From: Bradyrhizobium sp. NFR13
GTDB taxonomy: Bacteria; Pseudomonadota; Alphaproteobacteria; Rhizobiales; Xanthobacteraceae
Assembly: GCF_900114605.1 (NCBI RefSeq)
Contig: NZ_FOTP01000010.1
Location: 1-64,000 of the forward strand
DNA length: 64,000 nt
Reading direction: 5' to 3'
Part shown: one piece after another, positions 1 through 64,000 of the stretch
Layout: each line of letters starts with the position of its first letter
Numbering within the stretch: the stretch's first letter is position 1
The notes under the pieces: model-generated
What the model saw: the letters and a program-made list of their open reading frames with translations, nothing else
What the model was told of the DNA's origin: nothing
Databases searched by the model: none
Program-made: the position numbers and the translations under genes

Positions 1-648
1 CCCGACGTTCCGCCTGCGGTGTTTTTTCGACTTGCTTGCACTTTGCCTCAGCGAACGATCCGATCACCGAATTAAAGTCCCAAGGCGATGGGAAGGGAGC
101 CTCAAGCACTTAAGCCGGACGCATTTCGATTTGGTCGTCCGTCACACTGTCCAGGGCTCTTTCCATCTCAAGGTCGGCCGTGTCCTTGCCAGTGGCAGTG
201 CTGGCGCAGATCCGTCCTGCCCGAAGACAGACGTCATCCATGAACCGCGTAACGCCGCATCTCCGGCGTCCACCGCATCCCACCCCGCGAACGTGACGAT
301 CGCGATCGCCCCTCTCGGTGGGGCAGGACGAAGGGGATAATAGTCCTCGAAAGGGATGTTGTCAACGAGAGATAGGAAAAAATGTTTAGCGCGGTCCTGG
401 CCCCAAACTGTCATTCCCCGGCAAACCAATTGGTTTGCCTGAGGGCGCGGCTGGCTCTTGCCGGACGCGAACCCGGAATCTCGACATGGGAGTCTCCGAT
501 CGAGCCAAACACTCCGGGATTCCCCGCCACTCCAAGTGGAGTGGCTGAGGTTCGCCCTTCAGCGGCTGCGCCGCTTTCGTGCGCCCCGGAATGACGAGGG
601 TGGGGTGGAATGACGAGGCTGGAGCAACGATGACGAGCGAGCCCTGCC
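1..648. other. gene-free left edge with degenerate repeats
   Basis: I see no convincing gene in this stretch. Short open frames here have no recognisable domain and no ribosome binding site. Bases from about 225 to 330 resemble an intergenic sequence I recall as common in Bradyrhizobium genomes, but I cannot test that here. Bases 409-597 form a separate repeat element, listed on its own. Confidence 0.5.
409..597. repeat. dispersed palindromic intergenic repeat, copy 1
   Basis: The element is bounded by inverted ends: GTCATTCC at the left and GGAATGAC at the right. Its core, GCGAACCCGGAATCTCGA, recurs exactly in a second copy at 45453-45572. Such elements are typical intergenic repeats in Bradyrhizobium-type genomes. 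No coding capacity is apparent. Confidence 0.6.
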
Positions 649-1086
649 CTACAGCAGCCCCAGTTCCCGCAGCTCGCGCCGCATCGGCTCCGGCATCGCT
701 TCGATACTCGCTGCGGCCTTGCCGAGATCCGGCGGGGCGTCCTTGTCGGTGAGATAGCGCCAGCCCTGGAACGGGCGCAGCGGGCGCGGCGCGACGGTGA
801 CCGGCTTCGGCTGCATCACCAGACGACAGCGATTGATACCGTCGCTGTCGCGGAACGGTTCGATGGCCAAAATCTTTTCGCGCAGCGCGATCTCGCCCTT
901 GATCACCCAATAGAGCGAACCGCCATCGAGAATTTCGGCATCGCGCTTCGGCACCATGCGCGTGATGTGGATGTGATGCTGGGGCGCGCCGCGCGCTTTT
1001 GCTGCGCGCATCCGCTCCGAGAGATAGCTCTTGAAATCCGCGATGGATTCGCAGCCGACGGCGAGCTTGATGAGATGCAGGGGCAT
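649..1086 (-). CDS. DUF1489 family protein
   Basis: This 145-residue protein matches the DUF1489 family of alphaproteobacteria in length and pattern: an N-terminal MPLHLIKL strand, a central HIHITRMVPKR segment, then an SLYWVIKG stretch and a GWRYL motif near residue 108. The protein is soluble, has no signal peptide, and its biochemical role is unknown. It is transcribed alone, with the next minus-strand gene about 50 bp upstream. The identification rests on remembered family pattern, not on a search. Confidence 0.75.
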   Translation of the reverse strand: MPLHLIKLAVGCESIADFKSYLSERMRAAKARGAPQHHIHITRMVPKRDAEILDGGSLYWVIKGEIALREKILAIEPFRDSDGINRCRLVMQPKPVTVAPRPLRPFQGWRYLTDKDAPPDLGKAAASIEAMPEPMRRELRELGLL

Positions 1087-1136
1087 GGGTCAGAAATCGG
1101 CACCGCAACGCGGTTTTACAAGGCGTTATCCACCGC

Positions 1137-2102
1137 TCAGTTATCCGCCGGCGGGGTCTCCGGTGCAAGCTGCACGGGCGCAGGAGAGGCAGGCGCCTGT
1201 GGACGGGCGGCGGCCTTCGGTGCGGGCGGCTGCTTCTTCGCGGCAGCAGGCGGCGGCGTTGCCGTCGCGGCGCGCGGCGCAGGCGCCTGCGCATTGGCAG
1301 CGGCCGGCGGCGTCTTCGGCGCGGGCACAGGTGTCTCGGTCATGATCGAGATGGGCGGGATCGAGGCTGATGACGGGAAATCGGCCGTGGTCGGCTTGCC
1401 GGTCGGAACCGACGCCGGCAATCCGGCCAGCGCGCCCGTGGCAGCGGCTGCAGCCGCAGGCGGCGCGTTCCAGCCGGGCGCATAGCGCGTCACGAGACCC
1501 TCATAGGTCCGCTCTTCCATATTCGCGGCAATCCGCTTGTGATCGGTCAGCGCGGTATAGGCAGCGCAGCTCTCCGGCGTGCAGCGATCGCGCGACTGCA
1601 ACACATAGGCGATCAGACCGTAGCGATCGCGCTCCACCGCGCGGCGCAGCCCCGCCAATTCAGGCGTCATGGATTTATTCGCTGCAGCGACATCGCCATG
1701 GGACGTCAAACGGTTGATCTGCACAGCCGAGGCCGAGACGGCAGCCGCCACTGAATCCGCGGAGCCAAACAGCACCTTCTCGCAACCCGCCAGCACCATA
1801 TCGCCGGCGAGATCGTCGAGGCAGGACAGCGCCGGCAGCGAGGCATTCAACTGAGGCATTGAGGCGACGTGCGATGCCTCCTGCCCCGCGGTTTCGGATT
1901 TACGCAGCGTCGCTGCAGCGGCAACGCCGATCGCCAGCAGCGTGATCACGGTCAGCGCACCATTGGCGACAGACTTCTCGGCGCGCAGCAGCGTTGCCAG
2001 CACGATCAGGGCGAAGAAGACGGAGGCAGCCAGCGCGAGCCACATCGGAAGCGTCGGCGCGCGCCAGATTTGATCGAGCGAATTCGCCCATACCCCGTTC
2101 AT
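1137..2102 (-). CDS. hypothetical membrane protein with Ala/Pro-rich tail
   Basis: The predicted protein has 321 residues. Two hydrophobic helices lie near residues 16-60, followed by a globular middle with four cysteines (SCLD, GCEK, RCTPESC), and then an Ala/Pro/Lys-rich low-complexity tail of about 100 residues. The middle looks periplasmic and the tail could span or contact the cell wall. I chose the ATG at 2102 because the protein then begins just before the first helix; an upstream start at 2183 would add a basic stretch with no clear sense. I do not recognise a named family. Confidence 0.6.
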   Translation of the reverse strand: MNGVWANSLDQIWRAPTLPMWLALAASVFFALIVLATLLRAEKSVANGALTVITLLAIGVAAAATLRKSETAGQEASHVASMPQLNASLPALSCLDDLAGDMVLAGCEKVLFGSADSVAAAVSASAVQINRLTSHGDVAAANKSMTPELAGLRRAVERDRYGLIAYVLQSRDRCTPESCAAYTALTDHKRIAANMEERTYEGLVTRYAPGWNAPPAAAAAATGALAGLPASVPTGKPTTADFPSSASIPPISIMTETPVPAPKTPPAAANAQAPAPRAATATPPPAAAKKQPPAPKAAARPQAPASPAPVQLAPETPPADN

Positions 2103-2263
2103 CGAGTCGTCCCCGCATATGTGGAAGCCATACGTCCGAAAACGATGCTTCCAAAAGAAAGTCGGGCTGCCATGAACCCGCAATATGCGGATGTTATGGC
2201 ACGGCCCCGGTCATGACGAAATCGTGGCGGCGCGAACCGGGACCCGTTCCGACCGAAAACGCT

Positions 2264-2920
2264 TCAGTCATCTTCGAAGCGCGGGATGACGATGGTTTCG
2301 GCGAGGCCCTCGTCGGTCCATTGCCGGAACGCCGGCAGCGCTTGCATCGTATCCATATACGCACGGGCCTCCGGCGTGACATCGATGTCGTAGGTCAGGA
2401 ACCGATGCACCACCGGCGCATACATGGCATCTGCGCCGCTGAAGGCGCCGAACAGATACGGTCCATACTTGCCGTAGCGCGCGCGACAATCGGCCCAGAC
2501 CTGCTGGATGCGCCGGATATTGGCCTTGGCATCGTCGGACAGCGCCTTCGCCCGGACCGGCCGGTGCAGGTTCATACCGCATTCGTTGCGCAGCGGCATG
2601 AAACCGGAATGCATCTCGGCGGACACCGAACGCGCATGGGCGCGCGCGGCCCGGTCTTCCGGCCAGAGCTTTGCATCCGGAAAACGCTCGGCGGCGTATT
2701 CGATGATCGCCAGCGAATCCCACACCGTGATCTCGCCATCGACGAGCGCCGGCACCTTGCCGGACGGGGTCACATCGAGAATGCGCTGCTTGTCGGCGGC
2801 ATTCGTGTACAGCGGCACAAACACCTCCTCGAAGGGGATGCCGACAGCCTTCAGCGCAACCCACGGCCGCATCGACCACGACGAATAATTCTTGTTACCG
2901 ATCACCAGCGTCAGCGACAT
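2264..2920 (-). CDS. glutathione S-transferase family protein
   Basis: The 218-residue protein has a thioredoxin-like N-terminal domain followed by an all-helical C-terminal domain. The NYSSWSMR segment (11-18) supplies the candidate catalytic serine or tyrosine, the cis-proline is in GKVPALV (54-60), and WDSLAI (67-72) is the glutathione gamma-glutamyl contact. It likely conjugates glutathione to, or reduces, small electrophiles in the cytoplasm. The ATG at 2920 is preceded by GGAG at good spacing, which favours it over an upstream start at 2953. The physiological substrate cannot be told. Confidence 0.85.
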   Translation of the reverse strand: MSLTLVIGNKNYSSWSMRPWVALKAVGIPFEEVFVPLYTNAADKQRILDVTPSGKVPALVDGEITVWDSLAIIEYAAERFPDAKLWPEDRAARAHARSVSAEMHSGFMPLRNECGMNLHRPVRAKALSDDAKANIRRIQQVWADCRARYGKYGPYLFGAFSGADAMYAPVVHRFLTYDIDVTPEARAYMDTMQALPAFRQWTDEGLAETIVIPRFEDD

Positions 2921-3045
2921 CAACCACTCCTTGCGAGACCGGTAAATTGCCACGCATACGCCGCTGCAATCAAGCCGCGCGCACAGGCTTGTTGCTGCAT
3001 CACGGCATGCATGGCAGAAGTGCCAATCGATATGATGGGTGCTGC

Positions 3046-3765
3046 ATGATCAACTATTCCTGGGTCGACGTCTTCGCGCTGGGCTTCTTCATCCTGGAGT
3101 GGACGACCTATGCGATCACGCTGGAGCACACCAAATACGGCCGCGACAGCCTCTCCGCGCGCATGCATACCTATCGCGAGGTGTGGATGCGGCGCCTGAT
3201 GGAGCGCGAGGCGCGTATCGTCGATACCCACATCATGACGTCGCTGCAGAACGGCACCGCGTGGTTCGCCTCGACCACGCTGATCGCCATCGGCGGCTCG
3301 CTGGCGCTGCTGCGCGCCACCAATGAAGTGATGCCGATGATGCAGAACCTGCCGCTCGGCTTCAACACGACGCCCGGCATGTGGGAGATAAAGTGCTTTG
3401 GGCTGATTTTGATTTTCGTCTACGCGTTCTTCAAATTCGCCTGGTCGTACCGGCTGTTCAACTACGTCGCGATCCTGATCGGCGCGATGCCGCTGGCCTC
3501 GAAGCGCGACACGCCGGAGGCCGAAGCGCATGTGGTGCGCACGACCAGGATGTTCGGCGCGGCGGCCCGGCACTTCAACCGCGGGCAGCGCGCATTCTTC
3601 TTCGCGCTCGGCTATCTCGGCTGGTTCGTCAGCCCCTGGGTGTTTCTGGTCTCGACGGCAGCCGTCGTGATCGTGACCTGGCGCCGGCAGTTCGCCTCCA
3701 ATGCCTGGAAGGCCATGGCGCCGGACGTTGAATTGAGGGTTACCCCGCGAAATCCTGCGGCGTAA
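3046..3765 (+). CDS. DUF599 family membrane protein
   Basis: This 239-residue protein has an N-terminal hydrophobic helix, the RMHTYREVWMRRLMEREARIVD segment (split here as RMHTYREVW and MRRLMERE) typical of DUF599, and three further membrane segments. The family's function is unknown. The gene faces the glutathione S-transferase gene divergently, with about 125 bp between the starts. Its 3' end overlaps the end of the convergent TolA-like gene by 26 bp. The start at 3046 places the first membrane helix at the N-terminus. Confidence 0.8.
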   Translation: MINYSWVDVFALGFFILEWTTYAITLEHTKYGRDSLSARMHTYREVWMRRLMEREARIVDTHIMTSLQNGTAWFASTTLIAIGGSLALLRATNEVMPMMQNLPLGFNTTPGMWEIKCFGLILIFVYAFFKFAWSYRLFNYVAILIGAMPLASKRDTPEAEAHVVRTTRMFGAAARHFNRGQRAFFFALGYLGWFVSPWVFLVSTAAVVIVTWRRQFASNAWKAMAPDVELRVTPRNPAA

Positions 3766-4678
3766 AATCGAGATCGAGCACCTTCCACTCGTCGTATTTG
3801 TCGGCCGGCAGCATCGCATAAGGCTGGCAGGCTTCCAGCGCCTGTTTGGCTGCCTGCATCAAGAGCGCGGCCTTGGCCGGCCGCCGGACCTCGATCACCG
3901 TGGGCTCGGCGACCAGCCGGCCATCCGGCGAGAACACCGCACGCAGCTTGACCTTGGCGTCATCGCCGCGCGCGACGGTGGCGGGCAATTTGGAGCAGCT
4001 CCGCAGATGACGCCGGAAGGCGGCGATATCCAGCTTCGACAGATCCGCCTGCTCCGATGCAGCGCCGCCGCCGAAGCCTTCGGGCAAGCCCAGCATGACG
4101 CCGTATTTCACGGTGATATCGGCCTCGGGCTGTGGCGGCGCCTGTTGTGGACCCGGCTGCGGCGCCGGCGGCTGAGCCTGCAGGGCAGCCTGCTGCTGCA
4201 ACGGCGGCTGCGTCGCGGGCGGCGCTGACGGAGGCGGCGTCGCCGGAGTGGCCTGCGGCTGCTGGGCCTGTTGCTGCTGAGGCGGCGGCGGTTGCTGGGC
4301 GGCCTGTTGCTGCGGTGACGGGGCGGGTTGTTGCGGGGACGTCTTTTGCGGCTGCGGCGGGGTGTTCTGCGCCGACGACTGCGGTTTGGCGGCGACAGCC
4401 TGCGTCTTCTGCTCTTCCAGGGTCGGCTTGTTGGTCAAATCAGGCAGCCGAAATTCCGGCTCCGGCTTCTTCTCCGGCTTTTTCTCGGGCTCCGGCGGCG
4501 TCTCCTCGGCCTTCTTCTCCGCCTCGGCGAGCTGCTGCGGCGTTACCAGATCGACGGCAACGCTCTCCTCCTGCTGCTCCATTGGACGTGCATCGGCGAA
4601 ATAGACCCCGGCCGCCAAAGCGAGATGGCCGACCACCGAGACGGCAATCGCTGCGCGGATGAGGTGCCTTGGTTCCAT
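3740..4678 (-). CDS. TolA/TonB-like envelope protein
   Basis: The 312-residue protein has one N-terminal membrane anchor (about residues 8-28), a long Pro/Gln/Lys/Glu-rich spacer (about 35-190) with PQQQ-type repeats, and a globular C-terminal domain of about 110 residues. That domain has the FSPDGRLVAEPTV strand and an AAKQALEACQPY helix. This layout is that of TonB/TolA energy transducers, which span the periplasm. There is no tolQ/tolR or exbBD next to it, so its motor partner is unknown. It is distinct from the TonB-like gene at 54302. Confidence 0.6.
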   Translation of the reverse strand: MEPRHLIRAAIAVSVVGHLALAAGVYFADARPMEQQEESVAVDLVTPQQLAEAEKKAEETPPEPEKKPEKKPEPEFRLPDLTNKPTLEEQKTQAVAAKPQSSAQNTPPQPQKTSPQQPAPSPQQQAAQQPPPPQQQQAQQPQATPATPPPSAPPATQPPLQQQAALQAQPPAPQPGPQQAPPQPEADITVKYGVMLGLPEGFGGGAASEQADLSKLDIAAFRRHLRSCSKLPATVARGDDAKVKLRAVFSPDGRLVAEPTVIEVRRPAKAALLMQAAKQALEACQPYAMLPADKYDEWKVLDLDFTPQDFAG

Positions 4679-4794
4679 GGGGCTAACGAGACTTCTATAC
4701 GCCGACTGGCCCGATCATAGCGTCGGGCCCTTCCCCGCGCCATGTCCGCCAAGCCACAGCTTGCGTCGTGCGGTACGATCGGTCATGGCAAGGA

Positions 4795-5112
4795 ATGGCC
4801 AAATCAGAAACCAAGACCCCGAAACCCGCTGCCAAGCCGAAGCCCGCGACGGCGAAGCCCAAGCCCCATCCCCTCGACGAGAGGCTTCTCGCCATTCTCG
4901 ACCGCGAGCCAGCCCGCAGCCTGAGCCCGCCCGAGATCGCCCATCTGATCGAGCCCGAGGGCGACTGGCACGCGCTCTTGATGCCGATCCGCCGCGCCGC
5001 CGTCGCCCTCGCGCTGGACGGCAAGCTGGTGATCTATCGCAAGGGCAAGCCGGTGGACGATCCCAACGACTTTCGCGGCGTCTATCGGCTCGGGCTGCCG
5101 AAGGCCGAGTGA
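4795..5112 (+). CDS. DUF3253 domain protein
   Basis: The 105-residue protein has a Lys/Pro/Ala-rich N-terminal tail of about 28 residues, then a compact domain beginning at LDERLLAILDRE with LSPPEIAHLI and a VIYRKGKPVD strand. This looks like a winged-helix fold, as in DUF3253. The basic tail could contact nucleic acid, but that is inference. An upstream GTG at 4768 is possible; I chose the ATG because the tail looks like a natural N-terminus. The gene is divergent from the TolA-like gene and convergent with the YdcF-type gene. Confidence 0.7.
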   Translation: MAKSETKTPKPAAKPKPATAKPKPHPLDERLLAILDREPARSLSPPEIAHLIEPEGDWHALLMPIRRAAVALALDGKLVIYRKGKPVDDPNDFRGVYRLGLPKAE

Positions 5113-5116
5113 CCCA

Positions 5117-5920
5117 TCACCGCGTCTTCGGCCCCGGCAGCAGCTCGTTGCTGCGGCCGGCGAGCCAATAGGTGATCAGCCCCACCCATTCGTGAACCGC
5201 GATGTCGCTCCGGCTGAGGCCGGCGCTGGCGGAATCGAAGGTCTCGGTGGCGTCGATCCAGCCCCGCGTGCGCCAGTCCACCGGATAGGCTTCGACATCG
5301 AAGCCGGCCCTGCGGAACGCGCCGACCGCGCGCGGCATGTGCCAGGCGGAGGTCACCAGCAGCCAGCGCTCGCCGGGCTTCGGCGTTACCAGGCGTGCGG
5401 TGAAGGCGGCATTCTCATCGGTGGTCCGGGACTCGGTCTCGAGCGTGATGCGTTCAGACGCCACGCCGAAACGCCGCAGCAGCTCGCCAGCGACCGGCGC
5501 TTCGGACAGCGCTATCTCGATCAGGCTGCCGGCACCGCCGGTGAAGACGATGCGCGCCTGCGGGTAGCGGCGCGCCAGCTCCAGCATCGCCGTCACACGC
5601 TCGCCGGCCGAATTGATCTCCAGCGAGCCGCGCGCCGCGGTGGAGTCGGCATCGATGGCGCCGCCGAGCACGATGATGCCGTCCGGCGCACGACCATCGT
5701 CCTGCCATTTCGGAAACCGCTCGGTGAGCGACAGCAGCAGCACATTGCCAACAGGCGAATAGCCGAACACCAGCAGCGACAGAATGCCAAAGGTGACCAG
5801 CAATGTTCCGATACGCTGGCGCTGCAAAAACACCAGCGCGATGCCAATCACGCAGATCACAGCGATCGCATTGGTCGGCTCCGTAAAGAAGCCGAGCATC
5901 TTGGAGAAAATGAAGAACAT
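5117..5920 (-). CDS. YdcF/ElyC-type DUF218 membrane protein
   Basis: The 267-residue protein begins with two membrane helices (about residues 14-32 and 38-58), followed by a DUF218 domain from about residue 80. The domain starts with GIIVLGGAID and has the FTGGAGS loop, the ETESRTTDENA motif and VTSAWHMPRA. The family includes E. coli ElyC, linked to peptidoglycan and enterobacterial common antigen metabolism, and SanA. The soluble domain is probably periplasmic. The exact substrate is not known. The gene stands alone. Confidence 0.8.
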   Translation of the reverse strand: MFFIFSKMLGFFTEPTNAIAVICVIGIALVFLQRQRIGTLLVTFGILSLLVFGYSPVGNVLLLSLTERFPKWQDDGRAPDGIIVLGGAIDADSTAARGSLEINSAGERVTAMLELARRYPQARIVFTGGAGSLIEIALSEAPVAGELLRRFGVASERITLETESRTTDENAAFTARLVTPKPGERWLLVTSAWHMPRAVGAFRRAGFDVEAYPVDWRTRGWIDATETFDSASAGLSRSDIAVHEWVGLITYWLAGRSNELLPGPKTR

Positions 5921-6006
5921 GAGGCCCCTGGCTTGCCGGACGGTGTCACTGCATGGGCCATCCCGCCCGCAAGATCAACGCCGCAAATGCCGGTTGGCCT
6001 GACGGA

Positions 6007-6828
6007 TCAATCCCATTTCGGCGCGAAGCCGTAGTCTGTCAGCCGCCCCTTCGGATGCGCCAGATGCGAAATCCGCGTCATCTCGTTTTCCGACAGCATG
6101 AAATCGAACACGTCGATATTTTCCGACAGGCGCTCGACCTTGGAGGTGCGCGGGATCGCCACCGCGCCCTGTTGGACCAGCCAGCGCATGCAAACCTGTG
6201 CTGCGCTCTTCCCATGTGCCTTGCCGATATCAGAAAGCGTTTCATCGCCGCGGACATTGCCCTGGGCAATGGGGCTATAGGCGATCATGGCCAGACCATT
6301 CTGCCGGCAGGCGTCCTGCACCTTCGCCTGGTCGAGATAGGGATGGTATTCGACCTGATCGCAGACCAGCGGCGCAGGACATGCGGCGACAGCCTGTTCG
6401 ATCAGCGCCACGGTGAAATTCGACAGGCCGATATGTTTGGTCAGGCCCATCTGCCGGGCATGCGCCAGCGCGCCGAGCGTTTCCTCCAGCGGCACCTGCG
6501 GGTTCGGCCAGTGCAGCAAGAGCAGATCGACCTCGGTCATCCGCAGCCTGGTCAGGCTCTCCTTCACGGAGCGTTCGAGATTGTGAGGCGCGAAATGCGT
6601 GGTCCAGACCTTGGTCGTCACGAACATCTCGTCACGGCGAATATGCGACGCGTGGATGCCCTCGCCGACATCGCGCTCGTTCTCATAGACCTGTGCGGTG
6701 TCGATGTGGCGATAGCCGAGCCGGATCGCCTGCTCGACCACGCGCGCACAAATACGGCCGCGCAGTTCCCATGTCCCGAGGCCGATGGCCGGGATGTGGG
6801 CGCCGTTTGCTTCCACGAACTGCATCAT
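6007..6828 (-). CDS. aldo/keto reductase, 2,5-diketogluconate reductase-like
   Basis: The 273-residue protein is a full-length NADPH-dependent aldo-keto reductase. The catalytic tetrad is visible as Asp43, Tyr48, Lys73 and His106 (HIDTAQVYEN, TTKVW, LLLLHWPNP). The C-terminal IPRTSKVERLSEN segment binds the cofactor phosphate. It resembles DkgB-type enzymes that reduce dicarbonyls such as methylglyoxal or 2,5-diketogluconate. The start has GAGGAGAAG directly upstream. The true substrate is not evident from the neighbours. Confidence 0.88.
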   Translation of the reverse strand: MMQFVEANGAHIPAIGLGTWELRGRICARVVEQAIRLGYRHIDTAQVYENERDVGEGIHASHIRRDEMFVTTKVWTTHFAPHNLERSVKESLTRLRMTEVDLLLLHWPNPQVPLEETLGALAHARQMGLTKHIGLSNFTVALIEQAVAACPAPLVCDQVEYHPYLDQAKVQDACRQNGLAMIAYSPIAQGNVRGDETLSDIGKAHGKSAAQVCMRWLVQQGAVAIPRTSKVERLSENIDVFDFMLSENEMTRISHLAHPKGRLTDYGFAPKWD

Positions 6829-6921
6829 CTTCTCCTCGAGCGGAGTAACGATACGAACGCCGACAAGCTCTTCCTGGACATGGCCGGCGCGTCAGCGCAG
6901 GCGATGACCCACAACGATCGG

Positions 6922-7242
6922 TCAGGCGTCCGCAGCAACCGGTGCAAGCGCCGCGAACACCGTGTCCGGTGCATGTGCGATCACCGCCAGCAAGGCACGG
7001 GCAGGACCGCGCGGCATGCGCTTGCCCTGCTCCCAATTGCGGATGGTCTCGACGGGAACGCCAAGACGCGCGGCAAATTCCATCTGGGTCAGCTGCGCGC
7101 GGCGGCGCAGATCGCGCACTTCGGCTTCGCCGGGCCGCACCGCGACCGGCTCTGGCACGACAGGCATATCGGGAACCAGCGGCACCTCGTGCCCGTCCCG
7201 CAATTCGACGATCCGTCCGTCAGCCTTCAACCGCAAGCGCAT
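6922..7242 (-). CDS. XRE-type helix-turn-helix protein
   Basis: The 106-residue protein has an N-terminal strand region (MRLRLKADGR) and a C-terminal Cro/CI-type helix-turn-helix from about residue 45 (RRRAQLTQMEFAARLGVPVE, then TIRNWEQGKR). This arrangement resembles antitoxins of the HigA/MqsA type, where the N-terminal part binds a toxin. No toxin gene lies on either side, so it may be a stand-alone regulator. The ATG at 7242 has AGGT six bases upstream; another ATG at 7254 is possible. Confidence 0.7.
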   Translation of the reverse strand: MRLRLKADGRIVELRDGHEVPLVPDMPVVPEPVAVRPGEAEVRDLRRRAQLTQMEFAARLGVPVETIRNWEQGKRMPRGPARALLAVIAHAPDTVFAALAPVAADA

Positions 7243-7332
7243 GTTCGACCTCATTACGCGTGATGGTCGGTCAATACCGTTAAGGAGCGGTGAATTCAGC
7301 AACGCGTCATCAGGAATTGCGCGACACCTTGA

Positions 7333-7716
7333 TCATTTGGTCTTGGCGATCTTGTCAGTCAGATACTCATTCAGATCGCGAAAGTCCTTAACCGTCCATG
7401 CGAACGGAGGCAATTTCACGCCGTTTTCCCGCAAGGTCCTTGGAATGAGATCGCCGTTGGGGCGGAGTATGACGGACGATACGATGACGCCGGGACAATC
7501 AAGCAGGCGCTTTTTAAACTCGGGTGTCGTGAGATCGGGTGTGGGCGGATTGCTTTTATCGGCCAAAGGCCCTGAGCCCTTAACGTCGTTTCCGTGGCAC
7601 ATCGCGCAGCGGTTCAGGAAAATCCGCTCCCCATTCCTGCTGTCTGCAAGAGACATCGACGGCATACAAAGCACTGACGCTAGTGCAGCAGCAATGAACC
7701 CCTTCCTAACTATCAT
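7333..7716 (-). CDS. secreted class I c-type cytochrome lacking the usual axial Met
   Basis: The 127-residue protein has a signal peptide (about residues 1-24) and a haem-binding CAMCH at 37-41, so it is an exported monohaem cytochrome c of about 100 residues. The C-terminal region that normally carries the methionine ligand in an MPPF-type motif reads LPPFAW here. The mature part has no methionine outside CAMCH. The sixth iron ligand is therefore absent or different. GGAGG lies about ten bases before the ATG. No oxidase or dehydrogenase gene is adjacent. Confidence 0.75.
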   Translation of the reverse strand: MIVRKGFIAAALASVLCMPSMSLADSRNGERIFLNRCAMCHGNDVKGSGPLADKSNPPTPDLTTPEFKKRLLDCPGVIVSSVILRPNGDLIPRTLRENGVKLPPFAWTVKDFRDLNEYLTDKIAKTK

Positions 7717-7893
7717 AATGCCCCGCCTCCGAACCTGCCGAGGCCTATCGCATGGAATAATGACCAAGCGGTTAGAGTGAATATGAGTCCGGCCGCACCG
7801 ACAGGTGAGCAGGTTCAACGCTGATGGAGTGAACACGCTAGTCGAGCAAACCCGTTCGATCGAGAATGATCAAAGCGCCGATAGCCGATTGAC

Positions 7894-7931
7894 GTAGGAT
7901 GGGTAGAGCGTCTTCGTTCTACCAATCCTAC
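7894..7931. repeat. GTAGGATGGGT palindrome, copy 1
   Basis: The arms GTAGGATGGGTAGA (7894-7907) and TCTACCAATCCTAC (7918-7931) form an imperfect hairpin. The same family occurs at 35811-35852. It lies between the cytochrome gene and the LprI-like gene and may also act as a transcription stop for neither or either. Function unknown. Confidence 0.6.
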
Positions 7932-7944
7932 TTACTAAGAGGTC

Positions 7945-8427
7945 TCAGTGCTCGTTGACCGCAGCGCCGAGCTTGATCAGGCTCAGCGAGCGGTTCGCGG
8001 TCTCGCGCAGGCGGCAGTAGCTCGCGCCGCCCCGGTACATGCCAGGCTCGACTTTGTCGAAGACCGCGCAGAAGCGATCACGCGACGCGGCGAAAGTTTT
8101 CTGCGAGTCCGTGGCCGCCTTGGTCACGTCGGCCCCGCCGCCCTGAGCCATCTTTAGCGCCTCATTGGTTTTCTGCGTCCAAATGGCGAGTTCGCGCGAC
8201 GCGCAGGCTTTCCATTTGGCGACGTCGTCATTCGCGCCCTCTGCCGCTTTGATGCAGGGGTCGGCGACGAGCCCGACGCACGCGCCGCCAAAGCCGCCGT
8301 TTTCCTCCGCGGTCTTCAGGCAGGCATCGATCACTGCAACGTCGTTGGGCTTGGCGCCTTGGGCGAAAGCTACCGATGCGAACGGGAGGCTTGCAGCGAG
8401 CATGACAGCGGTAAGTTTGAGCCTCAT
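7945..8427 (-). CDS. LprI-like (DUF1311) secreted protein
   Basis: The 160-residue protein has a clear signal peptide (about 1-22, ending near AFAQG). Its mature domain has conserved cysteines in DACL, GACVGLVADPC, KACASREL, DRFC and SYCRL, and the helix AIWTQKTNEALK typical of the DUF1311/LprI family. Members include a mycobacterial lysozyme inhibitor, but most are uncharacterised. It probably works in the periplasm. The start at 8427 has a GGAG-type site upstream; an upstream ATG at 8469 would put extra residues before the signal. Confidence 0.7.
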   Translation of the reverse strand: MRLKLTAVMLAASLPFASVAFAQGAKPNDVAVIDACLKTAEENGGFGGACVGLVADPCIKAAEGANDDVAKWKACASRELAIWTQKTNEALKMAQGGGADVTKAATDSQKTFAASRDRFCAVFDKVEPGMYRGGASYCRLRETANRSLSLIKLGAAVNEH

Positions 8428-8722
8428 TGGAGATCTCCGTTCGACGCATCGAGGTGTTTGGTTTTTCATAGATGTTGGTCAGAGAACCACGCATGAGGTT
8501 CAACCGTAGGGTAGCCACGCGGGTCGCGAGACACCCGCTCCTGTCCAAAACCGCGCCTTAGACTCCAACGGTCCTGGAATAAAAACAAAACCACCGTGTG
8601 AGGGCGGCTTGTTGCAGATTTGAGGCGCCCGGAAACAATGACTCGGCACTTGATTGAACCGAACGGGCGTGCGCAGCGGCTATGACACATTGTGCCTTTC
8701 TCATCGCAGGAGATAGACTGAC

Positions 8723-9421
8723 GTGTCCAACACCCGGAAACTGACGCCCGCACTCTCGACGTCTGGGTGCGACCTGCTGAGGCAATTCGGATTCGATGGT
8801 CGAAAGACGCTCTTCTTGCTGCTTCTTCTTGTCGCGATACCCGCGAACGACTGCTCCGCGCAGACACCGCCCCCGCCAGTCGACGAAAATGTGTTCGAGA
8901 GTGTGCCACCGACGGTCGCGAAGAGATTGGCGACCCGCTTTTCACTAGGCGCATTCCCCGGCCGCTTCGAGAAGACGACGCTCGGCGCGATCCGCGAAGC
9001 TGTGGGCGTAGGGACCATCCAACACCAGGGCGACGCTGGAGGTAGCATCTATTGGCTGTGTTATGGGCGCGCGCAGCATCGACTATGGGTCGCATCGAGC
9101 GGAGAGATAGGTGGCCCGGACCATCTCGTCACAGAGGTCGTTGAGGAGATCACCGAGAAGGGCGCCGAGACCTCGACCGATTGCGCCAACATCCCGAAAA
9201 GGTTCGCGCCCCTCGTCTTCGACGGCAAGCTGCATTTAGGTATGTCGCGTTTGGAGGTCGTCACGGAGCTGGGACCGCCGTCGAAGTCGGAAGCTGCTCA
9301 GATGGTGTATTCTCACCACGGAAAGCTCGCAGACGGTTTCGACGAGACCGCATGGCTCATTCTCCGATTTCGTGACGAAAAGCTCGTGTCCATGCGCGGC
9401 GGCAAGACCACGACGAATTGA
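8723..9421 (+). CDS. hypothetical exported protein with BamE-like repeat
   Basis: The 232-residue protein has a hydrophobic segment at about 29-42 that ends near a signal-peptidase-like CSAQ, so it is probably exported or anchored. The C-terminal part contains LHLGMSRLEVVTELGPPSK followed by a strand-rich FRDEKLVSMRGG. This resembles the SmpA/BamE repeat pattern. The start is a GTG with AGGAG ten bases upstream. I do not recognise a named family and the similarity to BamE is only by pattern. Confidence 0.6.
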   Translation: MSNTRKLTPALSTSGCDLLRQFGFDGRKTLFLLLLLVAIPANDCSAQTPPPPVDENVFESVPPTVAKRLATRFSLGAFPGRFEKTTLGAIREAVGVGTIQHQGDAGGSIYWLCYGRAQHRLWVASSGEIGGPDHLVTEVVEEITEKGAETSTDCANIPKRFAPLVFDGKLHLGMSRLEVVTELGPPSKSEAAQMVYSHHGKLADGFDETAWLILRFRDEKLVSMRGGKTTTN

Positions 9422-9609
9422 AGTGGCTGCTAGCAGCGTCATGCTTCCCTTCGTGAGGTGCGATGCGCCGACGGGACGCGCGATCGCCGGGTGACAGGTG
9501 CTGCAGGTCGCCCCTCTTCATCGTTGGACCATGGGTTTCGCTCCGGCGCGATGCACCCCGCTCACCCCATCCTGCGCACCACTCATTTCCGGCCAAGATG
9601 GCAACCGGA

Positions 9610-11040
9610 TTACTTCAGCCCGAACCACAGCGTCGCGATCCCCAGGAAAGCGAAGAAGCCGACCACGTCGGTCACGGTGGTCACGAATGTCCCGGAGGCC
9701 ACGGCCGGATCGGCCTTGACGCGTTCGAGCACCATCGGAATCAGGATACCGCCGAGTGCGCCGGCGATCAGATTGCAGACCATCGCGAGGCCAATGACGA
9801 TGCCGAGACCGGGCGTCTTGAACCAGACAAAGGCTGCGATGCCGGTGATCACGGCAAAGGCCAGTCCGTTGATCAGGCCGACAAGGCCTTCGCGGATCAC
9901 GATGCGCATCGCGTTGTTGGGATTGAGCTGCCGCGTCGCCAATGCGCGCACGGCGACCGTCATGGTCTGGGTTGCGGCATTACCGCCCTGACTGGCGACG
10001 ATGGGCGCCAGCACCGCCAGCGCTACCATCTGCTGCAACTGGTCCTCGAACAGGCCGAGCACCGACGATGCGATGAAGGCGGTGGCGAGATTGATCAGCA
10101 GCCAGGTAAAGCGGCCCTTGGCGATGGTCCAGAAATTGTCCGACAGTTCTTCGTCCGAGGTGACGCCGCCGAGCGCCTTGAGGTCCTCGTCGGCCTCCTC
10201 CTCGATGACGTCGACGACGTCGTCGATGGTGATGACGCCGACGAGGCGATCGTCGGTATCGACCACGGGCGCGGCGACAAGATTGTACTTGCCGAACATC
10301 CGCGCCACTTCCTCCTGGTCGTCCAACACCGAGACGCGGCGGCGGTCCTCGTCGATCAGGTCGGCCAGCGGCACCGGACGGCGCGCGCGCAGCAGCGAAT
10401 CCAGCGACACGGCGCCCTGCCAGCGCTGATCGGCATCGACGGAATAGATCTCATAGAACCGGTCCGGCAGGTCCGGGGTTTCGCGCATGTAGTCGATAGC
10501 CTGACCGACATTCCAGTCCGGCGGCATCGCGATGAACTCGGTCTGCATCCGCCGGCCGGCAGAGTTTTCGGGGTAAGTGAGGCTGCGCTCGAGTGCCACG
10601 CGCTCTGACAGCGGCAGCTTCTCGAGGATCTCGTCCTGGACCTCCTCGTCGACGCCTTGCAGCAGTTCGACGGCATCATCGGAATCGAGTTCGCGAACGC
10701 CCTCGGCCACGGTTTCCGGCGGCAGATCCTCGAGCAGTTCCTCGCGGACGGTGTCGTCGACCTCGTTCAGCGCCGAGAAGTCGAAATCCGCGCCGGTCAG
10801 CTCGATCAGCGGTACGCGCTCATCCGCATCGAGGGCTTCGATCAGGTCACCGAGATCGGCCTCATGCAGCTCGCCGACGATCTCCTTGAGGAATGCGGTA
10901 TCGGCAACCTGAACCGCGCGCGAGATCGCCTCGACAAATTCGGGGCGAATGTCGCCGTCATCATTGCGCATCGGCATTTTGTCGAGCGCCGACAACTCCT
11001 CGGGAGCGACCGATTGGGCGAGATCGACGTCATCGGCCAT
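9610..11040 (-). CDS. mgtE: magnesium transporter MgtE
   Basis: The 476-residue protein has the full MgtE layout. The acidic N-terminal superhelical domain covers about 35-155, two CBS domains cover about 160-285, and five membrane helices follow. SQGGNAATQTMTVAVRAL lies in the pore region and the last helix ends at LWFGLK. It is an inner-membrane Mg2+ channel gated by intracellular Mg2+ bound to the acidic and CBS domains. Length and motifs agree with the family. It is a single gene, divergent from the deacetylase pair. No M-box riboswitch is evident upstream. Confidence 0.93.
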   Translation of the reverse strand: MADDVDLAQSVAPEELSALDKMPMRNDDGDIRPEFVEAISRAVQVADTAFLKEIVGELHEADLGDLIEALDADERVPLIELTGADFDFSALNEVDDTVREELLEDLPPETVAEGVRELDSDDAVELLQGVDEEVQDEILEKLPLSERVALERSLTYPENSAGRRMQTEFIAMPPDWNVGQAIDYMRETPDLPDRFYEIYSVDADQRWQGAVSLDSLLRARRPVPLADLIDEDRRRVSVLDDQEEVARMFGKYNLVAAPVVDTDDRLVGVITIDDVVDVIEEEADEDLKALGGVTSDEELSDNFWTIAKGRFTWLLINLATAFIASSVLGLFEDQLQQMVALAVLAPIVASQGGNAATQTMTVAVRALATRQLNPNNAMRIVIREGLVGLINGLAFAVITGIAAFVWFKTPGLGIVIGLAMVCNLIAGALGGILIPMVLERVKADPAVASGTFVTTVTDVVGFFAFLGIATLWFGLK

Positions 11041-11206
11041 GCCGCACCTCGCCTGCTTGTTTGGGGGGTGACGGAGCTAGCGCTATCTTGTCGGAAATGC
11101 GCTAATCCATCTGTGAACGGAAGCTCACATCAGGCATTACCCAATGCGCAATGCCTGATGCAATCGGAAAAATGCGGTGCGCGAAATCAGCGGCCGGGAA
11201 AGTGTC

Positions 11207-11989
11207 GTGAACGTGTTGAAGGCCGCCATTTTTGCCTTGATTGCATCGACCGTCGTCGCACATGCCGACGACTGCCCGCGCAAGGATACGCTCGGCACCG
11301 CGCGCGTTCTCACGGTGGATCCCAGGGCCTTTCCGCGAGTCGGGACGCAGAGTTTTCCGGATACGCTGCCGCTGGAAGACCGCGAGGTGGTGCTGACCTT
11401 CGACGATGGCCCGAACGCGCCGACTACGACGAAGATTCTCACAGCGCTGTCGCGCGAATGTGTTCGCGCGACCTTCTTCCTGATCGGCAACAGCGCGACG
11501 GCCAATGCGGCGCTGGTGAAGCGCATGGCCGCCGAAGGGCACACCATCGGCCACCATACCCTCGCCCATGCCCACCTCAGCAAGATCAGCAACGCGGCGG
11601 CCGTCGAACAGATCGACAAGGGCATCAGCGCCGACGAAGTGGCGCTGAACGGCAAGGCCACCACCGTGCCGACCACGCCGTTCTTTCGCTTTCCGTATTT
11701 CGAGTCGACGCCGGCCCTGCTGGACATGCTGCAGTCCCGCCGGATCGCGGTGTTCGGGGCGGATTTCTGGGCCAGCGACTGGAATCCCATGACCCCGCAG
11801 CAGCAACTGGAGCTGATTACCGGCCGGCTGAAAGCCGCCGGGCGGGGAATCATCCTGTTTCACGACACCAAGGCGCAGACTGCCGCGATGCTGCCCGATT
11901 TCCTGCGCTATCTCCGGGAGAACCGCTACAGGGTCGTGCATATCGTGCCGCCGGCCGCAGGCTCCTCCGCCCGCTCCAGTTCCCAGTAG
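11207..11989 (+). CDS. secreted polysaccharide deacetylase (NodB domain), paralogue 1
   Basis: The 260-residue protein has a signal peptide (about 1-20) and a NodB homology domain. LTFDDGP at 63-69 supplies the catalytic and metal-binding aspartates, and H117-T-L-A-H121 the zinc histidines. FFLIGNSA and FRFPYFES follow as later motifs. It should remove acetyl groups from an envelope or extracellular polysaccharide outside the cytoplasm. I chose the GTG at 11207 because it puts the signal peptide at the N-terminus. The next gene is a paralogue with the same N-terminal VDPR...TLPL block. Confidence 0.82.
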   Translation: MNVLKAAIFALIASTVVAHADDCPRKDTLGTARVLTVDPRAFPRVGTQSFPDTLPLEDREVVLTFDDGPNAPTTTKILTALSRECVRATFFLIGNSATANAALVKRMAAEGHTIGHHTLAHAHLSKISNAAAVEQIDKGISADEVALNGKATTVPTTPFFRFPYFESTPALLDMLQSRRIAVFGADFWASDWNPMTPQQQLELITGRLKAAGRGIILFHDTKAQTAAMLPDFLRYLRENRYRVVHIVPPAAGSSARSSSQ

Positions 11990-12106
11990 TACGCGCGATC
12001 ATCAGGATGCGGAAAATACCGTCGGCGGGCCGACATGATTAACATTGCGTTCATGGCCGCCCCGGTACCTTTCCGGCGGATATTGCAGCGAGTGACGGAT
12101 CGATTG

Positions 12107-13405
12107 ATGAACAAGGTGACGACTGACCGGGCACGACGCCTTCTGTGCCTGAGCCTGCTCACCGGCCTGACCCTGTTCACCGCCGCCGCAGCCTCCACCA
12201 CCAGTGCTCTGTCGGCCGAGGCGTGCCCGGGCAATCCCGACGCGCTCGGCACCTCGCGCACCATCGTGGTCGATCCCCGCGAACATCCCAAGATCGGCAC
12301 CATGCAATATGCCGAGACGCTGCCGCTGCAGGACAAGGAGGTCGTGCTGACCTTCGACGACGGTCCGATCCCGAAACACTCGAACGCGATCCTCGATATC
12401 CTGGCTTCCGAATGCGTGAAGGCGACGTTCTTCATTATCGGCCGGATGGCGAAGGAGCATCCCGAAGGCGTGCGCAAGCTGATCGCGCTCGGCCACACCG
12501 TCGGCACCCACAGCCAGAACCATCCGCTCAGCATGAACCGCATGCCGATCGAGAAGGCGCAGCAGGAAATCGAGGACGGCATCGCCAACACCACCGCGGC
12601 GCTCGGCGATCCCGCGCTGCTGTCGCCATTCTTCCGGATTCCCGGCCTGCTGCGCGCCAGCGTCGTCGAGGACTATCTCGCCTCGCGCGGCATCCAGACC
12701 TGGAGCGCCGATTTCCCCGCCGACGACTGGCGCCATGTGTCGTCGCAGAAGGTCCATGACCTCGCGATCTCGCGCATCGCCGCCAAGGGCAAGGGCATCC
12801 TGTTGCTGCACGATATCCAGCCGCGCACCGTCGCCGCCCTGCCTGGCATCCTGCGCGACCTCAAGGCCGGCGGCTATCGCATCGTCCATGTCGAGGCGGC
12901 AACGCCCGACAAGCCGAAGACGCCCACGGAGCCGCAGCAGTGGCAGTTGCATCCGGTGTCGGAGACCGTGGCTGTCACGCGCTGGCACAAAGTGCCGACA
13001 TTCGCCTTCGCCCATGATGACATGCTGCCCGCGCCGGCGATCTCGGCCTCCGACCAGATGCTGTCGCTAACCGAGAATTTCGATCGCATGCGCCGGCCGC
13101 GCAATGCCGTGCCATTGCCCGAACAGGCGCCATGGCCGCGCGCCGCGACGCTGCATCCGATGACCAGCAGTGCCGCGCTGCCGGTACCGGCACAGGACCT
13201 GTTCGAGCTCGCCGAACGTCACGGCAAGCCGATCAAGGCACTCGTGCAGCTACCACATCACGCTCAACAGACGGCGCCTGCCCGCGGCAGCGATTCAGAT
13301 GCGATTGCGAAACTGATCTCGATCGACGCCAGCGCCGCCAGACGCACCATCCCCGGCGCCATTCCCCCGGGCCTGCATCCGACGGCAGTTGCCGCCCCGC
13401 GCTGA
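12107..13405 (+). CDS. secreted polysaccharide deacetylase (NodB domain), paralogue 2
   Basis: The 432-residue protein has a signal peptide (about 1-37), a NodB domain and a C-terminal extension of about 165 residues not found in its tandem neighbour. LTFDDGP is at 81-87, and H135-S-Q-N-H139-P holds the zinc histidines. The extension is proline and alanine rich and has no domain I recognise. It begins 118 bp after paralogue 1 and probably shares its transcript. Both share the block C-P-x-D-x-LGT-x-R followed by VDPR. The start could also be the ATG at 12035. Confidence 0.82.
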   Translation: MNKVTTDRARRLLCLSLLTGLTLFTAAAASTTSALSAEACPGNPDALGTSRTIVVDPREHPKIGTMQYAETLPLQDKEVVLTFDDGPIPKHSNAILDILASECVKATFFIIGRMAKEHPEGVRKLIALGHTVGTHSQNHPLSMNRMPIEKAQQEIEDGIANTTAALGDPALLSPFFRIPGLLRASVVEDYLASRGIQTWSADFPADDWRHVSSQKVHDLAISRIAAKGKGILLLHDIQPRTVAALPGILRDLKAGGYRIVHVEAATPDKPKTPTEPQQWQLHPVSETVAVTRWHKVPTFAFAHDDMLPAPAISASDQMLSLTENFDRMRRPRNAVPLPEQAPWPRAATLHPMTSSAALPVPAQDLFELAERHGKPIKALVQLPHHAQQTAPARGSDSDAIAKLISIDASAARRTIPGAIPPGLHPTAVAAPR

Positions 13406-13416
13406 GCGCGCCGGGA

Positions 13417-13788
13417 TCAACTGACGATCTTGGCGATGCACAGCACCACGATGATGCCGAGGAACAGCAGGTCGATATAGGACTTCATCTCGCCGGCCTG
13501 GCGCTGCTCGACCACGTCCTTCACAACCATCTTGCGTGTTGCAACGGCAGCCGGGCCCTCACCGGACAAGCCGCCGAGCCGGCGTGCTTCGAGTTCGAGC
13601 TTCTCGATCGCCTTGAAGAAGATGAAGGTGCGCAGCGCCGAGATCGCCCGCATACCCGCATAGGCCAGCACCAGCGCCGCCACGATGGCGCGCTGCTGGT
13701 AGGTGCCGACGAAATTCAGGCTGAAATAGACCAGCGCCAGAAAGGCAAAGTTGGAGATGAAACGATATGCATAGCTCAGATATTTCAT
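13417..13788 (-). CDS. small hypothetical membrane protein
   Basis: The 123-residue protein has three hydrophobic segments, at about 9-28, 33-50 and a last one at 104-121, with a basic and acidic linker (FKAIEKLELEARRLGG) between the second and third. It ends immediately downstream of, and convergent to, the second deacetylase gene. I recognise no family. Confidence 0.6.
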   Translation of the reverse strand: MKYLSYAYRFISNFAFLALVYFSLNFVGTYQQRAIVAALVLAYAGMRAISALRTFIFFKAIEKLELEARRLGGLSGEGPAAVATRKMVVKDVVEQRQAGEMKSYIDLLFLGIIVVLCIAKIVS

Positions 13789-13940
13789 GTCCGCTCCGGA
13801 AGATCGACCGGCACGGGATGGTCGGCGCCGGGTTGCGGCACTGCTAGCGGTAGATCGTTACGGGAGCACTAAAACACAACGACAACTGCGATCGATCTTT
13901 CGATTTGGTTAAGCCAAGTCCGCTTTGCCCTGCAACGCAT

Positions 13941-15155
13941 CTATTTGAGCAGCGTACATTCGCTTTCCGCTACGGGCCTGAATGCGTCCTCGCCCCGAAC
14001 GGTCGAAAGGTACTGGTAGTAATCCCAGGGTCCTGTGGACTCCGATGGAGATTTGACCTGAAACAGATGCATGTCGCGCATGACGCGGCCATCCTTGCGG
14101 ATCTTGACGTCCTTGCTCATGAAATCGTTGACGGGCAGCGATCGCATCGTATCGGAGACGGCTGGTCCGGCGATCGAGCCCGTTTTCTGGACTGATTTCA
14201 GATAGTGAGTGACTGCGCTGTAAACGCCCGCCTGGATCATGTTGGGTTTCTTCCTGGCGAGCGCCTCGAAACGTTTGGAAAAGCGGCGCGTCTCGTCATC
14301 CAGGTCCCAATAGAAGGCTTCGGCGATAACGATGCCCTGCGATGCCTTGAGTCCGAGACCATGCACGGTGTTGATGAGAAGAAGGAGGCCGCCAAGTCGC
14401 TGGCCTCCCTTCACGATACCGAATTCATCGGCCTGCTTGATCGTGTTCAGCGAGTCATCGCCGGAATTGGCGAGACCGATGATCTTGGCACCGGATCCCT
14501 GTGCCTGCAGCAGAAAGGATGAGAAATCGGCCGTGCCGAGTGGATGCCGCACGCGGCCGAGCACCTTTCCGCCCAGCCGCTCGATGGCTGTCGTTGCGTC
14601 CCGCTCGAGCGCATGACCGAACGCATAGTTGCTCGTGATGAAGAACCAGGTGTCGACGCCGGATTTCGCCATGGCTCTCGGCAGCGTATTAGCCAGCGCA
14701 TAGGTGTCGTAGGTCCAGTGAAAGCCGAGCGATGAACAGGCATTGCCGGTCAGGTCGGACGTCGCCGGGCCGGAGAACATGGCGATCTTTTCTTTCTCCC
14801 TGGCGATATCCTGGATCACGAGCCCGGCAGCGGAGGTGCCACCGTCGACGATGGCGCTGACATTCTCCACGTCGATCCATCGGCGCGTGATCGCCGCTGC
14901 GATATCGGTCTTGTTCTGATGGTCGGCGGAGAGCAGTTCGATGCGACGCCCAAGCACCTTCTCTCCGAAGTCTTCAATTGCGAGACGTGCGGCGATCACC
15001 GATCCCAGCCCGGTCACATCCGCGGTACTGCCCGACTGATCATTGAGAACGCCTATGCGAAGCGGCGCATCTTCGGCGCGACCGTCGCCGAGCGACGCAA
15101 AGGGCGCAACCAATGCAAGCGCCAGCAGTATGAAACAAGACCTTGAGCCTGGCAT
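13941..15155 (-). CDS. Liv-type ABC transporter substrate-binding protein
   Basis: The 404-residue protein has a signal peptide (about 1-27) and a periplasmic-binding type 1 fold (Peripla_BP_6). LRIGVLNDQSGSTADVTG starts the first lobe, followed by ADHQNKTDIAAAITRRW and the SGPATSDLTG ligand-binding region. Such proteins bind amino acids, amides, aromatic acids or other small acids for LivHMGF-type importers. No permease or ATPase gene is in the window, so its transporter lies elsewhere, or it acts as a sensor. It is divergent from an AraC gene, and its promoter carries the 17-bp motif also found upstream of the UGSC gene. Confidence 0.85.
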   Translation of the reverse strand: MPGSRSCFILLALALVAPFASLGDGRAEDAPLRIGVLNDQSGSTADVTGLGSVIAARLAIEDFGEKVLGRRIELLSADHQNKTDIAAAITRRWIDVENVSAIVDGGTSAAGLVIQDIAREKEKIAMFSGPATSDLTGNACSSLGFHWTYDTYALANTLPRAMAKSGVDTWFFITSNYAFGHALERDATTAIERLGGKVLGRVRHPLGTADFSSFLLQAQGSGAKIIGLANSGDDSLNTIKQADEFGIVKGGQRLGGLLLLINTVHGLGLKASQGIVIAEAFYWDLDDETRRFSKRFEALARKKPNMIQAGVYSAVTHYLKSVQKTGSIAGPAVSDTMRSLPVNDFMSKDVKIRKDGRVMRDMHLFQVKSPSESTGPWDYYQYLSTVRGEDAFRPVAESECTLLK

Positions 15156-15276
15156 TCCACGTTCCCCTCACGACAGCCGACCTCGCCGATCGGCTCCCCC
15201 CGTCCAAAACGCGCTCGAAACCAGTCATGCAAAAACATGGCCGGATTCTCGAATGCCAGAGGTGGAGCGTGAAAGC

Positions 15277-15293
15277 TTGAACGTTATTGGATA
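15277..15293 (-). promoter_or_regulatory. candidate AraC operator, copy 1
   Basis: The plus-strand sequence TTGAACGTTATTGGATA matches TTGAATGATGTTGGATA at 18037-18053 in 14 of 17 positions. Both copies lie upstream of a minus-strand gene in the same orientation, the binding protein here and the UGSC gene there, and this copy also sits in the AraC gene's own upstream region. I infer the AraC protein binds both. Confidence 0.5.
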
Positions 15294-15362
15294 TTTCGCA
15301 CGCGCAGGCCGGAGCGGCGCAAAGCGCTTGCGTCCCGCCGCGCCGTCCTCCTAAGCTCAAGC

Positions 15363-16229
15363 ATGGCAATCGACGAGACTCTTCCCCGTGGCCTGAAACT
15401 GCACAATCTGGGTGGGATAGAGGTGGTCGCAGGACGATATCGCGACCATGTCCTGCCCCGGCACAGCCACGACGGACTGATGCTGTCGCTCTTGAGCGAC
15501 GGCGTACAGGCGCTGCATTGCCGGGGCGTGACGCACTTCGCCGATGCGGGGAAAATTCTGGCGGTGCCGCCGCATGAAGTGCATGCGGCCGAACCCGGCG
15601 TCGAAGGTGGATGGTACTATCACACGATCACCATTCCATCGGACGTGCTCGAACGGCACCACCCTCAGGGCGCACGCTTTCTCTGCGAGACCGCAATTTG
15701 CGACGACGGCATGAAGCGCGTTCTGCAGACGCTGTTCCGCAGCTTCAATGGAGCACCCGTGCTTGCGCAAGAGGAAGCGCTGCTTGACGTGCTGGAGCAC
15801 TTTCTGACCCGACACACCCGCCTTCCGCAGAGGGCATCTCACAAACCGATCGAACTGCGCGCGGTCGAGACCTGCAAGGCATATCTCGCCGCCTATCTTC
15901 ACCGCAACGTCACGCTCACCGAGCTTGCGCAACTTGCGCGGATAGATCGCTTTCTGTTGGTCAGGTGCTTCACGAATATCGTCGGAATCCCCCCGCACGC
16001 CTGGCACATGCAACAGCGCCTTCACAAGAGTTTCGAAATGCTGTCCAAGGGACAAAGCGTGGCGGACGTTGCCGCTGCAACGGGGTTCGCGGACCAAGCC
16101 CATTTGACACGCGCCTTCAAGCGGGTGACCGGAATCACGCCCGGCCGGCTCAGGAAAGACCATCTCGCCTTTCAGTCGCAGCCGGCGACCAGCCGTCCGC
16201 GCATCACGTGGCCGCTTCCCAGCCTGTAA
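15363..16229 (+). CDS. AraC family transcriptional regulator
   Basis: The 288-residue protein has an N-terminal cupin-like ligand domain (LPRHSHDGLMLSLLSDG, then VPPHEVHAAEP) and a C-terminal pair of helix-turn-helix motifs from about residue 175 (VTLTELAQLARI and SVADVAAATGFADQAHLTRAFK). That is the AraC/XylS activator layout with an AraC_binding N-domain. It is divergent from the binding-protein gene and convergent with the UGSC gene, so it probably controls both in response to a small molecule. The ligand is unknown. Confidence 0.9.
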   Translation: MAIDETLPRGLKLHNLGGIEVVAGRYRDHVLPRHSHDGLMLSLLSDGVQALHCRGVTHFADAGKILAVPPHEVHAAEPGVEGGWYYHTITIPSDVLERHHPQGARFLCETAICDDGMKRVLQTLFRSFNGAPVLAQEEALLDVLEHFLTRHTRLPQRASHKPIELRAVETCKAYLAAYLHRNVTLTELAQLARIDRFLLVRCFTNIVGIPPHAWHMQQRLHKSFEMLSKGQSVADVAAATGFADQAHLTRAFKRVTGITPGRLRKDHLAFQSQPATSRPRITWPLPSL

Positions 16230-16273
16230 CGACCGACGCGGTCGCAGAGCAAGGGCCGCCCGGCCAGCGTCGA

Positions 16274-17977
16274 TCAGGCAAGCCGTATTTCCCGACTGGT
16301 CGGAAAGCCGTGAAGTCCATTGCTGCCGAAGACCATCGCGTTGGAGCGGTACGGATCGCCCGACACGACAATCAGGATATGGTCCGCGCGCTCGACGATG
16401 GGCACCAGCCGGTTCGGATCGTCGCTTTCCGCGAAATGCGCGGCAGCAAGCCCGTCTTCGTGAAGTCGCCGCAACGTTCGGCGTCCCGGAACGCAGTTAG
16501 AGTATTTGCCGATGTAAGCTTCGAACTTCCAGGCGGGAATCCGGGCATGGCGATAAAGCCGTTCGCGCAGATCTTCGATATTACTTCCGGCCTTCGCCAG
16601 CGTCTTGGCAACCATCGGACTGATCGCCACGAGCGGACGGAGGGTACCGGGCGCCAGGCCGGCCGTAAAACATAGTTCCCAACAGCTTTGACGGATCAAA
16701 CCGTCAGCAAGATAGATCGCGATGTCTTCGGGATCGCGGCCATAGATGGAGCCGACCACGGTGTCGCCCGTGAACCTTCCGACCGTTACAACACTGGAGC
16801 CCTTTGCGAAGCCCTTGCGCCCTGCGAATGTCGTCCAGCCCAGCTTTGCGACTTCCGGCTCGTGCTCGGCGAGAACCACGCGGGCGGAATGGCCGAACGT
16901 GCATTTGTCGCCCTCTCCCGGCCGCAGCCCGACAACATTTCGCAGGAAGAGGCGGAGGAACCGTCCCACCGTGGTGTTGGCCCTGGTCCCTTCACGCATC
17001 GCGCCGTTTTCGCAATTGAACCCGAGCACCTCAATGACCGGACCACTGAGCACGATCAGCGGATCGCCGCCCGTCGTGTCGCCGCTGTGCTCGACCCCGT
17101 AGGCAGGGTTGGCCATGATCTCGGCAATGGCGACCAGGACCGGCATATATTCTGGCGCGCACCCGGCCATGACGCCATTGACCGCCACATTCCAGATCGT
17201 CACGCCGGATCCGGATGGCTGAACGCAGCCAATCAGCCTGTCCGGCGGATATGGAGTAAACTTCAAGAACTCTGCCACCGCGTCACGTGTCGGCGGAACG
17301 ATCGGCAAGCCGTCGGACCAGCCTTCGACCCGATAGATCTCGTTGATCTCGTTGAAGTCGCCCGTCGCCACAATCTCGGTCGGCGAATATATCGTGGCCG
17401 CTTTTCCCTGCGGCGCCGGCTGTGTCGTCAGACATTTCGCGACAGCATTCGCCGTGTGAGACAACACCATGTCACGCAATTCGGCATTGCTCAGGCTGTC
17501 GACATATCCCGGCATCTCCACCACGGGCAGCCAGGCGCAACCGAGACCCGGAGACACCGCACGGGCCTGTCCGGCAAAGCCCTCGCACACCAGCGAGGCC
17601 GTTGGAATACCGGCTTTCTCGATCGCGGCACTGGCGCGCACGACCGCCGGCGTGCAGGCGCCGCAGCAGCCGATGCCGGAAATCACCACGTCCACGCCAT
17701 GTTCGGCGAGCTTGCCCGGCAGTTCGGCGAGCACCTTGCGATCATTGCCGCCGAGTGTATTTCCGAACTTCTCGTAGCTGACGAAGGTTGCGCCCGGACA
17801 GGCTTCGCCCAGAGCTTCCTCCAGAAGCGCAAAGATCTCATCGCCGCGAAAGAGGTAGTCCCAGACGAAAGCAATCCGGCGGCCGGCAAGGGTCGCGGGG
17901 CGGTTCGCCGGATGAAATATCTCGATCGAAGGCGCACCTTCCGGCGAGACCGTTCGATAAGGCGTAGCTGTGATCAT
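16274..17977 (-). CDS. UGSC-type protein with CGAC motif, unknown catabolic role
   Basis: The 567-residue protein has two parts. Residues 30-200 resemble UGSC (seleno)proteins: RRIAFVWDYLFRGDEIF, a KFGNTLGGN loop and the redox-like motif C104-C-G-A-C108 in place of U-G-S-C. Both positions are ordinary TGC cysteine codons, so no selenocysteine is needed here. The second part, from about 215, begins EINEIYRVEGWSDGLPIVPPT, a module often paired with UGSC domains. The family's chemistry is undefined. The ATG at 17977 has AGGGAAG about ten bases upstream. The AraC-linked motif lies 60 bp upstream. Confidence 0.65.
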   Translation of the reverse strand: MITATPYRTVSPEGAPSIEIFHPANRPATLAGRRIAFVWDYLFRGDEIFALLEEALGEACPGATFVSYEKFGNTLGGNDRKVLAELPGKLAEHGVDVVISGIGCCGACTPAVVRASAAIEKAGIPTASLVCEGFAGQARAVSPGLGCAWLPVVEMPGYVDSLSNAELRDMVLSHTANAVAKCLTTQPAPQGKAATIYSPTEIVATGDFNEINEIYRVEGWSDGLPIVPPTRDAVAEFLKFTPYPPDRLIGCVQPSGSGVTIWNVAVNGVMAGCAPEYMPVLVAIAEIMANPAYGVEHSGDTTGGDPLIVLSGPVIEVLGFNCENGAMREGTRANTTVGRFLRLFLRNVVGLRPGEGDKCTFGHSARVVLAEHEPEVAKLGWTTFAGRKGFAKGSSVVTVGRFTGDTVVGSIYGRDPEDIAIYLADGLIRQSCWELCFTAGLAPGTLRPLVAISPMVAKTLAKAGSNIEDLRERLYRHARIPAWKFEAYIGKYSNCVPGRRTLRRLHEDGLAAAHFAESDDPNRLVPIVERADHILIVVSGDPYRSNAMVFGSNGLHGFPTSREIRLA

Positions 17978-18301
17978 CCGATGCTTCCCTGCACTGACGT
18001 GTTGCAAGGACTTTGCTCGGAGCGCGCGCGCGAATATTGAATGATGTTGGATAAGTTTCGTTACCTTGCGAGACCGTGATGCGCTTCGATGCGCGGCTTG
18101 ACGGAGATCGGACTCGCGTCGAGGTACAGACCCGTTAGCGCGGCACGGCCGGCCGGTGCATCGCAATCTTGACAGAGGAACCGGCTTCGACGTAACCAAC
18201 CATCATTGCAGGGTGTCTCCCCGCCGTAAGCGTTAACGTCACTCAACGTGCTCAGCTCCGGACAGCCCCAACATGGCTGGCCGCCCCGAAAGCACGTCGA
18301 C
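17978..18301. other. divergent intergenic region, UGSC and MFS genes
   Basis: This 324-bp gap separates the divergent UGSC and MFS genes. It holds the candidate AraC operator at 18037-18053. The rest has no open frame with family resemblance and no RNA or riboswitch that I can recognise. Confidence 0.5.
18037..18053 (-). promoter_or_regulatory. candidate AraC operator, copy 2
   Basis: The plus-strand sequence TTGAATGATGTTGGATA is followed two bases on by a TTTCG that also follows copy 1. It lies 60 bp upstream of the UGSC start, in the same orientation relative to transcription as copy 1 upstream of the binding-protein gene. Confidence 0.5.
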
Positions 18302-19498
18302 ATGAACCAGAACGCTCCCCCAAAATTCAAAACTGCGTCCAAACCTGCGCCTCTCAGCCGCGACGACCGCAAGAGCCTGATCAAACAGGTGCTGATCGTC
18401 TTTTTCGGCTTCCTCTCGGTCGGCCTGCCGCTGCCGCCGATCTCGCTCTACATGCACGACCAGCTCGGCTTCTCGGCCGGCGTGATCGGCTTCGCCATCG
18501 GCATCCAGTCGGTGGTGACGGTGCTCACCCGGCACCGCGCCGGCACCATGAGCGACCATCACGGCGCGCGCTACGTGATCCGGCTCGGCCTGCCGCTGGC
18601 GGCGCTCGCCGGGTTGTTCTATCTGCTCGCGGCCGTGGCGCCGCTGCCAAGCGAAGGCAAGCTCGCGCTGCTGCTGATTGGCCGCGTCGCGCTCGGCTTC
18701 GGCGAGAGTCTGTTCATCACCGGCGCCATGAGCTGGTGCATCGGCCGGCTTGGCCCGCATCGCACCGGCTTCATCATGTCGTGGCAGGGCATCGCAATGT
18801 ATTCGGCGATCGGATTGGGCGCGCCGATCGGCCTTGCCGTCTACGCCTCCATCGGCTTCGCCGGCGTCGGCGTGCTGGCCGCCATCTCGCCGCTGATCGC
18901 ATTGGCGGTCGCCTATTCGATCCCGGACGTGCCGGTGTCCGGCAATACCGAACGCACGCCGTTCTACAAGGTGATCGGCCTGATCTGGCGCTCCGGCACG
19001 GTGCTCTTTCTCGCCACCATTCCCTTCGCGGGGATCACCGGCTTTCTCGCACTGACCTACGTCGAACGCGGCTGGTCCGGCGCAGGCATCGCACTCGCCG
19101 CCTTCTCGACCGGCTTCATTGTCGTGCGTCTCGTCGGCAGTCATTTGCCCGACCAGTTCGGCGGCGCGCGCGTCGCGATGACATCGCTGGCCATCGAGGC
19201 GCTGGGCCAGGCGCTGATCTGGCTATCGACCAGCCCGTTACTTGCGTTGCTCGGCGCACTCATCACCGGCATTGGCTTCTCGCTGATCTTTCCCTCGATG
19301 GGCGTCGAGGCCACGCGCCGCGTGCCGATCGAACAGCGCGGCCGCGCGGTGGCGAATTTCATCGCCTTCTTCGACCTCGCGATCGGTCTGACAGCACCGG
19401 CAGTTGGATATGCGGCGGGCGTGTTCGGCTATGGCGCGACATTCGTGATCGGCGCTGTCGCAGCGATCTGCGCGCTGGTGCTGGCGGCGAGCGGGTGA
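18302..19498 (+). CDS. MFS transporter, YhhS/YfcJ-like
   Basis: The 398-residue protein has 12 predicted membrane helices and the MFS motif-A-like loop between helices 2 and 3 (RHRAGTMSDHHGARY). It resembles the YhhS/YfcJ group of arabinose-efflux-type permeases, whose substrates include glyphosate in one reported case but are mostly unknown. It is in the inner membrane and probably exports a small solute by proton exchange. It is divergent from the UGSC gene and could belong to the same regulon, though its distance from the shared motif is about 250 bp. The ATG at 18302 is favoured over a GTG at 18248. Confidence 0.82.
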   Translation: MNQNAPPKFKTASKPAPLSRDDRKSLIKQVLIVFFGFLSVGLPLPPISLYMHDQLGFSAGVIGFAIGIQSVVTVLTRHRAGTMSDHHGARYVIRLGLPLAALAGLFYLLAAVAPLPSEGKLALLLIGRVALGFGESLFITGAMSWCIGRLGPHRTGFIMSWQGIAMYSAIGLGAPIGLAVYASIGFAGVGVLAAISPLIALAVAYSIPDVPVSGNTERTPFYKVIGLIWRSGTVLFLATIPFAGITGFLALTYVERGWSGAGIALAAFSTGFIVVRLVGSHLPDQFGGARVAMTSLAIEALGQALIWLSTSPLLALLGALITGIGFSLIFPSMGVEATRRVPIEQRGRAVANFIAFFDLAIGLTAPAVGYAAGVFGYGATFVIGAVAAICALVLAASG

Positions 19499-19734
19499 TC
19501 CGCAATGCAGTCTCCGCATTCATCGCCCGGGTGAACAAAACCAGCGATCGCGCGATCAACGTCGCGGCCTGTCCGCAAATCTGCGCATCACGCTTGCCGT
19601 GGCGCCCGCCAGCGGATCGGTATCGGCGAAGGTGCACGCAACCGGCCACGCGGCCGTGCACGCTGAGTTCATGCGGCTAAGGAAGTTGAACGAAAACCTC
19701 TCCACGTCAGACCAAGAGACCTGGAGATGATTTT

Positions 19735-20083
19735 ATGAAGCGCTTTCTGATTTTCCCGGCTCTTTTTCCGCCTCTTGCGTTGGTCATGTTCACGGCGCCC
19801 GATGGGTTTAAGAATCTTCTCGATTGGATGGTGATGGCCATACGCGATCGCGATTATCCCGGCCTTGCTGTTGGCTTGGGTCGATTGGGCACTTTCCGCA
19901 AAGCCACTCCGAGTTACGGGAACGGCGGTCACGGCAGCACTAGCTGCAGTCTTGATTGTGCTCTTCATGTCGGGAGGATCAGACGAGTTATGGCCGGTCC
20001 TGATGGTTGGGCTTGTCGGAGGAGTTCCGGCCGCGGTGTGTTCGTGGCTGTCAGATAAACCAATGAGAAGTGTGCATGCGTGA
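19735..20083 (+). pseudogene. DUF5413-type membrane protein, frameshifted
   Basis: The N-terminal half reads MKRFLIFPALFPPLALVMF, then FTAPDGFKNLLDWMVM, in one frame. The C-terminal half continues in the +1 frame as PYAIAIIPALLLAWVDWALS and ends KPMRSVHA. Joined by removal of one base near 19834-19838, they give a 115-residue small membrane protein of the kind I recall as DUF5413. A GGAG site precedes the ATG. Either the gene is a pseudogene or the base call is wrong. It lies beside the integrase remnant, in a stretch of lower GC. Confidence 0.65.
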
Positions 20084-20153
20084 GCAGCCCGGCGTCACGA
20101 CCAAGAGCAATCCCAGTGACGCCCTATTCAAAGATTGATGAGCGCCGAACCCC

Positions 20154-20435
20154 ATGCAGTTTTTCTTGTATGAAATTGTCGCCCGCGTTGTTGCAGCTTA
20201 TTTGTGTTTCGATACCTACCGCACACTTCGCCGCGGGCTTGCCGACGGGACATTCGTGCCCTTCGAACCCGATGGGGTGAACTGGATTTTAGACTCGTTT
20301 AGGGACCGACCCGCACTGACCGTTCATCGCGACGCCACTCCAACGCGGTTTTGGGTATCAATCGGCCTGGAAGTGCTGCTTCTCCTCGCCTGTCTCTACG
20401 TCGCTGTATTTGGCTGGTCGCAGACAGGCGCCTGA
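20154..20435 (+). CDS. small hypothetical membrane protein
   Basis: The 93-residue protein has an N-terminal amphipathic or membrane segment (FFLYEIVARVVAAYLCFDTY) with a following basic stretch, and a C-terminal helix at about 70-88 (SIGLEVLLLLACLYVAVFGW). It looks like a small inner-membrane protein often seen near DUF5413 genes, but I cannot confirm this. Its 3' end overlaps the outer limit of the decayed integrase. Confidence 0.55.
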   Translation: MQFFLYEIVARVVAAYLCFDTYRTLRRGLADGTFVPFEPDGVNWILDSFRDRPALTVHRDATPTRFWVSIGLEVLLLLACLYVAVFGWSQTGA

Positions 20436-20499
20436 TAAGCCGCTGCACCTCCCATGGCGGATAGCCTATGGTTATGGGCCGTCGCCGCCGCCTCGCTCT

Positions 20500-20738
20500 T
20501 GCGGTCCTCGCCGAGCATCGACGCCCAAAGCAAGTTGTCTGCCCCTTCGAGGATATCGCGCTGCCCTCTCGCTTTCGCGAGATCGTCCGTCTTCAGGGAT
20601 TGGCGGATAAACGGAGCCCTCTCATCGAGAGAGGCAACAGTCTTTGGAACCCGACGCCAATAGTAATAGACGCCCGTCCCGAAGCAGCAGGAAGCGGTCC
20701 TGATTCCCCTGCCTTACCATGCCGCCAACTCCTGCCAT
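20500..20738 (-). pseudogene. tyrosine integrase N-terminal remnant
   Basis: On the minus strand a start at 20738 reads MAGVGGMVRQGNQDRFLLLR then DGR. After one extra base the next frame gives YYYWRRVPKTVASLDERAPF, followed by IRQSLKTDDLAKARGQRDIL and EGADNLLWASMLGED. This is the N-terminal SAM-like region of tyrosine recombinases carried by rhizobial genomic islands. The catalytic domain is missing and the reading frame is broken. It lies on the same strand as tRNA-Leu, just beyond its 3' end, the usual place for an island integrase. Confidence 0.6.
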
Positions 20739-20742
20739 GTAT

Positions 20743-20771
20743 CACAGAACGTGGCACAGTTTGTGTCACAG
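20743..20771 (-). repeat. three CACAG repeats with exact 12-bp phasing
   Basis: CACAG occurs at 20743, 20755 and 20767. On the minus strand these are CTGTG boxes directly upstream of the integrase remnant's start and between it and the tRNA. They could be integrase arm sites or autoregulatory sites. That role is inferred from place and spacing. Confidence 0.4.
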
Positions 20772-20859
20772 AAACTGTTCAAACACGGAAAACCCAAACA
20801 GCGCCGCGAAAATATCGCTGCGTTTTCAATATGATAACTGTTTGATGAGGTAGACCGGT

Positions 20860-20944
20860 TGGTGCGCTCGGAGGGACTCGAACCCCCACCCTGTTACGGA
20901 CTGCCACCTCAAGGCAGCGCGTCTACCAATTCCGCCACGAGCGC
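20860..20944 (-). tRNA. tRNA-Leu (GAG)
   Basis: The minus strand folds as a class II tRNA of 85 bases with an encoded CCA. The acceptor arms are GCGCTCG (5') and CGAGCGC (3'), the D loop carries AATTGGTAGACGC, the anticodon stem is CTGCC/GGCAG around TTGAGGT, the variable arm is long and the T arm carries GGTTCGAGTCC. Anticodon GAG reads CUC and CUU leucine codons. Its 3' end faces the integrase remnant. Confidence 0.93.
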
Positions 20945-21047
20945 TAAAGAAATCCGGCGAGGGGCAAATCGCCCAGCCGGATCAACCGGCGCCGATGTAA
21001 CAAACCAATGATGGGGAGACAAGGCCTCTTGGCCTCTTCCGGACAAC

Positions 21048-21290
21048 CTATCTGTGATCAGGCGACCGGGGCAGCATCTGCTTGACCTCTACCGCAATCC
21101 GGTTGCGGTCAACCATCACCACACCACTGGCAACAGGCAGGTTGTTGGCGAGGATTTTGACCTCGTCCTGCTCTGTGGCATCCAGTTCGATGATGGCGCC
21201 GCGGCTCAGCCGCATCACCTGATGGACGGGCATCGACGTCGTGCCGAGGACCACCATGATATCGACGGTAATTTTATCGAGGGTTGGCAC
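21048..21290 (-). CDS. fliN: FliN-type flagellar switch (SpoA domain) protein
   Basis: The 80-residue protein is nearly all one SpoA domain: VDIMVVLGTTSMPVHQVMRL followed by SRGAIIELDATEQDEVKILA, with LVANN-type and VVMVDRNRIAVEV strands. FliN forms the lower C-ring of the flagellar motor and binds CheY-P and FliH. I chose the GTG at 21290, with GGGG upstream, because family members begin at this point; a TTG at 21371 would add a tail unlike the family. No other flagellar gene is nearby. A short stand-alone FliN outside the flagellar cluster may be a paralogue. Confidence 0.72.
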   Translation of the reverse strand: MPTLDKITVDIMVVLGTTSMPVHQVMRLSRGAIIELDATEQDEVKILANNLPVASGVVMVDRNRIAVEVKQMLPRSPDHR

Positions 21291-21370
21291 GTCGGCCCCA
21301 AATTCCCAGATGCAGGATCGCACAGATGCAAGATTGCAGTACTGCGAGATCAACATGTTATGGTTAGCCA

Positions 21371-22099
21371 ATGGTTAATGAGCGCCAAACCCTCGATTTG
21401 ACAGTGTTTTCCCAGTCCAAACCGGGGCCAGCGGTGGAATGGCGGGTGTCCGATGCCCCGATTCCCTATCCCGAGGCCGTGGCCGAGATGGAGGCCCGGG
21501 CGGCGGCCATTGCCGATGGCACCGCGCCGGAACTGGTCTGGCTGCTGGAACATCCCCCGCTCTACACCTCCGGCACGTCAGGCAAGGCAGATGACCTGCT
21601 GGATGCCCGATATCCGGTGTTCGAAACCGGCCGCGGCGGCCAGGTGACCTATCACGGTCCCGGCCAGCGGGTGGCCTATGTGATGCTCGACCTGAAGGCG
21701 CGCCGGCCCGATGTGCGGGCCTATGTGGCGGCGCTGGAAGACCTGATCATCCGGACGCTGGCCGCCTTCAATGTGAGGGGCGAGCGGCGCGAAGACCGGG
21801 TTGGCGTCTGGGTCGCCCGGCCCGACAAGGGCGCTGGATTTGAAGACAAGATCGCCGCCATCGGCGTGCGGCTGAAACGCTGGGTCTCGTTCCACGGCAT
21901 CGCCATCAATGTGGAACCGGATCTGGCGCATTTCGACGCCATCGTGCCCTGCGGCGTGGTCGATCCGCGTTACGGCGTCACCAGCCTCGTCGATCTCGGC
22001 CTGCCCGTGACCATGACGGATGTGGACGTGGCGTTGCGGCAGGCCTTCGGCGAGGTGTTCGGTGAGACGCTCGACGCGGAGACTGCGGTCGCCATCTAG
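21371..22099 (+). CDS. lipB: lipoyl(octanoyl) transferase LipB
   Basis: The 242-residue protein transfers octanoate from acyl carrier protein to the lipoyl domains of 2-oxoacid dehydrogenases and GcvH. The signature [12 protein letters not shown] lies at 88-99, the catalytic lysine is Lys160 in [12 protein letters not shown] and the acyl-accepting cysteine is Cys194 in VPCGV. All are intact. It acts in the cytoplasm. The gene is divergent from the fliN-type gene with about 80 bp between the chosen starts. Confidence 0.93.
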
Positions 22100-22214
22100 G
22101 ACGGCTTCACCTCCACAACGATGACCATTGTGAAGGCGCAGCAAATGCCGTGAGCTATTTGTCGATGAGCTTCCAAACGTGCCATCGTGGCGATCTCCGC
22201 ACGGATGCTCGCCG

Positions 22215-23162
22215 ATGAATATCAGACCCAAGCTGCAGATATCGCTGCCGACGGCGCAGTTGATCATCGACAAGGTGGCGCCGGGTCGGACCGTTGCGGC
22301 AGTCGTCCACCTGCATGGCGGGGAGATCGCCGCGGTTTACGAAATCGCTTTCGCCGACGCAGAACATCGGCCTGTGGTGCTGAAGGTCTATCCCGACTCC
22401 CTGCACTGGAAGATGCAAAAGGAGGTGACCGTTGTCGGCCTCATCGAGGATCGGCTGAGCGTCACGGCACCACGTATTCTCTTCGCGGATGACACCAAAC
22501 AACTGCTTGGTCTCAATTTTCTCGTCATGACCAAGCTCGACGGTTCGATCCTGGGCCCGCTGGAGAGCACCTTGAGTTCGGAGCAGCTGCATTCCGCCTA
22601 CATGCAGATTGGCCAGTTGCTGCGCGAGTTCCACCGCATTCCCATGGAAGCATTCGGCTATATCGGGCCGAAAGGCATATGGACTGCCCATTCGACAAAT
22701 CGCGCCTACCTGACCGGCCAATTCGAACGGAAGCTCGCGCAATTCACGGAAAGAGGCGGATCGGCGGACATTGCACAAAGGGTTGCAGGATACGCCGCAG
22801 ACCGCGCGCAACTACTCGATGCCTGTAGCGGTGCGGTGCTTTGCCATAACGACCTTCACGCAGGAAATCTTCTCGTCACGATCAAAGGAGCCGTGCGGCT
22901 CTCCGGCGTTCTGGATTTCGAGGGTGCTCTGGCGGGTGACCCGCTGATGGATGTCGCCAAGACGCTCTTCTATCTCGGCGATGACACGAGGCGTGCTGTT
23001 CTGCAGGGCTACGGCAACATGACGAGAGACGACTGGTCCGAAACGCTCGAACTGTACCATCTGTATTTTGTGCTGGAGCTCTGGTGCTGGATGGCGGAGA
23101 TTGGAAACACGCAACTGCTCGATAAACTCTCCGCTGATTTGGCGCGATACAGCGCGGCATAG
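22215..23162 (+). CDS. APH-type phosphotransferase family protein
   Basis: The 315-residue protein has the kinase-like fold of aminoglycoside phosphotransferases. The ATP-site lysine is in VVLKVYPDS, the Brenner-type catalytic loop LCHNDLHAGNLLV spans 209-221 with Asp213 as base and Asn218 as metal ligand, and Asp234 in VLDFEGALAGDP binds metal. The family also includes homoserine, choline and other small-molecule kinases. Its real substrate is unknown and no resistance role can be claimed. GGAT precedes the ATG at 22215. Confidence 0.8.
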   Translation: MNIRPKLQISLPTAQLIIDKVAPGRTVAAVVHLHGGEIAAVYEIAFADAEHRPVVLKVYPDSLHWKMQKEVTVVGLIEDRLSVTAPRILFADDTKQLLGLNFLVMTKLDGSILGPLESTLSSEQLHSAYMQIGQLLREFHRIPMEAFGYIGPKGIWTAHSTNRAYLTGQFERKLAQFTERGGSADIAQRVAGYAADRAQLLDACSGAVLCHNDLHAGNLLVTIKGAVRLSGVLDFEGALAGDPLMDVAKTLFYLGDDTRRAVLQGYGNMTRDDWSETLELYHLYFVLELWCWMAEIGNTQLLDKLSADLARYSAA

Positions 23163-23235
23163 CGATTCGCCCGTTTTTTCGAAGGCAGCCCGACGACAGG
23201 CCTCACCTCTGACGCGCGCCCTGCTGGGTCGCCAG

Positions 23236-23412
23236 CGTCGCAAACCCTGCATTATTTCCGCGCAACGCGAGCATGTCCGGGCCAGCGTCGTTCACATCGA
23301 CCTCATCCACACCCGACAAGATCGGCCCACGCCAGCATTCGGCGATCATCCGGTCGACGATCTCGGCAGATCGGCGAACACGGCCTCGACGCTGCCATCG
23401 CGGCGATTGCGT
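23236..23412 (-). pseudogene. truncated, frameshifted acylphosphatase copy
   Basis: Bases 23319-23412 match the 3' half of the intact acylphosphatase gene (24505-24804) with only three differences in about 97 bases, one of them a missing base that breaks the frame. The part from 23236 to 23318, matching the gene's end, is more diverged. The 5' half is absent. The match stops within a few bases of the porin terminator. The copy is not functional. Confidence 0.7.
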
Positions 23413-23432
23413 AGCAATCCAGATAAATAAAT

Positions 23433-23460
23433 AGCCCGGCCGAGGCCGGGCTTAGTTTTT
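23433..23460. terminator. bidirectional rho-independent terminator
   Basis: AGCCCGGCC, a two-base loop and GGCCGGGCT form a perfect hairpin at 23433-23452, followed on the plus strand by TTAGTTTTT and on the minus strand by TATTTATTTAT. It lies eight bases beyond the porin stop codon and ends that transcript. It may also stop read-through from the phosphotransferase gene. Confidence 0.75.
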
Positions 23461-23467
23461 ATAGGGA

Positions 23468-24211
23468 TTAGTACGCCCAGCTACCAAACTTGTAGTTCAA
23501 GCCGACGCGGACGCTATCGGCTCGGAGCGACTGTTCAAAGTTGTAAAGCGTTCCACCGCCGAGACCCGAACTCGTGGCCTTCCCAAAACCGTAGTGAGCG
23601 TATTCGAAGCGAGCAGTCCAATTGTTGGTGAAGGCCCATTCTACGCCGGCACCGGCCGTCCAACCGTCACGACGATTGCTGGTGACATTGGTCAGCACGA
23701 GACCCGTAGGGTCCGTGTCGGTGTAAGTCGTTTTCACCTCGGTCGCCGCATAGCCGCCCTTGCCGTAAATGAGCCAGTTGCCACCAACAACAACACCGAC
23801 GCGCCCCGTTACTGCAACATAGGCACCTTCACCCACGCTGGCGACGCTATCAGCCGGTGTGCGGACGCCGACATAGGGCGGATATTGCCGAGATCCTTTC
23901 AAGCCGAGATAACCACCTTCGACCTCAAGGCCGAACACGTAGATGCTGCTCTGCCAATTATAGCCAATGTGGCCATTCCCGGTGAACCCGTCGGGGCCAT
24001 AGCTAAAGTCTGGCGCACCATTATACGAATTGACGTCGTGAACGTTGCTGCGTCCCCAGATGTATCCGACGTCGCCGCCGACATAGAAGCCAGACCAGCT
24101 AAACGGCGCGACAACGGGCACGGGCGCCTTTGTATAAACTGGTAGGTCGGCGGCTTGAGCCGATAGTGCGCCAAGCACGATCGCGGAAGTGGCAAGCAAA
24201 ATGCTTTTCAT
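23468..24211 (-). CDS. outer-membrane beta-barrel protein, Omp25-like
   Basis: The 247-residue protein has a cleavable signal peptide (about 1-20, ALSAQAADLP), then the PVYTKAPVPVVAPFSWSGFY block that opens many rhizobial Omp25/Omp31-type porins. Alternating strands such as GYIWGRSNVH, GHIGYNWQ and RVGLNYKFGSWAY follow, and the protein ends in an aromatic residue for barrel insertion. It likely forms an eight-stranded barrel. GGGGAGG precedes the ATG at 24211. The gene has its own terminator and sits between a broken and an intact acylphosphatase copy. Confidence 0.85.
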   Translation of the reverse strand: MKSILLATSAIVLGALSAQAADLPVYTKAPVPVVAPFSWSGFYVGGDVGYIWGRSNVHDVNSYNGAPDFSYGPDGFTGNGHIGYNWQSSIYVFGLEVEGGYLGLKGSRQYPPYVGVRTPADSVASVGEGAYVAVTGRVGVVVGGNWLIYGKGGYAATEVKTTYTDTDPTGLVLTNVTSNRRDGWTAGAGVEWAFTNNWTARFEYAHYGFGKATSSGLGGGTLYNFEQSLRADSVRVGLNYKFGSWAY

Positions 24212-24504
24212 TGCAATTCCTCCCCAAGTTGCGAATTGCTGGAAATTCTGCGCCCGAAATACGAGAACGTCTGTAACTCGAGCGCAACACGCGCGACCAT
24301 TCTGAGCTGCATCAACGCGATGACGCGCGTTCTTTTCATAATGAAATCTGAGAATAGGTAACCGGTTGTTGTGGGTGGTATATATGCATCCGCACCACAT
24401 CGTTCGCCATCGTTCGCCTCTCACAGTCTGGCCGCGGCTCCGGGCTTTCTCGGACAGAACGGTGATCGTCACCGAGTGATGTGCGGCAGCCCTTTCATTG
24501 AGGA

Positions 24505-24804
24505 TCAAAGCGTCGGTAACGTTGCGAAGCCCTTGCCTGCCCCGCGTAGCTTGAGCATGTCAGCGCTGGCATCGGTCACATCGACCGCATCCACACGCGA
24601 CGAGATCGGCCCACGCCAACATTCGGCGATCATCCGGTCGACGATCTCGGCAGATCCGGCGAACACGGCCTCGACGCTGCCATCGCGGCGGTTGCGTACC
24701 CAGCCCTGCAAGCCCAGTGAGGTTGCGGTGTGCTCCGTCCAGTAGCGATAGCCGACGCCCTGCACCCGGCCGAGGATCATCACGTGACGGATCACGTCGC
24801 TCAT
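24505..24804 (-). CDS. acyP: acylphosphatase
   Basis: The 99-residue protein hydrolyses carboxyl-phosphate bonds. Catalytic Arg is in GRVQGVGYRYWTEHTA (about residue 20) and catalytic Asn in GWVRNRRDGSVEAVF (about 38); both are intact. The length is slightly above the usual 90 because of a short C-terminal tail. It lies three bases downstream of the oxaloacetate decarboxylase-like gene and so is the last gene of that operon. The broken copy at 23236 derives from it or from a sister. Confidence 0.9.
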   Translation of the reverse strand: MSDVIRHVMILGRVQGVGYRYWTEHTATSLGLQGWVRNRRDGSVEAVFAGSAEIVDRMIAECWRGPISSRVDAVDVTDASADMLKLRGAGKGFATLPTL

Positions 24805-24806
24805 CG

Positions 24807-25684
24807 CTATTTCTTGAGCCCCGAATCTTTCAAGCCAAGGAAATCGATGCCGCGCTGCTTCACCACTGCGCCTCGGGTGACGCTTTCCATCAACTCGCTT
24901 GAGGCAAGATTCTTCAGCTCCTTCGGCCCCGCACCTTCGCGTACGGCTTTAAGAGTCGCATGAACGGCGGCCGTCGCTGCGGAGATCGGCGCATGGCCCT
25001 GAATGGCGATGCGCACGTGCTGGGCGCTGAGGAAATCCCAATCCATGTCATCGGTGGGACTGCCGAGCACGATCGGCAGCGTGGTCGCGGCTGACGCCGC
25101 CTGCAGCTCGGCGCGGCTCTTGAGACCGGTGAACATCACGGCGTCGACGCCTGCGGCCTCATAGGATTTCGCACGCGCGATCGCATCGTCCACAGAAGTG
25201 ATCGATGCCGCGCCGGTGCGGCCGACGATGACAAGCGCCGGATCCTGTCGCGCGCTGAGCGCGGCCTTGATCTTGCCGAGGCCCTCCTCCGCCGAAATCA
25301 GTTGCGCCTTGGCTTCGCCGAAGGCCGCGGGGAGCAGCGTATCCTCAATCGTCAAGCCGGCGGCGCCAGCCGCTTCGAGCTCTTCCACCGTGCGGCGGAC
25401 ATTCAGCGCATTGCCATAGCCGTGATCGGCATCGACCAGCACCGGCAGCGATCCGGCGCGCGACATCCGCCGCATCTGTTCGGTGAGCTCGGTGAGCGTG
25501 ATCAGCGCGATGTCGGGATCGCCGAGAATGGCGAGCGATGCCGCGGAGCCGCCGAACATGCCGACCTCGAAGCCGAGGTCTTCGGCGATGCGCACCGAGA
25601 TCGCGTCATAGACCGATCCCGGACGCATGCAGCGATCGCCGGACAGGATTGCCCGCAGCCCGTAACGGCGTTGCCGGAACGTCG

Positions 25685-25688
<4 letters not shown>
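24807..25688 (-). CDS. oxaloacetate decarboxylase-like, ICL/PEP mutase superfamily
   Basis: The 293-residue protein is a (beta/alpha)8 barrel of the isocitrate lyase/PEP mutase superfamily. VLVDADHGYGNALNV gives the Mg2+ site, and GLTIEDTLLPAAFGEAK stands where lyases have the KKCGH motif. That replacement and FGGSAASLAILGDPD match the oxaloacetate decarboxylase group (PA4872 type). It probably converts oxaloacetate to pyruvate and CO2. The start is GTG and overlaps the pccA stop by three bases, so the two genes are translationally coupled. Confidence 0.8.
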
Positions 25689-27703
<2,015 letters not shown>

Positions 27704-27859
27704 GAGCTGTCTTACTTGCAACCTTGAGGCGGGATCGGAAAGATGGGGTCGACGGTACAATGTGGCATGGCGCCGCAGTCGTAACAATTCTGTCGCGGAC
27801 AAAAACTAGAGAAGACGTCTGGACCGGATCGGCCGAGTTCTTTCGAAGCGAGGTTTTTC

Positions 27860-29689
27860 ATGCGCTGCGCCACCATCCTCTCCCTCAGTCTTACTCTTAT
27901 ATCCGCAACAACGGCTTTCGCCCAAAACAGCCCTCCCCGCAACCTCATTTTGTTCGTACCTGATGGGCTTCGGGCGCTGAAAGTGACGCCGGAAACGGCA
28001 CCTGCGATGTCCGCAGTGCGGGATAAAGGCGTCAATTTCCAGAACTCGCATTCGCTGTTTCCGACCTTCACCATGGCCAATGCGTCGGGCATGGCGTCGG
28101 GCCATTATCTCGGCGATACCGGGGTATTCTCGAACTCGATCTATACCGGCCGTCCCACCCCGGTGCAGAACAACAGCCCGATCCCCTTCATCGAACATGA
28201 TCAGGTGCTCGGCGATCTCGACGAGCAATTCAACGGCGATTATCTCAATGAGGAAACGCTGCTAAAGGCCGCGCGCAAAGCAGGCTATTCGACCGCCGCA
28301 ATCGGCAAGGTCGGCCCGACCCTGATGTTCGATCACACCGAGCGCACCGGCAAGGAAACCATCACCATCGACGACCAGACCGGCGGCGTCGACAAATCGG
28401 GCAAGCTGCTCGGCATTCCCCTGTCGGACGAGATGAAGGACGCTTTGGCGAAGGCTGGACTGGCGGTGGAAACACCGGGCCGCGGCGAGAATGGCAAGGC
28501 TGGCGACGCCAAGACGCCGGGCACGGTCGAGGCGAATATCAAGCAGCAGGCCTATATGGCGGATGTCGCAACCAAAGTGGTTCTGCCGATGTTCAAGGCA
28601 CGCAACAAGCCGTTCGTGCTGATCTTCTGGTCGCGCGATCCCGATGGCACCCAGCACAATCAGGGCGACAGCCTCAACAAGGTGGTGCCCGGCATCAATG
28701 GCCCCTCCTCGCTCGCCTCGATCAAGAATGCCGACGACAATCTCGCGCAGCTCCGCAAGGCGCTCGACGATCTCGGCCTCGCCGCGTCGACCAACATCAT
28801 GATCTCGGCGGACCACGGCTTCTCGACGATCTCCAAGGAGAGCAAAACCTCGGCGACCGTCAAGGGCAACTATGCCGACACCCCGGAAGGTTTTCTGCCG
28901 CTGGGATTCCTGGCCATCGATCTCGCCAAGTCGCTCGACCTGCCGCTGTTCGATCCCAATGACGGGTTCAAAACCGTCGCCGACAACGCCTATCCGAAGG
29001 CTGGCAATGCGTTCATCGGCAATGATAAGGACAAGCCCGAGCTGATCATCGCCACCAATGGCGGCTCCGACCTGATCTATCTGCCGACCGGCGACAAGGA
29101 CCTCGCCGGCCGCACGGTGAAGGCGCTGCTGAAGCAGGATTACATCAGCGGCATCTTCGTCGACGATACGCTCGGCTCCTTCCCGGGTGCACTGCCGCTG
29201 TCGGCGATCAACCTGTCGGGCAAGGCTGTCACGCCGCATCCGGCCATCGTAGTCTCGTTCCGCTCCTATTCGGAGGGCTGCGAGGAGCCGGCGGCGTGCC
29301 AGGTAGAGGTTGCCGACACCGTGCTGCGTCAGGGCCAGGGCATGCATGGTTCGTTCGGGCGCGGCGATACCCACAACTTCATGGCGGCCATCGGACCGGA
29401 CTTCAAAGCCGGCTTCGTCGATCCCCTGCCGGTCAGCAATGCCGATACCGGAATTACCGCCGCGCATCTGCTTGGCCTGAAGCGCGACGCCAAAGGCAGC
29501 CTGATCGGCCGCGTGATGACTGAAGCGACGACGACGGGCGAGACGCCGAACGCGATTTCCGAGGTGTTGCGCTCGGCGCCCGACGATCAGGGTCTGTTCA
29601 CGGTGCTGCAACTGCAGAAAGTCGGCGAGCACAAGTATTTCGATGTCGCCGGTTTCCCGGGCCGAACAGTCGGACTCGACGTGAAGTAA
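27860..29689 (+). CDS. secreted alkaline phosphatase/phosphodiesterase family protein
   Basis: The 609-residue protein has a signal peptide (about 1-21) and an alkaline-phosphatase superfamily fold. LILFVPDGLRALKV carries the first metal aspartate, FPTFTMANASGMASGHY the nucleophile threonine and neighbouring region, WSRDPDGTQHNQGD and SADHGFSTI further metal ligands, and GMHGSFGRGDTHNFMAAIGP the last histidines. It resembles nucleotide pyrophosphatase/phosphodiesterases acting in the periplasm. The substrate is not known. It is divergent from pccA and ended by a strong hairpin. Confidence 0.8.
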   Translation: MRCATILSLSLTLISATTAFAQNSPPRNLILFVPDGLRALKVTPETAPAMSAVRDKGVNFQNSHSLFPTFTMANASGMASGHYLGDTGVFSNSIYTGRPTPVQNNSPIPFIEHDQVLGDLDEQFNGDYLNEETLLKAARKAGYSTAAIGKVGPTLMFDHTERTGKETITIDDQTGGVDKSGKLLGIPLSDEMKDALAKAGLAVETPGRGENGKAGDAKTPGTVEANIKQQAYMADVATKVVLPMFKARNKPFVLIFWSRDPDGTQHNQGDSLNKVVPGINGPSSLASIKNADDNLAQLRKALDDLGLAASTNIMISADHGFSTISKESKTSATVKGNYADTPEGFLPLGFLAIDLAKSLDLPLFDPNDGFKTVADNAYPKAGNAFIGNDKDKPELIIATNGGSDLIYLPTGDKDLAGRTVKALLKQDYISGIFVDDTLGSFPGALPLSAINLSGKAVTPHPAIVVSFRSYSEGCEEPAACQVEVADTVLRQGQGMHGSFGRGDTHNFMAAIGPDFKAGFVDPLPVSNADTGITAAHLLGLKRDAKGSLIGRVMTEATTTGETPNAISEVLRSAPDDQGLFTVLQLQKVGEHKYFDVAGFPGRTVGLDVK

Positions 29690-29703
29690 GCGACAGCCCC
29701 AAC

Positions 29704-29735
29704 AAAAAACGGCGGAGCCACGCTCCGCCGTTTTT
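29704..29735. terminator. bidirectional rho-independent terminator
   Basis: ACGGCGGAG, loop CCACG and CTCCGCCGT form the hairpin, with A-tract before and T-tract after. It serves the convergent phosphatase gene and the hypothetical gene at 29760. Confidence 0.85.
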
Positions 29736-29759
29736 CTATTCGGACGATCTGCGACCGGC

Positions 29760-30326
29760 TTACATGCCGATATCGAACACGTTCGGCAGTTGCAGCGTCG
29801 CAGCGCCGACCACGGTCGTGACCAGCGTCATGATGGTGGCGTTGCTGACGCGCTTGGCGCGCATCTGCGTGGCGATCCATTCGAGCACCTCGATATTCAC
29901 ACCGACGGCCTTGGTCGGCGCCCAGGTCTCGATGGCCACATCGGGCGACAGCGCCACCGTGCGCGACGGCACCGGCAGGCCCGACGCAGATGCCGCGTGA
30001 TGCACGACGGCCTTGGCGAACAGGTCGTCGAAACGGCCATCATCGCTGCGCTCGGCTGCAGCTTCGTTGATCGCGAACAGTGCCTCGGCCTCGTCGCGGC
30101 TCACCGGCTGGCTGGCCAGTGCCGACGCCCCCAGGATGCGCTCACACCAGGCGGCGTCGTCGGCATCGAGTGCACGGGAGAAATGGATACGGCCGCGGGT
30201 GGTCGGACCTTCGCCGGTGATGACGCCGTCGCGCACGATGGCGAGGGCCTGTGCGGCAGCGCGATGGTTGTCGATGGTGGAGGTTTCGATGGCGCCGATC
30301 ACGTCGGCAGCGGCAGCGGATGACAT
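29760..30326 (-). CDS. hypothetical protein
   Basis: The predicted protein has 188 residues. It is mostly helical and soluble apart from a mildly hydrophobic C-terminal stretch (NATIMTLVTTVVGAATLQLP). It contains the ordered blocks ALDADDAAWCERILGASALA and RDEAEALFAINEAAAERSDD, and later VALSPDVAIETWAPT. It looks like a tellurite-resistance-type or DUF-class helical protein, but I cannot name a family. An alternative ATG lies at 30350. It is a single gene ended by the shared terminator. Confidence 0.65.
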   Translation of the reverse strand: MSSAAAADVIGAIETSTIDNHRAAAQALAIVRDGVITGEGPTTRGRIHFSRALDADDAAWCERILGASALASQPVSRDEAEALFAINEAAAERSDDGRFDDLFAKAVVHHAASASGLPVPSRTVALSPDVAIETWAPTKAVGVNIEVLEWIATQMRAKRVSNATIMTLVTTVVGAATLQLPNVFDIGM

Positions 30327-30710
30327 TTCAAGCTCTTCTGTTTGCAGCATATTTCTCAACATAGCCCAGCAATTCCATGGGCGACTTAACGCTCGGTTAA
30401 GAGATGGACAGGAGTTTTTCTTATCCCTAACCGTTGCAGTTCAGTCGCGCCGGGGCGCTGCTGGGTTCGATCTGATGTGGCGATCCGGTCAGGCGGGATT
30501 GCGCCGGACGGGCGGCAACATCGCGGCATCCGATAACATCATGTTGCGCGGGTATTTTGCCGCAGCCGCCTTGCGTGAAACTGAAAGCCAGCGCGCGCTG
30601 AATTTGAAGAAAGTTCTTGTCCTTTTTGCCGGACAGTTCCATTTACCAGCGTGCGCCTTTATAATCGGCCCACAAAATTCATCTGTAATCAGAATGACAT
30701 GAGGTCCATC
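30327..30710. other. divergent intergenic region upstream of peroxiredoxin
   Basis: This 384-bp region lies between two divergent genes. No open frame in it resembles a protein family and I see no repeat or structured RNA. It should hold promoters for both neighbours. I cannot pick out an OxyR site by eye. Confidence 0.4.
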
Positions 30711-31370
30711 ATGACGCTCCAGATCAACGCCGTCGCCCCCGATTTCGAGGCCGAAACCACGGCCGGCCGCATCAAGTTTCACGACTGGATCGGGGATAGC
30801 TGGGCTCTTTTGTTCTCGCACCCGAAGGACTTCACCCCGGTCTGCACCACCGAGCTCGGCGCACTCGCCAAGCTGCAGCCGGAGTTCGACAAGCGCGGCG
30901 TCAAGCTGATCGGCCTCAGCGTCGACCCCGTGCACAAGCACGCGCTGTGGGTCGACGATATTAACGAAACCCAGGGCGCCCGCCCGACCTTCCCGATGAT
31001 CGGCGACACCGACCTCAAGGTCTCGAAGCTCTACAACATGCTTCCGGCCGACGTGGCGGGCGATGCCGACAGCCGTACCGCCGCGGACAATGCCACCGTG
31101 CGCAACGTCTTCATCATCGGGCCGGACAAGAAGATCAAACTGGTGCTGGTCTATCCGATGACCACCGGCCGCAACTTCCAGGAAATCCTGCGCGTGATCG
31201 ATTCACTGCAGATGACCGCCAAGCATCGCGTCGCCACGCCAGCGGATTGGACGCAGGGCGAGGACGTCATCATCGCCGGCTCCGTCACCAATGACGAAGC
31301 CAAGACGATCTATCCGAACGGCTGGAAAGAGCCGAAGCCCTATATCCGCATCGTGCCGCAGCCGAAGTAA
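30711..31370 (+). CDS. 1-Cys peroxiredoxin (Prx6 family)
   Basis: The 219-residue protein reduces hydrogen peroxide and organic hydroperoxides. The peroxidatic Cys45 is in the PVCTTE motif (43-48), preceded by HPKDF, and the C-terminal part has ADNATVRNVFIIGPDKKI and YPMTTGRN, which mark the Prx6 group. No resolving cysteine is seen near the C-terminus, so it is a 1-Cys enzyme. GAGG lies seven bases before the ATG at 30711, which decides the start. The gene is monocistronic with its own terminator. Confidence 0.9.
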   Translation: MTLQINAVAPDFEAETTAGRIKFHDWIGDSWALLFSHPKDFTPVCTTELGALAKLQPEFDKRGVKLIGLSVDPVHKHALWVDDINETQGARPTFPMIGDTDLKVSKLYNMLPADVAGDADSRTAADNATVRNVFIIGPDKKIKLVLVYPMTTGRNFQEILRVIDSLQMTAKHRVATPADWTQGEDVIIAGSVTNDEAKTIYPNGWKEPKPYIRIVPQPK

Positions 31371-31397
31371 CGCTGCGACTGATTTGCAAGAACGAGA

Positions 31398-31436
31398 GAG
31401 GCGCCGCGAGAGATCGCGGCGCCTCTTCTGTTTTTC
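31398..31436 (+). terminator. rho-independent terminator of the peroxiredoxin gene
   Basis: GAGGCGCCGCGA, a GAGA loop and TCGCGGCGCCTC form a perfect 12-bp stem, followed by TTCTGTTTTT. Confidence 0.9.
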
Positions 31437-31658
31437 TGATGTGCGCAGCAATACGCAATCGCATCGGGTGAGCCACTGATCCAGCGGCAGCATGACGACG
31501 ACATCGTCGCATAGGGAATCGCGTATCGCTTCAAGACTGCCTTCAGTACCAATTCGGTAATAAATATCCTGATACTACGCGCGAATGTGCGCAAGGTTGC
31601 AAACCCTCGCGGTATTCGCGGCCGGATCAATCACCCGACATCCGCGTTGGATGACGTG

Positions 31659-33155
31659 ATGACCGATCGATCTTCGACCTCAACACCGGTGCAAGCACCT
31701 ATCGTCGTCTGGTTTCGCGACGACCTTCGTCTGTCCGACCATCCTGCCCTTCATGCTGCAGCGAAGCGCAATGTGCCGGTGATCTGTCTCTACATCCTCG
31801 ATGAGCAGAGCAAGGCACTGAAGCCACCGCAGGCGCGGCCGATGGGCGGCGCGACGAGATGGTGGCTGGCGCAGTCGCTACGCGCACTCGGTGCGAGCCT
31901 CGACGCCATCGGCGGCACGCTGGTGCTGCGCAAGGGCGCTTCGGCCGACGTCATCGTCGATGTGGCCCGCGCAGTCGATGCCAGCCACGTCTTCTGGAAC
32001 GAGATCGCGCAGGCGCCGCATCTCGCCGTCGCCGATGGCGTCACCGAAGCGCTTGCCGATCTCGATATCGGCACGCAGAGCTTTCCGGGCGATCTTCTGG
32101 CGCATCCCGCGACGATCCGCGCCAAGGAGACCGCTACCCAGGAGAGCCGCGGCCTGCGTGTGTTCACACCGTTCTGGCGGCGCGTCCAAGCGATGGGCGG
32201 ACCGGCGAAGCCGGTGCCGGCACCGAGGAAGTTGATGCCCGCGCCGAAGCTGAAGAGCGACAAGCTCGCCGACTGGGCGCTCGAACCGTCGAAGCCTGAC
32301 TGGGCTGGCGGCCTGCGCGAGACGTGGACGCCTGGTGAAGCCGCCGCGCAAAAGCTTCTCAAGCGCTTCCTCAAGGAGATCGCGGGCTATAGCAGCGATC
32401 GCGATCGGCCCGACCGCGAGATCACGTCGCGCCTGTCGCCGCACCTTCGCTTCGGCGAGATCAGTCCGCGTCAGATCTGGACCGCCGCGCATTTCGCAGC
32501 TGCAGAATCTCCGAAGCACAGTAGCGACATCGCAAAGTTCATGAGCGAAGTCGGCTGGCGCGAGTTCTGCCGCCATCTGCTGTTCGATGTTCCCGATTTG
32601 GCCACGCGCAATCTGCAATCATCCTTCGATGAGTTCCCATGGAAGGCTGATCGCAAGGCGTTGCACGCGTGGCAACGCGGTCTGACCGGCTATCCGATCG
32701 TCGATGCGGGCATGCGCGAGCTCTGGCACACCGGCGTGATGCACAATCGCGTACGCATGGTGGTCGCATCCTTCCTCGTCAAACATCTGCTCATCGACTG
32801 GCGCGAGGGCGAGAAGTGGTTCTGGGATACGCTTGTCGATGCTGATGCGGGTAGCAATCCCGCCAACTGGCAGTGGGTCGCAGGCTCCGGCGCGGATGCA
32901 GCACCCTACTTCCGCGTCTTCAATCCGATCCTGCAGGGTGAGAAGTTCGATCCCGGTGGTGTCTATGTCAGGCGCTGGGTACCCGAATTGAGCAAACTAT
33001 CCACAAAACAGATTCATCAGCCTTGGACCGCTTCACCGCTCGAACTCAAAAACGCGGGAATCACTTTAGGCAAAGACTATCCGTCGCCAATCGTCGATCA
33101 CAAAGTCGGTCGCGAGCGCGCATTAAAGGCGTACACAACGATACGAAATAGTTGA
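31659..33155 (+). CDS. phrB: deoxyribodipyrimidine photolyase
   Basis: The 498-residue protein repairs UV-induced pyrimidine dimers with FAD and blue light. The N-terminal antenna domain starts VVWFRDDLRLSDHPAL. The FAD domain contains TSRLSPHLRFGEISPRQIW, the WREFCRHLL helix, then TGYPIVDAGMRELWHTGVMH and DADAGSNPANWQWVAGSG, all characteristic of class I CPD photolyases. Length is normal. An ATG at 31659 fits the family; upstream codons add an unlikely tail. The lysine-rich protein follows 74 bp later. Confidence 0.93.
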   Translation: MTDRSSTSTPVQAPIVVWFRDDLRLSDHPALHAAAKRNVPVICLYILDEQSKALKPPQARPMGGATRWWLAQSLRALGASLDAIGGTLVLRKGASADVIVDVARAVDASHVFWNEIAQAPHLAVADGVTEALADLDIGTQSFPGDLLAHPATIRAKETATQESRGLRVFTPFWRRVQAMGGPAKPVPAPRKLMPAPKLKSDKLADWALEPSKPDWAGGLRETWTPGEAAAQKLLKRFLKEIAGYSSDRDRPDREITSRLSPHLRFGEISPRQIWTAAHFAAAESPKHSSDIAKFMSEVGWREFCRHLLFDVPDLATRNLQSSFDEFPWKADRKALHAWQRGLTGYPIVDAGMRELWHTGVMHNRVRMVVASFLVKHLLIDWREGEKWFWDTLVDADAGSNPANWQWVAGSGADAAPYFRVFNPILQGEKFDPGGVYVRRWVPELSKLSTKQIHQPWTASPLELKNAGITLGKDYPSPIVDHKVGRERALKAYTTIRNS

Positions 33156-33229
33156 CTGTCGATAGCACACTCTTCAACACGCGCCCGAATCGGACTAACG
33201 TGAAAAAGTCGACAATGTTGGGGGATGCT

Positions 33230-33595
33230 ATGAACGACGACACTCCAGTCCTGGAGCAAGTGACGGACGCGCTGAGCAGCGCAGCCGAAGCGACTAAGGA
33301 AGTCGCCACCTCGGTGGCGAAGAAGGTCAAGAAGGCCGCAAAGAAAGTCGCAAAGAAAGTGACCCCGGCTAAGAAGACGAAGAAGTCCACCAAGAAATCT
33401 TCTGCGAAGAAATCTTCAAAGAAGAAAACCCAGAAAGCGAGACCAATGGCTAAGAAAGCAACGAAGAAGACCGTCAAGAAAGCTGCCAAGAAGACCGTGA
33501 AGAAGGCAGCTGCCAAGAAGACCGTGAAGAAGGCCGCCAAGAAGGCCGCTCCGAAGAAGGCCAAGAAGGCCAAGAAGGCTGCCAAGAAGAAGTAA
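33230..33595 (+). CDS. histone H1-like lysine-rich protein
   Basis: The 121-residue protein has an acidic N-terminus (MNDDTPVLEQVTDALSSAAE) and then about 90 residues built from repeats of KKA(A/T)KK, KKTVKKAA and similar units, with lysine close to half of all residues. This is the pattern of bacterial histone H1-like proteins and of alphaproteobacterial lysine-rich nucleoid proteins. It likely binds DNA without sequence preference. GGGGGA precedes the ATG. The proximity to the photolyase gene could mean a link with DNA protection, which is inference. Confidence 0.8.
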   Translation: MNDDTPVLEQVTDALSSAAEATKEVATSVAKKVKKAAKKVAKKVTPAKKTKKSTKKSSAKKSSKKKTQKARPMAKKATKKTVKKAAKKTVKKAAAKKTVKKAAKKAAPKKAKKAKKAAKKK

Positions 33596-33612
33596 GCTTC
33601 TTCGCAGATGTG

Positions 33613-33645
33613 AAAGCCTCCGGGTCCAAGCCCGGAGGCTTTTTC
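33613..33645 (+). terminator. rho-independent terminator of the H1-like gene
   Basis: AAGCCTCCGGG, a six-base loop and CCCGGAGGCTT form the stem, followed by TTTTC. Confidence 0.85.
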
Positions 33646-33677
33646 ATGTCTGGAGTCTGGATTGACGCAGGATGGCG

Positions 33678-34564
33678 TCAGGCTCTGGCGCGGTTGACCA
33701 GCAACACCGCAGCGCCGCAGGCAATCATGCCGATAATGGCGACGGCATCCAGCTTCTCGCCGAACAGGATGAAGGCCATCAGCGCCGTCACCGCCGGCAC
33801 CAGATAGAACAGGCTCGCCACCTGGCTCGAGGGCTGACGCCGCAGCAGCCAGTAGAGCAGCCCGACGGTGCCGATCGACAGCACCACCGCGAGCCAGATC
33901 ACCGACAGCACGAACTCCGCGGACCAGTGGATCACATTGGTCTCAAAGGCCAGCGCGCCGATACCGAACAACACCAAAGCTGCGAGTTGCTGGATGAAGC
34001 TGCCCGTGCGCCAGTCGATGCCGCCGCAATAGCGCTTCTGATAGAGCGTGCCGACGGTGATCGTGATCAGCGAAATGCCGGACGCAAACCATCCCCAGCC
34101 CGCCTCTCCCGTCATCGGGCGCCCGTACAGGATCAGCAACACGCCGGCGAGGCCAAGCCCGAGTCCGCCCCATTGCAGCGGCGTGACGCGCTCGCCGAGG
34201 AAACGGCTCGCCAGAATGGAGGTGAGGATCGGCTGCAGACCCGGGATCAGCGCCGACAGACCGACCGGGACCTTGTGCGCCACCGCAAACACGGTGCCTG
34301 CAAGATAGAGCCCCTGCACCAGCAGCCCGGCGACGATGCTGTGGCCGATGCCCGCGCGATCCGGCCAACCGGTCGTACCCACGCAACGATCACCGCCATG
34401 ATCGCGACGGCCAGCATCATGCGAACGGTGAGATAGGTCAGCGGCTCGGCGTCGTTCAGCACATATTTCGTGCCGATGAAGCCGGTGCACCACAGCAGCA
34501 CGAAGACGATGGGCGCCGCACGGCCGATCAGGGTTTCAAGATCGCTTTTCTGAACCTGTTTCAT
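33678..34564 (-). pseudogene. EamA/DMT transporter, frameshifted
   Basis: One frame from 34564 encodes [20 protein letters not shown] through [20 protein letters not shown]. The remainder ([20 protein letters not shown] through AAVLLVNRARA) lies in another frame. The break is at about 34361-34378, in the sequence rich in CCGG. Restoring one base gives a normal 294-residue protein with ten helices and two EamA repeats. It would be an exporter or importer of small metabolites. Either the gene is dead or one base was lost in sequencing. Confidence 0.75.
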
Positions 34565-34666
34565 GGGCTGCTCAGTGCCCGATCATGTGCTAAGCGGCAA
34601 TGGCTGTTTGCGCGGGCCTGCCCGCCTGACGTCACACCACCGAGACCATTATCGAAGGAATTTGCC

Positions 34667-35794
34667 ATGGACGTTCGCGCCGCCGTTGCCATCAGTGCCG
34701 GCAAGCCGCTGGAGATCACCACCGTTCAGCTCGAAGGCCCACGCGACGGCGAAGTGCTGATCGAGATCAAGGCCACCGGCATCTGCCACACCGACGAGTT
34801 CACGCTGTCCGGCGCCGATCCCGAAGGTCTGTTTCCGGCGATCCTCGGCCATGAAGGCGCCGGCGTTGTCGTCGATGTCGGCCGCGGCGTCACCTCCGTG
34901 AAGAAGGGTGATCATGTCATCCCGCTCTACACGCCCGAATGCCGCCAGTGCCCGTCATGCCTGTCGCGCAAGACCAATCTCTGCACGTCCATTCGCGCGA
35001 CGCAGGGCCAGGGCCTGATGCCTGACGGCACCTCGCGCTTCTCGCTCGAGGGCAAGCCGATCCATCACTATATGGGTACGTCGACCTTCGCCAATTACAC
35101 GGTGCTCCCTGAGATCGCGGTCGCGAAGATCCGCGAGGACGCGCCGTTCGACAAGGTCTGCTACATCGGCTGCGGTGTCACCACCGGCATCGGCGCGGTG
35201 TTCAACACCGCCAAGGTCGAGCAAGGCGCCAAGGCCATCGTCTTCGGTCTCGGCGGCATCGGCCTCAACGTGCTGCAGGGTCTGCGCCTGGCCGGCGCCG
35301 ACATGATCATCGGTGTCGACATCAACAATGACCGCAAGGCCTGGGGCGAGCGCTTCGGCATGACGCATTTCGTCAATCCGAAGGAGCTGGGCAAGGATCT
35401 GGTCCCTCACCTCGTCGACATGACCAAGCAGGGTGCCGACCAGATCGGCGGCGCCGATTACACTTTCGACTGCACCGGCAATGTCACGGTGATGCGTCAG
35501 GCACTGGAAGCCTGCCACCGCGGCTGGGGCCAGTCGATCGTTATCGGCGTGGCGCCGGCCGGCGCCGAAATCTCCACGCGTCCGTTCCAGCTCGTGACGG
35601 GAAGGGTCTGGAAGGGCTCGGCCTTCGGCGGCGCCCGTGGCCGCACCGACGTGCCGAAGATCGTCGACTGGTACATGCAGGGCAAGATCCAGATCGACCC
35701 GATGATCACCCACGTGATGCCGCTCGCGGACATCAACAAGGGGTTCGATCTGATGAAGCGCGGGGAGTCGATCCGCGGCGTGGTGACGTTCTAG
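34667..35794 (+). CDS. frmA: S-(hydroxymethyl)glutathione dehydrogenase (class III ADH)
   Basis: The 375-residue zinc enzyme oxidises the formaldehyde-glutathione adduct with NAD+. Catalytic zinc ligands are Cys40 and His62, with Cys at about 168, structural zinc is held by Cys92, Cys95, Cys98 and Cys106 ([16 protein letters not shown]), and the Rossmann motif is [14 protein letters not shown]. It matches class III alcohol dehydrogenases in length and motifs. No frmB/fghA gene is adjacent. A GTAGGATGGGT palindrome follows its stop codon. Confidence 0.92.
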
Positions 35795-35810
35795 GCTACA
35801 CGCGCCTAGG

Positions 35811-35852
35811 CCGTAGGATGGGTTTTGCGAAGACGCTCAACCCATCCTACGG
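35811..35852. repeat. GTAGGATGGGT palindrome, copy 2
   Basis: CCGTAGGATGGGTT and AACCCATCCTACGG are perfect inverted 14-bp arms around a 14-bp loop. The family member at 7894-7931 has the same arms with a few changes. It lies after frmA and may help end its transcript. Confidence 0.7.
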
Positions 35853-35889
35853 CAGGGCGTTTTGGGTCACTCCCCCTTGAACACCACGC

Positions 35890-36258
35890 TCATGTCGAAG
35901 ACCTTTCGAAGAACGGTACGAGGCGGCCGGTGAAGTGCCGATAGCCGGCTTTTACCTTGTCGCCGATGACGAGATCGTTGGCGCCGTGGGCCATCATGCG
36001 AAAGCCTTCGGCGGTGTCGATGAGCAAAATATTGTAGGGCACGTGCTCGCGCGCTTCCGGCGTCCCGGCGCGCAGCACGAGGGACGTCGCATAGACGGTG
36101 CCCTCACCAGACGATGTCTTGTCGTGGAGATCGGGTGAGCCGCAGGCGGCGCAGAACGAGCGGCGGAAATACTGGATCGCGTTGCAGGCACGGCAGGACT
36201 GGTAGCCGATCGCTTCAGTCCCGGTGGTCCAGTCGGCGGCGGGTTTGAGCTGGCTCAT
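35890..36258 (-). CDS. DUF35 (zinc-ribbon/OB-fold) acyl-CoA-associated protein
   Basis: The 122-residue protein has a zinc ribbon formed by Cys22-x2-Cys25 and Cys36-x2-Cys39, followed by an OB-fold (GEGTVYATSLVLR). DUF35 proteins pair with thiolase-like enzymes, as in ChsH2 with Ltp2 in steroid side-chain cleavage, where they bind the acyl-CoA. Its ATG overlaps the stop of the upstream Cys-less thiolase gene (ATGA), so the two are coupled and probably form a complex. Confidence 0.85.
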   Translation of the reverse strand: MSQLKPAADWTTGTEAIGYQSCRACNAIQYFRRSFCAACGSPDLHDKTSSGEGTVYATSLVLRAGTPEAREHVPYNILLIDTAEGFRMMAHGANDLVIGDKVKAGYRHFTGRLVPFFERSST

Positions 36259-37391
36259 CACACGCGCTCCAGGAACATGCTGACATGGGAGGACAAGACC
36301 CCGCCATCGCCATGCAGCAGCGCGACGGAGGCATCCTTGACCTGACGGTTCCCGGCCCTGCCCGTCATCTGCAGATGTGTTTCGACGAGATGCGCCATGG
36401 CGCCGCCGACGCCGCAATGGCCGTAAGAGAGCAGACCGCCATGGGTGTTGAGCGGCATCGCACCATGCTGGCCGAAATGGCCGGCGCGTACGCGTGCCGC
36501 CGCCTCGCCACGGCCGGCAAGGCCGAGGTCTTCCAGCAGCATCGCCAGTGTGATGGTGAAGCTGTCATAGACCGCGGCGTAACGGACGTCGGAGATTTCG
36601 ATGCCCGTCGCCTTCTTCGCACGAGCAATGGCGATCTCGGCGCCGAGTTCGGACAATGCCGGCGCAGCGGTGATGTGCTGATGCGTATGCGCCTGCGCGG
36701 CGCCGCGGACGCGGATTTTCGTCGGGCTCGTCGGCTCATAGCTGACGACGAAGGCCGCCCCGCCATCGGAGACCGGGCAGCAGTCCAGTAGCTTCAGCGG
36801 TGTCGCGATGGTCTTCGAGGCCATCACATCGGCGACGGTGATCGGGTCGTGGAACTGGGCACCGGGATGGGTCATCGCGTGCTGGCGCATCAGCACGGCG
36901 AATTCGGCAAGGTCTTCCTGCGTCACGCCGTATTCATGCATGTAGCGGTTAGCAACGAGTCCGTAATAGGCCGGAATGGTCGGACCCAGCGGCACTTCAT
37001 AGGTGGGATGGCCGACCTGCGCCAGCGCCTGGATCGAGGCATCGCGGCTCTGGCCGGTGAGCCGGTTCTCACCACCAACCACGAGCACATGTCTGGCGAC
37101 GCCGCCCTCAACAAGCTGATGCGCCAGCATCGCCATCGCCATGCCGGTAGCGCCGCCAACCTGAATGGCGTGGGCGTAAGATGGCGTGACGCCGAAATGC
37201 TCGGCGAAGACGGTGGCCAGCATGATGTGGGGCATCGTGGTGGAATAGCCGCACAGGAAGCCGTCGATATCACCGCGCTTGAGGCCTGCGTCGGCCAGCG
37301 CGAGCTCGGCGGCCCGGCTCATCAGGTCGATGGTCGATGATCCCTCGTGCTTGCCGTATGAGAGAAGACCGACGCCGGTGATGTAGCTCAT
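36258..37391 (-). CDS. thiolase-like protein lacking the catalytic Cys (Ltp2/SCP2-like)
   Basis: The 377-residue protein has the thiolase fold, but where thiolases have the nucleophilic cysteine it reads IQVGGATG (76-83), with glycine 80 in its place. The C-terminal NTHGGLLSYGHCGVGG loop is kept, and VYDSFTITLAMLLEDLGL resembles the tyrosine-bearing segment of Ltp2-type retro-aldolases. Ltp2 cleaves the steroid side chain together with a DUF35 partner. The adjacent DUF35 gene supports an aldolase rather than a thiolase role. The substrate is unknown. Confidence 0.82.
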   Translation of the reverse strand: MSYITGVGLLSYGKHEGSSTIDLMSRAAELALADAGLKRGDIDGFLCGYSTTMPHIMLATVFAEHFGVTPSYAHAIQVGGATGMAMAMLAHQLVEGGVARHVLVVGGENRLTGQSRDASIQALAQVGHPTYEVPLGPTIPAYYGLVANRYMHEYGVTQEDLAEFAVLMRQHAMTHPGAQFHDPITVADVMASKTIATPLKLLDCCPVSDGGAAFVVSYEPTSPTKIRVRGAAQAHTHQHITAAPALSELGAEIAIARAKKATGIEISDVRYAAVYDSFTITLAMLLEDLGLAGRGEAAARVRAGHFGQHGAMPLNTHGGLLSYGHCGVGGAMAHLVETHLQMTGRAGNRQVKDASVALLHGDGGVLSSHVSMFLERV

Positions 37392-37407
37392 GCGCGGCTC
37401 CGTTCTC

Positions 37408-38574
37408 TCAATACGACTTCGGCAAACCGAGCGCCTTCTCGGCGATGAAGCTCAGGATCAGCTCGCGGCTGATCGGGGCGATGCGCGGGATCAACGATTC
37501 CCTGAGGTAACGCTCGACGTGATATTCCTTGGCATAGCCGAAACCGCCATGGGTCATCACCGCCTGCTCGCAAGCGTGATAGCCGGCTTCGCCCGCGAGA
37601 TACTTCGCCGAATTCGCAGCAGGACCACAAGGCAGTCCCTGGTCATATTGCCAGCCGGCCGACAGCACCATCAGCCAGGCGGCCTCGAGCTCCATCCAGT
37701 TCTTCGCCAGCGGATGCTGGATCGCCTGGTTCTGGCCGATCGGGCGGTTGAACACGTTGCGCACCTTGGCGTAATCGGCCGCGCGCTTCAGCGCGACCTT
37801 GCCGAGCCCCACTGCTTCCGCCGCAATCAGGATGCGTTCGGGATTCATGCCGTGCAGGATATATTCGAAGCCGTGTCCCTCCTCGCCGATCCGGTCTTCG
37901 ACGGGGATTTCGAAATCGGCAAAGAACAGCTCGTTCGAGTCGACCGCCTTGCGGCCGAGCTTCTCGATCTCATGCACGGTGATCTTCGAGCGATCGAAGT
38001 CCGTGTAGAACAGGCTGAGCCCGTGGGTCGGGCTCTTCACGTCGTCCAGCGGCGTGGTGCGGGCCAGCAGCAGGATCTTCTCGGCCACTTGCGCGGTGGA
38101 GATCCAGACCTTCTGGCCGTTGACGATGTAGCGATCGCCCTTGCGGACGGCGCGGGTCTTGAGCTGCGTGGTGTTGAGGCCGGTATTCGGCTCGGTCACC
38201 GCGAAGCAGGATTTTTCGGTGCCGTCCACGATCGGCGGCAGCATGCGCTCGCACTGTTCGGGCGTGCCGAACACCACCACCGGATTGAGGCCGAACACAT
38301 TCATATGCACGGCCGAGGCGCCCGACATGCCAGCGCCGGATTCCGAAATCGCCCGCATCATGATCGCGGCATCGGTGATGCCCAATCCGGAGCCGCCATA
38401 TTCCTCGGGGATGCAAATGCCGAGATAGCCGGCATCGGCAATTGCCTTGTGGAATTCGATAGGGAAGCCGCCCTCCTTGTCCTTCTTCAGCCAGTAGGCA
38501 TCGTCGAAGCGCGAACAGATCTTCTCGATCGTGTCGCGGATGGATTCCTGGTTGGCGTCGAGGGCGAAATCCAT
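37408..38574 (-). CDS. acyl-CoA dehydrogenase
   Basis: The 388-residue FAD enzyme introduces a double bond into acyl-CoA. CFAVTEPNTGLNTTQLKTRA binds FAD, KVWISTAQVAEKILLLARTT follows, and QAVMTHGGFGYAKEYHVERY with the ESLIPRIAPIS segment is the C-terminal region around the base. Electrons go to ETF. It lies 16 bases before the thiolase-like start and three bases after the CoA-transferase gene in the same operon. Chain-length preference is not evident. Confidence 0.88.
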   Translation of the reverse strand: MDFALDANQESIRDTIEKICSRFDDAYWLKKDKEGGFPIEFHKAIADAGYLGICIPEEYGGSGLGITDAAIMMRAISESGAGMSGASAVHMNVFGLNPVVVFGTPEQCERMLPPIVDGTEKSCFAVTEPNTGLNTTQLKTRAVRKGDRYIVNGQKVWISTAQVAEKILLLARTTPLDDVKSPTHGLSLFYTDFDRSKITVHEIEKLGRKAVDSNELFFADFEIPVEDRIGEEGHGFEYILHGMNPERILIAAEAVGLGKVALKRAADYAKVRNVFNRPIGQNQAIQHPLAKNWMELEAAWLMVLSAGWQYDQGLPCGPAANSAKYLAGEAGYHACEQAVMTHGGFGYAKEYHVERYLRESLIPRIAPISRELILSFIAEKALGLPKSY

Positions 38575-38577
38575 GCG

Positions 38578-39801
38578 TTACAGCTCCGATGTATCGGGAA
38601 TAGCAGCCTGTTTGAGCACGCCATCCTGGTGCATTTTCTCGATCTGCTCGGGCGTATAGCCGACCTCGGCCAGCACTTCGGCATTCTGCTCGCCGAGATG
38701 CGAGGCGAGACGCGACAGATCGACCGGCGTCTTCGACCAGGTCGCGGCGACCTTCATGTTGCGCACCGCGCCTTCGGTCGGATGTTCGACCTGCTGGAAG
38801 AAGTCAGTCGCCACCATGTGCGGATCTTCCATCATGCTATCGAGGGTGTGCATCGGCGCCGATGGCACGTCGGCCTCATCGAGCAATTTGGCCCATTCCG
38901 CCGTCGTGCGCGTCAGGAAGATGCGCGAGAGTTCGGCATTCACCGTGTCGATATGCTGGATACGCTGCGGGAAGGTCGCAAAGCGCGGGTCCTCGAAAAG
39001 TTCCTCGCGGCCGACATGCTTCAGAAAACTCTTCCACTGCTTGTCGTTATAGACCATGGCGCAGATATAGCCGTCCGAGGTCTGATAGGGCCGACGGTCC
39101 GGCGACAGGTGACGACCATAGCCGCCTTTGTCGAGCGGCGGATCGAAGGTGAGACCGCCCATATGGTCACCCATCATGAAGCCTGCCATGGTCTCGAACA
39201 TCGGAATATCGACGCGCTGGCCCTCGCCGGTGCGGTCGCGATGCACGATGCTGGCGAGGATGGCGCCGAGCGCATTGAGGCCGACAATACGATCGACCAG
39301 CGCATTCGGCACGTAGCGCGGCACACCGTCGGGGCTGATCCGCGCATTCAGGGCCGCGAGCGCGGTGGCCCCCTGGATCAGGTCGTCATAAGCGGGCTTT
39401 GCGGCATAGGGGCCAGCCTGGCTGAAGCCGAAAACGCCGGCATAGATCAGGCGCGGATTGATCTTCGACACCACGTCGTAGCCGAGATTGAGCCGCACCA
39501 TCGCCGCCGGACGGACATTGTAGACCAGCACATCTGCGGTCGCGACCAACTTCAACAGTGCTTCGCGGCCCTCTTCCTTCTTGAGATCGATGCAGACGCA
39601 GCGCTTGTTGCGGTTGGTGTTGAGGAAGATCGGCCCCATGCCGGGATTGCGCATCGGCCCGATTGCGCGGACCACATCGCCATCGGGAGACTCCACCTTG
39701 ATCACATCGGCGCCGTAGTCACCCAGCGTCTGGGTGCAATAAGGCCCCATCATCACCGAGGTCATGTCGATGATCCTGATCCCTTGAAGTGGTCCCGCCA
39801 A
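38578..39801 (-). CDS. CaiB/BaiF family CoA-transferase B
   Basis: The 407-residue protein is a class III CoA-transferase. It opens with LQGIRIIDMTSVMMGPYCTQ and contains LGDYGADVIKVESPDGD, FLNTNRNKRCVCIDLKK, NVRPAAMVRLNLGYD and MMGDHMGGLTF. Asp at about residue 168, in the region following GATALAALNAR, would be the acyl carrier. The enzyme moves CoA between a donor acyl-CoA and a free acid. It probably activates or recycles the pathway acid. A paralogue lies at 42992. Confidence 0.85.
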   Translation of the reverse strand: MAGPLQGIRIIDMTSVMMGPYCTQTLGDYGADVIKVESPDGDVVRAIGPMRNPGMGPIFLNTNRNKRCVCIDLKKEEGREALLKLVATADVLVYNVRPAAMVRLNLGYDVVSKINPRLIYAGVFGFSQAGPYAAKPAYDDLIQGATALAALNARISPDGVPRYVPNALVDRIVGLNALGAILASIVHRDRTGEGQRVDIPMFETMAGFMMGDHMGGLTFDPPLDKGGYGRHLSPDRRPYQTSDGYICAMVYNDKQWKSFLKHVGREELFEDPRFATFPQRIQHIDTVNAELSRIFLTRTTAEWAKLLDEADVPSAPMHTLDSMMEDPHMVATDFFQQVEHPTEGAVRNMKVAATWSKTPVDLSRLASHLGEQNAEVLAEVGYTPEQIEKMHQDGVLKQAAIPDTSEL

Positions 39802-39968
39802 AGTCGTTTGCTCCCGAAAAGCGTGTGGTCGGGCGCCGATAGCGCCCCTGTTGGCTTCGTCTTAGCGGGAGCGGCTTTGCAGGCGCAAGGGCGCCAGACG
39901 CGGAGCCGTATGCGCGGGAAGCCGGTACAGGCGGGGATGGTAGCGCGCTGGACCGCCCCACTCTCCGC

Positions 39969-40077
39969 CTGTCGTCGCCCGGCTTGACCGGGCGATCCAG
40001 TAAACTCAGGGCCATCGGCGTGTACTGGGTCACCCGGTCCTAGCGCGCAATTGCGCGGACGGCCGGGTGACGACAGA
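39969..40077. repeat. composite palindromic repeat
   Basis: The region begins TGTCGTCGCCCGGC and ends GCCGGGTGACGACA, which are imperfect inverted arms, and has an internal CCGGCTTGACCGGGC unit and CGCGCAATTGCGCG. This is a typical intergenic repeat of Bradyrhizobium-group genomes. It sits between two CoA-cluster genes, so the transcript passes through it or restarts here. Confidence 0.65.
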
Positions 40078-40082
40078 GGAGT

Positions 40083-41615
40083 TCACGCCTTCATCATCTC
40101 CCGCAGCTCGGTTTTCAGCACCTTGCCGTAATTGTTCTTCGGCAGCGCATCCAGATAGACGTAGCGCTTCGGGCGTTTGAAGCGAGCGATATTGGCGAGG
40201 CAATGCGCGTCGAGCGCAGCATCGTCAGCCGCAGCGCCCGGTTCCAGCACCACGCAGGCGACCACGACCTCGCCCCAATCCGGCTCCGCCACACCGATCG
40301 CCGAGACTTCCCGCACGGCGGGATGTGTCAGCAGCGCCTCCTCCACTTCGCGCGGATAGATATTGGTACCACCGGAAATGATGACGTCCTTGGAACGGTC
40401 GGACAGCGTGAGAAAGCCGTCCTCGTCGAGCCGCCCGACATCGCCGGTGCGCAGCCAGCCGTCCTTCAGCGTCTCGGCATTGGCCTTGTCGTTGTTCCAG
40501 TAGCCGAGCATCACCGCCGGCCCCTTGGCCTCGACCTCGCCGGTTTCACCGACCGGCAAAGGCTTACCATCGGCATCGGTGATCCGCACTTCCATGACGC
40601 TTTGCGCCGGCCCGACCGAAGCAAGGCGTTCGAGATAACGCGGGTGATCGACATCCGCATGAAACGCGCGCGGCAGCGAGGTGATGGTCATCGGCGATTC
40701 ACCCTGACCGTAGATCTGTACGAAGCGCTGCCCCATGGTGGCGATGGCGTCGCGGATGTCGGCGAGATACATCGGCCCGCCGCCATAGACGATGGTGCGG
40801 ATGCCCTCGCCGCTCTCGCCGCGCTTCTTCGCGGCATCGACGAGGCGCCGCACCATGGTCGGTGCTGCGAACATCGCGACATCGCCGAGTTGCTTGCCGA
40901 GTTCGAGCACTTCGTCGGGCTCAAAGCCCTGGCTCTCAGGTACAACATGCCGCGCGGCCATGCGGACATGGATGAAATTATAGAGGCCGGCACCGTGCGA
41001 GATCGGCGCGGCATAGAGGATCGCGTCCGTCTGGTGCACCTGATCCACATCGGCGAGATAGCACATGGACATCGCCACCAGATTGCCGTGGCTGAGCATC
41101 ACGCCTTTCGGTCGCCCCGTGGTGCCCGAGGTATAGAACAGCCAGGCGAGGTCGTTGTCCTCGCGCGGCAACGGCACCAGCGACATCGGCTCGCCATGCT
41201 GCAATTCGCGATAGGTCTCGCTGTCGATCGAGAGCATCTGCATGCCGGTCGGCAGGTCTTCCTCCACCTGAACAAGCGCGTCACGGCTGTCGTCGTCGAC
41301 AAAGGCCAACCTCGCGCCGGCATTGTCGCAAATCCATGCGGCCTCGCGGCCATGCAGTTTGGCATTGATGGGGATCGCGACAGCGCCGATCCACCACACC
41401 GCATAGATGCATTCGAGATATTCGGTGCAGTTTGACGCGAACAGCGCGACGCGGTCGCCAGGCTGAATGCCGTAATCACGCATCAATCCCGCGCCGATCG
41501 CTGCAGCACGGCGCGCGAATGTGGCGTAATCAGCCTGGACCGTGGTGCCGGTCAGCAGCGCCGGCGCTTGCGGATGCAGGTGCGCCGACGATGCCAGCCA
41601 TTGTGCGACATTCAT
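40083..41615 (-). CDS. AMP-dependent acyl-CoA synthetase
   Basis: The 510-residue ANL-superfamily enzyme activates a carboxylic acid to acyl-CoA via acyl-AMP. The P-loop-like AMP-binding motif is LAWLFYTSGTTGRPKGVMLS, the A5 core is around VQIYGQGESPMT, TGDVGRLDEDGF is motif A7 and NYGKVLKTELREMM holds the C-terminal catalytic lysine. The first pathway step, activation of the imported acid, is probably its role. Its start is 15 bases after the thiolase stop. Confidence 0.88.
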   Translation of the reverse strand: MNVAQWLASSAHLHPQAPALLTGTTVQADYATFARRAAAIGAGLMRDYGIQPGDRVALFASNCTEYLECIYAVWWIGAVAIPINAKLHGREAAWICDNAGARLAFVDDDSRDALVQVEEDLPTGMQMLSIDSETYRELQHGEPMSLVPLPREDNDLAWLFYTSGTTGRPKGVMLSHGNLVAMSMCYLADVDQVHQTDAILYAAPISHGAGLYNFIHVRMAARHVVPESQGFEPDEVLELGKQLGDVAMFAAPTMVRRLVDAAKKRGESGEGIRTIVYGGGPMYLADIRDAIATMGQRFVQIYGQGESPMTITSLPRAFHADVDHPRYLERLASVGPAQSVMEVRITDADGKPLPVGETGEVEAKGPAVMLGYWNNDKANAETLKDGWLRTGDVGRLDEDGFLTLSDRSKDVIISGGTNIYPREVEEALLTHPAVREVSAIGVAEPDWGEVVVACVVLEPGAAADDAALDAHCLANIARFKRPKRYVYLDALPKNNYGKVLKTELREMMKA

Positions 41616-41630
41616 GATACAGAACCCGCA

Positions 41631-42800
41631 TTACTTCGCGGGCTCGAGGATCGAGACGTAATTCGCCACTGCGGCGCCGCCCATATTGAAGATGCCGGCG
41701 AGTTTGGCGTTCTTGATCTGCATGCCCTCGGGTGCCTGATCGAGCAATTGCATCGCGCTCAGCACATGCATGGACACGCCGGTGGCGCCGATCGGATGGC
41801 CCTTGGCCTTGAGGCCGCCCGACGGATTGACCGGCAGCTTGCCGTCCTTCTGGGTCCAGCCTTCCTTGATGGCGCGTGCGCCCTGCCCGCGCGGCGTCAG
41901 GCCCATGGCTTCGTATTCGATCAGTTCGGCAACGGTGAAGCAGTCATGGGTCTCGACGAAAGAGAGATCGCCAAGTTCGACGCCGGCCGACTTCAGCGCC
42001 TTCTGCCACGCTACGGTGCAGCCTTCGAATTCGAGGATGTCGCGCTTGGACATCGGCAGGAAATCCTGCGCATGGCCGGTAGCCCTGATGTTGACCGCCT
42101 TGCCCATGGTCTTGGCGGTCTCGGAATCCGTCAGCACCAATGCGGCGGCACCATCGGACACCAGCGAGCAGTCGGTGCGCTTCAGGGGACCGGCGACGAA
42201 CGGGTTCTTCTCACTTTCCGAACGACAGAATTCAAAGCCGACATCCTTGCGCATCTGCGCATAGGGATTGTGGACGCCGTTGGCGTGGTTCTTGGCGGCG
42301 ATCATCGCCAGTGCATCGGACTGGTCGCCATATTTCTGGAAGTATTTTTGCGCGATGCCGCCGAACACGCCGGCGAAGCCCGCAGGCGTCTCGCCGTCTT
42401 CCGGCAGGTAGGACGCGCGGAGCAGGTTCTTGCCGATCTCCGGCCCTGGCGTTTTGGTCATCTGCTCGACGCCGACGACGAGGACGATCTTGGCAGCACC
42501 GGCGGCAATCGACTTGATGCCCTGATGCACAGCGGCCGAACCGGTGGCGCAGGCATTCTCGACGCGTGTGGCAGGCTTGAAGCGCAAAGCCGGGTCGGCC
42601 TGCAGCACCAGCGACGCGGTAAAATCCTGCGGCGAGAAACCGGCGTTGAAATGACCGAGCACGATTTCATCGACATCCGATGCGGAGATGCCGGCATCGG
42701 CCATGGCTTCAGTCGCGACGCGCACCACCATGCTCTCGACGGTCTCGGCGTCGAATTTTCCGAAAGGCATATGCGCCCAACCAACGATGCTGGCAGTCAT
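41631..42800 (-). CDS. SCP-x-type thiolase/acetyl-CoA acetyltransferase
   Basis: The 389-residue protein keeps the nucleophile Cys84 in RVENACATGSAA and the GHPIGATG loop with its histidine. The HDCFTVAELIEYEAMGL motif and the closing GIFNMGGAAVANYV place it with SCP-x/Ltp-type thiolases rather than classical PhaA, where the last cysteine would read CIGGG. It probably cleaves a 3-oxoacyl-CoA. GGGAGAACGACC precedes the ATG at 42800. It and the Cys-less thiolase form a pair of unlike thiolase enzymes in one cluster. Confidence 0.85.
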   Translation of the reverse strand: MTASIVGWAHMPFGKFDAETVESMVVRVATEAMADAGISASDVDEIVLGHFNAGFSPQDFTASLVLQADPALRFKPATRVENACATGSAAVHQGIKSIAAGAAKIVLVVGVEQMTKTPGPEIGKNLLRASYLPEDGETPAGFAGVFGGIAQKYFQKYGDQSDALAMIAAKNHANGVHNPYAQMRKDVGFEFCRSESEKNPFVAGPLKRTDCSLVSDGAAALVLTDSETAKTMGKAVNIRATGHAQDFLPMSKRDILEFEGCTVAWQKALKSAGVELGDLSFVETHDCFTVAELIEYEAMGLTPRGQGARAIKEGWTQKDGKLPVNPSGGLKAKGHPIGATGVSMHVLSAMQLLDQAPEGMQIKNAKLAGIFNMGGAAVANYVSILEPAK

Positions 42801-42850
42801 GGTCGTTCTCCCGGTTTCAATTTCGCAATTGCGATAGATATAGCGCGGCT

Positions 42851-42985
42851 TCAGTCCTGTGACAGGCTTTTCATCGTCCGCACGCACATGGCGGTTATGC
42901 CCGCCCAGTCACCGGCGCGGATCAGTGCAGCCGGGCAGATCCAGGAACCGCCAACTGCGAGGACCATCGACTCGCTGGTGGCCTG
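42851..42985 (-). pseudogene. C-terminal remnant of KDPG aldolase (eda)
   Basis: A reading frame runs from about 42985 and ends in TGA at 42851. It gives VLAVGGSWICPAALIRAGDW followed by AGITAM, which is the end of 2-keto-3-deoxy-6-phosphogluconate aldolases. The whole N-terminal barrel is missing and no start is present. The fragment lies between the second CoA-transferase and the thiolase genes. It may be what is left of an Entner-Doudoroff-type gene that once belonged to the sugar-acid locus nearby. Confidence 0.6.
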
Positions 42986-42991
42986 GCTGGT

Positions 42992-44215
42992 CTAGATGAT
43001 GCCCATCTTCCGAAGCGCGTCGATCTTTCCGCCATCGTAGCCGAGGGTGGACAGAATCTCGTCGGTGTTGGCGCCGAGAAGCGGCGGCGCGCGATAGTCG
43101 GTGATCGGCGTGCCTACGAAAGTCAGCGGATTTCGCACCAGCGATAGCGCCGCCTCGAACGGATGTTCCACCTTCACGCGCATGCCGCGAGCCTGAACAT
43201 GCGGGTCCGAAAAAACCTGATCGAAATCGTTGATCGGGCCGGACGGCACGCCAACGGCCTCCAGACGTTCCAGCCAGTAGGCGACCGGCTGCTTCAGGAA
43301 CAGACCGGCGTAGATGGCCATGATCTCCTTGCCATGGGCGACGCGATCATTGTTCTTCAGGAAGCGCGGATCTTTCGCGAGGTCCGGCTCGCCGAGCACT
43401 TCGCATGTCCGCTGAAACTGGCCGTCATTGCCATTGACGATCATGATCTCGCCATCGGTGCAACGGAACACGCCGGCAGGCATGCCGCCATTGCCCCAGG
43501 TGCCGCGGCGCGGCGGGACTTTGCCATGGATGAGATAGGGTTGAAGCCAGTGCGACAGCGAGGCGATCACCGTGTCGAAGAGACAGGCATCGACATGCTG
43601 TCCTTCCCCGCCATTGGCATCGCGGTGATAGAGCGCCGAGATGACGCCGATGGAGGCGTTGAGGCCAGTCATATAGTCCACGATCGAGGGACCGACCTTC
43701 ATTGGGCCCTCGCCCGGCTCGCCGTCGAGATGGCCGGTGACGCTCATGAGACCGCCCATCGCCTGCAGGATCGCATCGTAGCCGGCACGCGTGGCATAGG
43801 GACCTGTTTGTCCGAAGCCCGTCACGGAGCAGTAGATGATGCGCGGGTTGATGGCTTTGATCGCATCGTAGTCGAGGCCATACCGCTTGAGGTCGCCTAC
43901 TTTGTAGTTTTCCAACAACACGTCGGCCGTCTTGACGAGTTCGCGAATGATCTCCTGGCCTTCAGGCTTGGCCACATTGACCGTGACTGACTTCTTGTTC
44001 CGATTGGCGCAGAGATAGAACCCATTGTCGTGCCGGCCACCGTCCGGATCGTTCAGATAAGGAGGGCCGAAAGCGCGGGAATCGTCACCGGTTCCAGGGC
44101 GTTCGATCTTGATGACCTCAGCGCCGAGATCCCCGAGCATCTGACCGGCGATTGGGCCGGCAAGCACCCGCGTCATATCGATAACCTTGATGCCCGAAAG
44201 CGGCAGAGCCGGCAT
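42992..44215 (-). CDS. CaiB/BaiF family CoA-transferase A
   Basis: The 407-residue class III CoA-transferase opens with LSGIKVIDMTRVLAGPIAGQ and has MLGDLGAEVIKIERPGTGDD, CANRNKKSVTVNVAKPEGQE and NYKVGDLKRYGLDYDAI. Asp in SIVDYMTGLNAS (about residue 177) is the expected acyl-carrying residue. It is the first gene of the acyl-CoA cluster and starts behind AGGAGG. It resembles formyl-CoA or succinyl-CoA:carboxylate transferases. Acid substrate unknown. Confidence 0.87.
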   Translation of the reverse strand: MPALPLSGIKVIDMTRVLAGPIAGQMLGDLGAEVIKIERPGTGDDSRAFGPPYLNDPDGGRHDNGFYLCANRNKKSVTVNVAKPEGQEIIRELVKTADVLLENYKVGDLKRYGLDYDAIKAINPRIIYCSVTGFGQTGPYATRAGYDAILQAMGGLMSVTGHLDGEPGEGPMKVGPSIVDYMTGLNASIGVISALYHRDANGGEGQHVDACLFDTVIASLSHWLQPYLIHGKVPPRRGTWGNGGMPAGVFRCTDGEIMIVNGNDGQFQRTCEVLGEPDLAKDPRFLKNNDRVAHGKEIMAIYAGLFLKQPVAYWLERLEAVGVPSGPINDFDQVFSDPHVQARGMRVKVEHPFEAALSLVRNPLTFVGTPITDYRAPPLLGANTDEILSTLGYDGGKIDALRKMGII

Positions 44216-44396
44216 GCATTCCTCCTGCTATATTGTTCGTCGCGTCGGCCACGGTGAACGTGTGAGGCGAGCGCTTACAGGAAAATCAGCCCGCGTGCAC
44301 TGCTTTGTGAGCATGAGGGCTATCCCGTTCCAGCGGGCGGAACGGTGGGCTTCGCAGCAGGCTTGGCGTGCGTGGCGAGCGCTCCCCGCCCGGCGA

Positions 44397-44410
44397 AGCG
44401 AAGCTTCGCT
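44397..44410. repeat. REP-like hairpin, AGCGAAGCTTCGCT
   Basis: AGCGAAGCTTCGCT is a perfect 14-bp palindrome within a GC-rich segment between the two minus-strand operons. It sits just downstream of the DenD-like gene's stop codon and could mark its transcript end, though no T-tract follows. Confidence 0.4.
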
Positions 44411-44431
44411 AGGCGAGGAGAGGTTAAAAAC

Positions 44432-45418
44432 TCAATCGACGAACTTGCCGCCGAGTTCATCCTCGATATGGATGCGGATGATGTCGTCGAAGGTCTTCTC
44501 GGCGGTGGTGAAGCCGAGCTTCAGCGCCCGCGCCGTGTCGAAATCGCGCGGCCAGCCGGAGACGATACCGGTGATCACAGGATCGGTTTCGCGCTTGATG
44601 CGGGCGACGACATTCTTGCCGGCCACGCGCTCCAGCGCAGCGATCTGCTCGCCGACGGTGACCGACATGCCGGGCATCGAGAGATTGCGCCGCGGGCCCA
44701 TGGCTTCGAGGTCCATGGTGCCGGCGTGGACGAGGAAGCCCACTGCCGAGCGCGGCGACGCGTGCCAGTGACGGACATCCTCGGACACCGGCAGGATGGC
44801 TTCCTTGCCGGCCAACGGCTCGCGAATGATGTTGGAGAAGAAGCCGGAGGCAGCCTTGTTCGGTGCGCCCGGACGGACGCAGATGGTCGGCAGGCGGATG
44901 CCAATGCCGTCCAGAAGACCCTTGCGGGTGTAGTCGGCGATCAGCATTTCGCAGATCGACTTCTGGGTGCCATAGGAGGTCAGCGGCGTGTGAATGAACT
45001 CGTCGCCGATCTTGTCGGGGAACGGCGCGCCGAATACGGCGATGGACGAGGTGAAGACCAGCCGCGGCTTATAGCCGCCACCGATAGCGCGGATGGCGTC
45101 GATCAGGTAACGCGTGCCATCAAGATTGATGCGGTAGCCCTTGTCGAAATCGGCCTCCGCCTCCCCTGACACGATGGCGGCGAGATGAAAGATGACTTCC
45201 GGCTTGTGGGCGACCAGCGGCGCGGCGGTCCTGGGATCGGCGAAGTCCGACGTCACCAGTTCGATCGGAATCGACGCGCCCGCAGGCTTCGCCGGCGCCA
45301 CCACGTCCTGCAGCGTCATGCGGGTGATGTCGCGATTGCCGAGACGGCCGTCTTTCAGCAGACGTTCGGTGAGCTTGCGGCCAACCATGCCGGCGGCGCC
45401 GAGGATGAGGATATGCAA
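44432..45418 (-). CDS. denD: NAD-dependent sugar-acid dehydrogenase, DenD-like
   Basis: The 328-residue protein has an extended SDR fold with GAAGMVG at 7-13 and a YGTQK catalytic Tyr/Lys pair. The length and the closing DELGGKFVD agree with D-erythronate dehydrogenase (DenD), which oxidises D-erythronate to 2-oxo-D-erythronate. The gene begins with TTG, preceded by AAGGAAA, and is the last gene of the importer operon. DenI (isomerase) and DenK (kinase) are not present, so the name is by resemblance. Confidence 0.7.
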   Translation of the reverse strand: MHILILGAAGMVGRKLTERLLKDGRLGNRDITRMTLQDVVAPAKPAGASIPIELVTSDFADPRTAAPLVAHKPEVIFHLAAIVSGEAEADFDKGYRINLDGTRYLIDAIRAIGGGYKPRLVFTSSIAVFGAPFPDKIGDEFIHTPLTSYGTQKSICEMLIADYTRKGLLDGIGIRLPTICVRPGAPNKAASGFFSNIIREPLAGKEAILPVSEDVRHWHASPRSAVGFLVHAGTMDLEAMGPRRNLSMPGMSVTVGEQIAALERVAGKNVVARIKRETDPVITGIVSGWPRDFDTARALKLGFTTAEKTFDDIIRIHIEDELGGKFVD

Positions 45419-45452
45419 GGGAGGTTTCCTTTTCTTGATCTTGGTTCTTGGC

Positions 45453-45572
45453 GGTCATTCCGGGGCGTGCGTCGTTCTTGCGACGTGCGAACCCGGAATC
45501 TCGATATGAGATTCACTATGACGAGGTTCCGGGTTCGCGATCGCCAAGCGGCGCTCGCGCCCTGGAACGACG
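45453..45572. repeat. dispersed palindromic intergenic repeat, copy 2
   Basis: The ends TCATTCCGGGGCG and CGCCCTGGAACGA are inverted to each other. The core GCGAACCCGGAATCTCGA is identical to copy 1 at 409-597. It lies between the importer permease gene and the DenD-like gene. Confidence 0.65.
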
Positions 45573-45581
45573 GAGCTTTGG

Positions 45582-46499
45582 CTACTCCTTCACCGCCCCC
45601 GTCATCGCCGATACGTAATGCTCGACGAAGAACGCATACAGGATCACCAGAGGCAGCGAGCCGACCAGCGCGCCGGCCATCAGCGAGCCCCATTTGTAGA
45701 TGTCGCCGTCAACGAACTCGTTGACGATGGCCACCGGGACCGTCTTGTTCTGGGTCGATTGCAGGAAGGTCAGCGCATAGATGAACTCGTTCCAGCACAG
45801 TGTGAACGAGAAGATGAAGGCCGAGATCAGGCCGGGCACCGCCAGCGGGATGACGATCTTGACCAGGATCTGCCAGCGCGAGGCGCCGTCGATCAGTGCG
45901 CACTCTTCTAGCTCGAACGGGATGGTCTTGAAATAGCCCATCAGGAGCCAGGTCGAGAACGGGATCAGCAGCGTCGGATAGACCAGGATCAGCGACAGCG
46001 GCGAGTCGAACAGGCCGTAAGCCTGAATAACCGACGCCAGCGGGATGAACAGGATCGACGGTGGCACGAGATAGGCCATGAAGATCAGCGCGCCGACCGT
46101 CTCGGCACCACGGAAGCGCAGCCGCACGATGGCATAGGCAGCGAGCACACTGGCGACGATCGACAGGAACGTCGAAGCCGCCGCCACATACATCGTGTTC
46201 CAGAGCCACTGCGGATAGTTGGTTTCGAACAGAAGCTTTTGAATGTGCTTGAAGGTCGGCTTGATCACCCAGAACGGATTGAACCGCTCCATGTCGATCA
46301 ATTGTTCGTCCGGTTTGATCGAGGTGAGCGCCATCCAGTAGAACGGGAACAGCAGGATCACCACGATGATGAACAGCGGGATGTAGAGCGTGACGATGCG
46401 GCGCGGCACCGACTCCAGATAGGCCATGCCCTCGCTGTGATCGTCTTTTTCGACGGTCGGCGCTACGGCAGTACGGTGATCGACGGCGTGATCAGTCAT
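45582..46499 (-). CDS. ABC sugar permease, MalG type (CUT1)
   Basis: The 305-residue protein has six membrane helices and the EAA loop (ECALIDGASRWQILVKIVIP) in the second cytoplasmic loop. It starts with a long cytoplasmic tail. It overlaps the MalF-type gene by eight bases, so the two are coupled. It is the second transmembrane half of a sugar or sugar-acid importer. Confidence 0.9.
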   Translation of the reverse strand: MTDHAVDHRTAVAPTVEKDDHSEGMAYLESVPRRIVTLYIPLFIIVVILLFPFYWMALTSIKPDEQLIDMERFNPFWVIKPTFKHIQKLLFETNYPQWLWNTMYVAAASTFLSIVASVLAAYAIVRLRFRGAETVGALIFMAYLVPPSILFIPLASVIQAYGLFDSPLSLILVYPTLLIPFSTWLLMGYFKTIPFELEECALIDGASRWQILVKIVIPLAVPGLISAFIFSFTLCWNEFIYALTFLQSTQNKTVPVAIVNEFVDGDIYKWGSLMAGALVGSLPLVILYAFFVEHYVSAMTGAVKE

Positions 46500-47451
46500 T
46501 GTCAGTGCCTTGCTGCCACTTGCGGCGTTGCATGCCGAACCAGGAAATGGCGATGGCTGCCAGGAGGAACGGGATCATGGCGGTGGCAATTGCTGCGCCC
46601 TCGCCAAGGCGACCCGAGAGAATGCCGCGCTGATAGCTCAGCGTCGCCATCAGATGCGTCGCATTCACCGGACCACCGCGGGTCAGCGCCCAGATCAGCT
46701 GGAAGTCGGTAAATGTAAACAGCACCGAGAAGGTCATGACGACCGCGATGATCGGCGTCAGCAGCGGATAGGTGATAAAGCGGAAGCGCTGCCATGACGT
46801 GGCGCCATCCAGCGTCGCCGCTTCATAGAGCGACGGTGACACTGTCTGCAGACCCGCCAACAACGTGATCGCCACGAACGGCACGCCGCGCCAGATATTG
46901 GCGAAGATCACGCTGGCACGTGCCCAGTTGCTGTCGCCCAAAAAGTTAATGTTGTGGTCGATCAGACCCATTTTGATCAGCGACCACGAGATGATCGAGA
47001 ACTGCGAGTCGTAAATCCACCAGAAGGCGATGGCCGAGAGCACCGTCGGCACGATGAACGGGATCAGCACCGCGGCGCGGATCAGCGCCTTGAACGGCAT
47101 ATGACGGTTCAAGAGCAGCGCGAGATAGAGGCCAACGGCGAATTTGATGGCGGATGCCACGAGCGTATAGAGCAGCGTGTTGAACACCGAGAGCCAAAAG
47201 ATGCTGTCGTCACGCAGCCATTCGTAGTTCTCGAGGCCGACAAACACGCCGCCGCGGCCGATGCGATCATCGGTGAAGCTCATCCAGACGCCGAGGAACA
47301 GCGGGTAAGCGAGAAACAGCAGCAGGAACGCCGCAGCCGGCAGCATGAACCACAGTGCGAGCCAGTTGCGATTGACCCGCAGCCGGTCCCAGGCCGAGGA
47401 CTTGGGGATCACTTTCCCCACCCCCGGCATCGATGTCTGGATCGTGGTCAT
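46492..47451 (-). CDS. ABC sugar permease, MalF type (CUT1)
   Basis: The 319-residue protein has six membrane helices (first at about 30-52, LWFMLPAAAFLLLFLAYPLF) and the EAA loop EAATLDGATSWQRFRFITYP. It pairs with the MalG-type subunit encoded immediately downstream. It is the smaller MalF class lacking the large periplasmic loop. The importer is a CUT1 system, usual for di- or oligosaccharides, glycerol-phosphate and some sugar acids or polyols. Confidence 0.9.
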   Translation of the reverse strand: MTTIQTSMPGVGKVIPKSSAWDRLRVNRNWLALWFMLPAAAFLLLFLAYPLFLGVWMSFTDDRIGRGGVFVGLENYEWLRDDSIFWLSVFNTLLYTLVASAIKFAVGLYLALLLNRHMPFKALIRAAVLIPFIVPTVLSAIAFWWIYDSQFSIISWSLIKMGLIDHNINFLGDSNWARASVIFANIWRGVPFVAITLLAGLQTVSPSLYEAATLDGATSWQRFRFITYPLLTPIIAVVMTFSVLFTFTDFQLIWALTRGGPVNATHLMATLSYQRGILSGRLGEGAAIATAMIPFLLAAIAISWFGMQRRKWQQGTDND

Positions 47452-47518
47452 CGCAAGGCAACTCCAGTCGGATATCGGTGTTCGAATGTCGTGCAGTCAG
47501 TCATGCATCACTATCCGG

Positions 47519-47944
47519 TTACGGCAGGATCGCTTCGCCCTCGATCTCGACACATGCGTGCGGATCGATCAGGGCGGAAACCTGAACCAGTGTCATTGCT
47601 GGAAAATGCTTGCCGAGCGTCGCACCCCAGGCCTCACCGATGGTGGCGCCGGACGTCTTGAATGCGTTGATGTCGGTGACATAGGCGCGCAGCATCACGA
47701 TCTGCCTGGGCTCGCCGCCCGCCGCCTTCAGCACGGTGACGAGATTCTCCATTGCGTAGCGCCACTGCGTCCCGAAGTCGGATCCCTCGGCAACCTCGTC
47801 CTGCCCGTTCTGCTTGCCGAGCTGACCGGAAATGCGGACGCTCCGCGTGCCTCCGGCCACCACCGCATGCGCGAAACCGCGCGGCCGCGTCCAGCCTTCG
47901 GGAAGAACGGTCTTGTAGTCGATCTCTGGCATTCCCATTCCCAT
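47519..47944 (-). CDS. RidA/YjgF family protein
   Basis: The 141-residue protein has the RidA fold with SGQLGKQNGQDEVAEGSDFG and the arginine-bearing MLRAYVTDINAFK. RidA hydrolyses reactive enamine/imine intermediates, for example those released by PLP enzymes. It is placed between the substrate-binding and MalF-type genes, so it is likely to act on the imported compound's pathway or protect against reactive 2-keto-3-deoxy products. Start codons in frame also exist at 47938 and 47932. Confidence 0.82.
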   Translation of the reverse strand: MGMGMPEIDYKTVLPEGWTRPRGFAHAVVAGGTRSVRISGQLGKQNGQDEVAEGSDFGTQWRYAMENLVTVLKAAGGEPRQIVMLRAYVTDINAFKTSGATIGEAWGATLGKHFPAMTLVQVSALIDPHACVEIEGEAILP

Positions 47945-48030
47945 CGTTCAGGCAGCCTTTTGTGAAACGAGATTCACGGCTGCTCCGGAGAGTTGCCGGC
48001 GCGGGTCGCTCCGCGCCGGCAAGGTCGTCC

Positions 48031-49356
48031 TTAGCCGCGGAAGATCCGCTTCGCCGCGCGCTCGGCAGACGACATCGCGGTCTTCACGTCCTCGCGGCCC
48101 GTGCAGTAATTGGCGTACATGTCGACGACCACGAAGTCGGCAATCGCTGCCGCTGCGTTTTCGCTCATCTGCGCCTCACCAGCCGGGGTCGATGCCGTCG
48201 TCGCCACGTCGCGATACGGCGTGTTCTTCGGATCAACGGTCCAGATCGGGTTCTTCTCGAAAGCGAGCTGGAACGGCGACAGATAACCCTGGGCCGACTC
48301 GACCCACGGATTGAACTGCTCGGGCTCCATCATGAAGGCGGTGAACGCCTTGCACGCCTGCGGGAACTTGGTGAAGGAGAAGATCAGGATCGGGAAGCCG
48401 AGATGAAGCTCACGGCGCTTGCCGTCCAGCCCCTTCGGCAGATGGGCGTGGTTCATGTCCTCGGCGATGGCCGGGGCTTCCTTCTTCGCCGTCACATAGA
48501 CCGAGATGCCGTTTGTGGTTAGATGCAACTGGCCGGCGAGGAACGCCTTGTTGTTCGACGAGTCGTTCCACGACGCGGTGCCGGGAATGAAGTTGTCATA
48601 GAGCGACTTCACATATTCCAGCGACTTGGCGGTCTCCGGTGAATTGATCGTGACCTTATTGTCCTTGTCGATCAGCTTGCCGCCGTGGGCCCACAGCGCC
48701 CAGTGCACCCAGCCATTGGCGTCGCCCGAAGCGTGGCCGAGCGCCATACCGGCCGGCGTGCCATTCTTGTTCATGCCCTTCACGAGATCCTGGAAACCGG
48801 CGAGATCTTCCGGGAACGTCTTGTGCCCGGCCTTCTCGGCGGCAGCGACGCGGTAGTTTACGAGGCCGCCGGTAGCGGCGACGGGAACGCCGATCCACTT
48901 ACCGTTATAGATGCCGTATTGCTTGCCGGACTCCGCCCAGCCGCCATTCTTCTTGCCGAGATAGTCGGCGACATCGGTGACGTCCATGCACTTGGTCGGG
49001 AACAGGAACGGTAGCGAGTACAGACCCCAGACCATGTCGAGGCCCTGTCCGGTATTGGCCGCAACCGAGGCCTTCGGCTGAATGTCGTCATAGGATTCGT
49101 TGGAAACGGTGATGGTGACGCCGGTCGCCTTCTGGAAGGCGTCAACGATCTTCATGAAGGCCACGTCTTCGGCTTCGACGAAACGCTTCCAGCGCAGCAG
49201 ATTGATCTTGGCGCCGGGCTCCGGCTTCCACTGCGAGGCCTGCGCCCACGCTTTTGCATAGCCCAGCAACTGGTCCGCGGACATAGTCGCCGCGGCAGCC
49301 AGCGTGATCGCGCCGCCCTTGAGCAGCGATCGGCGATCCGGTGTAAATCCAGTCAT
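48031..49356 (-). CDS. ABC sugar-binding protein with Tat-like signal
   Basis: The 441-residue protein has a twin-arginine-like leader (DRRSLLKGGAITLAAAATMS) followed by a family 1 solute-binding fold: INLLRWKRFVEAEDVAFMKI, then the GMALGHASGDANGWVHWALW substrate region. The importer thus captures a ligand that may need a folded, cofactor-free protein exported through Tat. GGGAGAAGACG precedes the ATG at 49356. The family, CUT1, binds sugars, polyols or sugar acids. Confidence 0.88.
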   Translation of the reverse strand: MTGFTPDRRSLLKGGAITLAAAATMSADQLLGYAKAWAQASQWKPEPGAKINLLRWKRFVEAEDVAFMKIVDAFQKATGVTITVSNESYDDIQPKASVAANTGQGLDMVWGLYSLPFLFPTKCMDVTDVADYLGKKNGGWAESGKQYGIYNGKWIGVPVAATGGLVNYRVAAAEKAGHKTFPEDLAGFQDLVKGMNKNGTPAGMALGHASGDANGWVHWALWAHGGKLIDKDNKVTINSPETAKSLEYVKSLYDNFIPGTASWNDSSNNKAFLAGQLHLTTNGISVYVTAKKEAPAIAEDMNHAHLPKGLDGKRRELHLGFPILIFSFTKFPQACKAFTAFMMEPEQFNPWVESAQGYLSPFQLAFEKNPIWTVDPKNTPYRDVATTASTPAGEAQMSENAAAAIADFVVVDMYANYCTGREDVKTAMSSAERAAKRIFRG

Positions 49357-49430
49357 CTTTCGTCTTCTCCCTGTAATATTGGTTCGTTGATCGACCAATG
49401 TTTTAAAAATTGATGTGGTGCAGAAGCGCG

Positions 49431-50498
49431 TCAGTTGACGCGCTTGCCGGTCTCCTTGTCGAACAGATGCGCCGAGTTCGCACGCGGCCTGAGATGGATC
49501 TTGTCGCCCGGTGCGACCGGACGTCGATCACGGAAGATCGCGATGATGTCCTGGGTACCGATGCGCGCGACAACCTGAGTCTCCGACCCCATCGGCTCGA
49601 CCACCACGACCTCGGCCTCGATACCGTCATCGGCGAATTCGAGATGCTCGGGGCGGATGCCGTAAGTCACCGACTTGTCGTTGGCTGCAGCCGGCGCCGC
49701 CGTGATCGGCAGCTTCGCGCCATTGGCGGTCTCGACCCAGGGCTGGCCACCGTTCACCTTCAGCGTGCCTTCGAGAAAATTCATCGCAGGCGAACCGATG
49801 AAGCCGGCAACGAACTTGTTCTCGGGATGATCGTAGAGTTCCAACGGTGCGCCCATCTGCTCGACGATACCGTCCTGCATCACCACGATCTTGTCCGCCA
49901 TGGTCATGGCTTCGATCTGGTCATGGGTCACATAGACCGTCGTCGTCTTCAGGCGCTGATGCAGCTCCTTGATCTCGGCACGCATGGCGACACGCAGCTT
50001 GGCATCGAGATTCGACAGCGGCTCATCGAACAGGAAGACCTGCGGATCGCGCACGATGGCGCGGCCCATGGCGACGCGCTGGCGCTGACCGCCCGACAAC
50101 TGTCGGGGAAAGCGATCGAGCAAGCGCCTCAAATCGAGAATATCGGCGGCGCGATTGACCTTCTGATCAATCTCGCTCTTGTCGGCACCGCGCAGCTTGA
50201 GCGAAAAGCCCATATTCTGGGCAACCGTCATATGCGGATAAAGCGCATAGTTCTGAAACACCATGGCGATGTCGCGCTCTTTCGGCTGGACATCATTGAC
50301 CACGCGGTCGCCGATCGAAATCGTACCGGAGGTGATCTTCTCCAGGCCTGCCAACATGCGCAGCAACGTGGATTTTCCGCAGCCAGATGGCCCGACCAGA
50401 ACCACGAATTGGCCATCCTCGATGGGGACCGATACGCCGTGGAGAACCTCAAAACCGCCAAAAGACTTACGCACGTCGTGAATCTGCACGGACGCCAT
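49431..50498 (-). CDS. ugpC: ABC transporter ATPase, UgpC/MsmK type
   Basis: The 355-residue ATPase has Walker A GPSGCGKST at 36-44, signature LSGGQRQRVAMGRAI, Walker B VFLFDEPLSNLDAKLRV and the TOBE domain with YGIRPEHLEF near the C-terminus. It powers the CUT1 importer encoded downstream. GGGAGGG precedes the ATG at 50498. It is the first gene of the operon and is divergent from the dehydratase gene. Confidence 0.92.
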   Translation of the reverse strand: MASVQIHDVRKSFGGFEVLHGVSVPIEDGQFVVLVGPSGCGKSTLLRMLAGLEKITSGTISIGDRVVNDVQPKERDIAMVFQNYALYPHMTVAQNMGFSLKLRGADKSEIDQKVNRAADILDLRRLLDRFPRQLSGGQRQRVAMGRAIVRDPQVFLFDEPLSNLDAKLRVAMRAEIKELHQRLKTTTVYVTHDQIEAMTMADKIVVMQDGIVEQMGAPLELYDHPENKFVAGFIGSPAMNFLEGTLKVNGGQPWVETANGAKLPITAAPAAANDKSVTYGIRPEHLEFADDGIEAEVVVVEPMGSETQVVARIGTQDIIAIFRDRRPVAPGDKIHLRPRANSAHLFDKETGKRVN

Positions 50499-50626
50499 AC
50501 ATTTCCCTCCCAAATGTCCCATTTCCGAGACAGCGCCCTCCGGTTGCCGGGGCCGCCTGTTCTTACTTGTCTGACATCCTACCAGCTTTTTCGGCGGTGT
50601 GTCGTTGGATCATAGTCGTAGAAAAA

Positions 50627-50692
50627 CTTCGCAGATGCAAACGTTGCGAAGCGGCCCAAATATTGCGAAGCAGGCTTGGGCATGCAAACATT
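50627..50692. promoter_or_regulatory. iterated operator motifs in the divergent sugar-locus promoter
   Basis: CTTCGCA (50627-50633) and TGCGAAG (50645-50651) are inverted 7-bp arms. ATGCAAACGTT (50635-50645) recurs as ATGCAAACATT (50682-50692), and TTGCGAAG at 50644 recurs at 50663. Centres of GCAAACGTT type are usual for LacI-family operators. No LacI gene lies within the window beside it, so the regulator is unidentified. Confidence 0.5.
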
Positions 50693-50751
50693 CGTGACCA
50701 ATCAAAAGAGACGACGCACCAGGATATAAAGTGTGCGCTGCGGGAGAAATG

Positions 50752-52590
50752 ATGACCAAGCCGACTTCGTCCACGCCAAACGCGGGGACCTCGCCTGCAA
50801 AGGCAGCCAAGCGCAAACTTCGTTCGAGCGAATGGTTCAACGATCCCCACAATCCCGGAATGACTGCACTCTATCTTGAGCGCTATCTGAACTACGGCCT
50901 GACACGTCACGAATTGCAGTCCGGCAAGCCGATCATCGGCATTGCGCAGACCGGCAACGACCTGTCGCCCTGCAATCGCCATCATCTCGAACTTGCCAAG
51001 CGCGTGCGCGAAGGCATTACCGCCGCCGGTGGGCTGGTGATGGAATTCCCGGTACATCCGATTCAGGAGACCGGGAAGCGGCCGACTGCGGCGCTTGATC
51101 GCAACCTGGCTTATCTCGGCCTTGTGGAAATCCTGTTCGGTTATCCGCTCGATGGCGTCGTCCTGACCACCGGTTGCGACAAGACAACGCCGGCCTGCCT
51201 GATGGCAGCGGCTACCGTGAATTTGCCCGCCATTGTCCTGTCGGGCGGACCGATGCTGAATGGCTGGCACGAAGGCCAGCGCACCGGCTCCGGCACCGTG
51301 GTGTGGAAATCGCGTGAGCGGCTGGCAGCAGGCGAGATCGACTACGAAGAATTCATGACGCTGGTGGCGTCCTCCGCGCCATCGGTCGGCCATTGCAACA
51401 CGATGGGTACGGCCTCGACGATGAATTCGTTGGCTGAGGCATTGGGCATGTCACTGCCCGGCTGCGCTGCCATCCCTGCTCCCTATCGCGAGCGCGGCCA
51501 GATTGCCTATGAAACAGGCCAGCGCATCGTCGACATGGTGTGGGAAGACCTCAAGCCGTCGGACATCCTGACTCGCAAGGCATTCGAGAACTGCATCGTG
51601 GTCAATTCGGCCATCGGCGGCTCGACCAATGCGCCGATCCATATCAACGCGCTCGCACGCCATATCGGCGTCGAACTCGATATCGACGACTGGCAGAAGT
51701 TCGGCCACGACGTACCGCTGCTGGTCAATATGCAGCCGGCCGGCTTCTATCTCGGCGAGGAATATCACCGCGCCGGTGGTGTGCCCTCGGTGGTGCGCGA
51801 GCTGATGAAGCACAAGCGCATCCACGAGGACGTCATCACCGTGAACGGCAAGACTATGGGCGAGAACTGCGCCGCCTCGCCCAAGCCGGACAACGACGTC
51901 ATCTGGTCCTATGACAAGCCGCTGGTCGCCGATGCCGGCTTCCTTGTGCTGCGCGGCAATCTGTTCGATTCCGCGATCATGAAGACCTCGGTGATCTCCA
52001 AGGAATTCCGTGATCGCTATCTGATCAATCCGAAGGATCCCAACGCGTTCGAAGGCCGCGCCATCGTGTTCGAGGGGCCGGAGGACTATCACGACCGCAT
52101 CGACGATGCCTCGCTCGATATCGATGAGCACTGCATCCTGTTCGTGCGCGGCACCGGGCCGATCGGCTATCCCGGCGGCGCGGAAGTCGTGAACATGCAG
52201 CCGCCGGCGGCGCTGATCAAACGCGGCATTCTATCGCTACCCTGCATCGGCGATGGCCGGCAGTCGGGCACATCCGGCTCGCCCTCGATCCTCAATGCTA
52301 CGCCTGAAGCGGCAGCCAATGGCGGGCTTGCGATCCTCCGGACCGGCGACAAGGTGCGCATCGATCTCAACAAGGGCAGCGCGAATATCCTGATCTCCGA
52401 CGAGGAGTTCAGCAAGCGACGCACTGAACTGATGGCCAGTGGCGGCTTCAAATATCCGGCCAACCAGACACCATGGCAGGAGCTCTATCGCAACACCGTC
52501 GGCCAGCAGGCCACCGGCGCATGCCTCGAACTGGCAACGCGCTATCGCGATATCGCGGGCACGGTCGGGACGGCACGGCATAATCACTGA
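50752..52590 (+). CDS. IlvD/Edd family sugar-acid dehydratase
   Basis: The 612-residue protein is an iron-sulfur dehydratase that removes water from a sugar acid to give a 2-keto-3-deoxy acid. [13 protein letters not shown] (141-153) includes the cluster and Mg2+ ligands, Cys74 is in SPCN, and [20 protein letters not shown] carries the third cysteine. The length of about 610 matches arabonate/xylonate/gluconate-type dehydratases rather than valine-pathway IlvD. GGGAG precedes the start. It is divergent from the importer operon. Confidence 0.87.
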
Positions 52591-52624
52591 CGTTTCGACG
52601 GCAACGAAGCTCGCATGAAATGTC

Positions 52625-52731
52625 CCCTCTCCCGCTTGCGGGAGAGGGTCAGGGAGAGGGACTTTCTTGGGCTCCGAGCCTGCGGATGCCCCCCTCTCCC
52701 CAACCCTCTCCCCGCACGTGCGGGGCGAGGG
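52625..52731. repeat. paired CCCTCTCCC hairpins
   Basis: Two hairpins, CCCTCTCCCGCTTGCGGGAG with AGGG at 52625-52648 and CCCTCTCCCCGCACGTGCGG with GGCGAGGG at 52704-52731, lie between the dehydratase and first SDR genes. Such paired elements are widespread in Bradyrhizobium-group genomes. They may attenuate or stabilise the message. Confidence 0.65.
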
Positions 52732-52791
52732 GGCGGACCATTCGCGCTTAAACGAACAAGCAAGAACATAACGACCTCAGGGAGAACTCAC

Positions 52792-53526
52792 ATGTCTGAC
52801 CGCCTGAAAGGCAAGCGCGCCTTCGTCACCGCCGGTGCCGTCGGCATCGGCCGGGCCTGCGCACTGGCCTTCGCCCGCGAAGGCGCCACCGTCATCGCCA
52901 CCGATATCGACGACAAGGGCGTCGCGCTGCTGACCAAGGACGGCGTGGCGGAGACCGCGCGGCTCGACGTGCGCGACACCGCTGCGGTCGAAGCGATGGC
53001 CAAGAAAGTCGGCGATGTCGATATCCTGCTCAATGCCGCCGGCTTCGTGCATCACGGCGCAGCACTGGAATGCTCCGATTCCGACTGGGATTTCTCGTTC
53101 GACCTCAACGTCAAATCGATGCACCGGACCATCCGCGCGTTCCTGCCCGGCATGCTCGCGCGCGGCAGCGGGTCGATCGTCAACATTTCCTCCGCCGCCG
53201 GTGTCTTCAAGGCAGCGCCGAACCGCTACGTCTATGGCGCAACCAAAGCCGCCGTCGCCGCCCTCACCCGTGCCGTGGCCGTCGACTACATCACCAAAGG
53301 CATTCGCTGCAACGCGATCTGCCCCGGCACGATCGAAACGCCATCGATGCTCGACCGCGCAGCAGCCGCAGGCCCGAATGGCCGCGAGCTGTTCGTGAGC
53401 CGGCAGCCGATGGGCCGCCTCGGGACCGCCGAGGAAATCGCATCCCTCGCTGTCTATCTCGCCAGCGACGAGAGCGCCTTCACCACGGGCGTCGCACACA
53501 TCATCGACGGCGGCTGGACGCTGTAA
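52792..53526 (+). CDS. short-chain dehydrogenase, 2-keto-3-deoxy sugar-acid dehydrogenase-like
   Basis: The 244-residue SDR has TAGAVGIG at 13-20 where most SDRs have TGG, an NAAG motif and a YxxxK pair (YVYGATKAAVAAL). It resembles 2-keto-3-deoxy-L-fuconate and hydroxybutyrate-type dehydrogenases (NAICPGTIETPSMLDR). Together with the dehydratase it would oxidise the 2-keto-3-deoxy acid. AGGGAGAA precedes the ATG at 52792. It and the next SDR lie on one transcript. Confidence 0.82.
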   Translation: MSDRLKGKRAFVTAGAVGIGRACALAFAREGATVIATDIDDKGVALLTKDGVAETARLDVRDTAAVEAMAKKVGDVDILLNAAGFVHHGAALECSDSDWDFSFDLNVKSMHRTIRAFLPGMLARGSGSIVNISSAAGVFKAAPNRYVYGATKAAVAALTRAVAVDYITKGIRCNAICPGTIETPSMLDRAAAAGPNGRELFVSRQPMGRLGTAEEIASLAVYLASDESAFTTGVAHIIDGGWTL

Positions 53527-53542
53527 CCGAGGACATTGCATC

Positions 53543-54289
53543 ATGAACAAGATCGATCTGAACGGCCGCTGCGCCGTGGTCACGGGCGGCGCCCAGGGCT
53601 TTGGCCGCGCGATTACTGAACGCTTCGTGGCGTCAGGCGCCAAGGTGGCGATCTGGGATCAGGATATTGACCTGGGTGTAAAAACGGCGAGCGAAATCGG
53701 CGACGAAGTGATTGCCCTCAAAGTCGACGTCACTGACATGGCTTCAATTGACGAAGCGCGCGATGCAACGCTTCAAGAATTCGGCAAGATCGATATCCTG
53801 GTCAACAATGCGGGCATCACCGGATTCAACAAGCCGGTGTGGGAGATCGATTACGACGACTGGCGCAAGGTGATGCGCATCAATCTCGACGGCCCGTTCC
53901 TGTGCTGCAAGGCTGTCGTGCCGGTGATGCTGAAGCAGAACTACGGCCGCATCGTCAACATCGCGTCGATCGCCGGCAAGGAAGGCAATCCGAACGCCTC
54001 GCACTATTCGGCATCGAAGGCCGGCCTGATCGCGCTGACCAAGTCGCTCGGCAAGGAACTCGCCGGCCACGAGATCAACGTCAACGCCATCACGCCTGCT
54101 GCCGCAAAGACGGCGATCTTCGACCAGATGACGGAACAGCACATCAACTTCATGCTGTCGAAGATTCCGAAAGGACGTTTCGTGCTGGTGCAGGAGCTGG
54201 CCGCGATGGCTGCCTGGTTGGCCTCGGAAGACTGCGCCTTCTCGACCGGCGCGGTGTTCGATATTTCGGGCGGGCGGGCGACTTACTAG
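53543..54289 (+). CDS. short-chain dehydrogenase, FabG-like
   Basis: The 248-residue SDR has the classical TGGAQGFG cofactor loop (14-21), NNAG, and HYSASKAGLIALTKSLGKEL with the Tyr/Lys pair. GRIVNIASIAGKEGNPNASH matches FabG-like and sugar-dehydrogenase-like SDRs. In the locus it could be the first oxidation step, sugar to lactone, or act on the 2-keto-3-deoxy acid. It starts 16 bases after the first SDR. Specificity is unknown. Confidence 0.82.
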   Translation: MNKIDLNGRCAVVTGGAQGFGRAITERFVASGAKVAIWDQDIDLGVKTASEIGDEVIALKVDVTDMASIDEARDATLQEFGKIDILVNNAGITGFNKPVWEIDYDDWRKVMRINLDGPFLCCKAVVPVMLKQNYGRIVNIASIAGKEGNPNASHYSASKAGLIALTKSLGKELAGHEINVNAITPAAAKTAIFDQMTEQHINFMLSKIPKGRFVLVQELAAMAAWLASEDCAFSTGAVFDISGGRATY

Positions 54290-54301
54290 TCGCCCTTCCC
54301 G

Positions 54302-55090
54302 TCAGCCCTTGCCCTTGACGCGGAAGATCACGGGCACGGTGAAACTGAGGCCGTCATCGGCAATCAATGGCGGCGGTGCCGGCAGCGGGTCTGAGCGGCG
54401 GACCATGGCAACCGCAGCTTCGTCAAACGCGGCGTCGCCAGAGCCCTTCACGACGCGCACAGCAAGGACCTTGCCGACGCGGTCGATCTCGAAATTCACC
54501 GTCACTTCCGCCGTCTTCTGCTGGCGCTCCTGCGGATAACGCTTGTTCTTCTCGAGATAGGCGCTGAGCTGCTTGGACCAAATGGTCGACAGGCGCTTCT
54601 TGTCGGTGCCGATGCCGCCCTGCTGCGCCTGCGCTTTCTCGCCCGTCTTGGAATCATCAAGCTTCTGCTGGGCGGCGGCTTCCGACGCGACGGATTCCTG
54701 GGACGCCTGCTGCTGCTTCTGTGCTTTTTCGGGTGTCTCTTCTTCCGGCTTGGTCGCCTTGCTCTCGGTCACGACCTGATCGGGTTCTTCGCTCTCGTGC
54801 GGCGTCTCCTTGGGGAGATCACTCTGCTTCTCGACAGCTTTCTGCTCCTGAACGGCCGGAGATGCAGTCGAGGCCTCCGAATCCGGCCCCTGCGGAAGAT
54901 CGGTGGGCTCGACATCGGGCGACACCATTTCCATCCCAACTTCGATGGCATTGGCGCCGAGGCCGTCGTCGTCCTCTTCCTGCTGCATCTCGAACACAGC
55001 CGCAGCAATGCCGCCGACATGCAGCAGCACCGCGACAAGCGCCGCGATCAGCCACAATCGCCAGGACGACTTTCCATCAAGCTCGGACAT
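54302..55090 (-). CDS. tonB: TonB energy transducer
   Basis: The 262-residue protein has one N-terminal membrane helix (about 9-31), an acidic and Pro/Glu/Lys/Gln-rich spacer (about 45-165), and a C-terminal TonB domain (RLSTIWSKQLSAYLEKNKRY, then AEVTVNFEIDRVGKVLAVRV). It transfers the proton-motive energy of ExbBD to the receptor at 57225. It is the last gene of the iron operon. It ends convergently with the second SDR gene with 12 bases between. Confidence 0.88.
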   Translation of the reverse strand: MSELDGKSSWRLWLIAALVAVLLHVGGIAAAVFEMQQEEDDDGLGANAIEVGMEMVSPDVEPTDLPQGPDSEASTASPAVQEQKAVEKQSDLPKETPHESEEPDQVVTESKATKPEEETPEKAQKQQQASQESVASEAAAQQKLDDSKTGEKAQAQQGGIGTDKKRLSTIWSKQLSAYLEKNKRYPQERQQKTAEVTVNFEIDRVGKVLAVRVVKGSGDAAFDEAAVAMVRRSDPLPAPPPLIADDGLSFTVPVIFRVKGKG

Positions 55091-55105
55091 AGCGTTTCCG
55101 TAACG

Positions 55106-55588
55106 TCAGGGCTTCGGTGCGTCAGGTGCAGCGGTCGGCGTCGGCGATACCGCGGCGGCATCCGGAACACCTTCCAGTGCAACAAGCTTGGTCTTTTGAT
55201 AGCCACCGGCGCGCAGCCGTTCCATCACATCGAAAAATTCGCCGTAGGGCACGCCGCGATCGACGCGCAGGAAAATCGGACGATCCTTGTTGCCGTCGCC
55301 CATCGCATCGAGCTGACGCACCAGATCGACGCGCTTGACCATGTTCTCGCCGATCGCGACCGCGAGATCCGGCTTGATGCTCACATAAGTCGGCTTGTCC
55401 GGCTTCTTCTGCGGCGTCACCGTGGAGGATGGCAGATTGATCGGCAGATCCACCGTCGATAGCGGCGCAGCCACCATGAAGATGATCAGCAGAACCAGAA
55501 TGACGTCGATGAAGGGCGTGACGTTGATTTCGTGATTTTCACCGAAATCATCATCGTCATCGGAGCCTTCGGAAAGCGACATGCCCAT
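55106..55588 (-). CDS. exbD: ExbD
   Basis: The 160-residue protein has a short acidic cytoplasmic start, one membrane helix (about 27-47) holding the essential Asp28 (NVTPFIDVILVLLIIFMVAA), and a periplasmic domain with YVSIKPDLAVAIGENMV and LRVDRGVPYGEFFDVMERLR. It forms the proton channel with ExbB. The start at 55588 is two bases after the exbB stop. An acidic run SDDDDDF lies in the N-tail. Confidence 0.9.
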   Translation of the reverse strand: MGMSLSEGSDDDDDFGENHEINVTPFIDVILVLLIIFMVAAPLSTVDLPINLPSSTVTPQKKPDKPTYVSIKPDLAVAIGENMVKRVDLVRQLDAMGDGNKDRPIFLRVDRGVPYGEFFDVMERLRAGGYQKTKLVALEGVPDAAAVSPTPTAAPDAPKP

Positions 55589-55590
55589 GG

Positions 55591-56520
55591 TTATTCGGCC
55601 GCTGCGCGTGCGTGAGAACTCGAATGCGTGCGATCGAGATCGCGTGACAGCAGACGACCGGCGGCGCCCTGCGCACGGCCAACGATTTCCATGTAGGCCT
55701 TCGTCACACGTGAGAAGTGATTGTAGATGATGACCGCCGGGATCGCCGCGACAAGGCCGATGGCGGTCGCGAGCAATGCCTCGGCGATACCGGGCGCGAC
55801 AACGGCGAGATTCGTGGTCTGCGATTTCGAGATGCCGATGAAGCTGTTCATGATGCCCCACACGGTGCCGAACAGTCCGACGAACGGCGACGTTGCGCCG
55901 ATGGTCGCGAGGATGCCCATGCCGGTGCGCACCTTGCGGCCCTCAGCGCGCACGATTTCGCCGAAGCTCGACGCGGCGCGCTCCTTGATGCCTTCATCGC
56001 TGGAAATGCCCGCAGACATCCGCCCTTCCCGCATGGCCGCCGCCAATAGGCGCGACAGGATCGTCCCACGCTCGCCGAGCGCCATCTGCGCTTCGGACAG
56101 CGAACGCGCTTCACCGATCTTGCGGAGCGCGCCCTTCAGGCGACGCATGGCCCAGCTCAGCTCCATCATCTTGAAGATGCCGACTGTCCAGGTGACGAGC
56201 GATGCGAAAGCCAGACCCACCATCACCGCCTTGACGATGATGTCGGCACCCATGAACATTTTCCAGGGCGACAGATCGTGCTCACCGGTCGCGACCATCG
56301 GCCGGGGCGCGGCCTCTGCCACCGGGCTGGCAAGAGCTGTCGAAGCGGCCGGGCTCGCCGCTGGGCTGCTCGGCTGAGCAGTGACCGGGGCCGGCGTCGC
56401 AACGGGAGCAGCCTGAGTAACCACTGGGGCCGCGGGCTTTGCAGCCTGCTGCGCAATGATGGGCGAAGCAAACGCGACCACTGCCAGCACAGCCAGCGAC
56501 TTAAGAACAGTTCTAAACAA
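55591..56520 (-). CDS. exbB: ExbB with N-terminal signal and Ala/Pro-rich extension
   Basis: The 309-residue protein has a signal peptide (about 1-24), an Ala/Pro/Gln-rich periplasmic stretch, then the MotA/TolQ/ExbB core with three membrane helices, AIGATSPFVGLFGTVWGIMN and EALLATAIGLVAAIPAVIIY. This longer form is common in alphaproteobacteria. I chose the TTG at 56520, with GAGG seven bases upstream. It leaves two bases after the piuC stop. The first codons overlap a near-perfect iron control element at 56501-56517. Confidence 0.82.
   Translation of the reverse strand: MFRTVLKSLAVLAVVAFASPIIAQQAAKPAAPVVTQAAPVATPAPVTAQPSSPAASPAASTALASPVAEAAPRPMVATGEHDLSPWKMFMGADIIVKAVMVGLAFASLVTWTVGIFKMMELSWAMRRLKGALRKIGEARSLSEAQMALGERGTILSRLLAAAMREGRMSAGISSDEGIKERAASSFGEIVRAEGRKVRTGMGILATIGATSPFVGLFGTVWGIMNSFIGISKSQTTNLAVVAPGIAEALLATAIGLVAAIPAVIIYNHFSRVTKAYMEIVGRAQGAAGRLLSRDLDRTHSSSHARAAAE
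56501..56517. promoter_or_regulatory. near-perfect iron control element (ICE)
   Basis: TTAAGAACAGTTCTAAA matches the Irr-binding consensus TTTAGAANNNTTCTAAA at all but one of the 14 defined positions. It overlaps the first codons of exbB. I infer it is an Irr site that gives exbB-exbD-tonB a second control point. Confidence 0.6.
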
Positions 56521-56522
56521 GC

Positions 56523-57212
56523 TTATACCTCGGCCCAATAGCGGATGAGATTATGATAGATGCCCGTCAATTTGACCGTTTCTGGGTCGTCTCTTCCGAG
56601 ACGTTCAACTAGGCTCTGAATCGCGCTGTCGAGATCGAAGATCATGCTGCGCGCATGAGCATCACGTATCATGCTCTGTAGCCAGAAAAAAGACGCTACG
56701 CGCATACCTGCCCTTAGAGGCGTTACAAGGTGCAAACTGGAAGCAGGATAAAGTACGAGGTGGCCGGCCGGCAGCTTCACCTCGTGTGAGCCGTAATTGT
56801 CTTCAATGACAAGCTCACCGCCCTCATATTCCTCGGGCTCGGAGAGGAACAATGTCACTGACAGATCAGTGCGGATACGCATGCCGGTGAGATGATCACC
56901 GCGCACCGCATTGTCGACGTGCACGCCGAAGTGATGTCCATCCGACGAGACATAACGATTGAACAGCGGCGGGAATATCTGCAGCGGGATTGCCGCAGAC
57001 ACAAACCGCGGGTTCGACGTCAGTGCCGAGATGATGCGGTTGCCTAGCGCGCGGGCCACGTCGCTGTCCGGCGGAAGTTGCTCGTTCCTTTTGACCAGAG
57101 CCGATTGGGCGCCGGCCGTCGAGCGACCGTCCTCCCAACCGGCGGCGTCCATGATGCGGCGGAACTCCGCCACATCACTTTTACTCAGAACGTCAGGGAT
57201 GCAGATCAACAT
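56523..57212 (-). CDS. piuC: PiuC-type PKHD hydroxylase (Fe(II)/2-oxoglutarate oxygenase)
   Basis: The 229-residue protein has the iron facial triad His98, Asp100 and His161 and the 2-oxoglutarate Arg171 ([27 protein letters not shown]). PiuC proteins accompany TonB-dependent siderophore receptors in iron-regulated operons; their substrate is not settled. It begins 12 bases after the receptor stop and is followed two bases on by exbB. Confidence 0.9.
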
Positions 57213-57224
57213 AACAACAAACGA

Positions 57225-59603
57225 TCACAGTGACCCCATCAGAGTAAACCAGACGGACCGCCCCGGCGCGATGAACGTGAACGGCGTATTGCTGCGATAG
57301 AACGCGTCGTAATAGACCGTATCGAAGATGTTGTTGACCGATACTTTCGCCTTCAGGTGCTTGTCGAACCTGTACTCTGTGAAGGCGTCAAACCGCCAGT
57401 GCGACGGCAACACGTTTCCGTTAACCGCACCGAAGGTGCCGCCGTAGATCTGCGAAGCATAGGTTGCTTGCCCGCCAATCTCCCATGGCTCGGTGATCTG
57501 ATACTTGGTTAGCAAGTTGAAGGATTCGTGCGCGATGTTGGCGAGTTGCGCGCCGACCTGCGTCGGATCGATCGACTTCAGCACTCTGGATTCCATGAAC
57601 ACAGCACCGGCGAACATGCTCCAGCGCGGGGTGATCTTGCCGCCCATGCCAAGATCGACGCCTCGCACGCGATATTGCGCACCGGCGATGATGTCATTTC
57701 CGCTTGTTTCGCGAGCATTGCTCTTGACGGTCTCGAACAGCGCCGCGGTGACCAGCAGGTGGCGATCGAACAGCTCCCACTTGGTGCCCACTTCCGACGA
57801 CCGGTTTTCTTCGGGAGCCAAGGCCTGGAAAGTTGTATTGTTGACCACAAGTCCGCCATACGCCGTGCCAGTCGCATCGAGTTCCGCACCGACCGGATTG
57901 GACGATGTGGCGAAGGCGCCGTACAGGCTGCCATACGGGACCGGCTTCAGGACGGCGCCAAGGTTATAGTTGACCATGCCAGTCTTCACGCCCGTACTTG
58001 AAGTTCGATTAGAGCCGTTGATCTCATAGTCGTCGTAGCGGATGCCTCCGTTGAGGATCACCACGTCCTGGAAGTTCGCCGTATGAATGGCGTAAGCCGC
58101 CTTGGTGTCGACATTGATATTGGTCGGATTGTTGGCGCGCTGGGGCGCATTGTTGAATGGGAACAGGTTGGGCGGATTGGCGATCGGCACAATGAGCTGG
58201 GTACCGGTCAAAATGCCGTTCAGCTCCGACGTCAGCCCCGTATAGTTGTCGCGCATCACGCTTTCCTGCGAAATCTCGACGCCGGTCACCAGCGTGTTCT
58301 TGATTCCGTAGGTGTCAAACTTGAACGTCGCATCGGTGACGTTGGCCACCACATCCGTAACCTGGTAGCGGCTCTGCGCGGAGAGCGTCGCAGTAGTTGC
58401 CGTGGCATTGCTGGGCAGTGTTCCAACATAGTCGAGGATCGAGCGCTCAAGCCGGGTCTTGTTGGTGAGCGTGATATCGGGCGTGATCTTCAATTCGCCG
58501 ATCACTGTACCGAAATCCTGCCGGGCCTTCTGAAAGTCACGGTTGACAAAGCCGTAATAGGTTTCCCGCGGCACGTTAATGTCGGTAACAGGCGCACGCG
58601 CCGTGCGGTTATAGGGCACGCCGAAATCCGGCAGGCCGCTAAGGTCTGTGTGAACGTAGTTGGCTGTGACCTTGAAGGCGTCCGTCGGCGTCCATTTCAG
58701 AGCACCGAATGCTCCCCAGCGATCGTCGGTCACGTAGTTCCGGCCGGCCACTTCAGCATCCTGATAAAGTCCGCCGCTACGCAGGCTCAGGGTCGGGCTG
58801 ACGACCTGATTGACGTCAAAGGTAATGCGCTTGGTCTGATCGGTACCATAGGTCGTTTCGACCTTCTGGAAATTGCGGTCACCGGCCTGTTTGGTCACGA
58901 TATTGATGGCGCCACCTGCCGTGCCGCGACCAGCAAAGGACGACGCCGGGCCACGCAGAATCTCGACCTGCTCGGTGAAGAAATTCTCACGAATGCTGAT
59001 GGCGGGATCACGCACACCGTCGATAAAGATGTCGTTTCGTGCATCGAAGCCGCGGATAAAGAAGCGATCACCAAAAGCGTTGCCGCCCTCACCCGTACCG
59101 AGCGTGACACCGGCCGTGGTGCGCGCGACTTCCTTCAGGCTCGTCGCATTCTTGTCTTCGAGGATTTCCTTGGTCAGCACCGTGACCGTGCGCGGGGTGT
59201 CGATCAGCTTTTCGGAGAATTTGGTTCCAGCGAGCCGATCGCCTTTATAAGGTGCTGCAGCGTCTGCATAGGGATTGGCGTCTGCCGCAAGACCACCCGC
59301 ATCCGGGTAAGGCACCGGCGCCACTTGCACTGGCTGGGTTCGACGCGCCGCGCGTCGTAGTGCAGTTCGCGCGCGTATCTGATCGGGTGTCGGCCGCACC
59401 GCCGGACGCGGGCGCGCGACTGGTGCATCGACCGTTACCGGCGGGAGTACTGATTGCTGGGCTTCCGCGCCGCCGAACGAGGCGACGGCGATCATCCCGG
59501 CAACGGCAGAGGTCTTTCGGGCGGAATGATTGCTATCGGGTCGTTCGTTGGTGGTTGTCGTGACGCTCGAACGCAACGATGCTGGAATCTTCGCGAAACC
59601 CAT
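57225..59603 (-). CDS. TonB-dependent siderophore receptor, Fiu-like
   Basis: The 792-residue protein has an N-terminal leader, an Arg/Pro-rich stretch (about 55-120), a plug domain (about 125-240: TPRTVTVLTKEILEDKNATS, RFFIRGFDARNDIFIDGVRD, GRGTAGGAINIVTKQ) and a 22-strand barrel ending in an aromatic-rich strand. The closing SVWFTLMGSL ends without the usual terminal phenylalanine. The PiuC partner suggests a Fiu/CirA or PiuA-type receptor for catecholate siderophores. Two degenerate iron control elements lie upstream. Confidence 0.9.
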   Translation of the reverse strand: MGFAKIPASLRSSVTTTTNERPDSNHSARKTSAVAGMIAVASFGGAEAQQSVLPPVTVDAPVARPRPAVRPTPDQIRARTALRRAARRTQPVQVAPVPYPDAGGLAADANPYADAAAPYKGDRLAGTKFSEKLIDTPRTVTVLTKEILEDKNATSLKEVARTTAGVTLGTGEGGNAFGDRFFIRGFDARNDIFIDGVRDPAISIRENFFTEQVEILRGPASSFAGRGTAGGAINIVTKQAGDRNFQKVETTYGTDQTKRITFDVNQVVSPTLSLRSGGLYQDAEVAGRNYVTDDRWGAFGALKWTPTDAFKVTANYVHTDLSGLPDFGVPYNRTARAPVTDINVPRETYYGFVNRDFQKARQDFGTVIGELKITPDITLTNKTRLERSILDYVGTLPSNATATTATLSAQSRYQVTDVVANVTDATFKFDTYGIKNTLVTGVEISQESVMRDNYTGLTSELNGILTGTQLIVPIANPPNLFPFNNAPQRANNPTNINVDTKAAYAIHTANFQDVVILNGGIRYDDYEINGSNRTSSTGVKTGMVNYNLGAVLKPVPYGSLYGAFATSSNPVGAELDATGTAYGGLVVNNTTFQALAPEENRSSEVGTKWELFDRHLLVTAALFETVKSNARETSGNDIIAGAQYRVRGVDLGMGGKITPRWSMFAGAVFMESRVLKSIDPTQVGAQLANIAHESFNLLTKYQITEPWEIGGQATYASQIYGGTFGAVNGNVLPSHWRFDAFTEYRFDKHLKAKVSVNNIFDTVYYDAFYRSNTPFTFIAPGRSVWFTLMGSL

Positions 59604-59732
59604 AAAATCTGCCCCTGCCGTCCCTTACGCAGCTAATTCTGCGCCAATTCGACGCAGCGGTAGCTTGGCACGAGCTGGAGGGTCAACACATTCGGGCGAA
59701 ATGAAGACAATCACACGCTTGAATATCTCCAG

Positions 59733-59771
59733 ATAAAAACGATTCTAAACTGATGTTAAAACCATTCTAAT
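59733..59771. promoter_or_regulatory. two degenerate ICE-like boxes, 22 bp apart
   Basis: ATAAAAACGATTCTAAA (59733-59749) and GTTAAAACCATTCTAAT (59755-59771) each match 11 of the 14 defined positions of the Irr consensus TTTAGAANNNTTCTAAA. They are 22 bp apart, two helical turns, upstream of the receptor. Confidence 0.5.
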
Positions 59772-59836
59772 CTTGCAGTCCTCGGCTGTGGAAGCAGCGC
59801 CACAGACCCGCGGGAAAGCGGCCTGTCGTAACTCTT

Positions 59837-60076
59837 TCAGTCCGAGCTCGGCGGCTTCATCAGCGAGAACATCTCGTCGACGGTCTGAAGCGCCGACTGC
59901 CTGACCCGATCCGTATTCTCCATGCCGGCGATGTTGATGCCACGCACGACGGCTTTGATCTCGTCCCGATAATCGGTCAGGAAGCGCAGCGGATCTGGCG
60001 AGTCATTGGCGACCCGCGCGATCAATCCGGTAATCAAAATCTGACAGGCGATCATCCGCCCATTCAATTCATCCAT
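59837..60076 (-). CDS. small hypothetical protein
   Basis: The 79-residue protein is helical and soluble: MDELNGRMIACQILITGLIA, then RFLTDYRDEIKAVVRGI and a final MFSLMKPPSSD. GGAGCGGGAT precedes the ATG at 60076; an upstream start at 60145 is less likely. I recognise no family, but its size and helix pattern resemble small conserved rhizobial proteins. Confidence 0.6.
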   Translation of the reverse strand: MDELNGRMIACQILITGLIARVANDSPDPLRFLTDYRDEIKAVVRGINIAGMENTDRVRQSALQTVDEMFSLMKPPSSD

Positions 60077-60414
60077 ATCCCGCTCCGGATCGATTACATT
60101 GGCAAGCCGCGATGTCGGCTTCGACGAGGCTATGGCGGATACCACGCGGAGTTACAACACCGGGCGCTTCTCACTGCACCAATGGATTGTCCAAGACGCC
60201 GCATAAAATAGAGCGCAGTGTCCCCGCGGAACGATGCGAGAAATCAGGCGTCACTAACAGCGAACATGAAGATTTGGCAATGAAGCACACGTTCAAGCGG
60301 TCGTGTGTTTACAGCATTTGAGTCGAGACCTAGCTGATCAGGAGCCGCCCCAGCGGGCGTGCATTGGACGCGCATGTCCGCGTCAGTGGCTGCCAAGAGA
60401 TTGATGAGATCACC
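60077..60414. other. divergent intergenic region upstream of mdtA
   Basis: This 338-bp region separates the small hypothetical gene from the efflux operon. A 7-bp inverted pair, GCACACG and CGTGTGT, lies near 60285-60311 and could be a repressor site. No coding or RNA feature is evident, and no regulator gene for the pump is adjacent in the window. Confidence 0.4.
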
Positions 60415-61581
60415 ATGACAACGCTTACGCGCTTTCGATGGACTGGGCTGATCGTTCTGGCGCTGCTTGCGGCCGGCGGAACTATCGCATGGCGCCATTA
60501 CGAGACTACCGGAGCACAGCGGGCGAATGCCGACAAACCGCGCGGCCCTGCCCCCGTCCCTGTGAAGATCGCATCTGTCGAGAAAGCTGATTTTCCCGTT
60601 TATCTCGGCGGTTTGGGCACCGTGCAGGGCTTCAATACCGTTGTTGTGCGGACCCGTGTCGATGGTCAGATCGACACGATCGCTTTCACCGAAGGACAGA
60701 TCGTCAAGGAGGGTGACCTGCTTGCGCAGATCGATCCGCGGCCGTTCCAGGCAGCGCTCGATCAGGCCAAGGCCAAGAAAGCGCAGGACGAAGCCAATCT
60801 CGCCAATGCCAATCTGGATTTGCAGCGCTTCACCAAACTCGGCGAATTCGCGACACGGCAACAGACAGACACACAACGCTCCACCGTGCAGCAGCTGAAT
60901 GCACAGATCGCTGCCGATGATGCCGCGATCTCGAATGCGCAGACCCAGCTCGCTTACACCACCATCAAGGCGCCGATCTCCGGCCGCGTCGGCTTTCGTC
61001 AGGTCGACCAGGGCAACATCGTCAATGCCGCGACCCAGACAGGTATCGTCACCATCGCACAGATCGAACCGATTGCAGTGATCTTCACCGCACCTGAACA
61101 GAATCTGGTCGACATCAACCAGTCACTCACGGAACATCCGCTCAAGGTGATCGCGCTGACGACTGACGGAAAGCGAGTGCTGTCCGAAGGCACGCTCGCG
61201 GTCATCAATAATCAGGTGGATACAACCAGCGGCACCATCCGGCTCAAGGCGGTATTCGACAACAAGGATCACGTGCTGTGGCCCGGCCTGTCGGTCTCGA
61301 CGCGGCTGCTGGTGACCACGCTGAAAGATTCGACAGTCATTCCCGACGATGCCGTTCAGCATGGCGCCGACGGGCTCTACGCCTTTGCGGTTGGCGCCGA
61401 CAACAAGGCCGAGCTGAAGAAAATCAAGGTTGGCCCTTCCATGGATGGCCGCACCGTGATCGAGGACGGGCTGAGCGCCGGCGAGCGTGTGATCGTCGCC
61501 GGGCAATATAAAGTGCAGCCGGGCGTGCTGGTGGCGACGTCAGTCGCAACATCCGCAGCCACTCCGGCGAAAGGCGAATAG
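60415..61581 (+). CDS. mdtA: RND efflux periplasmic adaptor, MdtA-like
   Basis: The 388-residue membrane-fusion protein has an N-terminal membrane anchor (about 10-26), a lipoyl/barrel-sandwich domain (VVVRTRVDGQIDTIAFTEGQ), a helical hairpin (QAALDQAKAKKAQDEANLAN) and beta-barrel and membrane-proximal domains. It links the RND permease encoded next to an outer-membrane channel. The ATG at 60415 starts the protein; TTG codons upstream are less likely. Confidence 0.9.
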   Translation: MTTLTRFRWTGLIVLALLAAGGTIAWRHYETTGAQRANADKPRGPAPVPVKIASVEKADFPVYLGGLGTVQGFNTVVVRTRVDGQIDTIAFTEGQIVKEGDLLAQIDPRPFQAALDQAKAKKAQDEANLANANLDLQRFTKLGEFATRQQTDTQRSTVQQLNAQIAADDAAISNAQTQLAYTTIKAPISGRVGFRQVDQGNIVNAATQTGIVTIAQIEPIAVIFTAPEQNLVDINQSLTEHPLKVIALTTDGKRVLSEGTLAVINNQVDTTSGTIRLKAVFDNKDHVLWPGLSVSTRLLVTTLKDSTVIPDDAVQHGADGLYAFAVGADNKAELKKIKVGPSMDGRTVIEDGLSAGERVIVAGQYKVQPGVLVATSVATSAATPAKGE

Positions 61582-61583
61582 CC

Positions 61584-64000
61584 ATGAACGGAGGAATTTC
61601 AGCACCGTTCATTCGCTTTCCCATCGCGACCTCATTGCTGATGGCCGGCATTCTGTTCGTCGGCCTGGTCTCCTATCCTCTGCTTCCCGTCGCGCCTTTG
61701 CCGCAGGTCGATTTCCCGACCATCCAGGTATCCGCCAGCCTGCCCGGCGCCAGTCCCGAGACCATGGCGTCCTCGGTGGCGCAGCCGCTGGAACGACAGC
61801 TCGCTCAGATTCCCGGCGTCGCGCAGATGACGTCGACGAGTTCGCTCGGCACATCCGCGGTCACGATCCAGTTCGATCTCAACCGTTCGATCGACGGCGC
61901 CGCCAATGACGTGCAAGCCGCGATCAATGCCGCCGGCGGACAACTGCCGAAAACGCTTCCGAGCCCCCCCACCTACCGCAAGGTCAACCCGGCGGACTCG
62001 CCGATCATGCTGCTGTCGGCGACGTCGGACACGCTGCCCATTACGACGGTCAGCGATAGTGTCGATGCACAACTGGCGCAGCAGATCAGCCAGATCTCCG
62101 GTGTCGCCCAGGTTACGATCGGTGGCCAGCAAAAGCCGGCGATCCGCATCCAGATCGATCCCGCCAAGCTGGTGGCCAAGGGGCTACAGCTCGAAGACAT
62201 CCGCAGCCAGATCGCGATCACCACTGTCGACAGTCCGAAAGGCAATATCGACGGCGCGACCCGCAGTTACACGATCTACGCCAACGACCAGTTGCCGGAA
62301 TCGAAAGACTGGAACGACGTCATCATTGCCTTTCGCAATGGCGGCCCGTTGCGGGTCAGGGATATCGGCCGAGCGGTGACCGGCCCTGAAGACGCCAAGC
62401 AGGCGGCCTGGGCCAATGGCAAGCGCGGCGTGTTTCTGGTGATTTTCAAGCAACCCGGCGCCAACGTCATCGACACCGTCGACAAGATCAAGGCCGAGCT
62501 GCCGCGTCTGGTGGCCGCAATCCCGCCGACCGTGAAGATCGAGGTCCTCAGCGATCGCACGCAGACCATCCGCGCCGCCGTGCAGGATGTGCAGTTCACG
62601 CTGCTGCTGACCATCGGGCTTGTCGTGATGGTGATCTTCATCTTCCTGCGCAGCGTCTGGGCCACGGTCATTCCCAGCGTCACCGTGCCGCTGGCGCTGC
62701 TCGGCGCGTGCGCACTGATGTGGGTGTTCGGCTATACGCTCGACAACCTGTCGCTGATGGCGCTGACCATCTCGGTCGGCTTCGTGGTCGACGACGCCAT
62801 CGTGATGCTGGAAAACATCACGCGCTATATCGAGGAAGGCGAAACACCGATGGCTGCCGCGCTGAAAGGCGCCGGTGAAATCGGCTTCACCATCGTCTCC
62901 ATATCAGTCTCGCTGGTCGCGGTGCTGATACCGCTGCTGCTGATGGGTGGCATTATCGGTCGCCTGTTCCGCGAATTCGCCGTCACGCTGACCATGACGA
63001 TCTTCGTCTCGCTGGTGGTGTCGCTGACATTGACCCCGATGATGGCCTCGCGCTTCCTGCGCGAGGAGAAGCACGCCAAGCATGGCCGGCTCTATCAGCT
63101 CAGCGAGAATGCCTTCGACGCTCTACTGCGCGCCTATGAGCGCGGCCTCGACCTCGTGCTGCGCTGGCGCCTGACCACGCTGATGGTGTTCTTCGCTACG
63201 CTCGTTCTGTCGGTCTATCTGTTCATGATTATCCCGAAGGGTTTCTTCCCGCAGCAGGACACCGGCCTGATCACGGCCTCCTCCGAAGCGGCGCAGGATA
63301 TTTCCTTCGCCGACATGAAGGTCCATCAGGAAGAACTCGGCAAGATTGTGCAGGCCGATCCCGACGTCGCCAGCGTGGCCATGTCGATCGGCGGCAGCGG
63401 CGGCGCGCTCAATACCGGGCGCATGTTCATCACACTGAAACCGCGCGACGAACGCTCGGCCAGTGCGCAGCAGATCATCACGCGGCTGCGGCCCCAGCTG
63501 GAGAAGGTCCAGGGCGCCCGGCTGTTCATGCAGGCGGCACAGGATATCCGCCTCGGCGGCCGTGCCACCCGCACCCAGTTCGAATATACGCTGCAAGACG
63601 CCAATCTGACGGAGCTGAACGAATGGGCCCCGAAGATTCTGGCCAAGATGCAGACGCTGCCGGGTCTACGCGACGTCGCCACAGACCAGCAGACCAAGGG
63701 CACAACGCTGACGCTGACCATCGATCGCGACAACGCCTCGCGCTACGGCATCCAGCCGCAACTGATCGACGATACTCTGTATGACTCGTTCGGCCAGCGT
63801 CAGGTCGCGCAGTATTTCACGCAACTCAACAGCTACCACGTCATTCTCGAAATCCTGCCTGGGCTGCAAGGCAAACTGGATTCGCTAGACAAGATCTACA
63901 TCAAGTCGCCGACGACGGGCGACATGGTGCCTTTGTCGGCCTTTGCGAAATGGACCACGGTGCCAGTGCGGCCACTGTCGATCAGCCATCAAGGCCAATT
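61584..64000 (+). CDS. mdtB: RND efflux permease, MdtB/MuxB-like (partial, runs off window)
   Basis: The 805 codons in the window begin MNGGISAPFIRFPIATSLLM, with the first periplasmic domain SQISGVAQVTIGGQQKPAIR and the proton-relay aspartates in FVVDDAIVMLENITRYIEEG. No stop occurs before the edge, so roughly 200-240 codons are missing, assuming the usual length of about 1040 residues. It starts three bases after the mdtA stop. It would export drugs, detergents or aromatic compounds using the proton gradient. Confidence 0.92.
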   Translation, partial: MNGGISAPFIRFPIATSLLMAGILFVGLVSYPLLPVAPLPQVDFPTIQVSASLPGASPETMASSVAQPLERQLAQIPGVAQMTSTSSLGTSAVTIQFDLNRSIDGAANDVQAAINAAGGQLPKTLPSPPTYRKVNPADSPIMLLSATSDTLPITTVSDSVDAQLAQQISQISGVAQVTIGGQQKPAIRIQIDPAKLVAKGLQLEDIRSQIAITTVDSPKGNIDGATRSYTIYANDQLPESKDWNDVIIAFRNGGPLRVRDIGRAVTGPEDAKQAAWANGKRGVFLVIFKQPGANVIDTVDKIKAELPRLVAAIPPTVKIEVLSDRTQTIRAAVQDVQFTLLLTIGLVVMVIFIFLRSVWATVIPSVTVPLALLGACALMWVFGYTLDNLSLMALTISVGFVVDDAIVMLENITRYIEEGETPMAAALKGAGEIGFTIVSISVSLVAVLIPLLLMGGIIGRLFREFAVTLTMTIFVSLVVSLTLTPMMASRFLREEKHAKHGRLYQLSENAFDALLRAYERGLDLVLRWRLTTLMVFFATLVLSVYLFMIIPKGFFPQQDTGLITASSEAAQDISFADMKVHQEELGKIVQADPDVASVAMSIGGSGGALNTGRMFITLKPRDERSASAQQIITRLRPQLEKVQGARLFMQAAQDIRLGGRATRTQFEYTLQDANLTELNEWAPKILAKMQTLPGLRDVATDQQTKGTTLTLTIDRDNASRYGIQPQLIDDTLYDSFGQRQVAQYFTQLNSYHVILEILPGLQGKLDSLDKIYIKSPTTGDMVPLSAFAKWTTVPVRPLSISHQGQ

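Follow-up and report, generated by a model that had tools for sequence, protein, structure and literature searches.

UGSC is a selenoprotein family (PF24696, NF041046) which two surveys, in their accessible text, place among the more frequent selenoprotein families of ocean metagenomes (PMC2398784, PMC9402790). Fusion of the UGSC domain to an unknown domain with a conserved cysteine was reported in 2008 by Zhang and Gladyshev (PMC2398784), and the available parts of the literature on the family give no specific function for it. A second point of comparison is provided by the GrdB/PrdB proteins of the glycine, sarcosine, betaine and D-proline reductases (PF07355). According to the accessible part of its description, the farACEB fluoroacetate reductase operon of Cloacibacillus porcorum is substrate-induced and pairs a transporter with GrdB-like proteins that are proposed to attack the C–X bond (PMC10838667).

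In the window, the whole analysed stretch of 64,000 nucleotides, a UGSC fusion protein is encoded next to a periplasmic substrate-binding protein (SBP) and an AraC-type regulator. The features of the locus are as follows.

13907–18163 (approximate to tens of bases), no strand: inserted cassette of ~4.26 kb comprising SBP, AraC, UGSC and both operators
13941–15155, minus strand: Peripla_BP_6 (Liv-type) periplasmic SBP, 404 aa (E 3.5e-100, 336.5 bits)
15277–15293, plus strand: predicted operator S, TTGAACGTTATTGGATA, core 15277–15290
15363–16229, plus strand: AraC/XylS-family regulator, 288 aa, with a cupin-type sensor and a two-HTH domain (HTH_18, AraC_binding)
16274–17977, minus strand: UGSC/Unknown_1 fusion protein, cysteine form, 567 aa (PF24696, E 2.2e-26)
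16277–17380, minus strand: Unknown_1 domain, residues 200–567, with Cys273 invariant in 11 aligned relatives
17432–17944, minus strand: UGSC domain, residues 12–182, with an apparent remote similarity to the CxxC/Sec domain in a GrdB-like family
17654–17665, minus strand: CxxC, residues 105–108 (C-G-A-C); in the sister clade, residue 105 is encoded by an in-frame TGA
18037–18053, plus strand: predicted operator U, TTGAATGATGTTGGATA, core 18037–18050

The first-pass annotation had proposed that a 17-bp motif unites the three genes in a small regulon. Both copies are present where it placed them, identical at 14 of 17 positions and equally oriented relative to transcription of the two minus-strand genes, SBP and UGSC. 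Operator S precedes the SBP start codon by ~121 bp and the divergent AraC gene by ~70 bp; operator U precedes the UGSC start codon by ~59 bp. Read as the reverse complement, the operator is a direct repeat, TCCAA-N5-TTCAA. The AraC gene is divergent from SBP and convergent with UGSC, as had been described, but this layout is not general, since AraC and UGSC are divergent with a single site between them in three lineages.

Two intergenic stretches might resemble each other by chance, and the pair alone is not significant, as shuffling the two regions gave at least 14 identical positions of 17 in 183 of 2000 trials when the same orientation was required, and in 330 of 2000 when either was allowed. 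With three mismatches permitted, the 17-mer matches the genome 24 times, versus 4 for a reversed control, and its only matches without mismatch are the two at the SBP/UGSC locus. Likewise, the core TTGMAYRWWNTTGG occurs twice in the 6.2-Mb genome, both times at this locus, so that a search with the exact core found no further regulon members in the own genome. With the own lineage left out of the model, the core was the top match in 14 of 14 promoters from seven lineages, equalled in 0 of 200 shuffles of each, and the sites occupy orthologous positions in these seven lineages while their flanks have diverged (mean information content of 1.36 bits in the motif versus 0.23 in the flanks). Although the pair by itself proves little, this cross-lineage comparison rules out a chance similarity, whose probability we consider negligible. 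The motif is thus neither missing from relatives nor scattered through the genome at random frequency.

The presence of the site follows the regulator gene. All nine loci carrying the AraC gene contain the core, versus none of the 19 UGSC loci without AraC in the stretch examined. These 19 comprise 13 of the 14 other class genomes, the family genomes G156 and G034, and loci L017–L020; the partial G707 and L023, the extra UGSC copy of G581 (L100) and more distant family matches were left out, and the scan for related loci relied on six exact peptide patterns and does not claim completeness. Across nine genomes the core has 30 matches, 17 at AraC loci and 13 outside, compared with 6 for the reversed pattern. 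Judged from the ORF lists, none of the five outside matches inspected, which lie in the four stretches L117–L120, precedes a related gene, and four lie inside predicted ORFs. A third site in KLAP40 (L013, position 9644) precedes an acyl-CoA ligase gene by ~500 bp; it was excluded from the site model because this ligase is only 32% identical to the Roseibium enzyme.

The regulator matches HTH_18 and AraC_binding (69.7 and 61.8 bits). Sampling of 391 family genomes detected orthologues at E <= 1e-40 in five, and precisely these five encode UGSC with at least 73% identity. Among 385 class genomes, AraC at E <= 1e-50 was restricted to the own genome, while UGSC at E <= 1e-60 was found in 15. In the tree, the eight UGSC proteins with AraC and operator form one side of a branch with a support of 100/100. 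AraC is therefore the likely binder of both operators, as far as this co-distribution can tell.

Conserved columns extend beyond the motif (position +33 is G in 12 of 14 promoters, position +36 is A in 11 of 14), and the 3′ half of the operator is separated by 17 bp from a weak, conserved −10-like NGSCAT. A direct-repeat operator adjoining the −35 position is a general pattern among AraC/XylS activators. The locus shares with local activators of catabolic genes from this family the AraC_binding sensor, HTH_18 and a 10-bp direct repeat by the −35 position, and differs from them in its targets and operator sequence. We suggest that the operator 3′ half substitutes for the −35 element and, given its distance from the −10-like sequence, that AraC probably activates both promoters in a class II manner. 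A scan for consensus sigma-70 promoters found none at either site; this is compatible with an activator-dependent promoter, and also with no promoter. Overlap with a possible −35 position would also fit a promoter element or the site of another regulator, with AraC as a hitch-hiker in the cassette. We regard this as very unlikely, because the site tracks AraC (9/9 versus 0/19) and, with no other exact core match in the genome, is not a general promoter.

The three genes and both operators form a single insertion. Nine of the eleven same-genus genomes that have the flanking MFS gene possess an empty site, giving nine same-genus copies of this spot without the insert. In three of these (G003, G004 and G016), homology to the window stops at 13906 on the left and restarts at 18164 on the right, with ~120–195 bp of their own sequence between the flanks; the six more distant empty copies place the left edge at 13897–13910 and the right edge at 18206–18220. 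G002 carries the cassette at another place and its own MFS site is empty. A search of plasmids yielded 24 UGSC records, every one below 60% identity. The cassette is best explained as a self-contained unit that moves horizontally. The single insertion and the tracking of the operator by AraC make the reading of AraC, SBP and UGSC as one small regulon with a shared operator well supported. The first-pass interpretation as a whole is partly supported, with corrections to the layout, the missing permease and the chemistry.

The SBP resembles the solved Liv-type proteins 3i09 (E 2.4e-106) and 3n0w (E 1.4e-85), both presumably from Burkholderia; here it is linked by an operator to UGSC, with no permease genes alongside. 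As had been noted, no Liv permease is encoded beside SBP, AraC and UGSC: neither LivH, LivM, LivG nor LivF was found in the cassette, and the only matches of this kind in the window are LivG/LivF-like ATPase matches at ~49.8–50.6 kb. The missing permease is not unusual, as for 13 of the 15 members of the SBP subfamily in the genome the stretch examined contains no complete permease set. The same observations would suit an SBP that works as a sensor or scavenger without any transporter. We consider this improbable, since the cassette contains no membrane-sensor gene and locus C7 (~843989–846440), with a livHMGF set and two SBPs of the same subfamily, could serve orphan SBPs. A Liv permease encoded elsewhere in the genome is a plausible answer to the missing permease. 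A literature search on orphan SBPs returned no paper.

The UGSC protein is the cysteine form of the selenoprotein family, by its sequence. It scores 93.5 bits against PF24696 (gathering score 25), a model that all 11 aligned members match, and stays with 54.8 bits below the cut-off of 125 for the NCBIfam equivalog UGSC_fam (NF041046). No in-frame TGA is present at the UxxC position of the window gene, the codon being TGC. Cysteine occupies this position in all eight full-length AraC-linked proteins (glycine in the truncated L022), and TGA does so in 18 of the 19 AraC-less relatives; the remaining one, L115, has one TGA, but the script did not detect the motif. The window clade thus shares the UxxC/CxxC domain with the UGSC selenoprotein of Zhang and Gladyshev (PMC2398784) and differs by carrying Cys in place of Sec; its regulator and operator, the SBP partner and the mobile cassette are not described in the available text of that paper. 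We infer that the unknown domain of the 2008 fusion is the Unknown_1 domain seen here. The label "undefined chemistry" in the first-pass annotation was overstated for a member of a named selenoprotein family whose fusion is on record, as far as these sources could be consulted, and whose CxxC domain appears remotely GrdB-like.

The UGSC CxxC domain appears remotely similar to GrdB-like reductases. Profile–profile comparison (hhalign) with a GrdB-like family, built from an own-genome gene (27.3 bits, cut-off 22) and five relatives of that gene, gave a score of 47.0, a probability of 87% and P 3.6e-6 over 58 columns only, with CxxC in register. The best of 120 column shuffles scored 28.1, and 38.3 was obtained with CCGAC masked. 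The UGSC profile matched a single GrdB-like sequence weakly (probability 7%, P 0.0048). In contrast to GrdB/PrdB, none of 11 UGSC proteins matched Pfam GRDB (PF07355) at E <= 10, and a survey of 115 class genomes for the GrdB family at E <= 1e-30 was negative, with its controls likewise silent. UGSC relatives are mostly alphaproteobacteria, probably aerobes, unlike the GrdB/PrdB setting. The pairing of a transport component with GrdB-like proteins recalls farACEB, which, in the available description, belongs to an anaerobe and combines GrdB/GrdE homologues with an MFS-type transporter and an iron–sulphur/radical-SAM oxidoreductase instead of a Liv SBP and AraC (PMC10838667).

An AlphaFold2 model of the UGSC protein (mean pLDDT 80.8, pTM 0.84) had no fold match in the PDB at E <= 0.001, either whole or for the Unknown_1 domain, and sequence profiles revealed no solved relative. 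Weak fold matches to FtsZ, RpiB and fumarate hydratase were set aside. The regulon might also be real with UGSC/Unknown_1 acting as a thioredoxin-like thiol oxidoreductase in stress or repair, and the SBP bringing a signal or an unrelated nutrient. Zhang and Gladyshev proposed, in the accessible part of their paper, a thioredoxin-like fold and redox function for UGSC (PMC2398784); C105, C108 and C273 are invariant in the 11-row alignment (Sec counted as Cys), and some relatives have flavin disulfide reductase neighbours. We nevertheless find it unlikely, though worth keeping in view: no thioredoxin-fold protein is among the 50 matches listed for the whole model, the N-terminal domain leans towards the GrdB-like family, UGSC is apparently regulated together with an SBP, and relatives occur near importers and in some lineages with an acyl-CoA ligase or epoxide hydrolase.

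We therefore favour, with a probability of roughly 45% for the whole explanation, a mobile catabolic (or detoxifying) regulon of AraC-activated SBP and UGSC genes, with a shared Liv permease and GrdB-type thiol reduction. AraC would sense a small molecule through its N-terminal cupin-type domain and bind the direct-repeat operator ahead of SBP and UGSC. The SBP would capture the substrate and pass it to a Liv permease from another locus, for which C7 livHMGF is the likeliest candidate. The CxxC thiols of UGSC may then attack it, as the selenocysteine of GrdB-type enzymes is thought to do, and reductively cleave a C–N or other C–heteroatom bond of a betaine-like or carboxylate compound. The cassette ties UGSC to one regulator and one binding protein, so the substrate can be searched for by ligand screening of SBP or AraC, and it does so in a natural cysteine form, which can be made in ordinary E. 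coli; if true, the Cys-for-Sec swap makes a UGSC enzyme available without the need to express selenocysteine. In addition, the operator illustrates cleanly how a regulator travels jointly with its sites across distant alphaproteobacteria.

More tentatively, UGSC/Unknown_1 proteins could form a widespread family of reductases related to GrdB, which would use a thiol or selenol on imported substrates beyond the classic anaerobic Stickland context. Each lineage would pair the enzyme with an importer class of its own (Liv, ProU, TRAP, Opp, TctC or NMT1) and often with a dedicated flavin disulfide reductase; the AraC clade would have swapped Sec for Cys and become a mobile three-gene regulon. Gene neighbourhoods of relatives speak for the favoured explanation as well. 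Importer binding proteins were confirmed by Pfam near UGSC at 8 of the 19 AraC-less loci, albeit in genomes rich in ABC and TRAP genes. In three Sec-type relatives UGSC has betaine-type importer genes as neighbours, a further likeness to GrdB/PrdB (OpuAC confirmed by Pfam in one, the other two by reading), and Pyr_redox_2 neighbours were confirmed by Pfam in L018 and L106. In Roseibium, UGSC is directly followed by an acyl-CoA ligase gene; in the Azospirillaceae MAG, operators precede an epoxide hydrolase gene and a further SBP gene. Against the favoured explanation, a second Unknown_1 gene, which follows UGSC at 11 of the 19 Sec-type loci, was not found at the AraC loci.

The gene calls of the first-pass annotation for the substrate-binding protein (SBP), the AraC regulator and the UGSC protein were borne out, and both 17-mers were exact at the places assigned to them:

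13941-15155, (-) strand, SBP gene
15277-15293, 17-mer motif, exact
15363-16229, (+) strand, AraC gene
16274-17977, (-) strand, UGSC gene
18037-18053, 17-mer motif, exact

Taken alone the 17-mer pair is not convincing, because a same-orientation match of at least 14/17 was reached in 183 of 2000 dinucleotide shuffles of both intergenic regions. The exact core TTGMAYRWWNTTGG has two occurrences in the whole 6.2-Mb genome, which are the two window sites (reversed pattern: one), and the motif does not occur there at random frequency. A protein search in 391 family genomes, drawn evenly from a larger group, detected UGSC in 38 genomes at E ≤ 0.001, five of them with full-length proteins of at least 73% identity; in a separate search of the 391 genomes an AraC ortholog (E ≤ 1e-40) was found in those same five genomes and in no others. 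Tardiphaga sp. P9-11, the KLAP40 MAG and Rhodopseudomonas infernalis correspond to G008, G182 and G166 of this sample, as their coordinates agree. Further AraC loci were found in an Azospirillaceae MAG, Roseibium aggregatum, Zongyanglinia marina and a Rhodospirillales MAG. Together with the window and the sampled genome G002, these named records make up nine AraC loci. The core lies upstream of UGSC at 9/9 of them, so that the motif is not missing from relatives, and also upstream of SBP in all six loci having an SBP neighbour. The Azospirillaceae MAG, whose SBP is only 24% identical to that of the window, carries a third site before an epoxide hydrolase.

When the lineage under test was withheld from training, the models ranked 14 of 14 sites as best hits, each of which beat all 200 shuffles; this count omits the two P9-11 sites, which nearly duplicate those of the window, and a KLAP40 site that is doubtful. 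With the same kind of model, no operator was found at the 19 UGSC loci of relatives with no AraC gene in the stretches examined (best score 6.0, versus 19.1 for the weakest true operator). On this comparative evidence, the predicted operator shared by the SBP and UGSC promoters is real, and we put the probability that AraC, SBP and UGSC form a regulon at about 90%. At L014 (14197-14619), a remnant of a second AraC copy was seen with an intact operator alongside, before an SBP only 24% identical to that of the window.

Read in gene orientation, the site is TCCAA-N5-TTCAA, a direct repeat with a spacing of one helical turn, in which the first half-site is NCCAA in three lineages. Mean information was 1.36 bits in the motif versus 0.23 bits in the flanks, for alignment columns that are not independent, because several of the 14 sites stem from one genome or genus. 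Conservation extends to positions adjoining the motif and to G at +33 (12/14) and A at +36 (11/14); the latter two columns set a weak NGSCAT 17 bp past the TTCAAN hexamer. The geometry would be that of a class II activator promoter. At the Roseibium, Zongyanglinia and Rhodospirillales loci, AraC and UGSC are divergent with one site between them.

UGSC is present in 3 of 18 same-genus genomes and the flanking MFS gene in 11. In 9 of these 11, the cassette is absent and the MFS gene adjoins a 123-aa gene, the left neighbour of the cassette in the window. Homology to three empty-site copies ends at 13906 and restarts at 18164, edges that are approximate because the empty sites carry about 120-195 bp of their own sequence between the flanks. 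In G002 the cassette lies about 1.2 Mb away from the MFS gene, whose site is empty. Judged by these arrangements, the cassette is a putative mobile unit. Its parts are of known kinds; in the literature searched, part of which was available to us, no mention was found of the AraC/SBP/UGSC combination, of the operator or of mobility of the unit. Two adjacent window genes (11177-11989 and 12035-13405) are putative polysaccharide deacetylases, judged by a TFDDGP motif; the second shares about 41% identity across 236 aa with the Tardiphaga sp. P9-11 counterpart of the first.

UGSC is a selenoprotein family without assigned function, and its fusion to an unknown domain was described in 2008 (PMC2398784, accessible portion); the accessible parts of further literature on UGSC give no specific function. 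In an unrooted tree, a branch supported at 100/100 sets apart the eight AraC-linked proteins amenable to placement, which are adjoined by three Sec-type proteins. At residue 105 the window protein has Cys (TGC), and an in-frame TGA stands at this position in 18 of the 19 relatives without AraC (at L115 the script did not locate the motif). A truncated UGSC (L022:10001-10351) has Gly at position 105 (GCGGAC) and retains Cys104 and Cys108.

Alignment of the UGSC domain with a GrdB-like family of six sequences covered 58 columns with CxxC in register and scored 47.0 (P 3.6e-6), versus 28.1 for the best of 120 column shuffles, 17.4 and 16.6 for reversed controls and 19.8 for an unrelated SBP profile; with cysteines masked the score was 38.3. 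Counting against such kinship, the UGSC profile matched a single GrdB-like sequence weakly (P 0.0048), Pfam GRDB did not match UGSC proteins at E ≤ 10, and the two fair models, of the whole protein and of its Unknown_1 domain (pLDDT 80.8 and 79.0), had no PDB fold match at E ≤ 0.001. A GrdB-like reaction is a tentative bet, and the proposed explanation as a whole stands slightly below even odds. The genome of the window also encodes a GrdB-like protein with CxxC (C7:1029754-1030692, L121/L122; PF07355, 27.3 bits), and five relatives detected in other class genomes each have an in-frame TGA.

Pfam confirmed an importer binding protein close to UGSC at 8/19 of the AraC-less loci (raw count):

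OpuAC, L101
DctP, L104 and L112
SBP_bac_5, L106
TctC, L113
NMT1, L114 and L020
Peripla_BP_6, L018

Look-alikes were recognized by sequence reading only at L102, L103, L108, L110 and L017, and none was demonstrated near UGSC at L105, L107, L109, L111, L115 and L019, a group that includes short contigs. Another Unknown_1 protein adjoins UGSC in 11/19 and a Pyr_redox_2-like protein is nearby in 7/19 (two Pfam-confirmed, five by reading), again as raw counts. No match for this second Unknown_1 was found at the AraC loci, the L022 stretch stopping within UGSC. L106, L107, L108, L112 and L113 share the compact order UGSC(Sec), second Unknown_1 and pyridine nucleotide-disulfide oxidoreductase-like protein (the last confirmed by Pfam at L106 alone), which suggests that the enzyme has a dedicated source of electrons.

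The window genome encodes 15 SBPs of the subfamily, spread over 14 loci and including that of the window, to which the other 14 are 45-53% identical. For 13 of the 15, including that of the window, no full permease set was found in 14-kb stretches (the whole window for its own), a search that divergent permeases could escape because the query was a single Liv protein set (L018). L140 has an ATPase match about 4 kb from its SBP, and at L146 a different Liv-like set begins about 5 kb away, the stretch ending within it. Two SBPs at C7:843989-846440 (L143) have livH, livM, livG and livF homologues alongside. This C7 permease would be common to the orphan SBPs; across L143 and the 12 other loci of L140-L152, many orphan SBPs possibly feed one livHMGF-like permease.
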